From Phenylobacterium sp. (GTDB taxonomy: Bacteria > Pseudomonadota > Alphaproteobacteria > Caulobacterales > Caulobacteraceae), in contig NZ_JAQGIZ010000014.1 in the NCBI RefSeq assembly GCF_028290885.1, forward strand, positions 1 through 47,849: a stretch of 47,849 bases of DNA. The letters run 5' to 3'. This document shows positions 1 through 47,849 of this stretch, one piece after another. The position numbers and the translations under genes were made by a program. The notes below the pieces were generated by a model, which was not told the DNA's origin, searched no databases, and saw only the letters and a program-made list of their open reading frames with translations. Every line of letters begins with the position of its first letter. Position 1 is the stretch's first letter.

Positions 1-1072
1 CCACCAGGGCGTCGGCGTCGGCGTCCTCGACCGGGTACTCGGCGCGCATCAGCTCCGGCCAGCGCGGGTCCTGCTCCACGCGGGTGATGATCCGGTCCAT
101 CATCGCGACCGCCTCGACCGGATAGTCGCCGACCGCGCTCTCGGCCGACAGCATCAGGGCGTCGGCGCCCTCATAGACCGCGCCGGCCACGTCCGAGGCT
201 TCGGCCCGCGTCGGCGTCGGCGAATGGGTCATGGACTCCAGCATCTGGGTCGCCACCACCACCGGGATGCCGCGCAGGCGCGCGGCGCGGACCAGCTGTT
301 TCTGGACCACCGGCACCTCTTCGGGCGCCAGCTCCACGCCGAGGTCGCCGCGGGCGACCATGATCGCCTGGGACAGGTCGAGGATCTCGTCCAGGGCCTC
401 CAGCGCCGAGGGCTTCTCGATCTTGGCCAGCACATTGGCGCGGCCCCGCACCAGGCTGCGCAGCTCGGCCATGTCGGAGCCGCGCTGCACGAAGGAGAGC
501 GCCACCCAGTCGACGCCCTGGTTGAGCGCAAAGGCGAGGTCGGCGCGGTCCTTGTCGGTGAGCGCCGGGATCGGGATCGCCAGGCCGGGCAGGTTCAGCC
601 CCTTGTGGTCGGAGAGCTGCTCGCCGGCCTCCACCACGGTGTCGGCATAGTCCGGGCCGTGCTTGACCACCCGCAGCCGCACCTTGCCGTCGTCGAGCAG
701 GACGAGCGCGCCGGTCCGCAGGGCGGCGAACACCTCCGGATGCGGCACGCCGATCCGCGCGGCGTCGCCGGGCGTGGACTTCAGGTCGAGGCGCAGGTGG
801 TGGCCGGACTTCAGCCGCACCACGCCGTCGGCGAACTCGCCAAGCCGCAGCTTCGGCCCCTGCAGGTCGGCGAGCACGGCGATGGGCCGGCCGACCGCCG
901 CCTCGGCCTGGCGCACCGCCTGGATGGCGCGGGCGTGGTCGGCGTGGGCGCCGTGGCTGAAATTGACCCGGAACACGTCGGCGCCGGCCAGGGCCAGTTC
1001 ACGGACCTTCGAGGCCTCGCTGCTGGCGGGTCCGAGGGTCGCGACGATTCGGGCTCTGCGCGCTCGGATCAT
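1..1072 (-). CDS. pyk: Pyruvate kinase, C-terminal part beyond the window edge
   Basis: Pyruvate kinase converts phosphoenolpyruvate and ADP to pyruvate and ATP, the last step of glycolysis and of the Entner-Doudoroff route. The frame opens at ATG 1072 with a typical N-terminus (IVATLGPASS near residues 9-18). It continues through LADLQGPKLR, the KIEKPSALEALDEI stretch, IMVARGDLGVELA and the substrate-loop region VVATQMLESM, followed by PTRAEASDVAGAVYEGADALMLSAES (seen in pieces). About 357 residues lie in the window; the C-terminal allosteric domain is missing only because the sequence ends. Only 64 bases separate it from the divergent GH15 gene, so the two probably share a promoter region. 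No strong Shine-Dalgarno sequence is visible before this ATG, so the exact start is slightly uncertain. The family assignment is secure. Confidence 0.93.
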   Translation of the reverse strand, partial: MIRARRARIVATLGPASSEASKVRELALAGADVFRVNFSHGAHADHARAIQAVRQAEAAVGRPIAVLADLQGPKLRLGEFADGVVRLKSGHHLRLDLKSTPGDAARIGVPHPEVFAALRTGALVLLDDGKVRLRVVKHGPDYADTVVEAGEQLSDHKGLNLPGLAIPIPALTDKDRADLAFALNQGVDWVALSFVQRGSDMAELRSLVRGRANVLAKIEKPSALEALDEILDLSQAIMVARGDLGVELAPEEVPVVQKQLVRAARLRGIPVVVATQMLESMTHSPTPTRAEASDVAGAVYEGADALMLSAESAVGDYPVEAVAMMDRIITRVEQDPRWPELMRAEYPVEDADADALV

Positions 1073-1136
1073 GCAGGGAGGCTTAGGCTTCCGGAGCCAA
1101 CCATATCAAGGCACGTTAGACACAGCGTCAGCCGAA

Positions 1137-2996
1137 ATGAGCGGGGGCGACGATGACGCGGCTGCAGATCCGGGAACCGTACTGTTGACTCCAAGCCTCG
1201 AGCTCTTCCCGATCGGCAACTGCGCGGCGAGCGCCCTCATCGATGAGGGGGGCCGCTACGTCTGGGCCTGCGCGCCCCGGGTGGACGGCGATCCGTTCTT
1301 CTCCGCCCTGCTGAGCGGGCGCGACCCCGACGACGAGGACACGCGGGGCCTCTGGGCCGTCGAGGTGATCGCGCGCGCCCAGACCCAGCAGAGCTACCTG
1401 CGCAACACCCCGATCCTGACGACCGAGATCACCGACGCCTCGGGCGCGCGGCTTGAGATCATCGACTTCTGCCCCCGCTACCGGCAGTTCGGGCGGCTCT
1501 ACCGGCCGCTGGCGTTCGTCCGGCTGATCCGGCCGCTGGCCGGCACGCCGCGCATCCGGATCAAGGTGCGGCCCACCGTCGACTACGGCGCGGCCGACGC
1601 CCAGACGACGATGGGCTCCAACCACATCCGCTATGTGGGCGGCGAGACGACGCTGCGCCTGACCACCGACGGGGCGGTGAGCCACATACTGGAGGAACGG
1701 GTGTTCCGGCTGGAGGAGCCCATCGCCCTCTTCCTGGGGCCCGACGAGGGCTTCGACGCCGACATCACCTCCACGACGCGGCGGATGCTGCGGGAAACCA
1801 CCGACTATTGGCGCCACTGGGTGCGCACGCTGTCGGTGCCGCTGGAGTGGCAGGCCGCCGTAATCCGCTCAGCGATCACGCTGAAGCTCTGCGCCCACGA
1901 AGACACCGGCGCCATCGTGGCGGCGCTGACCACCTCGATCCCCGAGCATCCCGTCGAGCCCGGCGAGACCGCCCGCAACTGGGACTACCGCTACTGCTGG
2001 CTGCGTGACGCCTATTACGTCGTCCAGGCGCTGAACCGGCTGGGCGCAGCGGACATACTGGAGAACTACCTGGCCTACCTGCGCAACCTGGTCGACCAGG
2101 TGGGGGCGGACGGCCGTGTGCAGCCGGTCTACGGCGTGGGGCTGGAGCCGGTGCTGACCGAGCGGATCGCGCCGGCGCTTGCGGGCTACCGCGGTATGGG
2201 GCCGGTGCGGGTGGGCAACCAGGCGCACGAGCACATGCAGTACGACGTGTTCGGCCAGATCGTGCTCTCCACGGTCCAGGCGTTCTTCGACGAACGGCTG
2301 ATCCGGCCCGCGACCATCGACGACTTCCGGGCCCTGGAGCCGGTCGGCGACCGGGCCTTCGAGCTGCACGACAAGCCGGACGCCAGCCTGTGGGAATTCC
2401 GCGGCCGCGAGGCGGTGCACACCTATTCGGCGGTGATGTGCTGGGCGGCCTGCGACCGGCTGGGCAACGCCGCCCAGAAGCTCGGCCTGCGCGAGCGCGC
2501 CGACCACTGGAACGACCGCGCCGCCCGGATCCGCTCGACCATCGAGGCGGAGGCCTGGAACCGGGAGCTCGGCCGCTACGCCTCGACCTTCGGCGGCGAC
2601 CAGCTGGATGCGTCCTTGCTGCAACTGGTCGACGTGCGGTTCTGCTCGCCGGACCATCCGCGGATGCTGGCGACCATGCAGGCGGTGGAGAAGGGCCTGC
2701 GGCGCGGCTCCTTCATGCTGCGCTATGCCCTGCCGGACGACTTCGGCGAGCCGAAGACCGCCTTCAACTTCTGCACCTTCTGGCTGATCGAGGCGCTGCA
2801 CCTCGCCGGCCGGACGGACGAGGCCCGGCAGATGTTCGAGGAGATGCTGAGCCGCCGCACCAAGGCCGGCCTGCTCTCCGAAGACATCACCTTCGACGGC
2901 AAGGAGCTGTGGGGCAACTACCCGCAGACCTACTCCCTGGTCGGCCTGATCAACTGCGCGACCCTGCTGTCGCGGCCGTGGTCGAGCGTGCGGTGA
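1137..2996 (+). CDS. Glycoside hydrolase family 15 protein (glucoamylase/trehalase-like)
   Basis: A 619-residue cytoplasmic GH15 enzyme (no signal peptide), expected to release glucose from alpha-glucosides such as maltooligosaccharides or trehalose; the true substrate cannot be read from sequence. An N-terminal beta-sandwich domain (about residues 15-230) precedes an (alpha/alpha)6 barrel. The barrel contains NWDYRYCWLRDAYY, the SLWEFRG motif with the likely general acid Glu at about 420, and LLSEDITFDGKELWGNYPQTYS (in pieces) with the likely general base Glu at about 582. The frame is open much further upstream, but that extension lies antisense to pyk, so ATG 1137, just inside the divergent intergenic region, is the sensible start. 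Neighbouring otsB-otsA and zwf suggest a role in trehalose or glucan turnover feeding glucose-6-phosphate; this is inference. GH15 homologues beside trehalose genes are common. Confidence 0.88.
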   Translation: MSGGDDDAAADPGTVLLTPSLELFPIGNCAASALIDEGGRYVWACAPRVDGDPFFSALLSGRDPDDEDTRGLWAVEVIARAQTQQSYLRNTPILTTEITDASGARLEIIDFCPRYRQFGRLYRPLAFVRLIRPLAGTPRIRIKVRPTVDYGAADAQTTMGSNHIRYVGGETTLRLTTDGAVSHILEERVFRLEEPIALFLGPDEGFDADITSTTRRMLRETTDYWRHWVRTLSVPLEWQAAVIRSAITLKLCAHEDTGAIVAALTTSIPEHPVEPGETARNWDYRYCWLRDAYYVVQALNRLGAADILENYLAYLRNLVDQVGADGRVQPVYGVGLEPVLTERIAPALAGYRGMGPVRVGNQAHEHMQYDVFGQIVLSTVQAFFDERLIRPATIDDFRALEPVGDRAFELHDKPDASLWEFRGREAVHTYSAVMCWAACDRLGNAAQKLGLRERADHWNDRAARIRSTIEAEAWNRELGRYASTFGGDQLDASLLQLVDVRFCSPDHPRMLATMQAVEKGLRRGSFMLRYALPDDFGEPKTAFNFCTFWLIEALHLAGRTDEARQMFEEMLSRRTKAGLLSEDITFDGKELWGNYPQTYSLVGLINCATLLSRPWSSVR

Positions 2997-2997
2997 G

Positions 2998-3160
2998 GAA
3001 GTTCCTCCCACGCTTTGCGGGGGAGGTGGATCGGCGCGGATACGCGGCGAGACGGAGGGGGCGCGCGGACTCCTCGCTTCGAACGACTCAGAGCCCGGTC
3101 GCCCGCGCGCCCCCTCCGTCAGCTTCGCTGACACCTCCCCCGCGTCGCGGGGGAGGAACT
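2998..3160. repeat. Long intergenic palindromic repeat with two GANTC sites
   Basis: This nested inverted repeat fills the gap between the convergent GH15 and zwf genes. The outer arms are GTTCCTCCC... at 3001 and ...GGGAGGAAC ending at 3159, each containing its own small hairpin. The inner arms, 3051-3068 and 3103-3120, are perfect 18-base complements around a 34-base loop. Two GANTC sites (GACTC) lie at 3068-3072 and 3085-3089. Long intergenic repeats containing GANTC are known in Caulobacter and relatives; membership of that family is inferred from architecture. The transcribed structure could also end transcription in both directions. A similar element lies at 36108-36256. Confidence 0.75.
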
Positions 3161-3167
3161 TGGGCGC

Positions 3168-4631
3168 TCAATCCAACCACGCCCGTTCCGACCGCTCGAT
3201 GAGCGCGAAGGCGCCGGCCGGGCCCCAGCTGCCGGCGGCGTAGGGCTTGGGGGCCATGCCGGCTTCGGCCCAGGCGTCGGCGACCCCGTCGACCCAGCGC
3301 CAGGCCTCCTCGACCTCGTCGCGGCGCACGAACAGGGTGGAGTTGCCGTGGATCACGTCCAGCAACAGCCGCTCGTAGGCGATCCGCCGCCGTGAGCCGG
3401 GGCCCTCGTAGGCGCGCAGCAGGGAGAGCGAGAGCGGCAGGGACTGCAGCCGCATGCCGCCGTGGTTGATGCCCGGCGCCTTGTTCATCAACAGCAGTTC
3501 GATGTCCTCGTCCGGCTGCAGGTCGATGACCAGGCGGTTGGCGACCAGATCGTCCTTGGCCGCGTCGCCGAAGATCGAATGCGGCACCGGCTTGAACTGG
3601 ATGACCACCTGGGTGCGCCGCTCGGGCAGGCGCTTGCCAGTGCGCAGGAAGAACGGCACGCCGGCCCAGCGCCAGTTGTCGATGTCGACGCGCAGCGCCA
3701 CGAAGGTCTCGGTGCCGGTGGGCTGGCCGCGCTCGGTCTCGTAGCCCGCGACCTCTTTCCCGCCGACGACGCCCTTGGTGTACTGGCCGCGGACCGAGGC
3801 GCTCTGGGCGTCGGCGCGGGTGAAGCGGCGGAGCGATCTGAGCACCTTGACCTTCTCGTTGCGCACCGAGCGCGGGTCCATGTCGGCCGGCGGCTCCATG
3901 GCCACGAAGCAGAGCAGCTGCAGCATGTGGTTCTGCAGCATGTCGCGCAGCGCGCCGTACTCGTCGTAATAGGGCCAGCGATCGCCCACCCCCTCGGTCT
4001 CCGCCACTGTGATCTGCACGTGGTCGATGGTGAGGTTGTTCCAGAGCGGCTCGAAGAGGGTGTTGGCGAAGCGGAGCGCGATCAGGTTCTGGACGGTTTC
4101 CTTGCCCAGGTAGTGGTCGATGCGGAAGATCCGGTCCTCGTTGAACACCGCCCCCACCGCCTCGTTGACCTCGCGCGAGCTCTCCAGGTCCCGGCCGATC
4201 GGCTTCTCCAGCACGATGCGGCTTTCGCCGGTGGCGAGGCCGGACGCGGCGAGCGCCGCGCAGACCCGGCCGTAGAGGCTTGGCGAGATCGCCAGGAAGA
4301 ATATCGGCCGCCCGTAGCCTTCGAGGTGAGGCCCCAGCGCCGCGACGCCCTCGGTCGTCGTAGCGTCACAGGCGACGTAGTCCAGCCGGCTGCAGAACCG
4401 TGCCCAGACCCCGTCGTCGATCTCCTCGGCCCGGGCGTCGAGCACCTTGCGCGCCTGCTCCACGAACTCTTCGCGGCTCAGCTGGGCGCGGGCGGTGGCC
4501 AGGATCTTGAAGCCCAGCGGCAGGAGGCCGTCGGCGTCGAGGAAGTAGAGCGACGGCAACAGCATGCGCCGCGACAAGTCGCCGGTCGCGCCGAACAGAA
4601 CCATTGCGTCGGCCAGCGGCGATTCGGCCAT
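3168..4631 (-). CDS. zwf: Glucose-6-phosphate 1-dehydrogenase
   Basis: Oxidises glucose-6-phosphate to 6-phosphogluconolactone with NAD(P)+, the entry step to the pentose phosphate and Entner-Doudoroff pathways. The 487-residue length is normal. Visible motifs are the Rossmann nucleotide-binding GATGDLSRR (residues 14-22), EKPIGRDL (142-149) and the active-site signature RIDHYLGKE (170-178) with its catalytic His and substrate-binding Lys. The ATG at 4631 is preceded by a good GAGGTGA ribosome site. In many proteobacteria zwf is followed by pgl and edd; here it stands alone, convergent with the GH15 gene and divergent from otsB. Glucose-6-phosphate is also the OtsA substrate, so the neighbours draw on the same metabolite. 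Confidence 0.96.
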   Translation of the reverse strand: MAESPLADAMVLFGATGDLSRRMLLPSLYFLDADGLLPLGFKILATARAQLSREEFVEQARKVLDARAEEIDDGVWARFCSRLDYVACDATTTEGVAALGPHLEGYGRPIFFLAISPSLYGRVCAALAASGLATGESRIVLEKPIGRDLESSREVNEAVGAVFNEDRIFRIDHYLGKETVQNLIALRFANTLFEPLWNNLTIDHVQITVAETEGVGDRWPYYDEYGALRDMLQNHMLQLLCFVAMEPPADMDPRSVRNEKVKVLRSLRRFTRADAQSASVRGQYTKGVVGGKEVAGYETERGQPTGTETFVALRVDIDNWRWAGVPFFLRTGKRLPERRTQVVIQFKPVPHSIFGDAAKDDLVANRLVIDLQPDEDIELLLMNKAPGINHGGMRLQSLPLSLSLLRAYEGPGSRRRIAYERLLLDVIHGNSTLFVRRDEVEEAWRWVDGVADAWAEAGMAPKPYAAGSWGPAGAFALIERSERAWLD

Positions 4632-4795
4632 CGAGTGTCACCTCAAGTCGTGGTTGGTTGAAACGGGCGCATAGCGCGGATTGCTGCACGCGACGTCAAG
4701 GGCGGGACGCGTTCACGATGATGAATGGCGCCGCCGCGCCGGGATCGAAGGCGCCGCTTGCGCGTTGGGAAATAGGCCTGGGGGCGAGCCGAGCC

Positions 4796-5548
4796 ATGTC
4801 CATTCATGACCTCACTGTCGGACTGCCTGCGCCCAAGCCGCTCCGGCTGAGCGAGACCGCGCTGTTGCTCGACCTCGACGGCACGCTGGCGCCCATCGCC
4901 GCGCGGCCGCAGGACGTCCGCCCGGACCCCCGCCGCACCAGCCTGCTGGAGCGCCTGGTCCAGAAGCTGGACGGCCGCCTGGCGGTGGTGAGCGGGCGCA
5001 CCCTGGCCGACGTCGACCGCATCCTGGAAGGCTGCGTGACCCCCGTGGCGGCGGTCCACGGCCTGGTCCTGCGCGGCCCTGACGGAGTGGTGCGCGAGAC
5101 CCCGCCGCATCCCAACCTCGCCAAGGCCGCCGAGGGCTTCCGCGCCTTCGCCGCCCGCGACACAGGCCTGATCGTCGAGCAGAAGGGCGGCCTTTCGGTC
5201 GCCCTGCACTTCCGGCTGGCCAGCGGCCAGGCCGAGGCCGCCCGGGCCTGCGCCCGCCGGCTCGCCGCCGAGACGGGCCTGGTCCTGCAAGAAGGCGACA
5301 TGGTCGAGGAGCTGCGCGCGCCGGGCGCCAGCAAGGGCGACAGCGTGCGGACCTTCATGGCGGGCCCGCCGTTCGCCGGCGCCATGCCGGTGTTTGTCGG
5401 CGACGACGCCACCGACGAGGACGGCTTCGCGGCCGCGCAGGCGCTGGATGGCGCGGGCGTCCGCGTCGGCGCCCCGAGGCCCACGGCTGCGCGCTGCGGA
5501 CTGATCGGCGTGGAGGCGGCGCTGGTCTGGTTGGAGGCGTCATCGTGA
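4796..5548 (+). CDS. otsB: Trehalose-6-phosphate phosphatase
   Basis: A HAD-superfamily phosphatase that removes phosphate from trehalose-6-phosphate to give trehalose, a stress protectant. From ATG 4796 the protein has 250 residues, the usual OtsB length. It shows HAD motif I LLLDLDGTLAP (nucleophile Asp26, Asp28), the VVSGRT motif near residue 66 and the acidic motif FVGDDATDEDGF near residues 200-211. In-frame ATGs at 4718 and 4721 would add about 25 poorly conserved residues and are less likely; a GGGGCGAG sequence precedes 4796. Its stop overlaps the GTG start of otsA by four bases, so the two are almost certainly co-transcribed and translationally coupled. Confidence 0.92.
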   Translation: MSIHDLTVGLPAPKPLRLSETALLLDLDGTLAPIAARPQDVRPDPRRTSLLERLVQKLDGRLAVVSGRTLADVDRILEGCVTPVAAVHGLVLRGPDGVVRETPPHPNLAKAAEGFRAFAARDTGLIVEQKGGLSVALHFRLASGQAEAARACARRLAAETGLVLQEGDMVEELRAPGASKGDSVRTFMAGPPFAGAMPVFVGDDATDEDGFAAAQALDGAGVRVGAPRPTAARCGLIGVEAALVWLEASS

Positions 5549-6945
5549 GCCGCCTCATCATCGTCTCCAACCGCGTGAACCCGCCGAACGCCTCCGGCGA
5601 GGAGACCGTCGGCGGCCTCGCCATGGCGCTGGCCGCAGCGCTGCGGGAATATTCCGGCCTGTGGTTCGGCTGGAGCGGCAAGACGACGCCGGAGTTCACC
5701 GGTGCGCTCAATATCCACACGCTCGACGGGGTGACGGCGGCCGTGGTGGACCTCGAGGAGGCCGATCTCGACGAATATTACAACGGCTACGCCAACAAGA
5801 CCCTGTGGCCGCTGTTCCACTACCGCACGGACCTTGCCGCCTACGATCGGGCCTATGGCGAGGGCTACAGCCGCGTGAACCGGCGGTTCGCCGAGACGCT
5901 CGCGCCCCTGATCGAGCCGGACGACCTGATCTGGGTGCATGACTATCACCTGATCCCGCTCGGCCGGGAGCTGCGGGCGTTGGGCGTCAAGAACCGCATC
6001 GGCTTCTTCCTGCACGTGCCCTGGCCCGCTCGCCAGGTGTTCACCACCCTGCCCGGCCACGCGCTGCTGGCGCAGGCGATGTTCGACTACGACCTGGTCG
6101 GCTTCCAGACCGTCGAGTACCTGCAGGCCTTCGAGGAATATGTGCTGAACGAGGTGGGCGGCGCGCAGCCCGACCCCGGCCGGCTGAAGGCCTTCGGCCG
6201 CACCGTGAAGGTCGGCGCCTTCCCGATCGGCATCGACGCGCCGGACTTCGCCCGCATGCTGAAGAGCGCCAAGGCCAGGCGGATGCGCGACCTGATGACC
6301 GCCGCCACCGTCTTCCGCTACCTGGTGGTGGGCGTCGACCGCCTCGACTACTCCAAGGGCCTCGAAGAGCGGTTCATGGGCTTCGAACGGTTCCTCGCCG
6401 ACAACCCGGACATGCGCCGCGAGGTGCTGATGCTGCAGATCGCTCCGGTGAGCCGCGAGAGCGTCGAGGCCTACCAGGAGATCCGCGGACGGCTGGACGC
6501 GCTGTCGGGCCGCATCAACGGCGACTTCGCGGACGTGGACTGGAACCCGTTCCGCTATGTGAACAAGAACTACCGCCGCGACGAACTGGCCGGCATCTAC
6601 GGCGCGGCCCGCGTCGGCCTGGTGACCCCGCTGCGCGACGGCATGAACCTGGTCGCCAAGGAGTTCGTCGCCGCACAGAACCCGGAAGATCCGGGCGTGC
6701 TGATCCTGTCACGCTTCGCCGGCGCCGCGCGGCAGCTGGAGGAGGCGCTGCTGGTCAACCCCAACAGCCCGGAGGATATCGCCGACGCCTTGAAGCGGGC
6801 GCTCGCCATGGAGAAGCCGGAGCGAATCCGCCGTTGGCGCGCTCTCTTCGACAACGTCCAGCGCGAGGACGTCACCGCCTGGCGCGACGCCTTCGTCAGC
6901 GCCCTGGCCGGCGTCACGGAACAGCGGACCGCGCTGGCCAGCTGA
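5545..6945 (+). CDS. otsA: Alpha,alpha-trehalose-phosphate synthase (UDP-forming)
   Basis: A GT20 retaining glycosyltransferase that joins UDP-glucose (or another NDP-glucose) and glucose-6-phosphate to form trehalose-6-phosphate, the OtsB substrate. At 466 residues it is a typical single-domain enzyme. It shows SNRVNPP with Arg10 and the nearby glycine pair (23-24), [10 protein letters not shown] (130-139, Asp133), [10 protein letters not shown] (153-162, His157), the donor-binding [14 protein letters not shown] with Arg266 and Lys271, and [14 protein letters not shown] further on. The start is GTG within a GTGA overlap with otsB. Trehalose synthesis in this group usually serves osmotic, desiccation or heat tolerance; no regulatory site was recognised. 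Confidence 0.95.
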
Positions 6946-6955
6946 GGGAGCCCGC

Positions 6956-9625
6956 ATGGCCAAGACCGCCAGCGCCGACGAGAAGCTCGCCCGCTACCAG
7001 TCGATGCGCGACTTCTCGAAGACTGAGGAGCCCAGCGGCAAGGAGAAGGTCCGGCCGTCCAAGCGCCTGCGTTTCGTGGTCCAGAAGCACGACGCCACCC
7101 GCCTGCACTACGATTTCCGCCTGGAGCTCGACGGGACCTTCAAGTCCTGGGCGGTGACCAAGGGTCCGTCGATGGACCCGCACGACCGCAGGCTGGCCGT
7201 GGAGGTCGAGGACCATCCGCTCGACTACGGCGACTTCGAAGGCACGATCCCCAAGGGCCAGTACGGCGGCGGCACGGTGATGCTCTGGGACCGGGGCTAT
7301 TGGGAGCCGGAACCAGGAACCGACCCGCACGAGGGCCTGCGCAAGGGCGACCTGAAGATCATCCTGGACGGCGAGCGGCTGAAGGGCGGCTTCGTGCTGG
7401 TGCGCATGAAGCCCCGCGAGCGCGAGAAGCGGAACAACTGGCTCTTGATCAAGCACCACGACGGCTACGCCGTGGAGGGCGACGGAATGGCGCTGGTCGA
7501 GGAGGCGACGACCTCGGTGGCCTCGGGCCGCACTATGGAGGAGATCGCCGCCGGCAGGGGCAAGGGGCCCACCCGCTTCATGACCGGCAAGGCGCGCGCC
7601 GCCGCCAAGCGCGTCTGGCAGTCGAACCGCCCGGAGAAGGACGACAAGCCCGCCGCCGCGCCCCTGCGCACGGCGCCCGCGCCCAGGCTGAAGGCCGCCG
7701 CCCTGCCGGGGTTCGTGCCGCCGCAGCTCGCCAAGTCGGTTGACCGCCCGCCGCAGGGGTCCGGCTGGGGCCATGAGATCAAGTTCGACGGCTACCGCCT
7801 GCAACTGCGCGTCGAAAACGGCCACGCGACGCTGAAGACCCGCGCCGGCCTCGACTGGACGGCCAAGTTCAATCAAATCTCCCAAGAGGCCGAAAGCTTG
7901 CCGGACTGCCTGATCGACGGCGAGGCCTGTGCGCTGGACGCCAACGGGGCGCCGGACTTCGCGGCGCTGCAGGCGGCGCTGTCGGACGGCAGGACCGGCG
8001 ACCTGATCTTCTTCGCCTTCGACCTGCTGTTCGCCGACGGCTCGGACCTGAGGAACCTGCCGCTCCGCGAGCGCAAGGCCCGTCTGAAGGCCCTGCTCGA
8101 CGCCGCGCCGAAGGCCGCCCCATCCAAAAAAGGGGGGCGCATCCGCTACGTCGACCATTTCGAGATCGCCGGCGACGCGGTGCTGCAGTCGGCCTGCCGC
8201 ATGTCGCTGGAGGGGATCGTGTCGAAGCGGCTCGACGCCCCCTACCGCTCCGGCCGCAGCGAGAGCTGGCTGAAAGCCAAATGCCGCGCCGGCCACGAGG
8301 TGGTGATCGGCGGCTGGACCGGCGAGGCAGGCCAGCTCCGCTCGCTGCTGGTCGGCGTCCACAAGGGCGACAAGCTGGTCTATGTCGGCCGGGTCGGCAC
8401 GGGCTTCGGGCGCGACACGGTGGCCCGCGTGCTGCCGCGCCTCGCCAAGCTCGAATCCGACAAGAACCCCTTCGTCGGTCCGGGCGCGCCGCGCAAGGAG
8501 GCCGACGTCCACTGGGCGAAGCCGGACCTGGTCGCCGAGATCGAGTTCGCGGGCTTCACCGCCTCGGGGATGGTCCGCCAGGGCGCGTTCAAGGCGCTGC
8601 GCGAGGACAAGCCCGCGGACGAAGTGCAGGCCGAGACGCCGGCTCCAATCGAGGACGTCGAGCTTGCGGAACCGGCCCCGAAGGCCAAACCTGCGCCGGC
8701 GAAAAAGGCGGGACCACCGATCGTCATGGGCGTCACCCTCTCCAATCCCGACAAGGCGCTGTGGCCGGACGGCGGCGACGGAGCGCCGGTCACCAAGCTG
8801 GACCTCGCCCGCTATCTGGAGGAGGTCGGCCCCTGGATGATGGTCCACATCAAGGGCCGCCCCTGCTCCATCATCCGAACGCCGGACGGCATCAACGGCG
8901 ACCAGAAGTTCTTCCAGCGCCACGTCGGCAAGGGCTCCTCGGCGCTGATCTCCGAGGTCAAGGTGTTCGGCGATCACAAACCCTACCTGCAGATCGACCG
9001 CATCGAGGCGCTGGCGGCGCTGGCCCAGCAGGGGGCGACCGAATACCACCCCTGGAACTGCCAACCCTTCCAGCCGGAGGTCCCCGGCCGCCTGGTGTTC
9101 GACCTCGACCCCGACGAGGCCATCCCCTTCGACCGGGTAATCGAGGGCGCGCTGGCGGTGAAGGAACGGCTGGAGGCGCTGGGCCTCGTCGCCTTCTGCA
9201 AGACCACCGGCGGCAAGGGGCTGCACGTGGTCACGCCGCTGAAGGACGGGCCAAAGAAGCAGGGAGGGGGCAAGGTGGATTGGCCGACCGCCAAGCAGTT
9301 CGCCCAGGACGTCTGCCTGGCCATCGCCCGCGACCAGCCCGACCGCTACGTGGTCAACATGGCCAAGGCCAAGCGGGTGGGCCGGATCTTCCTCGACTAT
9401 CTGCGCAACGACCGCATGGCGACGGCGGTGGCCCCGCTGTCGCCGCGCGCGCGGCCGGAGGCGCCGGTTTCCTTCCCGCTCACCTGGAGCCAGGTGAGCC
9501 CGGGCCTCGATCCCAAGGCCTTCACCATCCGCACCGCCCCGGCCCTGCTGAAGAAAACCAAGGCCTGGGCCGACTACTGCGACGCCGAGCAGCCGCTCGG
9601 GCCGGCGATCAGGAAGCTGAAGTAG
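6956..9625 (+). CDS. ligD: Multifunctional DNA ligase D (NHEJ)
   Basis: The end-processing and sealing enzyme of bacterial non-homologous end joining. The 889 residues are arranged as an N-terminal 3'-phosphoesterase domain (about 30-190; [16 protein letters not shown] with His45, His51 and Asp53), a central ATP-dependent ligase domain (about 240-540; [10 protein letters not shown] with adenylated Lys276, later [14 protein letters not shown]), and a C-terminal primase-polymerase domain (about 590-889; DLDPDEA with Asp716/Asp718 and [11 protein letters not shown]). This PE-LIG-POL order is the common proteobacterial arrangement. An Ala/Pro/Lys-rich linker joins ligase and polymerase near residues 560-590. 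The ATG at 6956 follows GAGGGAG and lies 11 bases after the otsA stop. The partner ku is 2 kb downstream on the other strand. Confidence 0.96.
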
Positions 9626-9744
9626 CCGCCTGGTCCATCGGCGTCTGTGCATCTGGCCGCGCGCACCCATACCGGTCTTTCGAGACACAATCGCGCAACA
9701 GCCACCCCTTAGAGACCGGCGAAAATCCTTTGGGGGAAACACTG

Positions 9745-11295
9745 ATGATCGTTCGTCGCTCGCTCACCGCGGCTGTCCTGGCGCTGACCTTCGCCGCGGC
9801 GCCGGTCGCCAGCTTCGCCCAAGCCGCCGCCCCGATGGCGGCCCAGGCTGGCGGGCCGGTGGTGAAGATCAAGCAGGGCGCGGTGCGCGGCGCAGCGGTC
9901 GAGGGCGTCGAGATGTTCCTCGGCATCCCCTACGCCGCCCCGCCGGTGGGCGACCTGCGCTGGCGGCCGCCTGCAGCTCCTGCCGGCTGGAGCGGCGAGC
10001 GCGACGCCTCCAAGCCCGGCGCCACCTGCCAGCCCAACCGCGACGGCTCGCTGGTCGAGGACTGCCTGTTCGCCAACGTCACGCGCCCTGTCGGCGCAAA
10101 GCCGGGGGCGAAGCTCCCGGTGCTGGTCTGGATCCACGGCGGCGGCTTCACCATCGGCGCCGCCACCGGCGCCTTCGGGGCCGAGACCGACGGCATCCAG
10201 TTCGCCAAGGACGGGGTGATCACCGTCTCGGTCAGCTACCGCCTGGGCCGCGCCGGCTGGTTCGCCCATCCGGCGCTCTGCAAGGAGGGCCCCTGCGGCA
10301 ACTACGGCCTGATGGACCAGATCGCGGCGCTGAAGTGGGTGCAGGCCAATGCCGCCTCCTTCGGCGGCGACCCCAGGAACGTCACCATCGCCGGCGAAAG
10401 CGCCGGCGGCATTTCGGTGCTGGAGCTGATGCTGGCGCCCGATGCGCGCGGCCTGTTCCAGAAGGCGATCGGCGAATCCAGCTTCGGCCGGCTCGAGCCC
10501 ACGCCGCTGAAGGGGGCCGAGGCCGCCGGCGTGAAGGCCGCGGCTCTCGTGGGCGTCACCGGCGAGGACGCCGCGGCGGCCGCGGCGCTGCGCAAGGCCT
10601 CGCTGTCGGCCATGCCCTACTCAGGCCCCTTCACCTCCCGCGCCGGCCCGATCCTGGATGGGCGCTATGTGCAGGGCGGCATCGCCCAGGGGTTCGCGGC
10701 CGGCAAGCAGGCCAAGGTCCCGCTGTTGATCGGCGGCAACTCCAACGAAGCGAGCCTGTTCCGGCCGCAGGCCGCAGCGCTGGACGCCATCCCCGCCGCC
10801 CGCAAAGACGCCGCCATGGCCGCCTTCGACCCGACGGGCGTGGGCAACAAGCTGCAGATCGTCAACGACATGGCGACGCGCCAGTACGTCACCGAGCCCG
10901 ACCGCGCCATCTCGCGGGCGCAGGCCAAGGCCGGAGCGCCGGTCTACCTCTACTACTTCTCCTATGTGACCCCGGCTCAGCGCGGCACGTCGCTGGGCGC
11001 GGGCCACACCGCCGAGATCAAGTACGCCTTCGCAGGGCCGAAGCAGAAGTTCGCAGCCGATGACCTGCCGCTCGCCAAAGCGGTCAACGCCTACTGGGCG
11101 GCCTTCATCAAAAGCGGCGCCCCGGACAGCGCCGGCGGCCCCGCCTGGCCGAGGTTCACGCCCGCGACGGAGGCCTCCATGGAGTTCGGCGCCGACGGCC
11201 CGGTGGCCCACGAGCACCACCTCAAGGCCCAGCTCGACTGGCAGGAAGAGGCTGTGAAGGCCGGGGCCGGCGCTTCGCCGAGCGCCCCGAAGTAG
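9745..11295 (+). CDS. Secreted type-B carboxylesterase (first paralogue)
   Basis: A 516-residue alpha/beta-hydrolase of the carboxylesterase type B family, predicted to hydrolyse carboxylic esters outside the cytoplasm; the natural substrate is unknown. A Sec signal peptide ends near FAQA (about residues 1-25). The family motifs are present: GIPYAAPPVGDLRW, the EDCLFANV stretch, the oxyanion-hole WIHGGGFTIG, the nucleophile elbow GESAGG (Ser219), acid Glu335 in SNEASLF and His421 in GAGHTAEIKYAF. The frame stays open upstream antisense to other sequence and within ligD, but ATG 9745 after GGGGGAAAC begins the signal peptide and is clearly right. A second, diverged copy is encoded convergently at 12617-14158. 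Confidence 0.9.
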   Translation: MIVRRSLTAAVLALTFAAAPVASFAQAAAPMAAQAGGPVVKIKQGAVRGAAVEGVEMFLGIPYAAPPVGDLRWRPPAAPAGWSGERDASKPGATCQPNRDGSLVEDCLFANVTRPVGAKPGAKLPVLVWIHGGGFTIGAATGAFGAETDGIQFAKDGVITVSVSYRLGRAGWFAHPALCKEGPCGNYGLMDQIAALKWVQANAASFGGDPRNVTIAGESAGGISVLELMLAPDARGLFQKAIGESSFGRLEPTPLKGAEAAGVKAAALVGVTGEDAAAAAALRKASLSAMPYSGPFTSRAGPILDGRYVQGGIAQGFAAGKQAKVPLLIGGNSNEASLFRPQAAALDAIPAARKDAAMAAFDPTGVGNKLQIVNDMATRQYVTEPDRAISRAQAKAGAPVYLYYFSYVTPAQRGTSLGAGHTAEIKYAFAGPKQKFAADDLPLAKAVNAYWAAFIKSGAPDSAGGPAWPRFTPATEASMEFGADGPVAHEHHLKAQLDWQEEAVKAGAGASPSAPK

Positions 11296-11318
11296 GGGGC
11301 ACACGACGCGGCGGGCGC

Positions 11319-11612
11319 CTAGGCGGGCGCGTAGCCGTCCGCCACATAGACCCGCGACCGCGAGCTGGCGTCGCGGATCGGCAGGATGGCCTGGTAGGCG
11401 GGCGACGCCCGCCACGCCAGCGCCGCGGCCCGGTCGGGGAATTCCAGGATCACCAGGCGGCCGGGCGGCTCGCCCTCGATCGCTTCGCTGGCGCCGCTGC
11501 GCACCAGGTAACGCCCGCCGAACGGCGGCAGGGTCGGCGGAACCTGGACGACATAGGTCTGGAACGTCTCGGCGTCGTCCACCCAGATCTCGTTGACCAC
11601 ATAGGCCGCCAT
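11319..11612 (-). CDS. DUF1330 family protein
   Basis: A 97-residue protein resembling DUF1330, a dimeric ferredoxin-like alpha/beta-barrel fold of unknown biochemical role. The features used are the opening AAYVVNEIWVDDAETFQTYV, the central GGRYLVRSG, the strand RLVILEFPDRAAALAW and the SPAYQAI segment. The ATG at 11612 has a strong GGAGGAA ribosome site. It lies 52 bases beyond the ku stop codon on the same strand, so it may be the last gene of a ku transcript; any functional link to end joining is unsupported. The 3' end is convergent with the carboxylesterase gene, 23 bases away. Confidence 0.78.
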   Translation of the reverse strand: MAAYVVNEIWVDDAETFQTYVVQVPPTLPPFGGRYLVRSGASEAIEGEPPGRLVILEFPDRAAALAWRASPAYQAILPIRDASSRSRVYVADGYAPA

Positions 11613-11664
11613 GCCGTTCCTCCGCCCGCAGGCGGCGGAGCCTAGCCAGCGGGCGGCGACAAGC

Positions 11665-12522
11665 CTAGGCCCGCTTCTTGGCCGCCGCGCGCCTGGCGGC
11701 GGGTTTCTTGGCCGGGCCGGCTCGCGAGGGCGCCTTGCGCCGATCGCCGCCGGATTGGCCGAGGCTGCGCTTGAGCGCCTCCATGAGGTCGATGACCTCC
11801 GCCTCCTTGGGCTCCTCGGGCGCCTTGATGGTGTGGCCCTTCTCCTTTTCCTTGATCAGGTCGCGGAGCGCGTCCTCGTAGCGGTCGTTGAACAGGCTGG
11901 GGTCGAACGGGCCCTCCAGTTGGTCGATGATCTTGGTGGCGATCTCGACCATCTGCGGCGGCGGCTTGACGTCCTTGATATGGGCGAAGATCTCCTCGGC
12001 CTGGCGGACCTCGCGCCGGTTGCGCAGGGTGTAGGCGAGGATGCCCTTGTCGCGCGGCTCCAGCGCCATCAGCCGCTCGCGCTGGTGCATGACCAGGCGG
12101 CCCAGCGCCACCTTGCCGGCCTTCTTCATCGCCTCGCGGATCACCGCGAAGGCTTCCACCGCCATGTCCCCGTCGGGGGCCAGGAAGTAGGGGTCGTTCC
12201 AGTAGAGCCGGTCGATGTCGGCCTCGTCGACGAACCGCTCGATGTCCAGCGTCCGCGTGGTTTCCAGCCGGACGTTCTTGATCTCCTCGTCGGTGATGAC
12301 GACGTAATGGCCCTTCTCTATCTCGTAGCCCTTTACGATCTCTGAGCGCTCGAACGGCCCGGTCTCCGGGTCGGTGGGGATCATCTTGATGCGGTTATGG
12401 GTCTCCTTCGACAGCATGTTGAAGTGCACCTCGCCGGTGCGCGAGGTGGCCGTGTAGAGCGCCACCGGACAACTCACCAGGCTGAGCCGCAGGTAGCCTT
12501 GCCACGTCGGACGGGTTGCCAT
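11665..12522 (-). CDS. ku: Ku homodimer DNA end-binding protein
   Basis: Bacterial Ku (285 residues) threads onto double-strand DNA ends as a homodimer and recruits LigD for end joining. The sequence opens with the characteristic WQGYLRLSLVSCPVALYTAT, then VHFNMLSKETHNRIK, the GYEIEKGHYVVITDEEI core and LYWNDPYFLAPDG. It ends in a Lys/Ala/Arg-rich basic tail (about residues 255-285) typical of extended bacterial Ku C-termini that contact DNA. The ATG at 12522 is preceded by GGGGAT. The gene points away from the second carboxylesterase with a gap of 94 bases. It and ligD are separated by one esterase and the DUF1330 gene rather than adjacent. Confidence 0.96.
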   Translation of the reverse strand: MATRPTWQGYLRLSLVSCPVALYTATSRTGEVHFNMLSKETHNRIKMIPTDPETGPFERSEIVKGYEIEKGHYVVITDEEIKNVRLETTRTLDIERFVDEADIDRLYWNDPYFLAPDGDMAVEAFAVIREAMKKAGKVALGRLVMHQRERLMALEPRDKGILAYTLRNRREVRQAEEIFAHIKDVKPPPQMVEIATKIIDQLEGPFDPSLFNDRYEDALRDLIKEKEKGHTIKAPEEPKEAEVIDLMEALKRSLGQSGGDRRKAPSRAGPAKKPAARRAAAKKRA

Positions 12523-12616
12523 GGCCGAGCGATCCCCTTGAACAGACTCAGCAAACGCGGCTGCGCGGAGTCAGTTCGGAATCCCCAAGCGAAGGAGATG
12601 GAGCGCCGATCTGCGG

Positions 12617-14158
12617 CTACTTCCCGAGCGCCAGGGTCGGCAGGGTGACCGCCTGTTGCGCGTCGAGCTGCGTCTTGCGGAAATTGGTCCGCACGCCGCT
12701 CGATGCCCCGAACTCCATCAGCTGATCCTTGGCCGGGGTGTAGGCGGGCCAGGCCTGACCCCCGCATCTCGGGACGCCGGTCTTGGCGAAGGCGACCCAG
12801 CAGGCGTGCATCAGGCTCGCCACCTCGTGGTCCTTGGCGCTGACCATGCTCATCGGCGTGCGGCGGCCCCAATATTCCCAGACGTACTGGATCTCGTCGG
12901 CGTGGCTGGCGCGGGTCTTCGAGGCCGGGAAGCGCGAGCCCACGTAGGAGAAGTAGTAAAGCCAGGCGGGCTTGCCAGATGACGCCCCGGCGGCCACCCA
13001 GCGGGCCGAGCCGCCCATGATCCGGTCAGTGAAGATGGCGCGGGCCAGGACCTCGTCGCCGGCCGCCGCCTCCTCCTTGTAGACCGCGCGTGCGGCGGCG
13101 GGGATCATCGCCAGGACCTGCGGCGACAAGGGGCCGGGGCCCATCAGCGAGTCCTCTCCGGAGTTGGAGCCGATGATCAGCGGCACGTCGGCGAGATGAC
13201 CATTGGCCATCGCCTGGGAGGCTGTCTCGGTCATCAGCTTGCCGTCGATGAACGGCCCATAGTTGCCGTTGAGCGGGACCAGTTTCTCAACCGGGATCGC
13301 GCGCAACTCTGCAGGGGTGGTCGCGGTGATCCCGGCCTTGGCGAGGAGCGCGACGTCGCCGGCCTCCTTGGCCGCCAGGGTCGTCGGCGGGAACCAGCCG
13401 CCTCCGGATTCCACGATGGCGTTCTTATAGAGTCCGTCGGCCGCCGGCGTGGCCAGCAGCGCCAGGATGTCCATGCCGCCGGCGCTCTCGCCGAAGACGG
13501 TGACGTTCTTCGGATCGCCGCCGAAGGCCGCGATGTTGCGCTGGACCCACTTCAGCGCCGCGATCTGATCCATCTGGCCATAGTTGCCGATGACCTCGCC
13601 CGACTTGGCCGCCTTGGTCAAAGCCGGATGAGCGAAATAGCCCAGGGCGCCAAGCCGGTAGTTGATGGTCACCGCCACCACGCCGTCGCGGGCGAAGTTC
13701 TCACCGCCGTAAATCCAGCCCGCGCCGGTGCGATTGCTGCCGCCGTGGATCCAGACCATCACCGGCGCGCCCCCTTTTGCGTTTTTGGGGGCGTGCGGCA
13801 TGTCGGAGTTCTTGGGGGCGTAGACGTTGAGCTGCAGGCAGTCTTCCGAGGTGGGACCGTTGGCGCCGCCGGTGTTGGGCGTCCCGTCGGCGTTCATCGG
13901 TTGCGGGCACGAGGGCCCGGCCTCCGCCGCCGGTCTCGGCGTCGTCCAGGGCTTCGCGGGCTGAGGCGGCGCCCAGCGCAGCTCGCCCACCGGCGGGGCG
14001 GCGAAGGGGATGTTCTTGAAGACGTTGGCCTTGTCGCCGGCGACGCCCACGACCGGGCCGGAATCGATCTTCACGGTGACCGGCCGGGCCGGCTGGGCCT
14101 GGACCGCGCCTGCGGCCAGCAGCGCCGCGGCCGCGAGAATTGTCGTGATCCGGATCAT
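12617..14158 (-). CDS. Secreted type-B carboxylesterase (second paralogue)
   Basis: A 513-residue carboxylesterase of the same family as 9745-11295, with a Sec signal peptide (cleavage near VQAQ, residues 19-22). Catalytic features are NIPFAAPPVGELRW, EDCLQLNVYAP, WIHGGSNRTG, GESAGG with Ser225, Glu335 in SNSGEDSLMG and His419 in RASHADEIQYVWEYW. The triad is complete, so it is probably active, but its substrate is unknown. ATG 14158 follows a clear GGGGGAG. Together with the first copy it brackets the DUF1330-ku pair. The two proteins are clearly diverged, so this is an old paralogy or independent acquisition rather than a recent duplication. Confidence 0.9.
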   Translation of the reverse strand: MIRITTILAAAALLAAGAVQAQPARPVTVKIDSGPVVGVAGDKANVFKNIPFAAPPVGELRWAPPQPAKPWTTPRPAAEAGPSCPQPMNADGTPNTGGANGPTSEDCLQLNVYAPKNSDMPHAPKNAKGGAPVMVWIHGGSNRTGAGWIYGGENFARDGVVAVTINYRLGALGYFAHPALTKAAKSGEVIGNYGQMDQIAALKWVQRNIAAFGGDPKNVTVFGESAGGMDILALLATPAADGLYKNAIVESGGGWFPPTTLAAKEAGDVALLAKAGITATTPAELRAIPVEKLVPLNGNYGPFIDGKLMTETASQAMANGHLADVPLIIGSNSGEDSLMGPGPLSPQVLAMIPAAARAVYKEEAAAGDEVLARAIFTDRIMGGSARWVAAGASSGKPAWLYYFSYVGSRFPASKTRASHADEIQYVWEYWGRRTPMSMVSAKDHEVASLMHACWVAFAKTGVPRCGGQAWPAYTPAKDQLMEFGASSGVRTNFRKTQLDAQQAVTLPTLALGK

Positions 14159-14359
14159 GGCCGTGCTCCCCCTCGTCGTTTGCGCAGACCATCCGGCCTG
14201 AACGTAGTTGGGTCAAGGAACCGGCTTCCTACGCCGACAATGGGCGGAATTTGTCGCGTACCCCGGCCTGCGACCAACCTTGGTTTCGGGAGGGCGCGCG
14301 TGCTAGCGATGGGTCCGGTTGCATCGGCGGCCGGCTAACACGGGTAGTTGAGTCTCTGC

Positions 14360-15325
14360 ATGTATATCGGACCGGAGATGTACGCAGAAATCACAGACCG
14401 GGAGACTGCCCGGGAGATTTTTGCGAAGACTGTCACCCGGGTCGAGATGGAGACCCATTCGTATTGCAATAGACGCTGTTCCTATTGCCCGAATGTCGTC
14501 GGCGATCGCCTTGGTGAAAACCAGCACATGCCGGGCGATATCTGGAAGACGATTATCGGAAATCTTGAAGAGATAGGTTACGACAAGAATCTAGTCCTCA
14601 ATTATTACAATGAGCCGCTGGCTGATCGGGCCATTCTGGGCTATATCAGGGAGGCACGGGCCCGCCTGCCAAAATGCCGGATTATGATATACTCCAACGG
14701 AGACTATCTCGATCCGGGCTTCATTGACGAACTTGCTGACGCCGGCCTCAATTATCTTCATATTTCGATTCACCTGAAACGAGGTGATGAATATACCGAT
14801 TTATACGTGGTGAATCGTATCAATGAGATCTCCGTAAGGATGGGGATCCCGGCGAAGGTCGTCCGTATCCAATCGGGAGAATTCATCATCGCGCAGGCCG
14901 CGCATCGCGTGATGGAAATCGAGGTTCGCGGGATCAATTTCTACAAGCACGGCACCGACAGAGGCGGCCTGATCGACGACATCACGACCGCCGCAAAGAG
15001 AACGGCTTCCTGCTTCTTTCCCTTCGCCCACTTCGTCATCGGCTTCAACGGCCTGATCGCCCCATGCTGCCATATCCGCAGCGACCGTCCGGAGCACAAG
15101 CTGTATATTTACGGGAACCTTCGGGACTACGATTCGATCTTCCAGGCATTCACGAGCGCGCCTGCCGCCGCCTGGCGCCGTGAACTGGTTGGCGGTCAGG
15201 AAAAGCGCCGCCCTTGTGACACCTGCTCTGCGGGCGTGCTCCAGAAACCCGAGGACCGAGACGCCTTTGCCGAGGCTCATCGGCGATACGTCGCCGCCCC
15301 CGGGGCCGCCGTCGTATCTGGGTGA
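14360..15325 (+). CDS. Radical SAM/SPASM-type protein of unknown function, low GC
   Basis: About 321 residues. The radical SAM cluster motif is SYCNRRCSYCP (Cys36, Cys40, Cys43 from ATG 14360), followed by YNEPLAD and a SNGDYL strand. C-terminal cysteines in ASCFFPF, IAPCCHI and RPCDTC look like ligands of an auxiliary SPASM/twitch iron-sulfur cluster. The reaction is unknown; such COG0535-like enzymes modify peptides, sugars or other small molecules. ATG 14378 and TTG 14348 are alternative starts; none has a good ribosome site. Base use is unlike the neighbours: two 60-base rows I counted are 50% (14581) and 37% (14761) GC, and ATA, TTA and AGA codons occur, pointing to transfer. I found no obvious precursor peptide or partner enzyme beside it. 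Confidence 0.82.
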   Translation: MYIGPEMYAEITDRETAREIFAKTVTRVEMETHSYCNRRCSYCPNVVGDRLGENQHMPGDIWKTIIGNLEEIGYDKNLVLNYYNEPLADRAILGYIREARARLPKCRIMIYSNGDYLDPGFIDELADAGLNYLHISIHLKRGDEYTDLYVVNRINEISVRMGIPAKVVRIQSGEFIIAQAAHRVMEIEVRGINFYKHGTDRGGLIDDITTAAKRTASCFFPFAHFVIGFNGLIAPCCHIRSDRPEHKLYIYGNLRDYDSIFQAFTSAPAAAWRRELVGGQEKRRPCDTCSAGVLQKPEDRDAFAEAHRRYVAAPGAAVVSG

Positions 15326-15375
15326 CTCCCGCAAAGCGGGACCGCGGGAACTTGACTCCCATTTCCACAGGTCTA

Positions 15376-15390
15376 GAACAAAAGTGGAAC
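15376..15390 (+). promoter_or_regulatory. LexA (SOS) box of the imuA-imuB-dnaE2 operon
   Basis: GAAC at 15376-15379 and GAAC at 15387-15390 are separated by exactly seven bases. Read on the other strand this is GTTC-N7-GTTC, the direct-repeat LexA operator of Alphaproteobacteria. It lies 20 bases before the imuA ATG, where LexA would block transcription or elongation of the mutagenesis operon until RecA-stimulated LexA cleavage. An AGGAG ribosome site follows at 15394-15398. Confidence 0.88.
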
Positions 15391-15409
15391 GAAAGGAGTC
15401 CGGGAAGTC

Positions 15410-16213
15410 ATGTCCGATTTTCGCGCAGGGCGTCTCGCCGCCATGCGGGCGAAGATCGCCGCCATCGAGGCGGGCGGGCGGCCGGACTCTGAATCCCTGC
15501 CGTTCGGGAACGCTCGGATCGACACCTGCCTGCCAGGCGGCGGCCTGCCGCTCGGCCGCTGGCACGAGATCGGCGGGACAGGCATGGAGGTGGAGACGGC
15601 CGCTGCGCCGGCGGCCTTCACCGCGCTCCTGGCCGCACCCCTGGCCAGGCGCGGCGAGGTGGTCTGGGTGCTGCGGCGCGACGACCTCTGCGCGCCGGGG
15701 CTCTTGGGCCTGGGGTTCCCGCCGGAGCGGCTGATCCAGGTCTGCGCCCGCGACGAGGCCGAGGCGCTGTCGGTGATGGAGGATGCGCTGTCGACGGTGG
15801 GCGTCGCCGCCGTGGTCGGCGAGGTCGAGGCCGCGGACCTGACCGCCGGGCGCCGGCTGCAGCTCGCCTGCGAGAAACGCGCCGCCACCGGCTTCCTGAT
15901 CCTGCGCCGGCCCTATGGCGGCCAGGCCCGGCGCGAGGCCACCGGATCGGCGGCGGCCACCCGCTGGCGGATCGCCTCGGCCCCCTCCGAGCCGCCGGCC
16001 GGCGAGTTCGGCCTGGGCGCGCCCCGCTTTCGCGTCGAACTGGAACGCTGCCGCGGCGGGCGGACGGGGGCGTGGCTCATGGAGGCCCCAAGAGCCTACG
16101 AACCTGGAGCCTATTCTTGGGAGAAGACGGATGTCGCGCATCCTCTGCGCCTGGTCGCCGAGCTGGACGATCGCCAACTGGCGCCGGCGCTGCCCTTCCG
16201 ACGCGCCGGCTAG
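15410..16213 (+). CDS. imuA: Mutasome protein ImuA (RecA-like/SulA-like)
   Basis: A 267-residue ImuA-type protein, first gene of the SOS-inducible translesion operon. ImuA proteins are RecA-fold relatives that work with ImuB and DnaE2 in error-prone bypass of DNA lesions. Visible family features are the N-terminal LRA-like basic helix, the LPFGNARIDTCLPGGGLPLG segment with GRWHEI following, the VVWVLRRDDLCAPGL strand, and a C-terminal RFRVELERCRGGRTGAWLME portion with WRIASAPS before it. There is no intact Walker A, as expected for the family. The ATG at 15410 has AGGAG 11 bases upstream, with the LexA box just before. The 3' end overlaps imuB by 83 bases in another frame. Confidence 0.92.
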   Translation: MSDFRAGRLAAMRAKIAAIEAGGRPDSESLPFGNARIDTCLPGGGLPLGRWHEIGGTGMEVETAAAPAAFTALLAAPLARRGEVVWVLRRDDLCAPGLLGLGFPPERLIQVCARDEAEALSVMEDALSTVGVAAVVGEVEAADLTAGRRLQLACEKRAATGFLILRRPYGGQARREATGSAAATRWRIASAPSEPPAGEFGLGAPRFRVELERCRGGRTGAWLMEAPRAYEPGAYSWEKTDVAHPLRLVAELDDRQLAPALPFRRAG

Positions 16214-17660
16214 TCCCTTCGCCCTGCTGGAGACGGTGCGGGCCGTGCGTCGCCTGGCCGCTGTCGACGCGGCCGCGGCAAGACTCGGACTCCACCCCGG
16301 CCAGAAGGCCACCGACGCCCTGGCCCTGGTCCCGGAGCTGACGACCGCCGAGGCCGAGCCGGAAGCGGACGCCGCGGCGCTCACTGCGCTCATCGACTGG
16401 TGCGTGCGCTTCTCGCCGGCGGTGGCGGCCGACGCGCCGGACGGCCTCTTCCTGGAGGTCACCGGCGTTGACCACCTGTGGGGCGGGGAGGCGCAGATGC
16501 TGGCGGATTTCCGCAGCCGGCTGATCGCCAACGGCCTGCCGTTCCGCTGCGCCATCGCCGACACCCCCGGCGCGGCCTGGGCGCTGGCCCACTTCGGCGA
16601 GGACGGGACCATCGCCCCGCCCGGCGAGCAGGCCGCCCTTCTGGCCCCCCTGCCGCCGGCGGCGATGCGGCTTTCCACCGAGACCTGGGCGCAGATCGAG
16701 CGGCTGGGCCTGCGCCAGGTCGGCCAGCTGATGGCGATCCCGCGCGCCCCCTTCGCCCGCCGGTTCGGTCGCGCCGCGCTGACCCGCCTCGACCAGGCGC
16801 TGGGCCGCGAAAAGGAGGCGCTGACCTTCCGCCGCCCGCCGACGCCGTGGTTCGCCAGGCTGGCCTTCGCCGAGCCGATCAGCGCGCCGGAAGACATGGC
16901 CCGCGTCACCTTCGACGTCGCCGCCAAGCTTTGCGCCCGGCTGGAGGCCGAGGGCCAGGGCGCGCGGCGCTTCGAGGTCTGCTTTCACCGGCTGGACGGC
17001 AAGGCCCTGCCGCTCGAGATCGGCCTCTCCCTGCCCGGCCGCGACGCCCGCCGCATCGCCAAGCTGTTCGGCCCCAAGCTAGAGACCGTCGACCCGGGGT
17101 TCGGGATCGAGGTGGTGACGCTGGCGGCCCACGCCGTGGAGCCGATCTCCGGTCGCCAGGCGCGGCTGGACAATGCCCGCGAGGCCACCGTCGAGGAGGG
17201 CCTGGCGCCGCTCGTCGACCGGCTCGCCAACCGCCTGGGCGAAGAGCGCGTCTGGCGCGCCGTGCCGGTGGAGAGCCACGTCCCGGAGCTGGCGGTGGGT
17301 CGCGCCCGGCCGCTCGCCGCACCGCCGGACACCCGGCCGTGGGACAAGGAGACCCCACGCCCAACCCGCCTCTTCCGTCGCCCCGAGGCGCTGGAGGCGG
17401 TGATGGCGCTTACCCCGGACGATCCGCCGACCCAGTTCCGCTGGCGCGGCCAGCTGCACCGCGTGCGCCGCGCCGAGGGGCCCGAGCGGATTGGTGAGGA
17501 ATGGTGGAAGGCCGCGATCGAGGACGTCGAGGCCGGCCGCGTGCGCGACTACTACCGCGTGGAGGACGCCGAGGGCGCCCGCTTCTGGCTGTTCCGCGCC
17601 GGCCTCTACGCCGATCCCGAGACCCCGCCGAAATGGTGGCTGCACGGATTGTTCGGATGA
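16131..17660 (+). CDS. imuB: Mutasome protein ImuB (Y-family polymerase-like)
   Basis: A 509-residue ImuB, a catalytically inactive Y-family polymerase relative that links ImuA, DnaE2 and the beta clamp during SOS mutagenesis. The N-terminus [20 protein letters not shown] lacks the acidic metal-binding pair of active Y polymerases, as is typical. Palm-like [20 protein letters not shown], the helix-hairpin-helix region [20 protein letters not shown] and a little-finger region follow, then a proline-rich segment with [11 protein letters not shown] and the conserved tail WWLHGLFG. The start at 16131 is supported by GGGAGAAG and by N-terminal similarity, although it lies inside imuA. The stop overlaps the dnaE2 start as ATGA. 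Confidence 0.93.
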
Positions 17661-20600
17661 CCCGCTACGCCGAGCTCCAGGCCGCGACCAACTTCTCGTT
17701 CCTGCGCGGGGCGTCGCATCCGCATGAGCTGGTGGTGGGCGCCGATGCGCTGGGCATGGAGGCGATCGGGATTTGCGACCGCAACTCCCTGGCCGGCGTG
17801 GTGCGCGCCTGGTCGGCGAAGAAGGACCTGCAGAAGACCGGCTCGAAAATCCGCGACCTCACCGGCTGCCGCCTGGACTTCGCCGACGGGACGCCGAGCC
17901 TGCTGGTCTATCCTTCGGACCGCGAAGCCTACGGCCGGCTGACCCGCCTGCTGACCGTCGGCCAGCGGCGGGCGAAGAAGGCCGACTGCCACCTGCATTG
18001 GTCGGATTTCCTGGATCACGCCGCGGGCCAGCTTGTCCTGGTCGTCCCGCCGGAGCGGCTGGACGAGGCGTTCGAGCGCGACCTCAGGCGCATCGCCGGC
18101 GAACTCACCGGCGCCGTCTGGCTGGCCGCGGCGCGGCGTTACGGCGCCCGGGACCTCAAGCGCCTTTCGCACCTCGCACAGCTCGCCCAGGCTTCAGGCG
18201 CGCCCATGGTGGCGGTGGGCGACGTGCTCTACCACGGCCCCGAACGCCGGGCGTTGCAGGACGTGCTGACCTGCATCCGCGAGGGCTGCACGATCCAGAA
18301 CGCGGGCCTAAGGCTCGAGGCCAACGCCGAGCGCCATCTGAAGTCGCCGGCCGAGATGGCCCGCCTGTTCGCCCGCTTTCCCGGCGCCGTCGAGCGCAGC
18401 GTCGAGATCGCCGAGCGGATCGAGTTCGACCTGGGTCAACTGCGCTACGAATACCCCGACGAACCGGTGCCCCCGGGCGACACGGCCATTCACCATCTGC
18501 GTCGGCTGACCTGGCGCGGCGCACAGCACCGGTTCGAAAAAGGCCTGCGGCAGCGGGAGCGGCGGACCCTCAAACGGGAACTCGACCTCATCGAGAAGCT
18601 CGGGTTCGCCAACTATTTCCTGACCGTCCACGACATCGTCCGCTGGGCGCGCGAACAGGATATTCTCTGCCAGGGCCGCGGCTCGGCGGCCAATTCCTGC
18701 GTCTGCTACTGCCTGGAAGTCACAGCGGTCGATCCGACGAAGGATGACCAGGACCTCCTGTTCTCGCGCTTCATCTCCGAGGAACGGGGCGAACCGCCGG
18801 ATATCGATGTCGACTTCGAGCATGAGCGGCGCGAGGAGGTGATGCAGTACGTCTACGAACGCTACAGCCGTGACCGGGCGGCGATCGTGGCCACCGTCAT
18901 CCACTACCGGCCGCGCATGGCGATCCGCCAGGTCGGCAAGGCGCTGGGCCTGACCGAGGACATTACAGCCGCCCTCGCCAATACGGTCTGGGGGAGTTGG
19001 GGTGACAACGTCCCGGACGAACACATCCGCCAAGCGGGCCTCGATCCGGCGAACCCGGAAGTCCGCCGGGCCGTCACGCTGGCCGAACAGCTCCTCGGTT
19101 TCCCGCGGCACCTGTCGCAACACGTCGGCGGCTATGTGCTGACCAAGCGTCGGCTCGACGAGACCGTGCCGATCGGCAACGCGGCCATGAAGGACCGCAC
19201 CTTCATCGAGTGGGACAAGGACGACATCGACGCCCTGGGCCTGATGAAGGTCGACGTGCTGGCGCTGGGCATGCTGACGGCCTTGAAACGCAGCTTCGAC
19301 ATGCTGCCGCCGCTGCCGGACGGACGCCGCATCACCGACATCACTCACATCCCGCAGGAGGACCCGGAGGTCTACGACATGCTCTGCAAGGCCGACTCCG
19401 TGGGCGTCTTCCAGGTGGAGAGCCGGGCGCAGATGTCGATGCTGCCGCGGCTGAAGCCCGAGAAGTTCTACGACCTGGTCATCGAGGTGGCGATCGTCCG
19501 TCCGGGCCCGATCCAGGGCGACATGGTGCATCCCTACCTGCGGCGGCGGGAAGGAACGGAGCCCGTGGAATTCCCTGCGCCTTCGCCGGAACACGGGCCA
19601 AGGGACGAGCTCGCCAAGGTGCTCGGCAAGACCTTCGGCGTGCCGCTGTTCCAGGAACAGGCCATGCGCCTGGCGATCGAAGCGGCCAAATTTTCCGACG
19701 ACGACGCCGACGGCCTGCGTCGCTCCATGGCCACCTTCCGCGCCAATGGACGGCTGGGGGAATACCGGGAGATGTTCATCCAGGGCATGGCCAAGCGCGG
19801 CTATGACCCGGAGTTCGCTGCGCGCTGCTTCAAGCAGATCGAGGGCTTCGGCTCCTACGGCTTTCCGGAGAGCCATGCGATCAGCTTCGCGCTCCTGGTT
19901 TACGCCTCGGCCTGGGTGAAATGTCATCACCCGGAAGTATTCTGCGCGAGCCTGCTCAACAGCCAGCCGATGGGCTTCTACCAGCCGGCCCAGCTGGTCC
20001 GCGACGCACGCGATCACGGCGTGGAGGTCCGTCCGCCGGACATCGTCTCCAGCGATTGGGACTGCACGCTGGAGCCGCCCGACGACCCGCGCGCGCCGCA
20101 CCGTGCGCTTCGCCTGGGCCTTCGCCAGATCAAGGGGTTCAAGGAAGACGAGGCCAAGGCGTTCATGAAGGCGCGGACCTGCGGCCTCGCCACTGTGGAG
20201 GACTTCGTCCTGCGGTCTGGCCTGTCCCGGCGGGGGCTGGAACTGCTGGCCGAGGCCGACGCCTTCCGGTCGCTGGGCCTCGACCGCCGCCAGGCGCTCT
20301 GGGCGGTGAAGGGCATGGCCGGCGAAATCCGCGCCGATCGCGACGCGCCATTGCTGACCCGCCAGAGCCTGAAGGAGGCCCAGGTCCAGCTGCCGTTCAT
20401 GAGCCCGCCCAAGCAGGTCGCCGAGGACTACCGCACCACCAGCCTGTCCTTGAAGGCCCACCCGGTGAGCTTCTTCCGCGGCGATCTCGAGCGGATGCGG
20501 GTGGCCCCCTGCGCGGCGCTGAAGACCCTGCGCGACCGTCGCCGCATTTCGGTGGGCGGGCTGGTGCTGGTCCGCCAGCGGCCGGGCACCGCCAAGGGCG

Positions 20601-20884
20601 TGGTGTTCCTGACGCTGGAGGACGAGACCGGCATCGCCAACATCGTCTGCTGGAAGGACGCCTTCGACGCCAACCGCCGGCTGGTGATGAGCGCCTCCTT
20701 CCTGGTGGTGCATGGCCAGCTGCAGGTCGCCAACAATGTCATCCACCTGGTCGCCGAACGCTTCACCGACCTTTCCGCCAAGCTGGGCGAGATGCGCGAC
20801 CACGAGGAGGCCCCCGGCGCCGCCCCACCGCCGCCCCACGCCCGGGTCTCCAGCCGCCTCGTCCGCAGCCGCGACTTCCATTAG
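17657..20884 (+). CDS. dnaE2: Error-prone DNA polymerase III alpha subunit DnaE2
   Basis: A 1075-residue C-family polymerase, the catalytic member of the ImuA-ImuB-DnaE2 mutasome that performs damage-induced translesion synthesis. An N-terminal PHP domain ([19 protein letters not shown], then [14 protein letters not shown]) is followed by palm and fingers. These include [17 protein letters not shown] and the catalytic [13 protein letters not shown] with acidic residues 382, 384 and 386. [12 protein letters not shown] and [11 protein letters not shown] follow, and the C-terminus is an OB-fold domain [18 protein letters not shown]. The length separates it from replicative DnaE1, which is about 1140 residues or longer. 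Translation is coupled to imuB by the ATGA overlap. It is the last gene of the operon; a TetR gene begins 37 bases later. Confidence 0.96.
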
Positions 20885-20921
20885 GCTTGGCGGGACAGTC
20901 CGGGAGCGCCATGCTCAAGCC

Positions 20922-21602
20922 ATGGCGAAGACAGCAAAGCCCAAGGTCCCGCGCGGGCCCAACGCCCAGCGGCGGGCCTCGACGCGGGCGAAGATCATGG
21001 AGGCGGCGGTGCGCTGCCTGGCCGAGTTCGGCTATGCGGCCACCTCCACGCCCCTGGTGGCGCGGCTGGCCAAGGTCAGCCGCGGCTCCCTGCTGCACCA
21101 GTTCCCCACCAAGGTGGACCTGATCATCGGCGTGGCTGAGTACGCCTCCGCCGCCCGGGGCGCGAAGGTGCTCGAGGAGCTGGCGCCCTATCCGGAGGGT
21201 CCCGGCCGGTTCCTGCACGGCGTGGACGCGGTCTGGGCGTCGCTGCACACGCCTGCCGCCATCGCGCTGATGGAGGTGACTATCGCCGCCCGCTCGGACC
21301 CGGAACTCGCCGCGCGCTATCCGGCGTTCGCCGGCGACCTGGAGGACCGGCTGCGCCGGGCGCGCATCCGGATGGCCGACAACCTTGGCGTGCCGGAGCG
21401 GCTGGAAGAAATCGAGGCGGTGGCCCACCTGACGCGCATGGCGCTAAACGGGCTGGCCATGGAATCAGTGTTCATCGGCCGCGCCTCGCCTGACGCGCCG
21501 CGGGTGATCGCGCTGCTCAAGGCCCTGCGCCAGCGGCTGGTGGACGAGCTGCAGAACGGCAAGCCCGCACCTGTAGGCAAAGTTGATCACAAACCGGACT
21601 GA
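20922..21602 (+). CDS. TetR/AcrR family transcriptional regulator
   Basis: A 226-residue TetR-type regulator. The N-terminal DNA-binding helix-turn-helix is clear (about residues 20-65): TRAKIMEAAVRCLAEFGYAA, then TSTPLVARLAKVSRGSLLHQ and FPTKVDLI. The C-terminal ligand-binding region is all-helical and not assignable to a ligand. ATG 20922 was chosen because the basic pre-helix KPKVPRGPNAQRRA follows it; the frame is open upstream inside dnaE2 but that is antisense-free read-through of coding sequence. It sits between the SOS operon and the BNR/MoaD pair (70 bases to the next start) and may control the latter; this is inference from position only. Confidence 0.88.
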   Translation: MAKTAKPKVPRGPNAQRRASTRAKIMEAAVRCLAEFGYAATSTPLVARLAKVSRGSLLHQFPTKVDLIIGVAEYASAARGAKVLEELAPYPEGPGRFLHGVDAVWASLHTPAAIALMEVTIAARSDPELAARYPAFAGDLEDRLRRARIRMADNLGVPERLEEIEAVAHLTRMALNGLAMESVFIGRASPDAPRVIALLKALRQRLVDELQNGKPAPVGKVDHKPD

Positions 21603-21672
21603 CCCCTAAGCTCCGGTCGCGCCCTGTCGGATCGGCATGGTATGAAACGTCCTTCGGGCGGGAGGACATTCC

Positions 21673-22797
21673 ATGACCGACGCGATCCAACTGCTTGTGG
21701 GCTCCCGCAAGGGCGCCTGGATCTATCGCAGCGACGCCAGGCGCCAGACCTGGCGCGTGCAGGGTCCGCTGTTCCTGGGCCAGATCGTCAACCACTTCGT
21801 CATCGACCCGCGTGACGGCAGGACCATGCTGATGGCGGCCTCGACCGGGCATCTGGGTCCCACCATCCTGCGCTCGACCGACGGCGGCGAGACCTGGGCC
21901 GAGGCCAAGACGCCGCCGGCGTTCCCGAAGTCGGACGACCCGCGCGCCCGGGCCGTCGACCACAGTTTCTGGCTGGAGCCCGGCCATGCCAGCGAACCCG
22001 GCGTCTGGTGGGCCGGCGCCTCGCCGCCCGGCCTGTTCCGCTCGACGGACGGCGGCGTGACCTGGGAGAGCGTGGCCGGGTTCAACGACCATCCGCGCTA
22101 TTGGGACTGGTGCCCACCGGAGGCCGGCACGCCGGACGGCTCGCTGCTGAACCAGGTGGTCATCGACCCGCGCGACCCCGCCCACATGTACATCGCCACC
22201 TCCAGCGGTGGCGTGTTCGAGAGCACGGACCAGGCGGCGACCTGGGCGCCCCTGAACGAGAACGTCGAGGCCAACTTCCTGCCCGATCCCTATCCGGAAT
22301 TCGGCCAGGACGCCCACTACATCGCGCTTGCGCCGACCAACCCGGATCGCCTCTGGCAGCAGAACCATTGCGGCGTCTATCGACTGGACCGGCCGGGCAC
22401 TCGCTGGGAGCGGATCGGCAAGGCCATGCCGGCGGAGGTGGGCGACATCGGCTTCACCGTCGTGCCGCACGCGCGCTGCGCCGACACCGCCTGGGTCTGG
22501 CCGATGGATGGCACGGAGGTCTGGCCGCGCACCAGCCCCGGCGGCCGCCCCGCGGCCTACCGCACGCGCGACGCGGGCGCGACCTGGGAACGCCAGGACA
22601 AGGGACTGCCCGCCGAGCAGGGCTGGTTCACCGTCAAGCGGCAGGCCTTCTGCGCCGACCGGGCCGACCCCATGGGCCTCTATCTGGGCACGACCGGCGG
22701 CGAGCTCTGGATGAGCGGCGACGAGGGCGAGAGCTGGCGCCAGATCGCCGCCCATCTGCCGGAGATCTATTCAGTCGTCGCCGCGCCGCTCGCATGA
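21673..22797 (+). CDS. BNR/Asp-box repeat beta-propeller protein (sialidase-like fold)
   Basis: A 374-residue cytoplasmic protein built of BNR/Asp-box repeats, suggesting a beta-propeller such as those of sialidases, VPS10/sortilin or photosystem assembly factors. Asp-box motifs S/T-x-D-x-G-x-T/S-W appear at about residues 68-75 (STDGGETW), 124-131 (STDGGVTW), 184-191 (STDQAATW), 298-305 (TRDAGATW) and 348-355 (SGDEGESW), with a weaker one at 20-27. There is no signal peptide and no evident sialidase catalytic arginine triad, so enzymatic activity should not be assumed. Its stop codon overlaps the start of the MoaD/ThiS-like gene by four bases, implying tight stoichiometric co-expression. The start at 21673 follows GGGAGGACATTCC. 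Confidence 0.82.
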   Translation: MTDAIQLLVGSRKGAWIYRSDARRQTWRVQGPLFLGQIVNHFVIDPRDGRTMLMAASTGHLGPTILRSTDGGETWAEAKTPPAFPKSDDPRARAVDHSFWLEPGHASEPGVWWAGASPPGLFRSTDGGVTWESVAGFNDHPRYWDWCPPEAGTPDGSLLNQVVIDPRDPAHMYIATSSGGVFESTDQAATWAPLNENVEANFLPDPYPEFGQDAHYIALAPTNPDRLWQQNHCGVYRLDRPGTRWERIGKAMPAEVGDIGFTVVPHARCADTAWVWPMDGTEVWPRTSPGGRPAAYRTRDAGATWERQDKGLPAEQGWFTVKRQAFCADRADPMGLYLGTTGGELWMSGDEGESWRQIAAHLPEIYSVVAAPLA

Positions 22798-23057
22798 CCC
22801 AGGTCCTGATCCCCTCGCAGCTCACCTCCTACACCGGCGGCGCGACGCGGGTGGAGGCCGCGGGCGCGACGGTGGCCGGCGTGCTGGACGACCTCGACCG
22901 GCTCTATCCCGGCCTGAAGTTCCGGGTGGTCGACGAGCAGGACCGGGTGCGCAAGCACATGCGCATCTTCATCGGCCAGCAGGAGACCCGCCAGGTCGCC
23001 GCCGCTGTGCGCGACGGCGACGAACTGCTGATCTTCGGCGCGCTCAGCGGGGGTTAG
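22794..23057 (+). CDS. MoaD/ThiS-like ubiquitin-fold protein
   Basis: An 87-residue beta-grasp protein ending in the Gly-Gly tail (ALSGG) that, in MoaD and ThiS, is adenylated and thiocarboxylated for sulfur transfer. Other family features are the N-terminal VLIPSQLTSYTGG strand, TVAGVLDDLDRLYPGL and the late VRDGDELLIFGALSGG strand. No MoaE, MoeB/ThiF, ThiG or molybdenum cofactor genes are nearby. Instead it is translationally coupled (ATGA overlap) to the BNR propeller protein. It may be a sulfur carrier for an unknown process or a protein modifier; the partner activating enzyme would have to be encoded elsewhere. It faces serA end-on, overlapping it by four bases. Confidence 0.85.
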   Translation: MTQVLIPSQLTSYTGGATRVEAAGATVAGVLDDLDRLYPGLKFRVVDEQDRVRKHMRIFIGQQETRQVAAAVRDGDELLIFGALSGG

Positions 23058-24628
23058 AACCGCAGCGCGCGGGCTTCCTTCACGTGCGGCAGGCCCTGGA
23101 TCTTGCCGATCAGCGCCTCGCTGGGTTCCTGATCGACCCCCACCAGCGCGATGGCGTCGTCGCCGGCCGAGACGCGTCCCAGGTTGAAGGTTGCGATGTT
23201 CACCCCGGCCTCGGCCAGGAGGCCGCCGAGATTGCCGATGAAGCCCGGCTTATCGAGGTTGTTGACGTAGAGCATGGTCGGGCCGAACGGGGCGTCGAGG
23301 TCCATGCCCTTGACCTCCACGACGCGCGGCGTGCCGGCCAGCACCGAGCCCGCGAAGGAGCGCTTGCCCTTCTCGGTGGTGACGGTGATGCGGATCAGGC
23401 TCTCGTAGATCGGCGAGTCCTCCTGGCGACTCTCGGAGACGGTGATGCCGCGCTCCTTCGCCACCGCCGGCGCCGAGACCATGTTGATCTCCGCCAGCAT
23501 CGGCCGCATGACGCCGGCCAGCGCCGCCGCGGTCATCGGCCGGGCGTTGAGGCGCGCCACCTCGCCCTCGTAGGCGATGTCGATGGCCTTGATCCCGAAG
23601 TCGACCATCTGGCCGGCGAAGGCGCCCAGCTTGTCGGCCAGCGCGATGAACGGCTTCAGCCGCGGCGCCTCCTCGGCGGTGACCGAGGGGCTGTTCAGCG
23701 CATTGGTCACCGCTCCGGTGAGCAGGTAGTCGCTCATCTGCTCGGCCACCTGCAGGGCGACGTTCTCCAGGGCCTCGACGGTCTAGGCGCCCAGGTGCGG
23801 GGTGGAGATGAAATTCTCCGCGCCGAACAGCACGTTCGCCTTGGCCGGCTCCTCGACGAACACGTCGAAGGCCGCGCCGCCGACGTGGCCTTCGTCCAAC
23901 AGCTTGCGCAGCGCCGCCTCATCGACCAGGCCGCCGCGCGCGCAGTTGACGATCAGCACGCCCTTGCGCGTCTTGGCGAGGTTCTCGGCCGACAGGATGT
24001 TGCGCGTCTTGTCGGTCAGCGGGGTGTGCAGGGTAATGACGTCGGCGCGCTTCAGGAGGTCCTCGATCTCCACCTTCTCGACCCCGATCTCGACAGCGCG
24101 CTCCGGCGACAGGAACGGGTCGTAGGCGATCACGTGCATCTTCAGCCCGTTGGCGCGGTCGGCGACGATGGAGCCGATGTTGCCGGCCCCGATCAGGCCC
24201 AAGGTCTTGCCGTAGAGCTCCACGCCCATGAAGCGGTTCTTCTCCCACTTGCCGGCCTGGGTGGAGACGTCGGCGGCCGGGAGCTGGCGGGCGAGCGCGA
24301 ACATCATGGCGATGGCGTGCTCGGCAGTGGTGATCGAGTTGCCGAAGGGCGTGTTCATCACCACGATCCCGGCGGCGGTGGCGGCGGGGATGTCGACGTT
24401 GTCGACGCCGATGCCGGCGCGGCCGATGACCTTCATGTTGCCGGCGGCGGCGATGACCTCCTTGTCGGCCTTGGTGGCGGAACGGACGGCCAAGCCGTCG
24501 TAGTCGCCGATGATCTTCAGGAGCTCGTCCTTGGAGAGGCCGGTCTTCACGTCGGCCTCGACGCCGCGCTGCTTGAAGATGTCGAGGGCGGCGGGGCTCA
24601 GCTTATCGGCGATGAGAACGCGGGGCAT
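23054..24628 (-). pseudogene. serA: D-3-phosphoglycerate dehydrogenase interrupted by an in-frame amber codon
   Basis: SerA oxidises 3-phosphoglycerate to 3-phosphohydroxypyruvate, the first step of serine synthesis. The full frame (524 codons plus stop, normal length) is in one register but contains TAG at 23783-23785, right after STPHLGA. In homologues this site continues with Ser-Thr; TCG to TAG is one base change (position 23784). Upstream, residues 1-281 hold the nucleotide-binding LGLIGAGNIGSIVA, NCARGG with its catalytic Arg and the catalytic His of PHLGA. Downstream, ENVALQVAEQMSDYLLTGAV, the intervening domain and the ACT domain (LYVNNLDKPGFIGNLGGLLA) are intact and open to the end. 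A second initiation at ATG 23749 is conceivable. Either a fresh nonsense mutation or a sequence error; serC upstream is intact. Confidence 0.88.
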
Positions 24629-24652
24629 GGGCAGATATCCTTATTGGGGGCG

Positions 24653-24676
24653 CCCGCCCCGGCGGCGCGGGGCGGG
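24653..24676 (-). other. GC-rich hairpin between serC and serA
   Basis: CCCGCCCCG (24653-24661) and CGGGGCGGG (24668-24676) are perfect nine-base complements with a six-base loop, in the 80-base gap between serC and serA. There is no U-tract after it on the minus strand, so it is more likely a partial attenuator or RNA-stability element than a full terminator. Confidence 0.5.
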
Positions 24677-24708
24677 TCAATGTGTCGGGGAGGCGCTGGC
24701 GCGCCGGT

Positions 24709-25878
24709 TCAGGCGGGCTGAAGTTCGGAGATCGCGGCGGCGAAGGCCCAGTCGAGCCAGGGGGTGAGCGCGTCGAGGTCCGAGGTGTCGACCGTGGCGC
24801 CGCACCAGATCCGCAGGCCCGGCGGGGCGTCGCGGTAGCCGCCGACGTCGAGGGCCACGCCCTCCTTCTCCAGGGCGCCGGCCAGCTTCTTGGCGAACTC
24901 GGCCTGCGCCTCGTCGGAGAGCGAGGTGACCCGCGGGTCGATCACCTTCAGGCAGACCGACGTGTTGGAGCGGATCGCTGGGTCTTCGGCCAGGAAGGCG
25001 ACCCAGCCGGTCTTCTGCACCCAGGATTCCAGCACGCCGAGGTTGGCGTCGGCGCGGCGCTGCATCTCCGTCAGACCGCCGATGGAGGCCGCCCACTTGA
25101 GCGCGTCGACGGCGTCCTCGACCGCCAGCATCGAGGGCGTGTTGATGGTGGCGCCTTCGAAGAGGTCGAGGGTGACCTTGCCGCCTTTCGTCATGCGAAA
25201 GAGCTTCGGCATGGGCCACGGCGGGCTGTAGCTCTCAAGCCGGGCCACGGCGCGCGGCGACAGGATCAGGACACCGTGCGCCGCCTCGCCGCCCAGCGCC
25301 TTCTGCCAGGAGAAGGTCACCACATCGAGCTTGGCCCAATCGAGCGTCTGGGCGAAGGCCGCGGAGGTGGCGTCGCAGATCACCACGCCCTCGCGGTCGG
25401 CGGAAATGAAGTCGGCGTTGGGCACGCGCACGCCGGAGGTGGTGCCGTTCCAGGTGAACACCAGGTCGGCGTCGCCGCGCACCCGGGTCAGGTCCGGCAG
25501 CTCGCCATAGGGGGCGTCCAGCACCTCGGCTTCGATCTTCAGCTGCTTGACGACATCGGTCACCCAGTCCTTGCCGAAGCTCTCGAAGGCCAGCAGCTGC
25601 ACCGGTCGCGGGCCCAGCATCGACCACATGGCCATCTCGACGGCGCCGGTGTCGGAGCCCGGGACGATGCCGATCAGGAAGTCGTCGGGGACCTCCAGCA
25701 CCTCGCGGGTGCGGTCGATGGCTTCCTTGAGCCGCGCCTTGCCCAGCTTGGAGCGGTGCGAGCGTCCAAGGACGGCGTTCTGGAGGTTTTCGGGGGCCCA
25801 CCCAGGACGCTTTGCACAAGGTCCGGATGAAAATTCAGGGCGCGCCGGCCGCATGGCCGGCTTCGCGGGGGTCGTCAT
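24709..25878 (-). CDS. serC: Phosphoserine aminotransferase
   Basis: A PLP-dependent class V aminotransferase that converts 3-phosphohydroxypyruvate (the SerA product) and glutamate to phosphoserine; it can also serve in pyridoxine synthesis. The 389 residues carry the alphaproteobacterial-type N-terminus [18 protein letters not shown], the [10 protein letters not shown] segment, [16 protein letters not shown] and [16 protein letters not shown] with the PLP-binding Lys193. The frame extends 30 codons upstream, but ATG 25878, eight bases after GGGAG, matches homologues. Gene order serC-serA on the minus strand with an 80-base gap is the usual alphaproteobacterial operon. The leader contains hairpins described separately. 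Confidence 0.95.
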
Positions 25879-25955
25879 AGCAATGTCTCCCATCCTTGCA
25901 GATGGACTGCGCCCCGTTGGGAGGGCGTGGCCCGCGGGCCAGAAGCCCGCGTTTG
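25879..25955 (-). ncRNA. Candidate serC leader RNA (two hairpins, second overlapping the ribosome site)
   Basis: Upstream of serC the minus strand can fold two hairpins. The first is GCGGGC-TTCTG-GCCCGC (25934-25950, six perfect pairs). The second is CCATC-TGCAAG-GATGG (25890-25905), whose 3' arm overlaps the GGGAG ribosome site at 25887-25891. A conserved structured RNA called the serC motif is known upstream of serC-serA operons in Alphaproteobacteria. Position and shape fit, but I cannot run the covariance model, so the identification is tentative. Confidence 0.5.
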
Positions 25956-26034
25956 TGCTGCAGCGCAAGAGAAAGATTCTAGATGCGGCAGTTAGCTGCG
26001 CTGAGGCCCCAGCCGCGGGGCAGCTGTCGCCGGA

Positions 26035-26463
26035 CTAGGCGCTGAGGCTCCGCGCGCGCCGACGCCAAGTGAGAAGGGTGCCGAAGATGAGGCAGATCAT
26101 GACACCGAGAAAATTGGTGTTGTTGATGATCGCGTGGAGATCGTCCTTCGGGCGCTCCGTCACGAAATAGAAGGAGTGGAGCGTGAACTGGGCGGCGTAG
26201 AGCAGCATCGCGCCGCCCAGCCAGAGGCTACCGTAGCGCAACACGACGATGAGAAGGCCGATCGCGGTCAGGCCGTCCACCACAAGACCGAAGACGCCCG
26301 ACGACGCGGTGGGGTTCGCCAGGTTGGCGAACCAGAGCAACACGAGGTTGGCCAGGATCACGCCGCCGCCGAGGCGTTCGGCCGGCCCGCCCCTCAGGAG
26401 AGCGAGTCCGCACCCTGCCAAACCGAGGAGGGCGATGCCGATCGTGATAGGAGAAATAGACAT
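26035..26463 (-). CDS. Hypothetical membrane protein with about five transmembrane helices
   Basis: A 142-residue protein I do not recognise as a named family. Hydrophobic segments lie at about residues 4-22, 31-49, 56-78, 79-99 and 116-132, ending in a short basic tail (TWRRRARSLSA). The loop ERPKDDLHAIINNTNFLG between the last helices is the only polar stretch of note. No catalytic motif is visible. The start is ATG 26463, preceded by AGGTTAGGGG. The gene lies 68 bases downstream of the next minus-strand gene and may be co-transcribed with it, or have its own promoter in an AT-rich patch near 26500. Confidence 0.72.
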   Translation of the reverse strand: MSISPITIGIALLGLAGCGLALLRGGPAERLGGGVILANLVLLWFANLANPTASSGVFGLVVDGLTAIGLLIVVLRYGSLWLGGAMLLYAAQFTLHSFYFVTERPKDDLHAIINNTNFLGVMICLIFGTLLTWRRRARSLSA

Positions 26464-26531
26464 GCTGATGCGCCCCTAACCTAATAGGAGCGCACCACCA
26501 ATTAAACTTATTGCAACGTGGTCTGAGAAAT

Positions 26532-26867
26532 TCAGCCGACGTCGCGAAGGACGGTCTGATCCGCTTCGTCACGCAGGAAGCTCTTGTTCTCGACACCGAG
26601 CTTGGTGCGGATGCCCAGACGGAGCTTGGCTTCGTTCAGCTCGTTGTGCACGCCGACCATGGCGGTGCGCGCTTCGCTGAGCGCCTTGATCGCTTCGACC
26701 ATCTTCACGGCCGCTTCGTCGGCGAACACCATCGAGGCGTTCACGTCTTTACGAGCCTTGAGCATCTCGCTCATCAGCTCCGAGGCTTCCGCCAGCGCGC
26801 CGTCGACGGCGGCTTCGGTCACGAACAGCTTCTTCGCCACTCGCTGAGCCACAAAGGCCTTTTCCAT
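26532..26867 (-). CDS. Conserved hypothetical protein, helical
   Basis: A 111-residue soluble, strongly helical protein beginning MEKAFVAQRVAKKLFVTEAA and containing the heptad-like stretches ASELMSEMLKARKDVNASMV and IKALSEARTAMVGVHNELNE. It may form a coiled coil or helical bundle. Similar small proteins occur in Caulobacterales, but I know no function. ATG 26867 has a good AGGGGAT ribosome site. Its promoter region, shared with the divergent histidine kinase, carries a GANTC site and two CtrA-like motifs, so cell-cycle control is plausible. That is inference from motifs, not from the protein. Confidence 0.75.
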   Translation of the reverse strand: MEKAFVAQRVAKKLFVTEAAVDGALAEASELMSEMLKARKDVNASMVFADEAAVKMVEAIKALSEARTAMVGVHNELNEAKLRLGIRTKLGVENKSFLRDEADQTVLRDVG

Positions 26868-26905
26868 CAGGATCCCCTAACAAGGTGAACAACCACAATT
26901 TACGG

Positions 26906-26920
26906 TAAACGGAAGCTTAA
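26906..26920 (-). promoter_or_regulatory. Candidate CtrA binding site (TTAA-N7-TTTA)
   Basis: On the minus strand TTAA (26920-26917) and TTTA (26909-26906) are spaced by seven bases, one mismatch from the CtrA consensus TTAA-N7-TTAA. It lies about 40-50 bases before the helical hypothetical gene. A GANTC methylation site (GATTC) sits close by at 26934-26938. The assignment rests on motif match only. Confidence 0.4.
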
Positions 26921-26946
26921 CCTTCGCGCAATTGATTCATGGGTTG

Positions 26947-26961
26947 TTAACCATAAATTTT
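26947..26961 (+). promoter_or_regulatory. Candidate CtrA half-site (TTAACCAT)
   Basis: TTAA at 26947-26950 begins TTAACCAT, and after seven bases comes TTTT rather than TTAA, so only one half of a CtrA site is perfect. It lies 146 bases before the histidine kinase start and 80 bases before the divergent small gene, in a short AT-rich island unlike the flanking GC-rich sequence. Confidence 0.35.
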
Positions 26962-27106
26962 TCCCCCGCGGGTTGTGACTGTTGCCTCAAAGGCACGGTT
27001 TGCCTCGATTTAACTCGCGGGAAGCCGCTCGCGGCCAGGGCGACAGGAAGCGAAGCGTTAGGATTGTTGCGCTACAGCGGAGGTCCGTGCGGCCTTTGCG
27101 AATCCT

Positions 27107-29011
<1,905 letters not shown>

Positions 29012-29041
29012 TAGCCCGTTTCCGAAGCTGAACGGCAAACA

Positions 29042-29062
29042 ACGCGGGCCTCAGGCCCGCGT
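29042..29062 (+). terminator. Perfect hairpin after the histidine kinase gene
   Basis: ACGCGGGCC (29042-29050) and GGCCCGCGT (29054-29062) are exact complements around a three-base loop, 31 bases after the kinase stop codon. The following CATT is not a real U-tract, so it may be a weak terminator or a 3' end stabiliser. Confidence 0.55.
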
Positions 29063-29132
29063 CATTCACCGCGTGTTGTTCTCCTGACCATCAGCCGGCG
29101 TCCCGGCGCTTTTGGTTCAGGAGGACCAAGCC

Positions 29133-29531
29133 ATGAAGAAGATCCTGCTTTCTCTGGCGGCCGCTGCCGCCCTGGCCGCCGCCGTCACCCCCGCCGCCGC
29201 CCAGCCCTGGCGCGGCCACGACAGCAACGACCGCAGCCCTGCCTATCGGAGCGAGGATCGCTCACTGTCGATCCCCGCCCAGGAATGGCGAATCCGCAAC
29301 GCGGTCCAGCAGGGCCGCATCTCGCGCGGCGAAGCTCGCCAACTCCTGGAAGAACTGAACCAGCTCCGGCCCGCGGCGTGGCGGCTCGAACACGGGCGGG
29401 CGAACAATTGGGATTACCAGCAGCTGGCGCGCGGCATGGGACACGTCCAAGCGGGGTTGGGCGTCTACGCCTCCCGGCATGAGGATCAGTACGGCTATGG
29501 CTACGGCCGTGACCGCGATTGGCGCCACTAG
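29133..29531 (+). CDS. Small secreted hypothetical protein
   Basis: A 132-residue protein with a textbook Sec signal peptide (MKKILLSLAAAAALAAAVTP, cleavage near AAAQ at about residue 24). The mature part is polar: RNAVQQGRISRGEARQLLEE resembles the short helical repeats of small periplasmic proteins that carry a Q-G-x-I-T/S-x-x-E motif, and the C-terminus is Tyr/Gly/Arg/Asp-rich (YGYGYGRDRDWRH). No enzyme motif is visible; a structural or stress role in the periplasm is possible but unproven. ATG 29133 follows CAGGAGGACC, a strong ribosome site. A strong terminator hairpin lies 24 bases after the stop, so it is probably a single-gene transcript. Confidence 0.82.
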   Translation: MKKILLSLAAAAALAAAVTPAAAQPWRGHDSNDRSPAYRSEDRSLSIPAQEWRIRNAVQQGRISRGEARQLLEELNQLRPAAWRLEHGRANNWDYQQLARGMGHVQAGLGVYASRHEDQYGYGYGRDRDWRH

Positions 29532-29554
29532 CCGAGAGCAGACCTAGCCAGCCG

Positions 29555-29580
29555 GCGCCCCCGGAGCGATCCGGGGGCGC
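29555..29580 (+). terminator. Strong hairpin terminator
   Basis: An 11-base perfect stem, GCGCCCCCGGA (29555-29565) with TCCGGGGGCGC (29570-29580), closes on a GCGA tetraloop and is followed by TTC. It lies just after the small secreted protein gene. The remaining bases to 29749 hold no gene I can support. Confidence 0.8.
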
Positions 29581-29749
29581 TTCAACGCCGACGTTGGCGC
29601 GGGCCGTTGGTGGTGGCGCTGGACACCGCCTGCGGGGCCACGGGGGTCCGGCGCGACAGCCCGGACGTGCGCCTCATCCTGCAGGATGGCGACGAGGAGG
29701 GTTAGGCCCAGACCTCCTAGGACTCGACGCCAAGGGCCTCGCCGAGGAC

Positions 29750-30334
29750 TTAGGCAAGCGGCTGATTGATCACAGTCAGTTCGGGCCAGCGGGCCGTGGC
29801 GGAGGCGGCGGTGCGCGCGAAGCCGTTGGTCTTCCGCGCCGGGTTGGGGGCGAGCCGCAGCGCGAAGAGGTCTTCCAGGCCGAACGGGGCGACGATGGTG
29901 AGGCGGTCGTCCGCCTCCAGCCGCACGCCGACCGAGAAGGTGGCGCTGGTGAACCGGTTCAGCGCCTCGGCGGTGCAGGTCAGCGGCGCATAGGGCTCGC
30001 CGAACTTGCCCTCGAACCACAGGTGCACGCGGGCCTGGTTGCGCACCTCGAGCATCTCGCGAAGCGGCGGCTCGAAGGCCGCGGCGACGCGGCGGATGAC
30101 CAGGTCCTCGGCGTCATAGGAGGTGTCGGAAGGATCGAAGTAGCCCAGGTCGTAGTCCTTGATCCCATAGTCCAGGTCGCGGCCGGTCAGGCGGTTCAGC
30201 ACCCGCTGGTAGATCGCGCCGGAGAAGATCAGCCAGTCGGGCAGCGCGAGGCCGCGCGCGGTTTCCAGCACCTGCATCAGGCTGGCCGAACTGCGCACGA
30301 TCGCCTCCAGGCGGCGTTCCAGGGCCGCGGTCAC
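29750..30334 (-). CDS. Nucleotidyltransferase family protein (DUF925-like)
   Basis: A 194-residue protein of the nucleotidyltransferase-like DUF925 family. Features used are the WLIFSGAIYQRVLNRLTGRD segment, the acidic motif YGIKDYDLGYFDPSD resembling the metal-binding acids of the nucleotidyltransferase fold, RNQARVHLWFEGKFG with TCTAEALNRF after it, and DRLTIVAPFGLEDLFALRLA. The substrate is unknown. The start is GTG at 30334, overlapping the thiD stop as GTGA, so it is coupled to thiD. Whether it has any part in thiamine metabolism is not known; homologues are often not next to thi genes. Confidence 0.85.
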   Translation of the reverse strand: MTAALERRLEAIVRSSASLMQVLETARGLALPDWLIFSGAIYQRVLNRLTGRDLDYGIKDYDLGYFDPSDTSYDAEDLVIRRVAAAFEPPLREMLEVRNQARVHLWFEGKFGEPYAPLTCTAEALNRFTSATFSVGVRLEADDRLTIVAPFGLEDLFALRLAPNPARKTNGFARTAASATARWPELTVINQPLA

Positions 30335-31134
30335 GCGCGCCCTCGCAGGGGCCAGGCGTGGTCGAGCGGGCCGTGGCCGCGGCCGAATCCCGGCGCGCGC
30401 AGCAGCGCCTCGTGCACATAAGCCCAGGCGCGGGCCACGGCCTCGGTGAGCGGCAGGCCCTGGGCCAGGCCCGCCGCGCAGGCCGAGGCGAGCGTGCAGC
30501 CGGTGCCGTGGGTGTGGCGGGTGTCGATCCGCTCGCCCTCGAACGCCGTCTCGCCCGCCGGCGTCATCAGGATGTCGATCACCCGTTCGCCCGGCACATG
30601 GCCGCCCTTCATCAGCACCGCCGCGGCGCCTGCCGCCAGCAAGGCCTCGCCGGCGCGGCGCAGGTCGTCGGTGGTCGCGACGGCGAGCCCGGTCAGCGCC
30701 TCGGCCTCCGGTGCGTTGGGAGTCAGGAGGCCGGCGCGCGGAACCAGCAGGTCGCGCACCGCGCCCACCGCGTCGGCGGCGAGCAGGCTGGCCCCGCCCT
30801 TGGCGACCATCACCGGATCGATGACCGCCGGAATGGACTTGGCGGAGTCCAGCAGGCGGGCCACCGCCGCGACCATGGCCGCATCGCCCAACATGCCGGT
30901 CTTGATGGCGTCGGCGCCGATGTCGTCCAGCACGGCCCTGGCCTGGGCCACGACCGCCTCGACCGGGATCGGGTGCACGCCGCTGACGCCCAGGGTGTTC
31001 TGCACCGTGACGGCGGTGACGGCGGTCGCGGCGTAGCCACCCAGCGCGGTGACGGTCTTGATGTCGGCCTGGATCCCCGCCCCGCCGCCGGAATCCGAGC
31101 CGGCGATGATCAGCACTCGTCCGAGGTTCGGCAT
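30331..31134 (-). CDS. thiD: Hydroxymethylpyrimidine/phosphomethylpyrimidine kinase
   Basis: Phosphorylates HMP and HMP-phosphate to HMP-pyrophosphate in thiamine synthesis and salvage. The 267 residues show the ribokinase-like N-terminus [20 protein letters not shown], the substrate-proximal KTGMLGD, the [11 protein letters not shown] strand, [14 protein letters not shown] and the anion-hole [20 protein letters not shown] near the C-terminus. ATG 31134 is the natural start. No TPP riboswitch (THI box) was seen upstream; the divergent ArsR gene begins only 87 bases away. The gene is followed without a gap by the nucleotidyltransferase-like gene. Confidence 0.95.
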
Positions 31135-31185
31135 CGGCTGGCGATAGCGCGAGCGGCGACGAATTGCATCGCCGAATAAAATTCC

Positions 31186-31216
31186 TTGACGGTTATATAT
31201 CTTTTGAAGAATATAT
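31186..31216 (+). promoter_or_regulatory. Promoter and operator-like dyad of the ArsR/SRPBCC operon
   Basis: TTGACG (31186-31191) fits a -35 element and AATATA (31210-31215) a -10 element, with an 18-base spacer. An imperfect dyad, ATATATCTT...AAGAATATAT (about 31195-31216), covers the spacer and -10, the usual place for an autoregulatory ArsR operator. Transcription from this promoter would begin almost at the ATG at 31221, which fits the absence of a clear ribosome site. Confidence 0.55.
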
Positions 31217-31220
31217 CAGC

Positions 31221-31523
31221 ATGACGCCATTTGAAGCCATCGCCGAGCCCAACCGCAGAGCCCTCCTCGACCTGCTGCGGGCCGGAGAGCGGCCGGCCGG
31301 CGACCTCGTGGCGGCCACCGGCCTCAGCCAGCCGGGGGTTTCCAAGCACCTCAAGCTGCTGCGCGAGGCGGGGCTGGTCAGCATGCGGCCCGACGGCCAG
31401 CGCCGGCTCTACCGGCTCGAACCGCACAACCTCACCCCGCTCGACGACTGGCTGCAGCCCTTCCGGCAGTTCTGGTCCGGGCGCCTCGACGCCCTTGATG
31501 ATCATTTGGAGAAAGAACAATGA
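31221..31523 (+). CDS. ArsR-family winged-helix regulator
   Basis: A 100-residue helix-turn-helix repressor of the ArsR type. It begins TPFEAIAEPNRRALLDLLRA, followed by the recognition helix region ATGLSQPGVSKHLKLLREAG and the wing LVSMRPDGQRRLYRLE. There is no cysteine-based metal site, so it is of the non-metal subfamily usually paired with SRPBCC proteins. The chosen ATG is 31221; an upstream in-frame start at 31164 would run through the promoter. It is coupled by ATGA overlap to the SRPBCC gene. It probably represses its own operon through the adjacent dyad; the inducer is unknown. Confidence 0.9.
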   Translation: MTPFEAIAEPNRRALLDLLRAGERPAGDLVAATGLSQPGVSKHLKLLREAGLVSMRPDGQRRLYRLEPHNLTPLDDWLQPFRQFWSGRLDALDDHLEKEQ

Positions 31524-32023
31524 TCGACACCCAAGAAACTCTCGGCCAAGTCAGCGTCGCCGACGACGCCCTGCAGGTGGTCTTCCACCGCCACTACGCC
31601 CGACCCATCGAGAAGGTCTGGGCCGCGATCACCACGCCGGAGCGGCTCGCCGACTGGCTGGCCAACGCCGAGGTCGAGCTGAAGCCCGGCGGGACCATCC
31701 GCTTGAACTGGAACGGCATCCACGAGATGCAAGGCCGCGTCCTGGTCTGCGAAGCGCCCAGGGCCTTCGCCTGGACCTGGGAACTGGACGGCCGCGAGAC
31801 GGTCGTGCGCTTCGACCTGAAGTCCGACGGCGACGGCTGCTGGTTGACGCTGACCCATTCCGGCCTCAGCCCGAAGGCGGGTCGCGGCTCCGGCGTCCGC
31901 GCCGGCTGGCACGCCCATCTGGACGGCCTGCCCGACGCCATCGAAGGCCGGAAGACCGCCTGGGAGGTCAAGACGGCGCGCGAGAAAGTGGTCGCCGGCC
32001 TCTACCCGGCCCTGCCGGCCTGA
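31520..32023 (+). CDS. SRPBCC (AHSA1/START-like) domain protein
   Basis: A 167-residue helix-grip protein of the AHSA1 type. Key features are FHRHYARPIEKVWAAITTPE, the ERLADWLANAEVELKPGG segment, MQGRVLVCEAPRAFAWTWEL and the C-terminal helix GWHAHLDGLPDAIEGRK. The fold forms a hydrophobic cavity that may bind a small ligand; no enzyme activity is known for this subtype. ArsR-SRPBCC operons are widespread, and here the overlap with the regulator shows strict co-expression. Its 3' end overlaps the convergent folP gene by 22 bases. Confidence 0.88.
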   Translation: MIDTQETLGQVSVADDALQVVFHRHYARPIEKVWAAITTPERLADWLANAEVELKPGGTIRLNWNGIHEMQGRVLVCEAPRAFAWTWELDGRETVVRFDLKSDGDGCWLTLTHSGLSPKAGRGSGVRAGWHAHLDGLPDAIEGRKTAWEVKTAREKVVAGLYPALPA

Positions 32024-32853
32024 GCGATCGCGGTCCAGACGCGCAGCGCCTGGACCGTTTCGCGCACGTCGTGGACCCGCACGGCGGCCACGCCCGCGGC
32101 GACGCCCGCCAGGGCCGCGGCGATCGAGCCGCCCAGCCGCTGCTCGCCTGGGCGGCCGCCGCCGTCCACCGTGCTGATGAAGCTCTTACGACTGACGCCC
32201 AGCAGCACCGGGAAGCCGAGGGCGACGATGCGGTCCAGGCCCGCCAGCAGCGGCAGGTTGTGGTCGAGCATGTGCTTGCCGAAGCCCACGCCCGGGTCGA
32301 GCCAGATCCGGCCGCGGGCCACGCCAGCGGCCATGGCGGCCTCGGCGCGCGACGCCAGGAACGCCGCCACCTCCGCAACCACATCGTCATAGCGCGGCTC
32401 GGCCTGCATGGTCCCGGGCTCGCCCTGCATGTGCATCAGGACGACCTCGCAGCCGAGCGCCGCGGCGGTCGCGAGGCTATCGGGCGCATGGCGGAGCGCA
32501 GTGACGTCGTTCCAGATCGTCGCTCCAGCGGCCATCGCCGCGCGCGCCACGGCGGGCTTCATGGTGTCGATGGAGATCGGGACCGCGCTCTCGGCGCGGA
32601 TCGCCTGGATCAGCGGGACGACGCGGTCGATCTCCTGGGCCGCGTCGACCGGCTGCGCGCCCGGCCGGGTAGACTCGCCGCCGATGTCGAGGATGTCGGC
32701 GCCGTCCGCGATCAGCCGCCGGGCGCGGCGGAGGGCTGCGTCGAGCTCATCGAACCGCCCGCCGTCGGAGAAGCTGTCCGGCGTCACGTTGATCACGCCC
32801 CAGACCTTGACGGGGGGGACGCGCACGGGCTGGACGGCGGGCACAGGCTTCAT
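32002..32853 (-). CDS. folP: Dihydropteroate synthase
   Basis: Condenses 6-hydroxymethyl-dihydropterin pyrophosphate with p-aminobenzoate to dihydropteroate in folate synthesis; the target of sulfonamides. The 283 residues hold the pterin-binding GVINVTPDSFSDGGRF, DILDIGGESTRPGAQ, ISIDTMKPAVARAA, LMHMQGEPGTMQ, DPGVGFGKHMLDHN and LLGVSRKSFI motifs in the normal order. The ATG is at 32853. It lies 74 bases downstream of ftsH on the same strand, the common ftsH-folP arrangement; glmM, often next, is absent here. The tail overlaps the convergent SRPBCC gene. Confidence 0.95.
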   Translation of the reverse strand: MKPVPAVQPVRVPPVKVWGVINVTPDSFSDGGRFDELDAALRRARRLIADGADILDIGGESTRPGAQPVDAAQEIDRVVPLIQAIRAESAVPISIDTMKPAVARAAMAAGATIWNDVTALRHAPDSLATAAALGCEVVLMHMQGEPGTMQAEPRYDDVVAEVAAFLASRAEAAMAAGVARGRIWLDPGVGFGKHMLDHNLPLLAGLDRIVALGFPVLLGVSRKSFISTVDGGGRPGEQRLGGSIAAALAGVAAGVAAVRVHDVRETVQALRVWTAIAQAGRAG

Positions 32854-32927
32854 CCGCCGCTTGATAATGAAAAAGGGCAGCCCCGTCGCCGGTGGCCGCC
32901 CTTGGTCAGTTCAGTTCGCGTGGAGCC

Positions 32928-34805
<1,878 letters not shown>

Positions 34806-34916
34806 CGTGAGGGACCGCCTAGAAAAGGGCTCGCGCCAGCGCCTTGAAGATAAGGCCTTGAACGCCGTTTCACCAGTTGTGGGACCATCGGCGCGACCGA
34901 AGATCGCGCCTTGGCC

Positions 34917-34952
34917 GCAAAAGCCAAGGGCCGCGCCTATAAGACGCGGCCC
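34917..34952 (-). terminator. Rho-independent terminator of rpsU
   Basis: On the minus strand GGGCCGCG and CGCGGCCC (34945-34952 and 34928-34935) form an eight-base stem with a nine-base loop, followed by TTGGCTTTT. It begins 31 bases after the rpsU stop. A second hairpin, GGCGCGA...TCGCGCC (34890-34910), lies further along in the ftsH leader. I see nothing else in the rpsU-ftsH gap. Confidence 0.8.
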
Positions 34953-34983
34953 TCACATAGGCATGAATTTGCTGAATTAAGCG

Positions 34984-35220
34984 CTACCGGGGAGCCGGCT
35001 TCTTCGGCGCCGCGATCAGGCCTTCGCGCTGGGCGCGCTTGCGGGCCAGCTTGCGCGCCCGGCGCACGGCTTCCGCCTTCTGGCGAGCGCGCTTCTCCGA
35101 GGGCTTTTCGTAGTGCACGTGCCGCTTCATTTCGCGGAACGAGCCCTCGCGCTGCATCTTCTTCTTCAGCGCCTTGAGGGCTTGGTCGACGTTGTTGTCG
35201 CGGACGAAAATCTGAACCAG
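34984..35220 (-). CDS. rpsU: 30S ribosomal protein bS21, apparent CTG start codon
   Basis: bS21 (78 residues) is a small basic protein of the 30S platform next to the anti-Shine-Dalgarno region. The sequence [20 protein letters not shown], with [20 protein letters not shown] following, and the basic tail ending APKKPAPR are unmistakable. Homologues start with Met directly before or at this Val. Here the codon before GTT CAG is CTG (35220-35218), and AGGAGAGAGAACC gives an ideal eight-base spacing to it. The only upstream in-frame ordinary start (GTG 35325) would add 35 unrelated residues. So either CTG is a genuine weak start or an A-to-C change/sequence error altered ATG. A GC hairpin (35252-35284) lies in the leader, and COQ9 is divergent. 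Confidence 0.92.
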
Positions 35221-35251
35221 GGTTCTCTCTCCTGTTGGTCGCTTCCCGCCC

Positions 35252-35284
35252 GGCCCCCCAAAAACCCCTGAAAAGAAGGGGGCC
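35252..35284 (-). other. GC-rich hairpin in the rpsU leader
   Basis: GGCCCCC and GGGGGCC (35252-35258 and 35278-35284) can pair around a 19-base loop, just upstream of the rpsU ribosome site. It lies in the divergent rpsU/COQ9 region and could influence rpsU mRNA; no function can be assigned. Confidence 0.4.
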
Positions 35285-35441
35285 CGGCTAGGGGCGGCGG
35301 CGAGCGAACAAAAAGAAAATATCACCCGGAGGCTTTGCGGCCTTCGGGATTGAGCGCGGCGGGATATCAGAACAGACCGCCGATGTCCACGCCGCAGGCG
35401 AGGGTTTTCTCCTTCGGCGCGAGCTGTCCTAGAGTGGCGCC

Positions 35442-36107
35442 ATGGCCAGATCCTCCCCCGCTGCCTCCCCGCCCGACTGGGCCGCCACGGCCGAGCAGCG
35501 GCTGTTGGACGCCGCGCTGGAGATCGTTCCGCACGTGGGCTGGACCTCGCGCCTGGCCGCCATGGCCGGCAAGGCCTGCGGACTTTCCCCCGGCGAGACC
35601 GAGCTGCTGCTGCCGCAGGGGCCCGCCGACCTCGCCGCCCTGCTGTCGCGCCGCCACGACGCCAGGGCGATCGAGGCGCTGGCGGCCGTCGATCCTGCGA
35701 CCCTGAAGATCCGCGAGCGCATCGCCCGCGCGGTGGAGGCCCGCCTCGCCGCGGCGGCGGCCGACGAGGCTGCGGTGCGCCGCTGGACCGGCTTCCTGGC
35801 GTTGCCGCCGCACATCGCGCTGGGCGCGCGGCTCGCCTGGGAGAGCGCCGACGTGCTGTGGCGCTGGGCCGGCGACACCGCCACCGACGAGAACCACTAT
35901 TCCAAGCGCGCGCTCCTGGCCGGCATCCTCACCGGCGCGCTGGCCATCCGGCTGTCGTCGGGGGCTGAGGCCGCGTTGGCCTTCACCGACCGCCGCATCG
36001 CCAACGTCATGGCCTTCGAGAAGTGGAAGGCGACGACGAAGCTGAAGCCCAGCCAGATGATGGACAGCGTGGCCGGCGCGCTCGGACGGATGCGGTATCG
36101 CACTTAA
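35442..36107 (+). CDS. COQ9 family protein (ubiquinone biosynthesis accessory factor)
   Basis: A 221-residue member of the COQ9 family, TetR-fold lipid-binding proteins that assist ubiquinone hydroxylation in mitochondria and Alphaproteobacteria. The features are [20 protein letters not shown] (TetR-like first helices that no longer bind DNA), the EHERAR-like [17 protein letters not shown] helix, and the hallmark [20 protein letters not shown] followed by [18 protein letters not shown] 35442 fits the family N-terminus. It is divergent from rpsU, a neighbour arrangement often seen in Alphaproteobacteria. ubiX, another quinone-related gene, is 3.3 kb away. Confidence 0.9.
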
Positions 36108-36256
36108 CATCCCTCCTCTTTAGGGGAGGGACGAGTCGGCGCAGCCGACCGGGGTGGGGGAGTCGCGTTCAAGCTCCGAGTTCGGGGCCCTGGCCCACAG
36201 ACCCCCACCCGTCCCGAGCTTCGCTCGGTCCACCCTCCCCTTAAAGAGGAGGGATG
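36108..36256. repeat. Long intergenic palindromic repeat with GANTC sites
   Basis: The arms 36108-36130 (CATCCCTCCTCTTTAGGGGA and on) and 36233-36256 are complementary over 23 bases with one extra T, enclosing about 100 bases that contain further short palindromes (GTCGGC...GCCGAC; GAGC-TTCGCTC). GAGTC (GANTC) occurs at 36133-36137 and 36160-36164. It separates the convergent COQ9 and purK genes and resembles the element at 2998-3160 in layout, though its sequence is of a different subtype. Confidence 0.75.
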
Positions 36257-36260
36257 GGGT

Positions 36261-37346
36261 TCAGCCTAGCGGCTTCACGCGGTTGATGTGGCCCATCTTG
36301 CGGCCGGGCCGGGTTCCGCGCTTGCCGTAGAGGTGCAGGCGGGTCTCCGGCTCGGCGGCGTATTTCGCCCAGGCGTCGGCCTCGTCGCCCAGCAGGTTTA
36401 CCATCTCGACCTGGGCGATGGCGTGGGTCGGCCCCAGCGGCCAGCCGGCGACGGCGCGGATGTGCTGTTCGAACTGGTCGACCTCGCAGCCGTCCTGCGT
36501 CCAGTGGCCGGAGTTGTGCACCCGCGGCGCGATCTCGTTCACCAGCAGGCGCCCGTCGGCCATCTCGAAGAGCTCGATGCCGATCACGCCCACGTAGTCG
36601 AGGCCGGCGAGCACGCGGGTGGCGATCCGCTCGGCCTGGTCGGCCAGCGCCGGCGTGGCCCGCGCCGGCGCCAGGGTTCGGCGCAGGATGCCCTGCTCGT
36701 GGTGGTTCTCGCCCAGGGGATAGATGGCGGTCGATCCGTCGCGCCCGCGCGCGGCGATCACCGAAAGCTCGCGCACGAAGCTGGCCGCGGCCTCGACGAT
36801 CACCGGGACTCCGCCGAGCGCGGCGAAGGCGGCGGCCGCATCGTGGGCGTGCTCCACCCAGCGCTGGCCCTTGCCGTCATAGCCCTCGCGGCGGGTCTTC
36901 ATCAGCGCCGGCGCCCCGATGCGGGCCACGGCGTCGGCGGCCTCCTCAGGCGTATCAGCCGGCGCGAAGGCGACGGTGGGCGCGCCGTGCGCGTTCAGGA
37001 AGGTTTTCTCCTCGAACCGGTCCTGGGCCACGGCGAGCGCGCGGGAGCCTGGGGCCACTTCGACGCCGCGGGCGGCCAGCCAGGCGACCGACGCCGCCGG
37101 CACGTTCTCGAACTCATAGGTGACCAGGCCGGTGAGGCCGGCGAGCTCGGCCAGGGCCACCTCGTCGTCGTAGTCGGCGACGATCAGCTGGACCGCCGTA
37201 CGGCCGGCCGGGCTGTCGGCCTTGCGCTCCAGCACCACCACGTCGAAGCCCAGGCGCGCGGCGGCCAGGGCCAGCATGCGGCCGAGCTGGCCGCCGCCGA
37301 GGATGCCGAGCGTCGAGCCCGGCGCGAGCGGCAGGATCGGGCTCAC
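36261..37346 (-). CDS. purK: N5-carboxyaminoimidazole ribonucleotide synthase
   Basis: An ATP-grasp enzyme that carboxylates aminoimidazole ribonucleotide to N5-CAIR using bicarbonate, in purine synthesis; PurE then moves the carboxyl group. The 361 residues show [20 protein letters not shown] at the N-terminus, [10 protein letters not shown], the ATP-grasp [32 protein letters not shown] and [18 protein letters not shown]. The start is GTG 37346 in a GTGA overlap with purE, indicating translational coupling. Length and motifs are normal. Confidence 0.96.
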
Positions 37347-37837
37347 GCGTCCTCGACGGTTTCTGGAATGCCGTCGGTCTGGTCGGCGGTGAACGCCGCC
37401 AGGCGCTCGGCGATCGTTTCGTCGGACAGCGCCAGGATCTTGGCGGCCATCAGCCCGGCGTTCTTCGCGCCCGCTTCGCCGATCGCCAGGGTCCCCACCG
37501 GAATGCCGGCCGGCATCTGCACGATGGAGAGCAGGCTATCCATGCCCTTCAGCGCCTTGGATTCGATCGGCACGCCCAGCACCGGCAGTTCGGTCAGCGA
37601 GGCGGTCATGCCGGGCAGGTGGGCGGCGCCGCCGGCCGCGGCGATGATCACCTTGAAGCCGGCCGCCTTGGCGCCCTTGGCGAAGGCGTACATCCGGTCG
37701 GGCGTGCGGTGGGCGGAGACCACCTTGGCCTCGTAGCCGATCCCCAGGCGCTCCAACATCTCCGCGGCATGCCGCAGCACCGGCCAGTCGGACCGGCTGC
37801 CCATGATGATGGCGACGGGCGCATGCGTGGCGCTCAT
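37343..37837 (-). CDS. purE: N5-carboxyaminoimidazole ribonucleotide mutase
   Basis: Class I PurE (164 residues) rearranges N5-CAIR to CAIR. It shows [20 protein letters not shown] with the nucleotide-binding GSRSDWP, the catalytic-His strand [12 protein letters not shown], the [20 protein letters not shown] stretch and [10 protein letters not shown] with [10 protein letters not shown]. The frame is open 49 codons further upstream, but ATG 37837, with GAGGGGG before it and the family-typical N-terminus, is preferred. It forms an operon with purK and is divergent from the diguanylate cyclase gene. Confidence 0.95.
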
Positions 37838-37988
37838 GTCGTGTCCGGCCCCCTCTTCGAAGGGCGCGGAGTATAGGCGCCGACTTTGCAGGGGCAACCA
37901 AGGATGGCTAGATTCGCACAGGTCCTCGGCACGTCGTTGATTCTGCTCCTCTCCCGTTCGAGAATTCGCCCGTGAAGATCCCATGTCG

Positions 37989-38019
37989 ATGAAGGTGTCT
38001 GGTCCATGAAGGTGTCTGG
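37989..38019 (+). repeat. Tandem duplication at the diguanylate cyclase start codon
   Basis: ATGAAGGTGTCTGG occurs at 37989-38002 and again at 38006-38019, a 17-base period. The first copy opens a six-codon reading frame (MKVSGP) whose TGA overlaps the ATG of the real gene. Another ATG lies at 37983. Confidence 0.8.
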
Positions 38020-38719
38020 CGCACCCAACGAGCCCTTCTCGGCCATGCGACGACGCGCGCTCGCGCAGGCCGGCGCCCAGGTCCGCGCCTCGGCCCCCGC
38101 GGACTCCACCGAATTCCTCGGCATAGGCGAGACCGAGCTGACGCCCGCGGTGCGCGGCGCCGTGCAGACCCTGCTCACCGAGATCGACGACCTGCGCGGC
38201 GAGGTGGGCCGGCTGAAGGCGCGGCTAGCCGAGATCGAAGACCTCGCAGACCGCGACGCGCTCACGCCGTTGTTGAATCGCCGCGCGTTGCTGCGCGAGC
38301 TCAGCCGCATCCGCACCTTCGCCCAGCGCTACGGCTCGCCGGCAAGCCTGGTCTACTTCGACCTCGACGACCTGAAGGGCGTCAACGACCGCCTGGGCCA
38401 CGCGGCGGGCGATGCGGCGCTGAAGGCGGTCGCCGAGCGCCTGCTGGCCAACGTGCGCGAGAGCGACATCGTGGGCCGCATGGGCGGAGACGAGTTTGCG
38501 GTCATCCTGGCGCAGGCGGACTACGCCACCGCCGAGGCCAAGGCCGCCTCGCTGGCCCGCGCCATCGAGGCCGAGCCGCTGCGGTTCGGGGACTGGTCTG
38601 CGCCGCTGCACATCTCGTGGGGCGTGCGCGAGATCACCCAGGAGGCCGAGCCCGAGACCCTGGTCGCCGAGGCCGACGCGGCCATGTACGCCCGAAAGCG
38701 CGGGCGGCGCAGCGCCTGA
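38006..38719 (+). CDS. Diguanylate cyclase (GGDEF domain)
   Basis: A 237-residue cytoplasmic GGDEF protein that should make cyclic di-GMP from two GTP. The N-terminal part (about 1-85) is not a known sensor domain and contains a coiled-coil-like helix ([20 protein letters not shown] and on to [14 protein letters not shown]). The catalytic domain has [28 protein letters not shown], the intact active-site GGDEF (160-164) and an inhibitory I-site RESD (151-154) five residues before it. It therefore looks both active and product-inhibited. The start codon lies in a 17-base tandem duplication. The 3' end meets the DUF465 gene at a hairpin. Confidence 0.92.
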
Positions 38720-38729
38720 GCAAACCCTT

Positions 38730-38756
38730 ACCTTCCCCGTTTACGGGGGAGGGTAG
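38730..38756. terminator. Hairpin between convergent genes
   Basis: CCTTCCCCG-TTTA-CGGGGGAGG forms a stem with one wobble pair, in the 39-base gap between the cyclase and the convergent DUF465 gene. It resembles one arm of the GC-rich palindromic repeats elsewhere in the window and may terminate in both directions. Confidence 0.55.
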
Positions 38757-38758
38757 AG

Positions 38759-38968
38759 CTAAGCGATGATGTCGGGAGTCAGCTGGTCCTCGATGCGGGT
38801 GATCTCGTCCTTCAGCGCGAGTTTCTTGCGCTTCAGCCGGCCGATCAACAGCATGTCGGGGAGCGGCGATAGCGAGATCGCCTGCACCGCGGCGTCGAGG
38901 TCGGCGTGATCCTGCCGAAGCTCCACGAGCCTCGCCTGCAGTATCTCTTCGGACTGGTCGTCGTTCAT
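38759..38968 (-). CDS. DUF465 (YdcH-like) small protein
   Basis: A 69-residue helical-hairpin protein of the DUF465 family: LVELRQDHADLDAAVQAISL, a Pro-containing turn (SPLPDMLLIGRL) and the basic-acidic second helix KRKKLALKDEITRIEDQL. The family is common in Alphaproteobacteria and lacks a known biochemical role. The start is ATG 38968. Its last codons end on the convergent hairpin. It lies 14 bases beyond the TIGR02444 gene and may be the last member of the ubiX transcript. A second DUF465 gene is at 40158. Confidence 0.87.
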   Translation of the reverse strand: MNDDQSEEILQARLVELRQDHADLDAAVQAISLSPLPDMLLIGRLKRKKLALKDEITRIEDQLTPDIIA

Positions 38969-38982
38969 ACCTGAGTTCGATC

Positions 38983-39426
38983 CTAGCCGAGGGCGGCGGC
39001 GAGCGCAGCCAGGGCGTCGGCCGGCGCGGGCCTGCCCCAGGCGTTCGACGCGGCCTCCAGCGCGGCCAGGGCATGGGCGCCGCCCTGCGGCCCGGTCACC
39101 GCCTCCAGAGCCTCCATCAGGACCCGCTCGGCGCGAAGCTCAGCCGACTTCACGTCGTCGCGCAGGCCCTCGCGGTCGGCGTCCGCAACGCCGTCGAAGG
39201 CGGGCTTCAGCGCACGGCGCACGCTGCGCAGCGGCGAAAGCGCCAGGGCCTCCCAGCGCCGGGCGACGTCGGCGGCCTTCGCCAGCAGCGCGGGATCGGC
39301 CGCCTCCGCCCACACCGCCCAGAGCAGCAGCGAGGTGTTCTGGCCGTACTCGTCCTGCAGGGCGAGGCAGGCTTCCGGCACGCCGGCCTGCGCATAGGCT
39401 TCGAGCGTCCAGTCCCAGAGCGCCAT
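38983..39426 (-). CDS. TIGR02444/DUF2390 family protein
   Basis: A 147-residue protein of a conserved proteobacterial family of unknown function. The defining N-terminus is MALWDWTLEAYAQAGVPEAC, then LALQDEYGQNTSLLLWAVWA, followed by Ala-rich helices (WEALALSPLRSVRRALKPAF). ATG 39426 is preferred over an in-frame TTG three codons earlier, because GAGGACG precedes it and homologues start with this Met. It begins five bases after the ubiX stop, so the two are probably co-transcribed. There is no known functional link to prenyl-FMN synthesis. Confidence 0.85.
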   Translation of the reverse strand: MALWDWTLEAYAQAGVPEACLALQDEYGQNTSLLLWAVWAEAADPALLAKAADVARRWEALALSPLRSVRRALKPAFDGVADADREGLRDDVKSAELRAERVLMEALEAVTGPQGGAHALAALEAASNAWGRPAPADALAALAAALG

Positions 39427-39431
39427 CGTCC

Positions 39432-40031
39432 TCAAACCTCCGCCTTCAGCGGACCCACGTCCTGGCCCCAGCGCTTAACCGGCTTCCATGACAGGCCGAA
39501 GAGGTCGAGCGCGCGGCCGACCGACTGGTCGACCATGGCCTCCAGCGTGGCGGGCCGGGCGTAGAAGGCCGGCAGCGGCGGCGCGATCACCGCGCCCATC
39601 TCGGCGAGCCTCACCAGGGTGCGCAGGTGGCCCAGGTGCAGCGGCGTCTCGCGCACCATCAGGACCAGCGGCCTGCGCTCTTTCAGCACCACGTCGGCGG
39701 CCCGCGTCAGCAGGGACGAGGTGACCCCTGTGGCGATCTCGCTCATGGTCCTGACCGAGCAGGGCGCCACGATCATGCCGAGCGTCCTGAACGATCCCGA
39801 GGCGATCGCCGCGCCGATGTCGGAGACCTTGTGGACCACATCGGCCTTGGCGTTGACCTCCGCCGTGGACAGGTCGGTCTCCTGCGACAGCGTCAGGGCC
39901 GCGGCCTTGCTCATCACCAGATGGGTCTCGACGCCCAGCTCCCGGCAAGCGTCCAGCGCGCGCAGGCCGTAGACGATCCCGGAGGCCCCGGAGATGCCGA
40001 CCACAAGCCTTGGCGCCTCACTCTTCGGCAT
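39432..40031 (-). CDS. ubiX: Flavin prenyltransferase UbiX
   Basis: UbiX attaches a dimethylallyl group to FMN, making the prenyl-FMN cofactor of the UbiD decarboxylase in ubiquinone synthesis. The 199 residues show the flavin-binding VVGISGASGIVYGLRAL, HLVMSKAAALTLSQET, GSFRTLGMIVAPCSVRTMSE (family SGS/T-F and PCS motifs), ERRPLVLMVRETPLHLGHLR and PLPAFYARPATLEAMVD. ATG 40031 is the usual start. ubiD is not in the window. It heads a likely three-gene transcript with the TIGR02444 and DUF465 genes. Confidence 0.95.
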   Translation of the reverse strand: MPKSEAPRLVVGISGASGIVYGLRALDACRELGVETHLVMSKAAALTLSQETDLSTAEVNAKADVVHKVSDIGAAIASGSFRTLGMIVAPCSVRTMSEIATGVTSSLLTRAADVVLKERRPLVLMVRETPLHLGHLRTLVRLAEMGAVIAPPLPAFYARPATLEAMVDQSVGRALDLFGLSWKPVKRWGQDVGPLKAEV

Positions 40032-40157
40032 GTGCGGGGTCCTTCAACACCTGACCGGCCAGCTTCGCCTCAGCAGCCGGCTGCAAACATATGTGATCTG
40101 ACAGCCGCGCATAGCGGGTGTTCACTACGGCTTCCAACAGCAAGGAGGCCGCTCGTC

Positions 40158-40331
40158 ATGGCGTTGGAAGCCCGGATCCGTGAACTCGGATCTCGCCACC
40201 AGTCCCTCGAAGAAGCCATTCAAGACGAACTGCGCAGGCCCGCCGCCGACGACATCAGACTCAAGGAACTCAAGCGACAGAAGCTGAAGCTGAAGGAAGA
40301 GATGGAAGCCCTGCGCGGACAGCTGCACTAG
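40158..40331 (+). CDS. DUF465 (YdcH-like) small protein, second copy
   Basis: A 57-residue DUF465 protein: MALEARIRELGSRHQSLEEA, then IQDELRRPAADDIRLKELKR and QKLKLKEEMEALRGQL. The pattern of a first helix, a short turn and a basic second helix with KRQKLKLKEE matches the family closely. ATG 40158 follows a strong AAGGAGG ribosome site. It is divergent from ubiX (126 bases) and ends near a GC-rich hairpin shared with trcR. It is too short for many gene finders but well supported. Confidence 0.88.
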   Translation: MALEARIRELGSRHQSLEEAIQDELRRPAADDIRLKELKRQKLKLKEEMEALRGQLH

Positions 40332-40345
40332 GCTTCGACCACAAG

Positions 40346-40437
40346 ATCCCTCCCGTAACCGGGAGAGCAGAAGCCGGCGGCCCGCCGGTAAGGGTGGGGG
40401 AGCCTTATTGCAAGGCCTCTCCCACCCGCTTCTCTGT
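40346..40437. repeat. GC-rich palindromic element/bidirectional terminator
   Basis: Between the convergent DUF465 and DUF1013 genes lies a compound palindrome. Its best hairpin is GGGTGGGGGAG-CCTT-ATTGC-AAGG-C-CTCTCCCACCC (40392-40427), with one mismatch and a one-base bulge. A smaller GCCGGCGG-CCCGCCGGT hairpin precedes it. It is related in style to the other intergenic repeats but has no GANTC. Confidence 0.6.
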
Positions 40438-40445
40438 TCGGAATC

Positions 40446-41102
40446 CTAATCCTCGCCGTGCTCGTCCTCGAACGCCGGCGCGGGCTCATCGTCCTCGAGC
40501 ACGCCGGTTTCCGACGCGGGCATCAGCGTCGGACCCTCCGGCTCGACGATGCCGCGGCGCTTGTCGTCCTTGGCCTTCTTGTCGGCAGCCTTCCTCACCA
40601 CGGCGTCCAGTTCGAGCTGGGTGGAAAGGCCCAGCGTCACCGGGTCGACCGGCTTGATGTTGGCCGAGTTCCAGTGGGTGCGGTTACGCACCTGGTCGAT
40701 GGTCGCCTTGGTGGTGCCGAGGATGCGCGCCAACTGGGCGTCGGCGACCTCCGGGTGGTTGCGCAGGAACCAGGCGATGGCGTCGGGCCGGTCCTGGCGG
40801 CGCGATACGGGCGTGTAGCGGGGCGCCTTCTTCACCGGCTTCAGCAGCTCGGCGTGGCGGCTCTTCTGCGCCTTCATGCGGTACTTGGGATCGTTCTGGG
40901 CGGCGTCCAGCTCTTCGCGGCTGAGCTGGCCGTTGGCGATCGGATCGGCGCCGCGGATGTCGCGCGCCACCTCGCCGTCAGCGATACCCTTCACTTCCAG
41001 GGGGTGCAGGCCGCAGAAATCGGCGATCTGTTCGAAGGTCAGCGAGGTGTTGTCCACCAGCCAGACGGCGGTCGCCTTCGGCATCAGGATGTCAGTGGTC
41101 AT
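40446..41102 (-). CDS. trcR: DUF1013 transcriptional regulator TrcR
   Basis: A 218-residue DUF1013 protein. In Caulobacter the DUF1013 protein TrcR has been described as tracking with RNA polymerase and affecting the cell cycle. The sequence opens MTTDILMPKATAVWLVDNTS, followed by LTFEQIADFCGLHPLEVKGI (a helix-turn-helix-like unit). A central HAELLKPVKKAPRYTPVSRR and DAIAWFLRNHPEVADAQLAR, then GTTKATIDQVRNRTHWN (a second helix-turn-helix), come next, and an acidic tail ends EDEHGED. ATG 41102 is chosen; M7 (41084) is possible. The equivalence to TrcR is inferred from domain and length. Confidence 0.85.
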   Translation of the reverse strand: MTTDILMPKATAVWLVDNTSLTFEQIADFCGLHPLEVKGIADGEVARDIRGADPIANGQLSREELDAAQNDPKYRMKAQKSRHAELLKPVKKAPRYTPVSRRQDRPDAIAWFLRNHPEVADAQLARILGTTKATIDQVRNRTHWNSANIKPVDPVTLGLSTQLELDAVVRKAADKKAKDDKRRGIVEPEGPTLMPASETGVLEDDEPAPAFEDEHGED

Positions 41103-41229
41103 ATCGGTTTTCCGTGCGTCGGAAATGAAGGCGCCCGGCCTTTCGGCCGGGCGGTGTGATCCGATGCTATAGGCCGGTTCAGCAAATGAGGAAACGGGAT
41201 TGTATGGCGCGGGCGCGGAGGCCGCCCGG

Positions 41230-43035
41230 TCAGTTCCCGAAAATCCACCCCGGCGTCAGCGTCGAGAGCTGCACGGCGACCAGGATCATCTGGTTGCCGG
41301 CGCCGAAGTCGATCACCGTGTCGGCGGCCACCTGGCTCACGGTGAAGGTGGTGCCGGGGTCGAGCATCACCCGGTCGCCTTCGGCGAGGTGGAAGTCCAG
41401 AACCCGGTCGATGCCGGCCTCCTGCGAGGTGTGGAACAGGTCCGCCCCGGCCCCGCCGCTCTCGGTGTCGTTCCCGCGGTCGCCGGACACGAAGTCGTCG
41501 CCGGCCCCGCCGGTGAGCAGGTCGTCCCCCTGGCCGCCGCGCACCTGATCGTTGCCGTCGCCGCCATCGAGGGTGTCGTTCCCGAGGTTGCCCCAGACGA
41601 CATCCGAGCCCGCGTCGCCATACAGCGCGTCGCCGTCCTTGCCGCCGACCACCCAGTCGTCCCCGCCGTTCCCATGGGCGAGATCGGCGCCGGCGTTGCC
41701 GTTGATGTCGTCGAAGGCCGAGCCGCCGGAGATGGTGTCGTTACCGTCCTCGCCGCGCAGGTAGCTGGTCCCGGCCCCGCCATCGATGACGTCGTTCCCG
41801 GGGCCCGCCATGATGGTGTCGGCGCCGGCGTTGCCCGCCAGGGAATTGCTGAGCGCATTGCCGGTCATGGAATCGGCGCCGGAGCCGCCGATGGCGTTCT
41901 CGATGTCCGCGCCCTTGGCGATCGCCACGTCGCCGGTCAGGCCGCCGACGCTGGAGAAGAAGCCCTGCCGCAGGTCGATGGTCTGGGTGGAGCCGTAGCC
42001 GGAGAAGTCCAGCGTGTCATTGCCGCCGGCGTCCCACACCGCAAACACCGCCTTCGAGGAACCGGAGGTCAACGCGTACCAGGGTTCCCCGGCGTTGGAG
42101 TTGAAGCCGTAGACCGTGTCCCCGGTGCGGGTCGCCATGTTGGCGCCGTACTCGAGCTGGGCGGCGGCGATGTCGTCCAGCAGGGGCGCCGCCGAATAGA
42201 CGCCGCCGTCGTTGCCGCCGGTGTTGGCCTCGTTGAAGTAGCTCATCACCGTGTACTGGCGGGAGTCTTCGAAGTAGCTGGCGTCGGCCGCGTAGGTGAT
42301 CGTGACGCCGGTCCCGGCGTTGTAGTCAGAGGGGTGGTCAAGGCCGATGGCGTGGCCGAGCTCGTGGACCAGCACCTGGCCGCCATAGTTCCCGACGGTA
42401 GGATTGGCGTTGTAGCCGAGCGTGGAGTTGATCCAGACGTCACCCGCCGCGGCCACGAAGCTGGTGCTGCCCGGAAACTCGCCGAAGGCCGCGGCGCCGC
42501 CGACGCCTGTGGTGTAGTCGCCCAGCAGGATGGTGGCGCTGTCGGAATAGGCGCCCTCGCCGGAATCGCCGGACCCCACGCGCACAAAGTGGATGTTGGC
42601 GACGTCGGACCAGGCTCGAAAGGCGAGCTCCGCCTCGTCGATCTGGGCGGTGTTGAAACGCTGGAACCCGCCGGCGTCGTCGGGCATCTGGGCCGGCGCA
42701 TTGGCCCGGTAAGCGTAGGTCACGGTGAAGCCGGCGCCGAGCGCCTGGGACCATCCGGGTTCGCCGCGGATGATCTGACTGGCCGCCTGATCGATGGTGT
42801 AGCTCTGCTTGCCGTTATCGGCGACGCCGGCGCGGGCGTCGGCGTTCAGGAAGGCCTGAGCCGCGCCGAGATCGTAGGCCGCCGGCACGACCAGGTGCGG
42901 ATCTTCGACGACGTGGACCTGCCCCATGCAGAGCGGGCAGGTGCAGCCGGCCGGATGCCCCGCGTTCGCGACCAGGTCGAACGGGTTGGCCGCCAGGTTC
43001 GCCGGGTCGGGGGAGATGGAGGAGTCGGGCGGCAT
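41230..43035 (-). CDS. Serralysin-type (M10) metalloprotease with RTX repeats
   Basis: A 601-residue extracellular zinc protease. The N-terminal catalytic domain has VLVHELGHAIGLDHPSDY with HExxHxxGxxH at 224-234 and the Met-turn VMSYFNE (Met264). The C-terminal half carries tandem glycine/aspartate calcium-binding RTX nonapeptides (roughly 385-520; GGDDW, GNLGNDTLDGGDGND, GGAGDDF and others) forming a beta-roll. There is no Sec signal; RTX proteases leave by type I secretion using a C-terminal signal. No ABC/HlyD/TolC exporter genes are adjacent. The short N-terminal segment contains HPAGCTCPLCMG (cysteines 31, 33, 36), unusual for a secreted RTX protein. The M10C-type peptidase serralysin C domain spans about 250-600. 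Confidence 0.93.
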   Translation of the reverse strand: MPPDSSISPDPANLAANPFDLVANAGHPAGCTCPLCMGQVHVVEDPHLVVPAAYDLGAAQAFLNADARAGVADNGKQSYTIDQAASQIIRGEPGWSQALGAGFTVTYAYRANAPAQMPDDAGGFQRFNTAQIDEAELAFRAWSDVANIHFVRVGSGDSGEGAYSDSATILLGDYTTGVGGAAAFGEFPGSTSFVAAAGDVWINSTLGYNANPTVGNYGGQVLVHELGHAIGLDHPSDYNAGTGVTITYAADASYFEDSRQYTVMSYFNEANTGGNDGGVYSAAPLLDDIAAAQLEYGANMATRTGDTVYGFNSNAGEPWYALTSGSSKAVFAVWDAGGNDTLDFSGYGSTQTIDLRQGFFSSVGGLTGDVAIAKGADIENAIGGSGADSMTGNALSNSLAGNAGADTIMAGPGNDVIDGGAGTSYLRGEDGNDTISGGSAFDDINGNAGADLAHGNGGDDWVVGGKDGDALYGDAGSDVVWGNLGNDTLDGGDGNDQVRGGQGDDLLTGGAGDDFVSGDRGNDTESGGAGADLFHTSQEAGIDRVLDFHLAEGDRVMLDPGTTFTVSQVAADTVIDFGAGNQMILVAVQLSTLTPGWIFGN

Positions 43036-43128
43036 CGTCGCATCCGTACCAGATCCATCCCTTTCAAATCGTTACAGGAATGGCGGAGAGCGAACAACGA
43101 TCGGAATTGGGCCCACCGCGCACGCCGT

Positions 43129-43881
43129 TCAGGCCGCGGACGCCGCCCCATAGGCCGCCACCCCGGCAAAGCCCATCAGGGCCTCGGCGTCGAGCGGGGC
43201 GGCGCTTTTGATGTCGTTGTCGAAGTAGGCGAACACATCCAGGCCCTGTCGCCGCCAGCCCTTGAGCCGCGCGGCCCAGTCGGCCAGCTCGGCCGGCGGA
43301 TAGCGCCCGCGGTAGCGTCCGCCCGGCCCGTGGCCGCGCACGTAGACGAAGGACGCGGTGACCTCCCATGGCGAGGGCGCGGAATGATGGTCGGAGATGC
43401 ACAGCGCCGCGTCGTGGTCAGCGAGGATCGCGAACACCGCAGGCGCATACCAGGACGGATGCCGGAACTCGACGGTGCAGCGCCGACCCTTCGGCAGAAG
43501 GTCGAGGAAGCGCGCCAGCCGCGCGTCGTCGCGATGGAGCATCGGCGGCAGCTGCACCAGGGCGGGGCCGAGCTTGGCCCCCAGCGGCGCCATGCGGCCG
43601 AACACCAGCTCGACGCTGTCTTCGCAGTCGTTCAGCTTCTTGTTGTGGGTGATGAAGCGGCTGACCTTCCAGGCGAACAGGAAGCCGGCCGGCGCGCGCC
43701 GCGCCCAGCCCTCGACCGTTGCCCCCGATGGCAGGCGGTAGAAGCTGGCGTTGATCTCGGCGGTGTCGAAGCGGGTGGCGTAGTATTCCAGCCGCTCGCG
43801 GTCCCGGGTCCCCGGCGGATAGAAGGGGCCGGTCCAGTCCTTGTAGGTCCAGCCCGAGCAGCCGATGCGCAACGCGCCCAT
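43129..43881 (-). CDS. DUF72 (YecE-like) family protein
   Basis: A 250-residue TIM-barrel-like protein of the DUF72 family, whose function is unknown. The motifs seen are LRIGCSGWTYKDWTGPFYPP at the start, RFDTAEINASFYRLPS, FAWKVSRFITHNKKL, LGPALVQLPPMLHRD, CTVEFRHPSWYAP and the C-terminal VFAYFDNDIKSAAPLDAEAL. ATG 43881 begins the usual family N-terminus. It lies between the protease gene (93 bases) and ribB (32 bases) on the same strand. It could be part of a longer transcript from the ribB side, but nothing links it functionally. Confidence 0.9.
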   Translation of the reverse strand: MGALRIGCSGWTYKDWTGPFYPPGTRDRERLEYYATRFDTAEINASFYRLPSGATVEGWARRAPAGFLFAWKVSRFITHNKKLNDCEDSVELVFGRMAPLGAKLGPALVQLPPMLHRDDARLARFLDLLPKGRRCTVEFRHPSWYAPAVFAILADHDAALCISDHHSAPSPWEVTASFVYVRGHGPGGRYRGRYPPAELADWAARLKGWRRQGLDVFAYFDNDIKSAAPLDAEALMGFAGVAAYGAASAA

Positions 43882-43913
43882 GGCTGGCGGAATGCGGCGA
43901 GGCCGCCGGCGGT

Positions 43914-45062
43914 TCAGTCCAGCGGCACGCGCCCGACGATCTTCAGGCCGTAGCCGGCCGAGCCGGGCAGGACGGTCTTGGACGAGGTGAGCAGCAGCAT
44001 GTCGCGGACCCCGAGGTCGAGCAGGATCTGCGCGCCGATGCCGTAGTCGCGCAGGATATTCTCCGAGTGGCTCGCCTGCGGCTGGCCGTAGCGTTCCGAC
44101 AGCCAGTGGGGGTTGCTATCGCGGATGAACACCGCCACCGCCGCCCCGTCGTAGTCGGCGAGCGCCTTCAGGGCCTTGGGCACGTACTCGCGGCGGGCCT
44201 CGATGGCGCCCAGCATGTCGGTGGCGAGGTCCACCCGATGCATGCGCACCAGGGTCGGCTTTTCGGCCTCGATCCGGCCCTTCGTCAGCACCACGTGCTC
44301 GGTCTGGTCGATGGAGTTGCGATAGATCACCATCCGGAAGCGGCCGCCGTAGGTGCTGTCGAACGGGATCTCCAGCACGCGCTCGACTTGGCGCTCGGTG
44401 CGTCGGCGGTAGGCGATCAGGTCGGCGATCGTGCCGATCTTCAGGCCGTGCAACTGAGCGAAGGCGACCAGGTCCGGCAGCCGCGCCATCGAGCCGTCGT
44501 CCTTCATGATCTCGCAGATCACCCCGGCCGGGTTCAGGCCCGCCATTCGGGAGATGTCGACCGCGGCCTCGGTATGGCCGGCGCGGACCAGCACCCCGCC
44601 GTCCCTGGCGACCAGGGGGAAGACATGGCCCGGCGAGACGATGTCGTCGGGGCCCTTGGTGGGGTCGACCGCGACCGCGATGGTGTGGGCCCGGTCGTGG
44701 GCGGAGATGCCGGTGGTCACCCCCTCGCGGGCCTCGATGGAGACGGTGAAGGCGGTGCCGTGGCCGGACTGGTTGTCGCTGGCCATTGGCGGCAGGCGAA
44801 GCTGGCGGGAGCGCTCTGCGGTGATCGACAGGCAGATCAGGCCGCGGGCGTGCTTGGCCATGAAGTTGATCTGCTCCGGCGTGGCGAACTGCGCCGGGAT
44901 GATCACGTCGCCTTCGTTCTCCCGGTCCTCGGCGTCCACCAGGATGTAGGGCCGCCCGTTGCGGGCATCCTCCAGGATGTCTTCGATCGGCGAGATCGCC
45001 GAGGTGAAGGTGTCGTCTTCGGAGGCGTGGCCGCCGGGCGGGACGAGGTAGGGGCGTTTCAT
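43914..45062 (-). CDS. ribB: 3,4-dihydroxy-2-butanone-4-phosphate synthase with zinc-less GCHII-like domain
   Basis: A 382-residue RibBA-like protein. The N-terminal domain makes the four-carbon unit of riboflavin from ribulose-5-phosphate: ILVDAEDRENEGDVIIPAQF with catalytic acids, the LICLSIT strand, DIVSPGHVFPL and VRAGHTEAAVDISRMAG are all present. The C-terminal part aligns in shape with GTP cyclohydrolase II (YGGRFRMVIYRNSIDQTEHV). However, the zinc-binding cysteine cluster and flanking catalytic residues are replaced (RMHRVDLATDMLGAIEARRE); the whole protein has only two cysteines, both in the first domain. GCHII activity is therefore unlikely and another enzyme should supply it. ATG 45062 overlaps the FMN reductase stop by four bases. 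Confidence 0.92.
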   Translation of the reverse strand: MKRPYLVPPGGHASEDDTFTSAISPIEDILEDARNGRPYILVDAEDRENEGDVIIPAQFATPEQINFMAKHARGLICLSITAERSRQLRLPPMASDNQSGHGTAFTVSIEAREGVTTGISAHDRAHTIAVAVDPTKGPDDIVSPGHVFPLVARDGGVLVRAGHTEAAVDISRMAGLNPAGVICEIMKDDGSMARLPDLVAFAQLHGLKIGTIADLIAYRRRTERQVERVLEIPFDSTYGGRFRMVIYRNSIDQTEHVVLTKGRIEAEKPTLVRMHRVDLATDMLGAIEARREYVPKALKALADYDGAAVAVFIRDSNPHWLSERYGQPQASHSENILRDYGIGAQILLDLGVRDMLLLTSSKTVLPGSAGYGLKIVGRVPLD

Positions 45063-45658
45063 GAGCCGGCCTTCCGCGCTTGGGCGCGTCGCATCTGGGC
45101 GAAGTCCATCACCTGGTCGGCCACCGTGGCGATCTGCCAGTCGTCCTTGGCCTCGCGGCACTCGCCCACCGCGTCGAACAGGTTTGCAGCGTTGAGCGCG
45201 GCGCCAAAGGGCGTCGGCCAGCCGCGCATGGCATGTATGATCGAGCGCACCGCCATCAAGGTCGTGCCGCCCGCCTGGGCCCCGTCCGCGGTGATGATGA
45301 TCCCCACGGGCTTGCCGTCGAAATAGGGCCGTTGGTCGTTGCGGGTCAGCTCCAGCGTGTCCAGCGCGTTCTTCACCACGCCGGAAAGCGAGCCGTGGTA
45401 GCCGGGCGTCGCCAGGATGATCCCGTCGGCCTCGCGGACCGCCTGGGCCAGCTCGGCCTGTCCGAGGCTGGGCCCCGCGGGACCCGGGTTGAAGTGCGGC
45501 AGCCGCTCCAGGAACTCGCCGCCGAACATCCTGGTCCGCGCACCGGCCGCCTCCGCCCGGCGCAGCGCCAGCGCCAGCGCCCGCTCGGTGGCGGAGCCGG
45601 CCCGCGGGGTGCCGCCGACCCCGACAATAAGGGGGCCCACGATGGACGGTCCGCTCAT
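45059..45658 (-). CDS. NAD(P)H-dependent FMN reductase
   Basis: A 199-residue flavodoxin-like reductase. It shows LIVGVGGTPRAGSATERALA (phosphate loop), EADGIILATPGYHGSLSGVV with NALDTLELTR after it, the GKPVGIIITADGAQAGGTTL strand-loop and a C-terminal helix. It should reduce FMN or a quinone-like compound with NAD(P)H. It is the middle gene of a tightly overlapped trio: its ATG overlaps the acyl-CoA synthetase stop and its stop overlaps ribB, each by four bases. A flavin reductase beside a riboflavin-synthesis gene makes functional sense, though the physiological acceptor is unknown. Confidence 0.88.
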   Translation of the reverse strand: MSGPSIVGPLIVGVGGTPRAGSATERALALALRRAEAAGARTRMFGGEFLERLPHFNPGPAGPSLGQAELAQAVREADGIILATPGYHGSLSGVVKNALDTLELTRNDQRPYFDGKPVGIIITADGAQAGGTTLMAVRSIIHAMRGWPTPFGAALNAANLFDAVGECREAKDDWQIATVADQVMDFAQMRRAQARKAGS

Positions 45659-47412
45659 GCGGTCTCGGTGTCGGTTGCGAACACCTTCTTGAGCTCGCTC
45701 TTGAGGATCTTGCCGTTGGCGTTGCGCGGCAGGGTCTCGGGCCAGAAGGCGACCTTAACCGGCGCCTTGAACGCCGCCAGCCGCGCCCGGACGAAGGCGC
45801 GCAGTTCGCTCTCGGTCGCCACGCCGCCGGGCTTCAGGTGCACCACCGCAGCGGGCTCCTCCCCCAGGGTCTTGTGCGGGATGCCGACGATGGCGGCGTC
45901 CATCACCGCAGGGTGGTCGTACAGCACGTTCTCCACCTCCACGCAGTAGATGTTCTCGCCGCCGCGGATCAGCATGTCCTTGGCCCGGTCGATTATGAAG
46001 AGGAAGCCCTCCTCGTCCAGTCGCGCCAGGTCGCCGGTGCGCAGCCAGCCGTCGACGAAGGTCTCGGCGGTGGCCTCCGGCTTGTTCCAATAGCCCTTCA
46101 CCACCTGCGGTCCCTTGACCCACAGCTCGCCCACCGCGCCGGTCGCAAGGATGGTCTTGCCGTCGGCCGGATCGCGGATCTGCATCTCGCCGACCGGGGC
46201 GGCGGGACCGGCGCTGTCGGGGCGGTTCTCGTAGTCCTTGCCGAGGTGCGAGGTGAAGGTGGCGGTGGTCTCGGTCATCCCCCAGCCGTTGCCGGGCGCG
46301 GAGCCCGGGAAGGTTTCCCCGATCCGCCGCACCAGCTCCGGCGCCGAGGGCGCGCCGCCATAGGTCACCGCGACCAGGGACGTGAGGTCGTACTTGGCGC
46401 GCGCCGGATGCTCAATCAGCTGCCAGGCGATGGTCGGCACGCCGCCGGTGGAGCTGACCTTCTCGCGCTCGATCAGCCGCATGGCGGGCTCCGCGTCCCA
46501 GCGCCGCATCAGCACGATCTTGCCCCCGGCGTTCATCGTGGGCCCCAGCGTCGCCGAAAGCCCGGTGGCGTGGAAGAACGGCACCACCAGGAGGGTGACC
46601 CGCTGCGGGAGCTTATGCGGATCGGTCTCCGGCAGCGGCTGGCCGGCGCGCAGGAAGTTGCGCACCGCCGAGATGCCGCCGGCCCCGATGTTGGAGGTCA
46701 TATTTCGATGGGTGCCCAGCGCGCCCTTCGGCTTTCCCGTGGTGCCGGAGGTGTAGAGGATGGTGGCGTCGTCCTCGGGGCCCAGCTCGACGTCCGGCAG
46801 GGGCAGGTCGCGCAGGTTCTTCCAACCGTTGACCGGGCCGACGACGTCCTCCAGCCGCGAGATCTTCGGATGCGGCGCGGCGTCGGTGAGCCTGGAGACA
46901 TAGACCTTCTGCAGGGCGCTCAGGCTGTCGAGGTAATCGGCGATCCGCCCCAAGCGCTCGTCGTCGACGATGGCGACCTTGGCGCCGGAATCGGCCAGGC
47001 CGTACTCCAGCTCCGGGCCGGTCCACCAGGCGTTCAGCGGTGTGACGATGGCGCCGAGCAGGACGCCGGCGAAGAAGGCGACCGGCCATTCCGGCAGGTT
47101 GCGCATGATCACCGCGACGCGGTCGCCCTTCCCAACGCCATCGGCCTGCAGCTGGCGGGCCAGCGCCAGGGTGGCGCGGGCGAAGGCCTCGTAGGTGGCG
47201 CGGTCGGCCTCGCAGACCAGGAACTCACGGTCCGGGAATCCGCGGGCGTTCAGGAACACGTCGCGCAGGGTCGGCGGGGCGTTCTTCCAGACCTTGGTCA
47301 TGATCCCGCGGATCGGGATCTCCTCGATCTCAAGCCGCTCGCCCGGCGCCGTGAGGCGCGCGTGCGCTTCGGCGATGGACATCACGGGCCAGGCGGGGTC
47401 AGTCACGCTCAC
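45655..47412 (-). CDS. Class I adenylate-forming enzyme (acyl-CoA synthetase)
   Basis: A 585-residue AMP-dependent ligase that should activate a carboxylic acid with ATP and CoA. Motifs: P-loop ATILYTSGTTGKPKGALGTH, A5-type GWGMTETTATF, the hinge LRTGDLARLDEEGFLFIIDR, KDMLIRGGENIYCVEVENVL and the C-terminal catalytic Lys in RNANGKILKSEL. Substrate cannot be told; the family covers medium/long-chain fatty and aromatic acids. The start is GTG 47412 with GGAG upstream. It is followed by FMN reductase and ribB with overlaps. An acyl-CoA dehydrogenase lies 93 bases upstream on the same strand, consistent with fatty-acid or xenobiotic acid degradation. Confidence 0.93.
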   Translation of the reverse strand: MSVTDPAWPVMSIAEAHARLTAPGERLEIEEIPIRGIMTKVWKNAPPTLRDVFLNARGFPDREFLVCEADRATYEAFARATLALARQLQADGVGKGDRVAVIMRNLPEWPVAFFAGVLLGAIVTPLNAWWTGPELEYGLADSGAKVAIVDDERLGRIADYLDSLSALQKVYVSRLTDAAPHPKISRLEDVVGPVNGWKNLRDLPLPDVELGPEDDATILYTSGTTGKPKGALGTHRNMTSNIGAGGISAVRNFLRAGQPLPETDPHKLPQRVTLLVVPFFHATGLSATLGPTMNAGGKIVLMRRWDAEPAMRLIEREKVSSTGGVPTIAWQLIEHPARAKYDLTSLVAVTYGGAPSAPELVRRIGETFPGSAPGNGWGMTETTATFTSHLGKDYENRPDSAGPAAPVGEMQIRDPADGKTILATGAVGELWVKGPQVVKGYWNKPEATAETFVDGWLRTGDLARLDEEGFLFIIDRAKDMLIRGGENIYCVEVENVLYDHPAVMDAAIVGIPHKTLGEEPAAVVHLKPGGVATESELRAFVRARLAAFKAPVKVAFWPETLPRNANGKILKSELKKVFATDTETA

Positions 47413-47505
47413 ATCACTCCAAAAAACTCTTCATCAGGCCGCAGCGGATCGGCTCGTCGGCCTGTCCGGGATGACAGGGATAGTAGCGCCGCTGGACTTC
47501 AACCC

Positions 47506-47849
47506 CTAGGCCGGCGCCTTTTCCCGCCGCTCGGCGTACGCTTCCTTCAGCTCGGCCAGTTCCTTGGCGTACTTCTCCTGCGCCGCCTCACGCAGCTTGG
47601 GGATGTGGTAGGCCGGGAAGAGGTCGTTGTCGGGGCGGTAGTCCTTCAGCACCTGCCTGGCGACCGTGACCTTGTGCACCTCGGTCGGGCCGTCGGCGAT
47701 GCCCATCACCAGGCTCGAGGTCACCATGTGCATGAACGGCATCTCGTTGGAGACCCCCAGCGCGCCGTGCAGGTGGGCGGCCTTGGTGGCGATGTCGTTA
47801 TAGACCTTGGGCATCATCACCTTGATGGCGGCGATGTCCTTGCGGACCA
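47506..47849 (-). CDS. Acyl-CoA dehydrogenase, C-terminal part
   Basis: The last 114 codons of an acyl-CoA dehydrogenase; the 5' part is outside the window. The segment VRKDIAAIKVMMPKVYNDIA, then HLHGALGVSNEMPFMHMVTS and the closing IADGPTEVHKVTVARQVL are the typical C-terminal helical domain, with the glycine-rich FAD-contact region and the DGPTEVHK motif. A charged helical tail (KYAKELAELKEAYAERREKA) ends the protein. FAD-dependent oxidation of an acyl-CoA is expected. The neighbouring acyl-CoA synthetase could supply its substrate; this is inference from position. Confidence 0.9.
   Translation of the reverse strand, partial: VRKDIAAIKVMMPKVYNDIATKAAHLHGALGVSNEMPFMHMVTSSLVMGIADGPTEVHKVTVARQVLKDYRPDNDLFPAYHIPKLREAAQEKYAKELAELKEAYAERREKAPA

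Follow-up and report, generated by a model that had tools for sequence, protein, structure and literature searches.

Does the TAG codon inside a Phenylobacterium serA gene reflect a real loss of function, a codon that the cell manages to read through, or a local error in the sequence? The gene lies in a window of 47,849 nucleotides (the whole stretch of DNA that was analysed), which is the whole of contig C6 of a draft assembly. The relevant features are:

23054..24628, minus strand: interrupted serA, D-3-phosphoglycerate dehydrogenase of the long type, which carries an intervening and an ACT domain; over the TIGR01327 cut-off in the read-through frame, and supported by Pfam
23783..23785, minus strand: TAG, codon 282 of the 524-codon serA (CTA on the plus strand)
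23783..24628, minus strand: truncated product as written, 281 residues, ending inside the substrate-binding domain
23054..23749, minus strand: downstream open frame from GTG, 231 residues, without the NAD-binding domain and most of the substrate-binding domain
23768..23806, minus strand: patch spanning codons 275-287, where three single-base, non-synonymous changes are private to the window in the comparison with relatives
24709..25968, minus strand: serC, phosphoserine transaminase, intact neighbour just upstream of serA (TIGR01365, 695.9 bits vs a cut-off of 448.2)

A stop codon inside serA

The in-frame stop is present in this sequence. Positions 23783..23785 read CTA on the plus strand and TAG on the minus strand, which makes them codon 282 in the frame 24628..23054, as the first-pass annotation had reported. 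Its claim that the same frame goes on to a normal stop also holds; there is no further in-frame stop, and the two halves match consecutive parts of TIGR01327, the 281 residues before TAG aligning to profile positions 1-280 and the 242 after it to 282-523. Read through, serA scored 689 bits in the whole-genome search and 691.9 bits with TAG taken as Ser (cut-off 454), whereas the truncated 281-residue product alone scored 429.3 bits, below the cut-off. The read-through frame contains the Pfam domains 2-Hacid_dh (residues 4-312), 2-Hacid_dh_C and PGDH_inter, with the ACT domain just below its cut-off (26.9 vs 27 bits). A SerA of the long type is defined by an uninterrupted frame from the start to the ACT domain, and in the window this frame is broken by TAG at codon 282.

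The truncated product would end just after the conserved HLGA, whose His is a putative catalytic residue. Since such a fragment would stop in the substrate-binding domain and lack the intervening and ACT domains, it would most likely be inactive. On the other side of serA from serC, an open reading frame at 22008-23057 is convergent with serA and overlaps its end by a few bases; in its C-terminal part there is a weak resemblance, below the cut-off, to a MoaD/SAMP1-like small modifier.

Could translation restart past the stop, at GTG 23749 or ATG 23737, so that two pieces together form a split SerA? A restart at ATG 23749 had been proposed, but the minus-strand codon at 23747-23749 is GTG, and the first in-frame ATG past TAG is at 23735-23737 on the minus strand. 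A 231-residue frame does open with GTG at 23749, and a start there would yield mainly the regulatory part of the protein. However, the start would fall in the conserved ENVALQVAEQM, with 11 strongly coding codons between stop and start, and none of the relatives' 54 over-cut-off SerA matches is interrupted by a stop. Of all the explanations considered here, we find this one the least credible.

SerA in relatives and the changes around the stop

We searched 60 genomes (this one and 59 relatives) for SerA and found an over-cut-off match in 55. In the comparison with relatives that the first-pass annotation had asked for, the stop occurs, among these 55, in this genome only and in none of the 54 relatives with such a match. 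This argues against the main rival to a sequence error, namely a real, very recent serA null allele in the strain or in the sample's dominant strain, which would then need serine or glycine from outside. On the other hand, five of the 59 relatives have no SerA over the cut-off, including two near-complete genomes: G014, of the same genus (99% complete, best match 243.8 bits), and G042, of the same order (100% complete, best match 256.6 bits). The absence of this SerA may therefore occur naturally in the group, which favours a null allele. G016 has it as two partial pieces scoring 395.7 and 377.4 bits. The last two relatives without an over-cut-off match, G021 and G029, are only 77% and 82% complete.

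A second serA, which had been named as a possible rescue, was not found over the cut-off by profile search of the draft, which is itself incomplete (89.55%); a copy could still lie on the missing DNA. The genome's four other matches score far short of the SerA cut-offs and are D-2-hydroxyacid dehydrogenases. The lack of a second copy is in keeping with a null allele, as is the TAG itself, which is unambiguous in the contig.

At the position of the stop, relatives encode Ser in 94 of 109 related loci and Ala in the other 15 (a set that includes some contigs twice, such as L007 and L040). In a first set of 52 loci the counts were 50 Ser and 2 Ala. The stop had been placed immediately after a motif STPHLGA. 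Its position just after HLGA is correct, but all 52 relatives have ATPHLGA, and STPHLGA is unusual.

Three changes private to the window, the stop among them, fall within 38 bp, at codons 275, 282 and 287. All three are transversions relative to the relatives' commonest codons. Compared with 51 full-length relatives (the incomplete L038 having been dropped), the window serA deviates at four near-invariant sites, codons 188, 275, 282 and 287, and its residues at codons 275 and 287 occur in none of these relatives. Across the 109 related loci, codon 287 is always Gln, and codon 275 is Ala in 75, Cys in 33, Val in one and never Ser, the window's residue. Two of the three patch sites therefore vary among distant relatives, codon 275 being Ala in no more than 75 of the 109 and codon 282 having Ala for Ser in 15 of them, which weighs against an artefact. 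The patch had been overlooked: the downstream frame had been called fully conserved, with no decay elsewhere in the gene, and a single base had been said to explain the interruption. Neither description survives the two neighbouring missense changes. The patch is a useful addition to the picture of this locus; the finding as a whole is of an ordinary kind.

To judge how unusual such clustering is, we used 49 relatives (47 distinct), from which the distant L032-L034 had been dropped; the same set served for the private bases, the selection estimates and a simulation. The whole window serA has 10 private bases, the seven outside the patch being scattered, and the relatives have between 0 and 45. 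Counting a site as conserved if it is the same in at least 95% of relatives (315 columns), only the window, among 50 serA sequences, has three conserved-site deviations inside 12 codons; the next spans are 17 and 18. When four of the 315 conserved columns were drawn at random, a cluster of three within 12 codons appeared at a frequency of 0.0065. This grouping of the stop with two other window-only changes shifts the weight towards a local artefact. However, three other genes in the window contain tighter triplets, within 2, 5 and 8 codons (judged against only 5-11 relatives). These look like natural divergence, and clustering alone is thus no proof of an artefact.

We also looked for a donor from which the patch might have been copied by gene conversion. 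A 161-base query matched only itself and 32 bases on contig C255 (88% identity, E 2.9e-4), where the open frame is read as an unrelated protein, and gene conversion was rejected.

Selection, the draft assembly and the origin of the patch

The gene on both sides of the patch is conserved. Median dN between the window and its relatives was 0.077 before the stop and 0.111 after it, compared with 0.094 and 0.146 among the relatives themselves. Judged by these substitutions, serA is under ordinary purifying selection, also past the stop, and no relaxed selection was seen downstream of TAG in the before-and-after comparison of dN. An established pseudogene was rejected, as dN is not raised after the stop and the frame has no other stop. 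A downstream part without decay is, however, also what a very recent null allele would leave behind. Such an allele would have its two neighbouring missense changes from the same event or by chance, but relaxed selection would spread changes over the gene rather than stack three in 38 bp, and serB, in the same draft genome, is still intact together with serC.

We then counted single deviations over the 18 window genes with at least five relatives (7443 columns; 10 of the 28 window genes had fewer and were left out). The window had 90, and the mean relative 92.9. A raised deviation rate across the whole contig was therefore rejected; the contig is not error-ridden overall, which is a point against an artefact and in favour of a real allele. 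A further point against an artefact is that short-read assemblers usually remove isolated errors. For serA itself, counting the three patch codons, there were 7 deviations; the mean was 3.5.

Two other window genes stood out in these counts. A histidine kinase gene (27107-29011) has 12 window-only deviations compared with a mean of 3.6 (9 relatives), and in ftsH (32928-34805) 22 residues are private to the window, where each of 6 relatives has 6.8 on average. Both genes may be divergent copies. Further along, 41230-43035 encodes a serralysin-like M10 peptidase with RTX repeats.

The assembly from which the window comes has 3,995,140 bases in 317 contigs and is estimated to be 89.55% complete and 6.06% contaminated. 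Among named relatives, the nearest belong to Phenylobacterium and other Caulobacteraceae, and most of these are metagenome-assembled. The genome is both a draft and a mixture. Contigs C121 (L252) and C137 (L174) are homologous, with 78% identity across some 1.5 kb, and each carries tRNA-Pro(tgg) and tRNA-Arg(tct). C227 and C251 overlap exactly over 127 bases at their ends. The homologous pair and the shared end suggest a mixed, short-read graph assembly. The C121/C137 pair looks as if two related species had been binned together. Towards the right edge of the window, the gene at 45678-47396 has a 76% identical homologue on C48 (L234), which may be a paralogue or come from a second organism. 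There were 55 matching plasmid records, with identities of 70-75% among the ten listed.

Taken together, we think that the TAG is probably, though far from certainly, a local read or assembly error in an otherwise ordinary serA. We favour this reading because the three patch transversions are clustered, selection is not relaxed, the draft is mixed, serB and serC are intact, and the coding scan of 1.27 Mb turned up no second convincing split gene (see below). A thinly covered spot might have been filled from an error-rich read, or a mixed population might have led the assembler down a wrong path. We infer that the patch is absent from the organism's DNA, in which case the living cell would make normal full-length SerA. 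A real null allele is a serious possibility that falls short of being probable. If it were true, this would be one more serine-dependent bacterium.

Perhaps the patch is instead real and the product of one multi-base mutation event, for example by ImuA-ImuB-DnaE2, with serA lost in a natural population that now obtains its serine from neighbours. A likely imuA-imuB-dnaE2 cassette lies at 15410-20884, about 2-8 kb from serA; its ImuA and Y-family-like proteins are under their cut-offs, and its error-prone DNA polymerase is over it. Relatives of the imuA-like and dnaE2 genes are present around serA in all 11 relatives compared. In a study in Caulobacter (PMC7198004), the commonest spontaneous changes were A:T to G:C transitions, and loss of imuC (dnaE2) had little effect on the kinds of substitution that arose; in one marker, A:T to T:A changes became more frequent rather than less. 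The Caulobacter data thus give no direct support to a mutation event of this kind, which we regard as very unlikely.

Decoding of TAG

It has also been suggested that the stop may be read through, and the first-pass annotation rightly listed this alongside an artefact, a very recent change, a second serA and a restart. Functional readthrough, suppression or recoding of TAG would give some full-length SerA, perhaps in a regulatory manner. The downstream frame is open and under purifying selection, as this would require, but such selection reflects a shared history and is explained without readthrough. No stop occurs at codon 282 in any of the 109 related loci. No tRNA with the anticodon CUA, which would read TAG, was found among the 39 tRNA matches of the draft, although its tRNA set may be incomplete (the only Ser anticodons seen are TGA and GCT). 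Three relatives whose assemblies consist of one or two contigs yielded 39-43 tRNA matches, and two of the 39 here sit in the shared C227/C251 contig end.

TAG is also a normal terminator in this genome. Among 750 genes called by codon usage, 375 end in TGA, 256 in TAG and 83 in TAA, and 36 run off the end of their sequence. We scanned 94 stretches, covering 1.27 Mb of the genome with the window included, for stops flanked on either side, in the same frame, by 60 or more strongly coding codons; the scan concerns stops of this kind, with frameshifts and short pieces outside its scope. It returned 15 junctions, and serA is the only one whose two sides belong to a single known gene. Pfam was run on six of the others: four join different families, each over its cut-off; at one (L146) the only match on the second side is to DnaJ, slightly below the cut-off, and at another (L172) that side has none. 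The remaining 8 were judged solely by a start codon 2-5 codons past the stop. L154 and L176, candidates from an initial coding scan, do not recur in the later one, and a control scan of 392 kb of relatives gave 7 candidates. Aligned stops also appeared in many other frames, which were judged by their lower identity and strand to be shadow frames of other genes. With TAG a common terminator and serA the one convincing split gene in 1.27 Mb, an alternative code or general recoding of TAG was rejected, and we give next to no credence to functional readthrough or suppression at serA.

Comparison with known systems

Before auxotrophy or recoding is concluded from a lone broken biosynthetic gene in a draft assembly, that gene should be examined for an improbable local patch. 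Among the literature matches listed, on errors in metagenome-assembled genomes, serA amber alleles and serine auxotrophy in Phenylobacterium, no report of this case was found.

The window serA shares with the long type of SerA (TIGR01327) its whole length, its domain order and its serC neighbour, and differs from it in TAG at codon 282 and the two window-only residues beside it. Its DNA is 82-88% identical to that of the 26 serA genes compared from the same genus; of all loci compared, the closest serA has 87.7% identity. Solved relatives include 1ygy, a chain of 529 residues, and 2g76, which we take to be human PHGDH. Amber alleles of biosynthetic genes, and draft-genome errors that mimic them, are ordinary; like the window serA, they show one stop in an otherwise open frame that is absent from relatives. 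Unlike them, the window serA has two more private missense changes within 38 bp.
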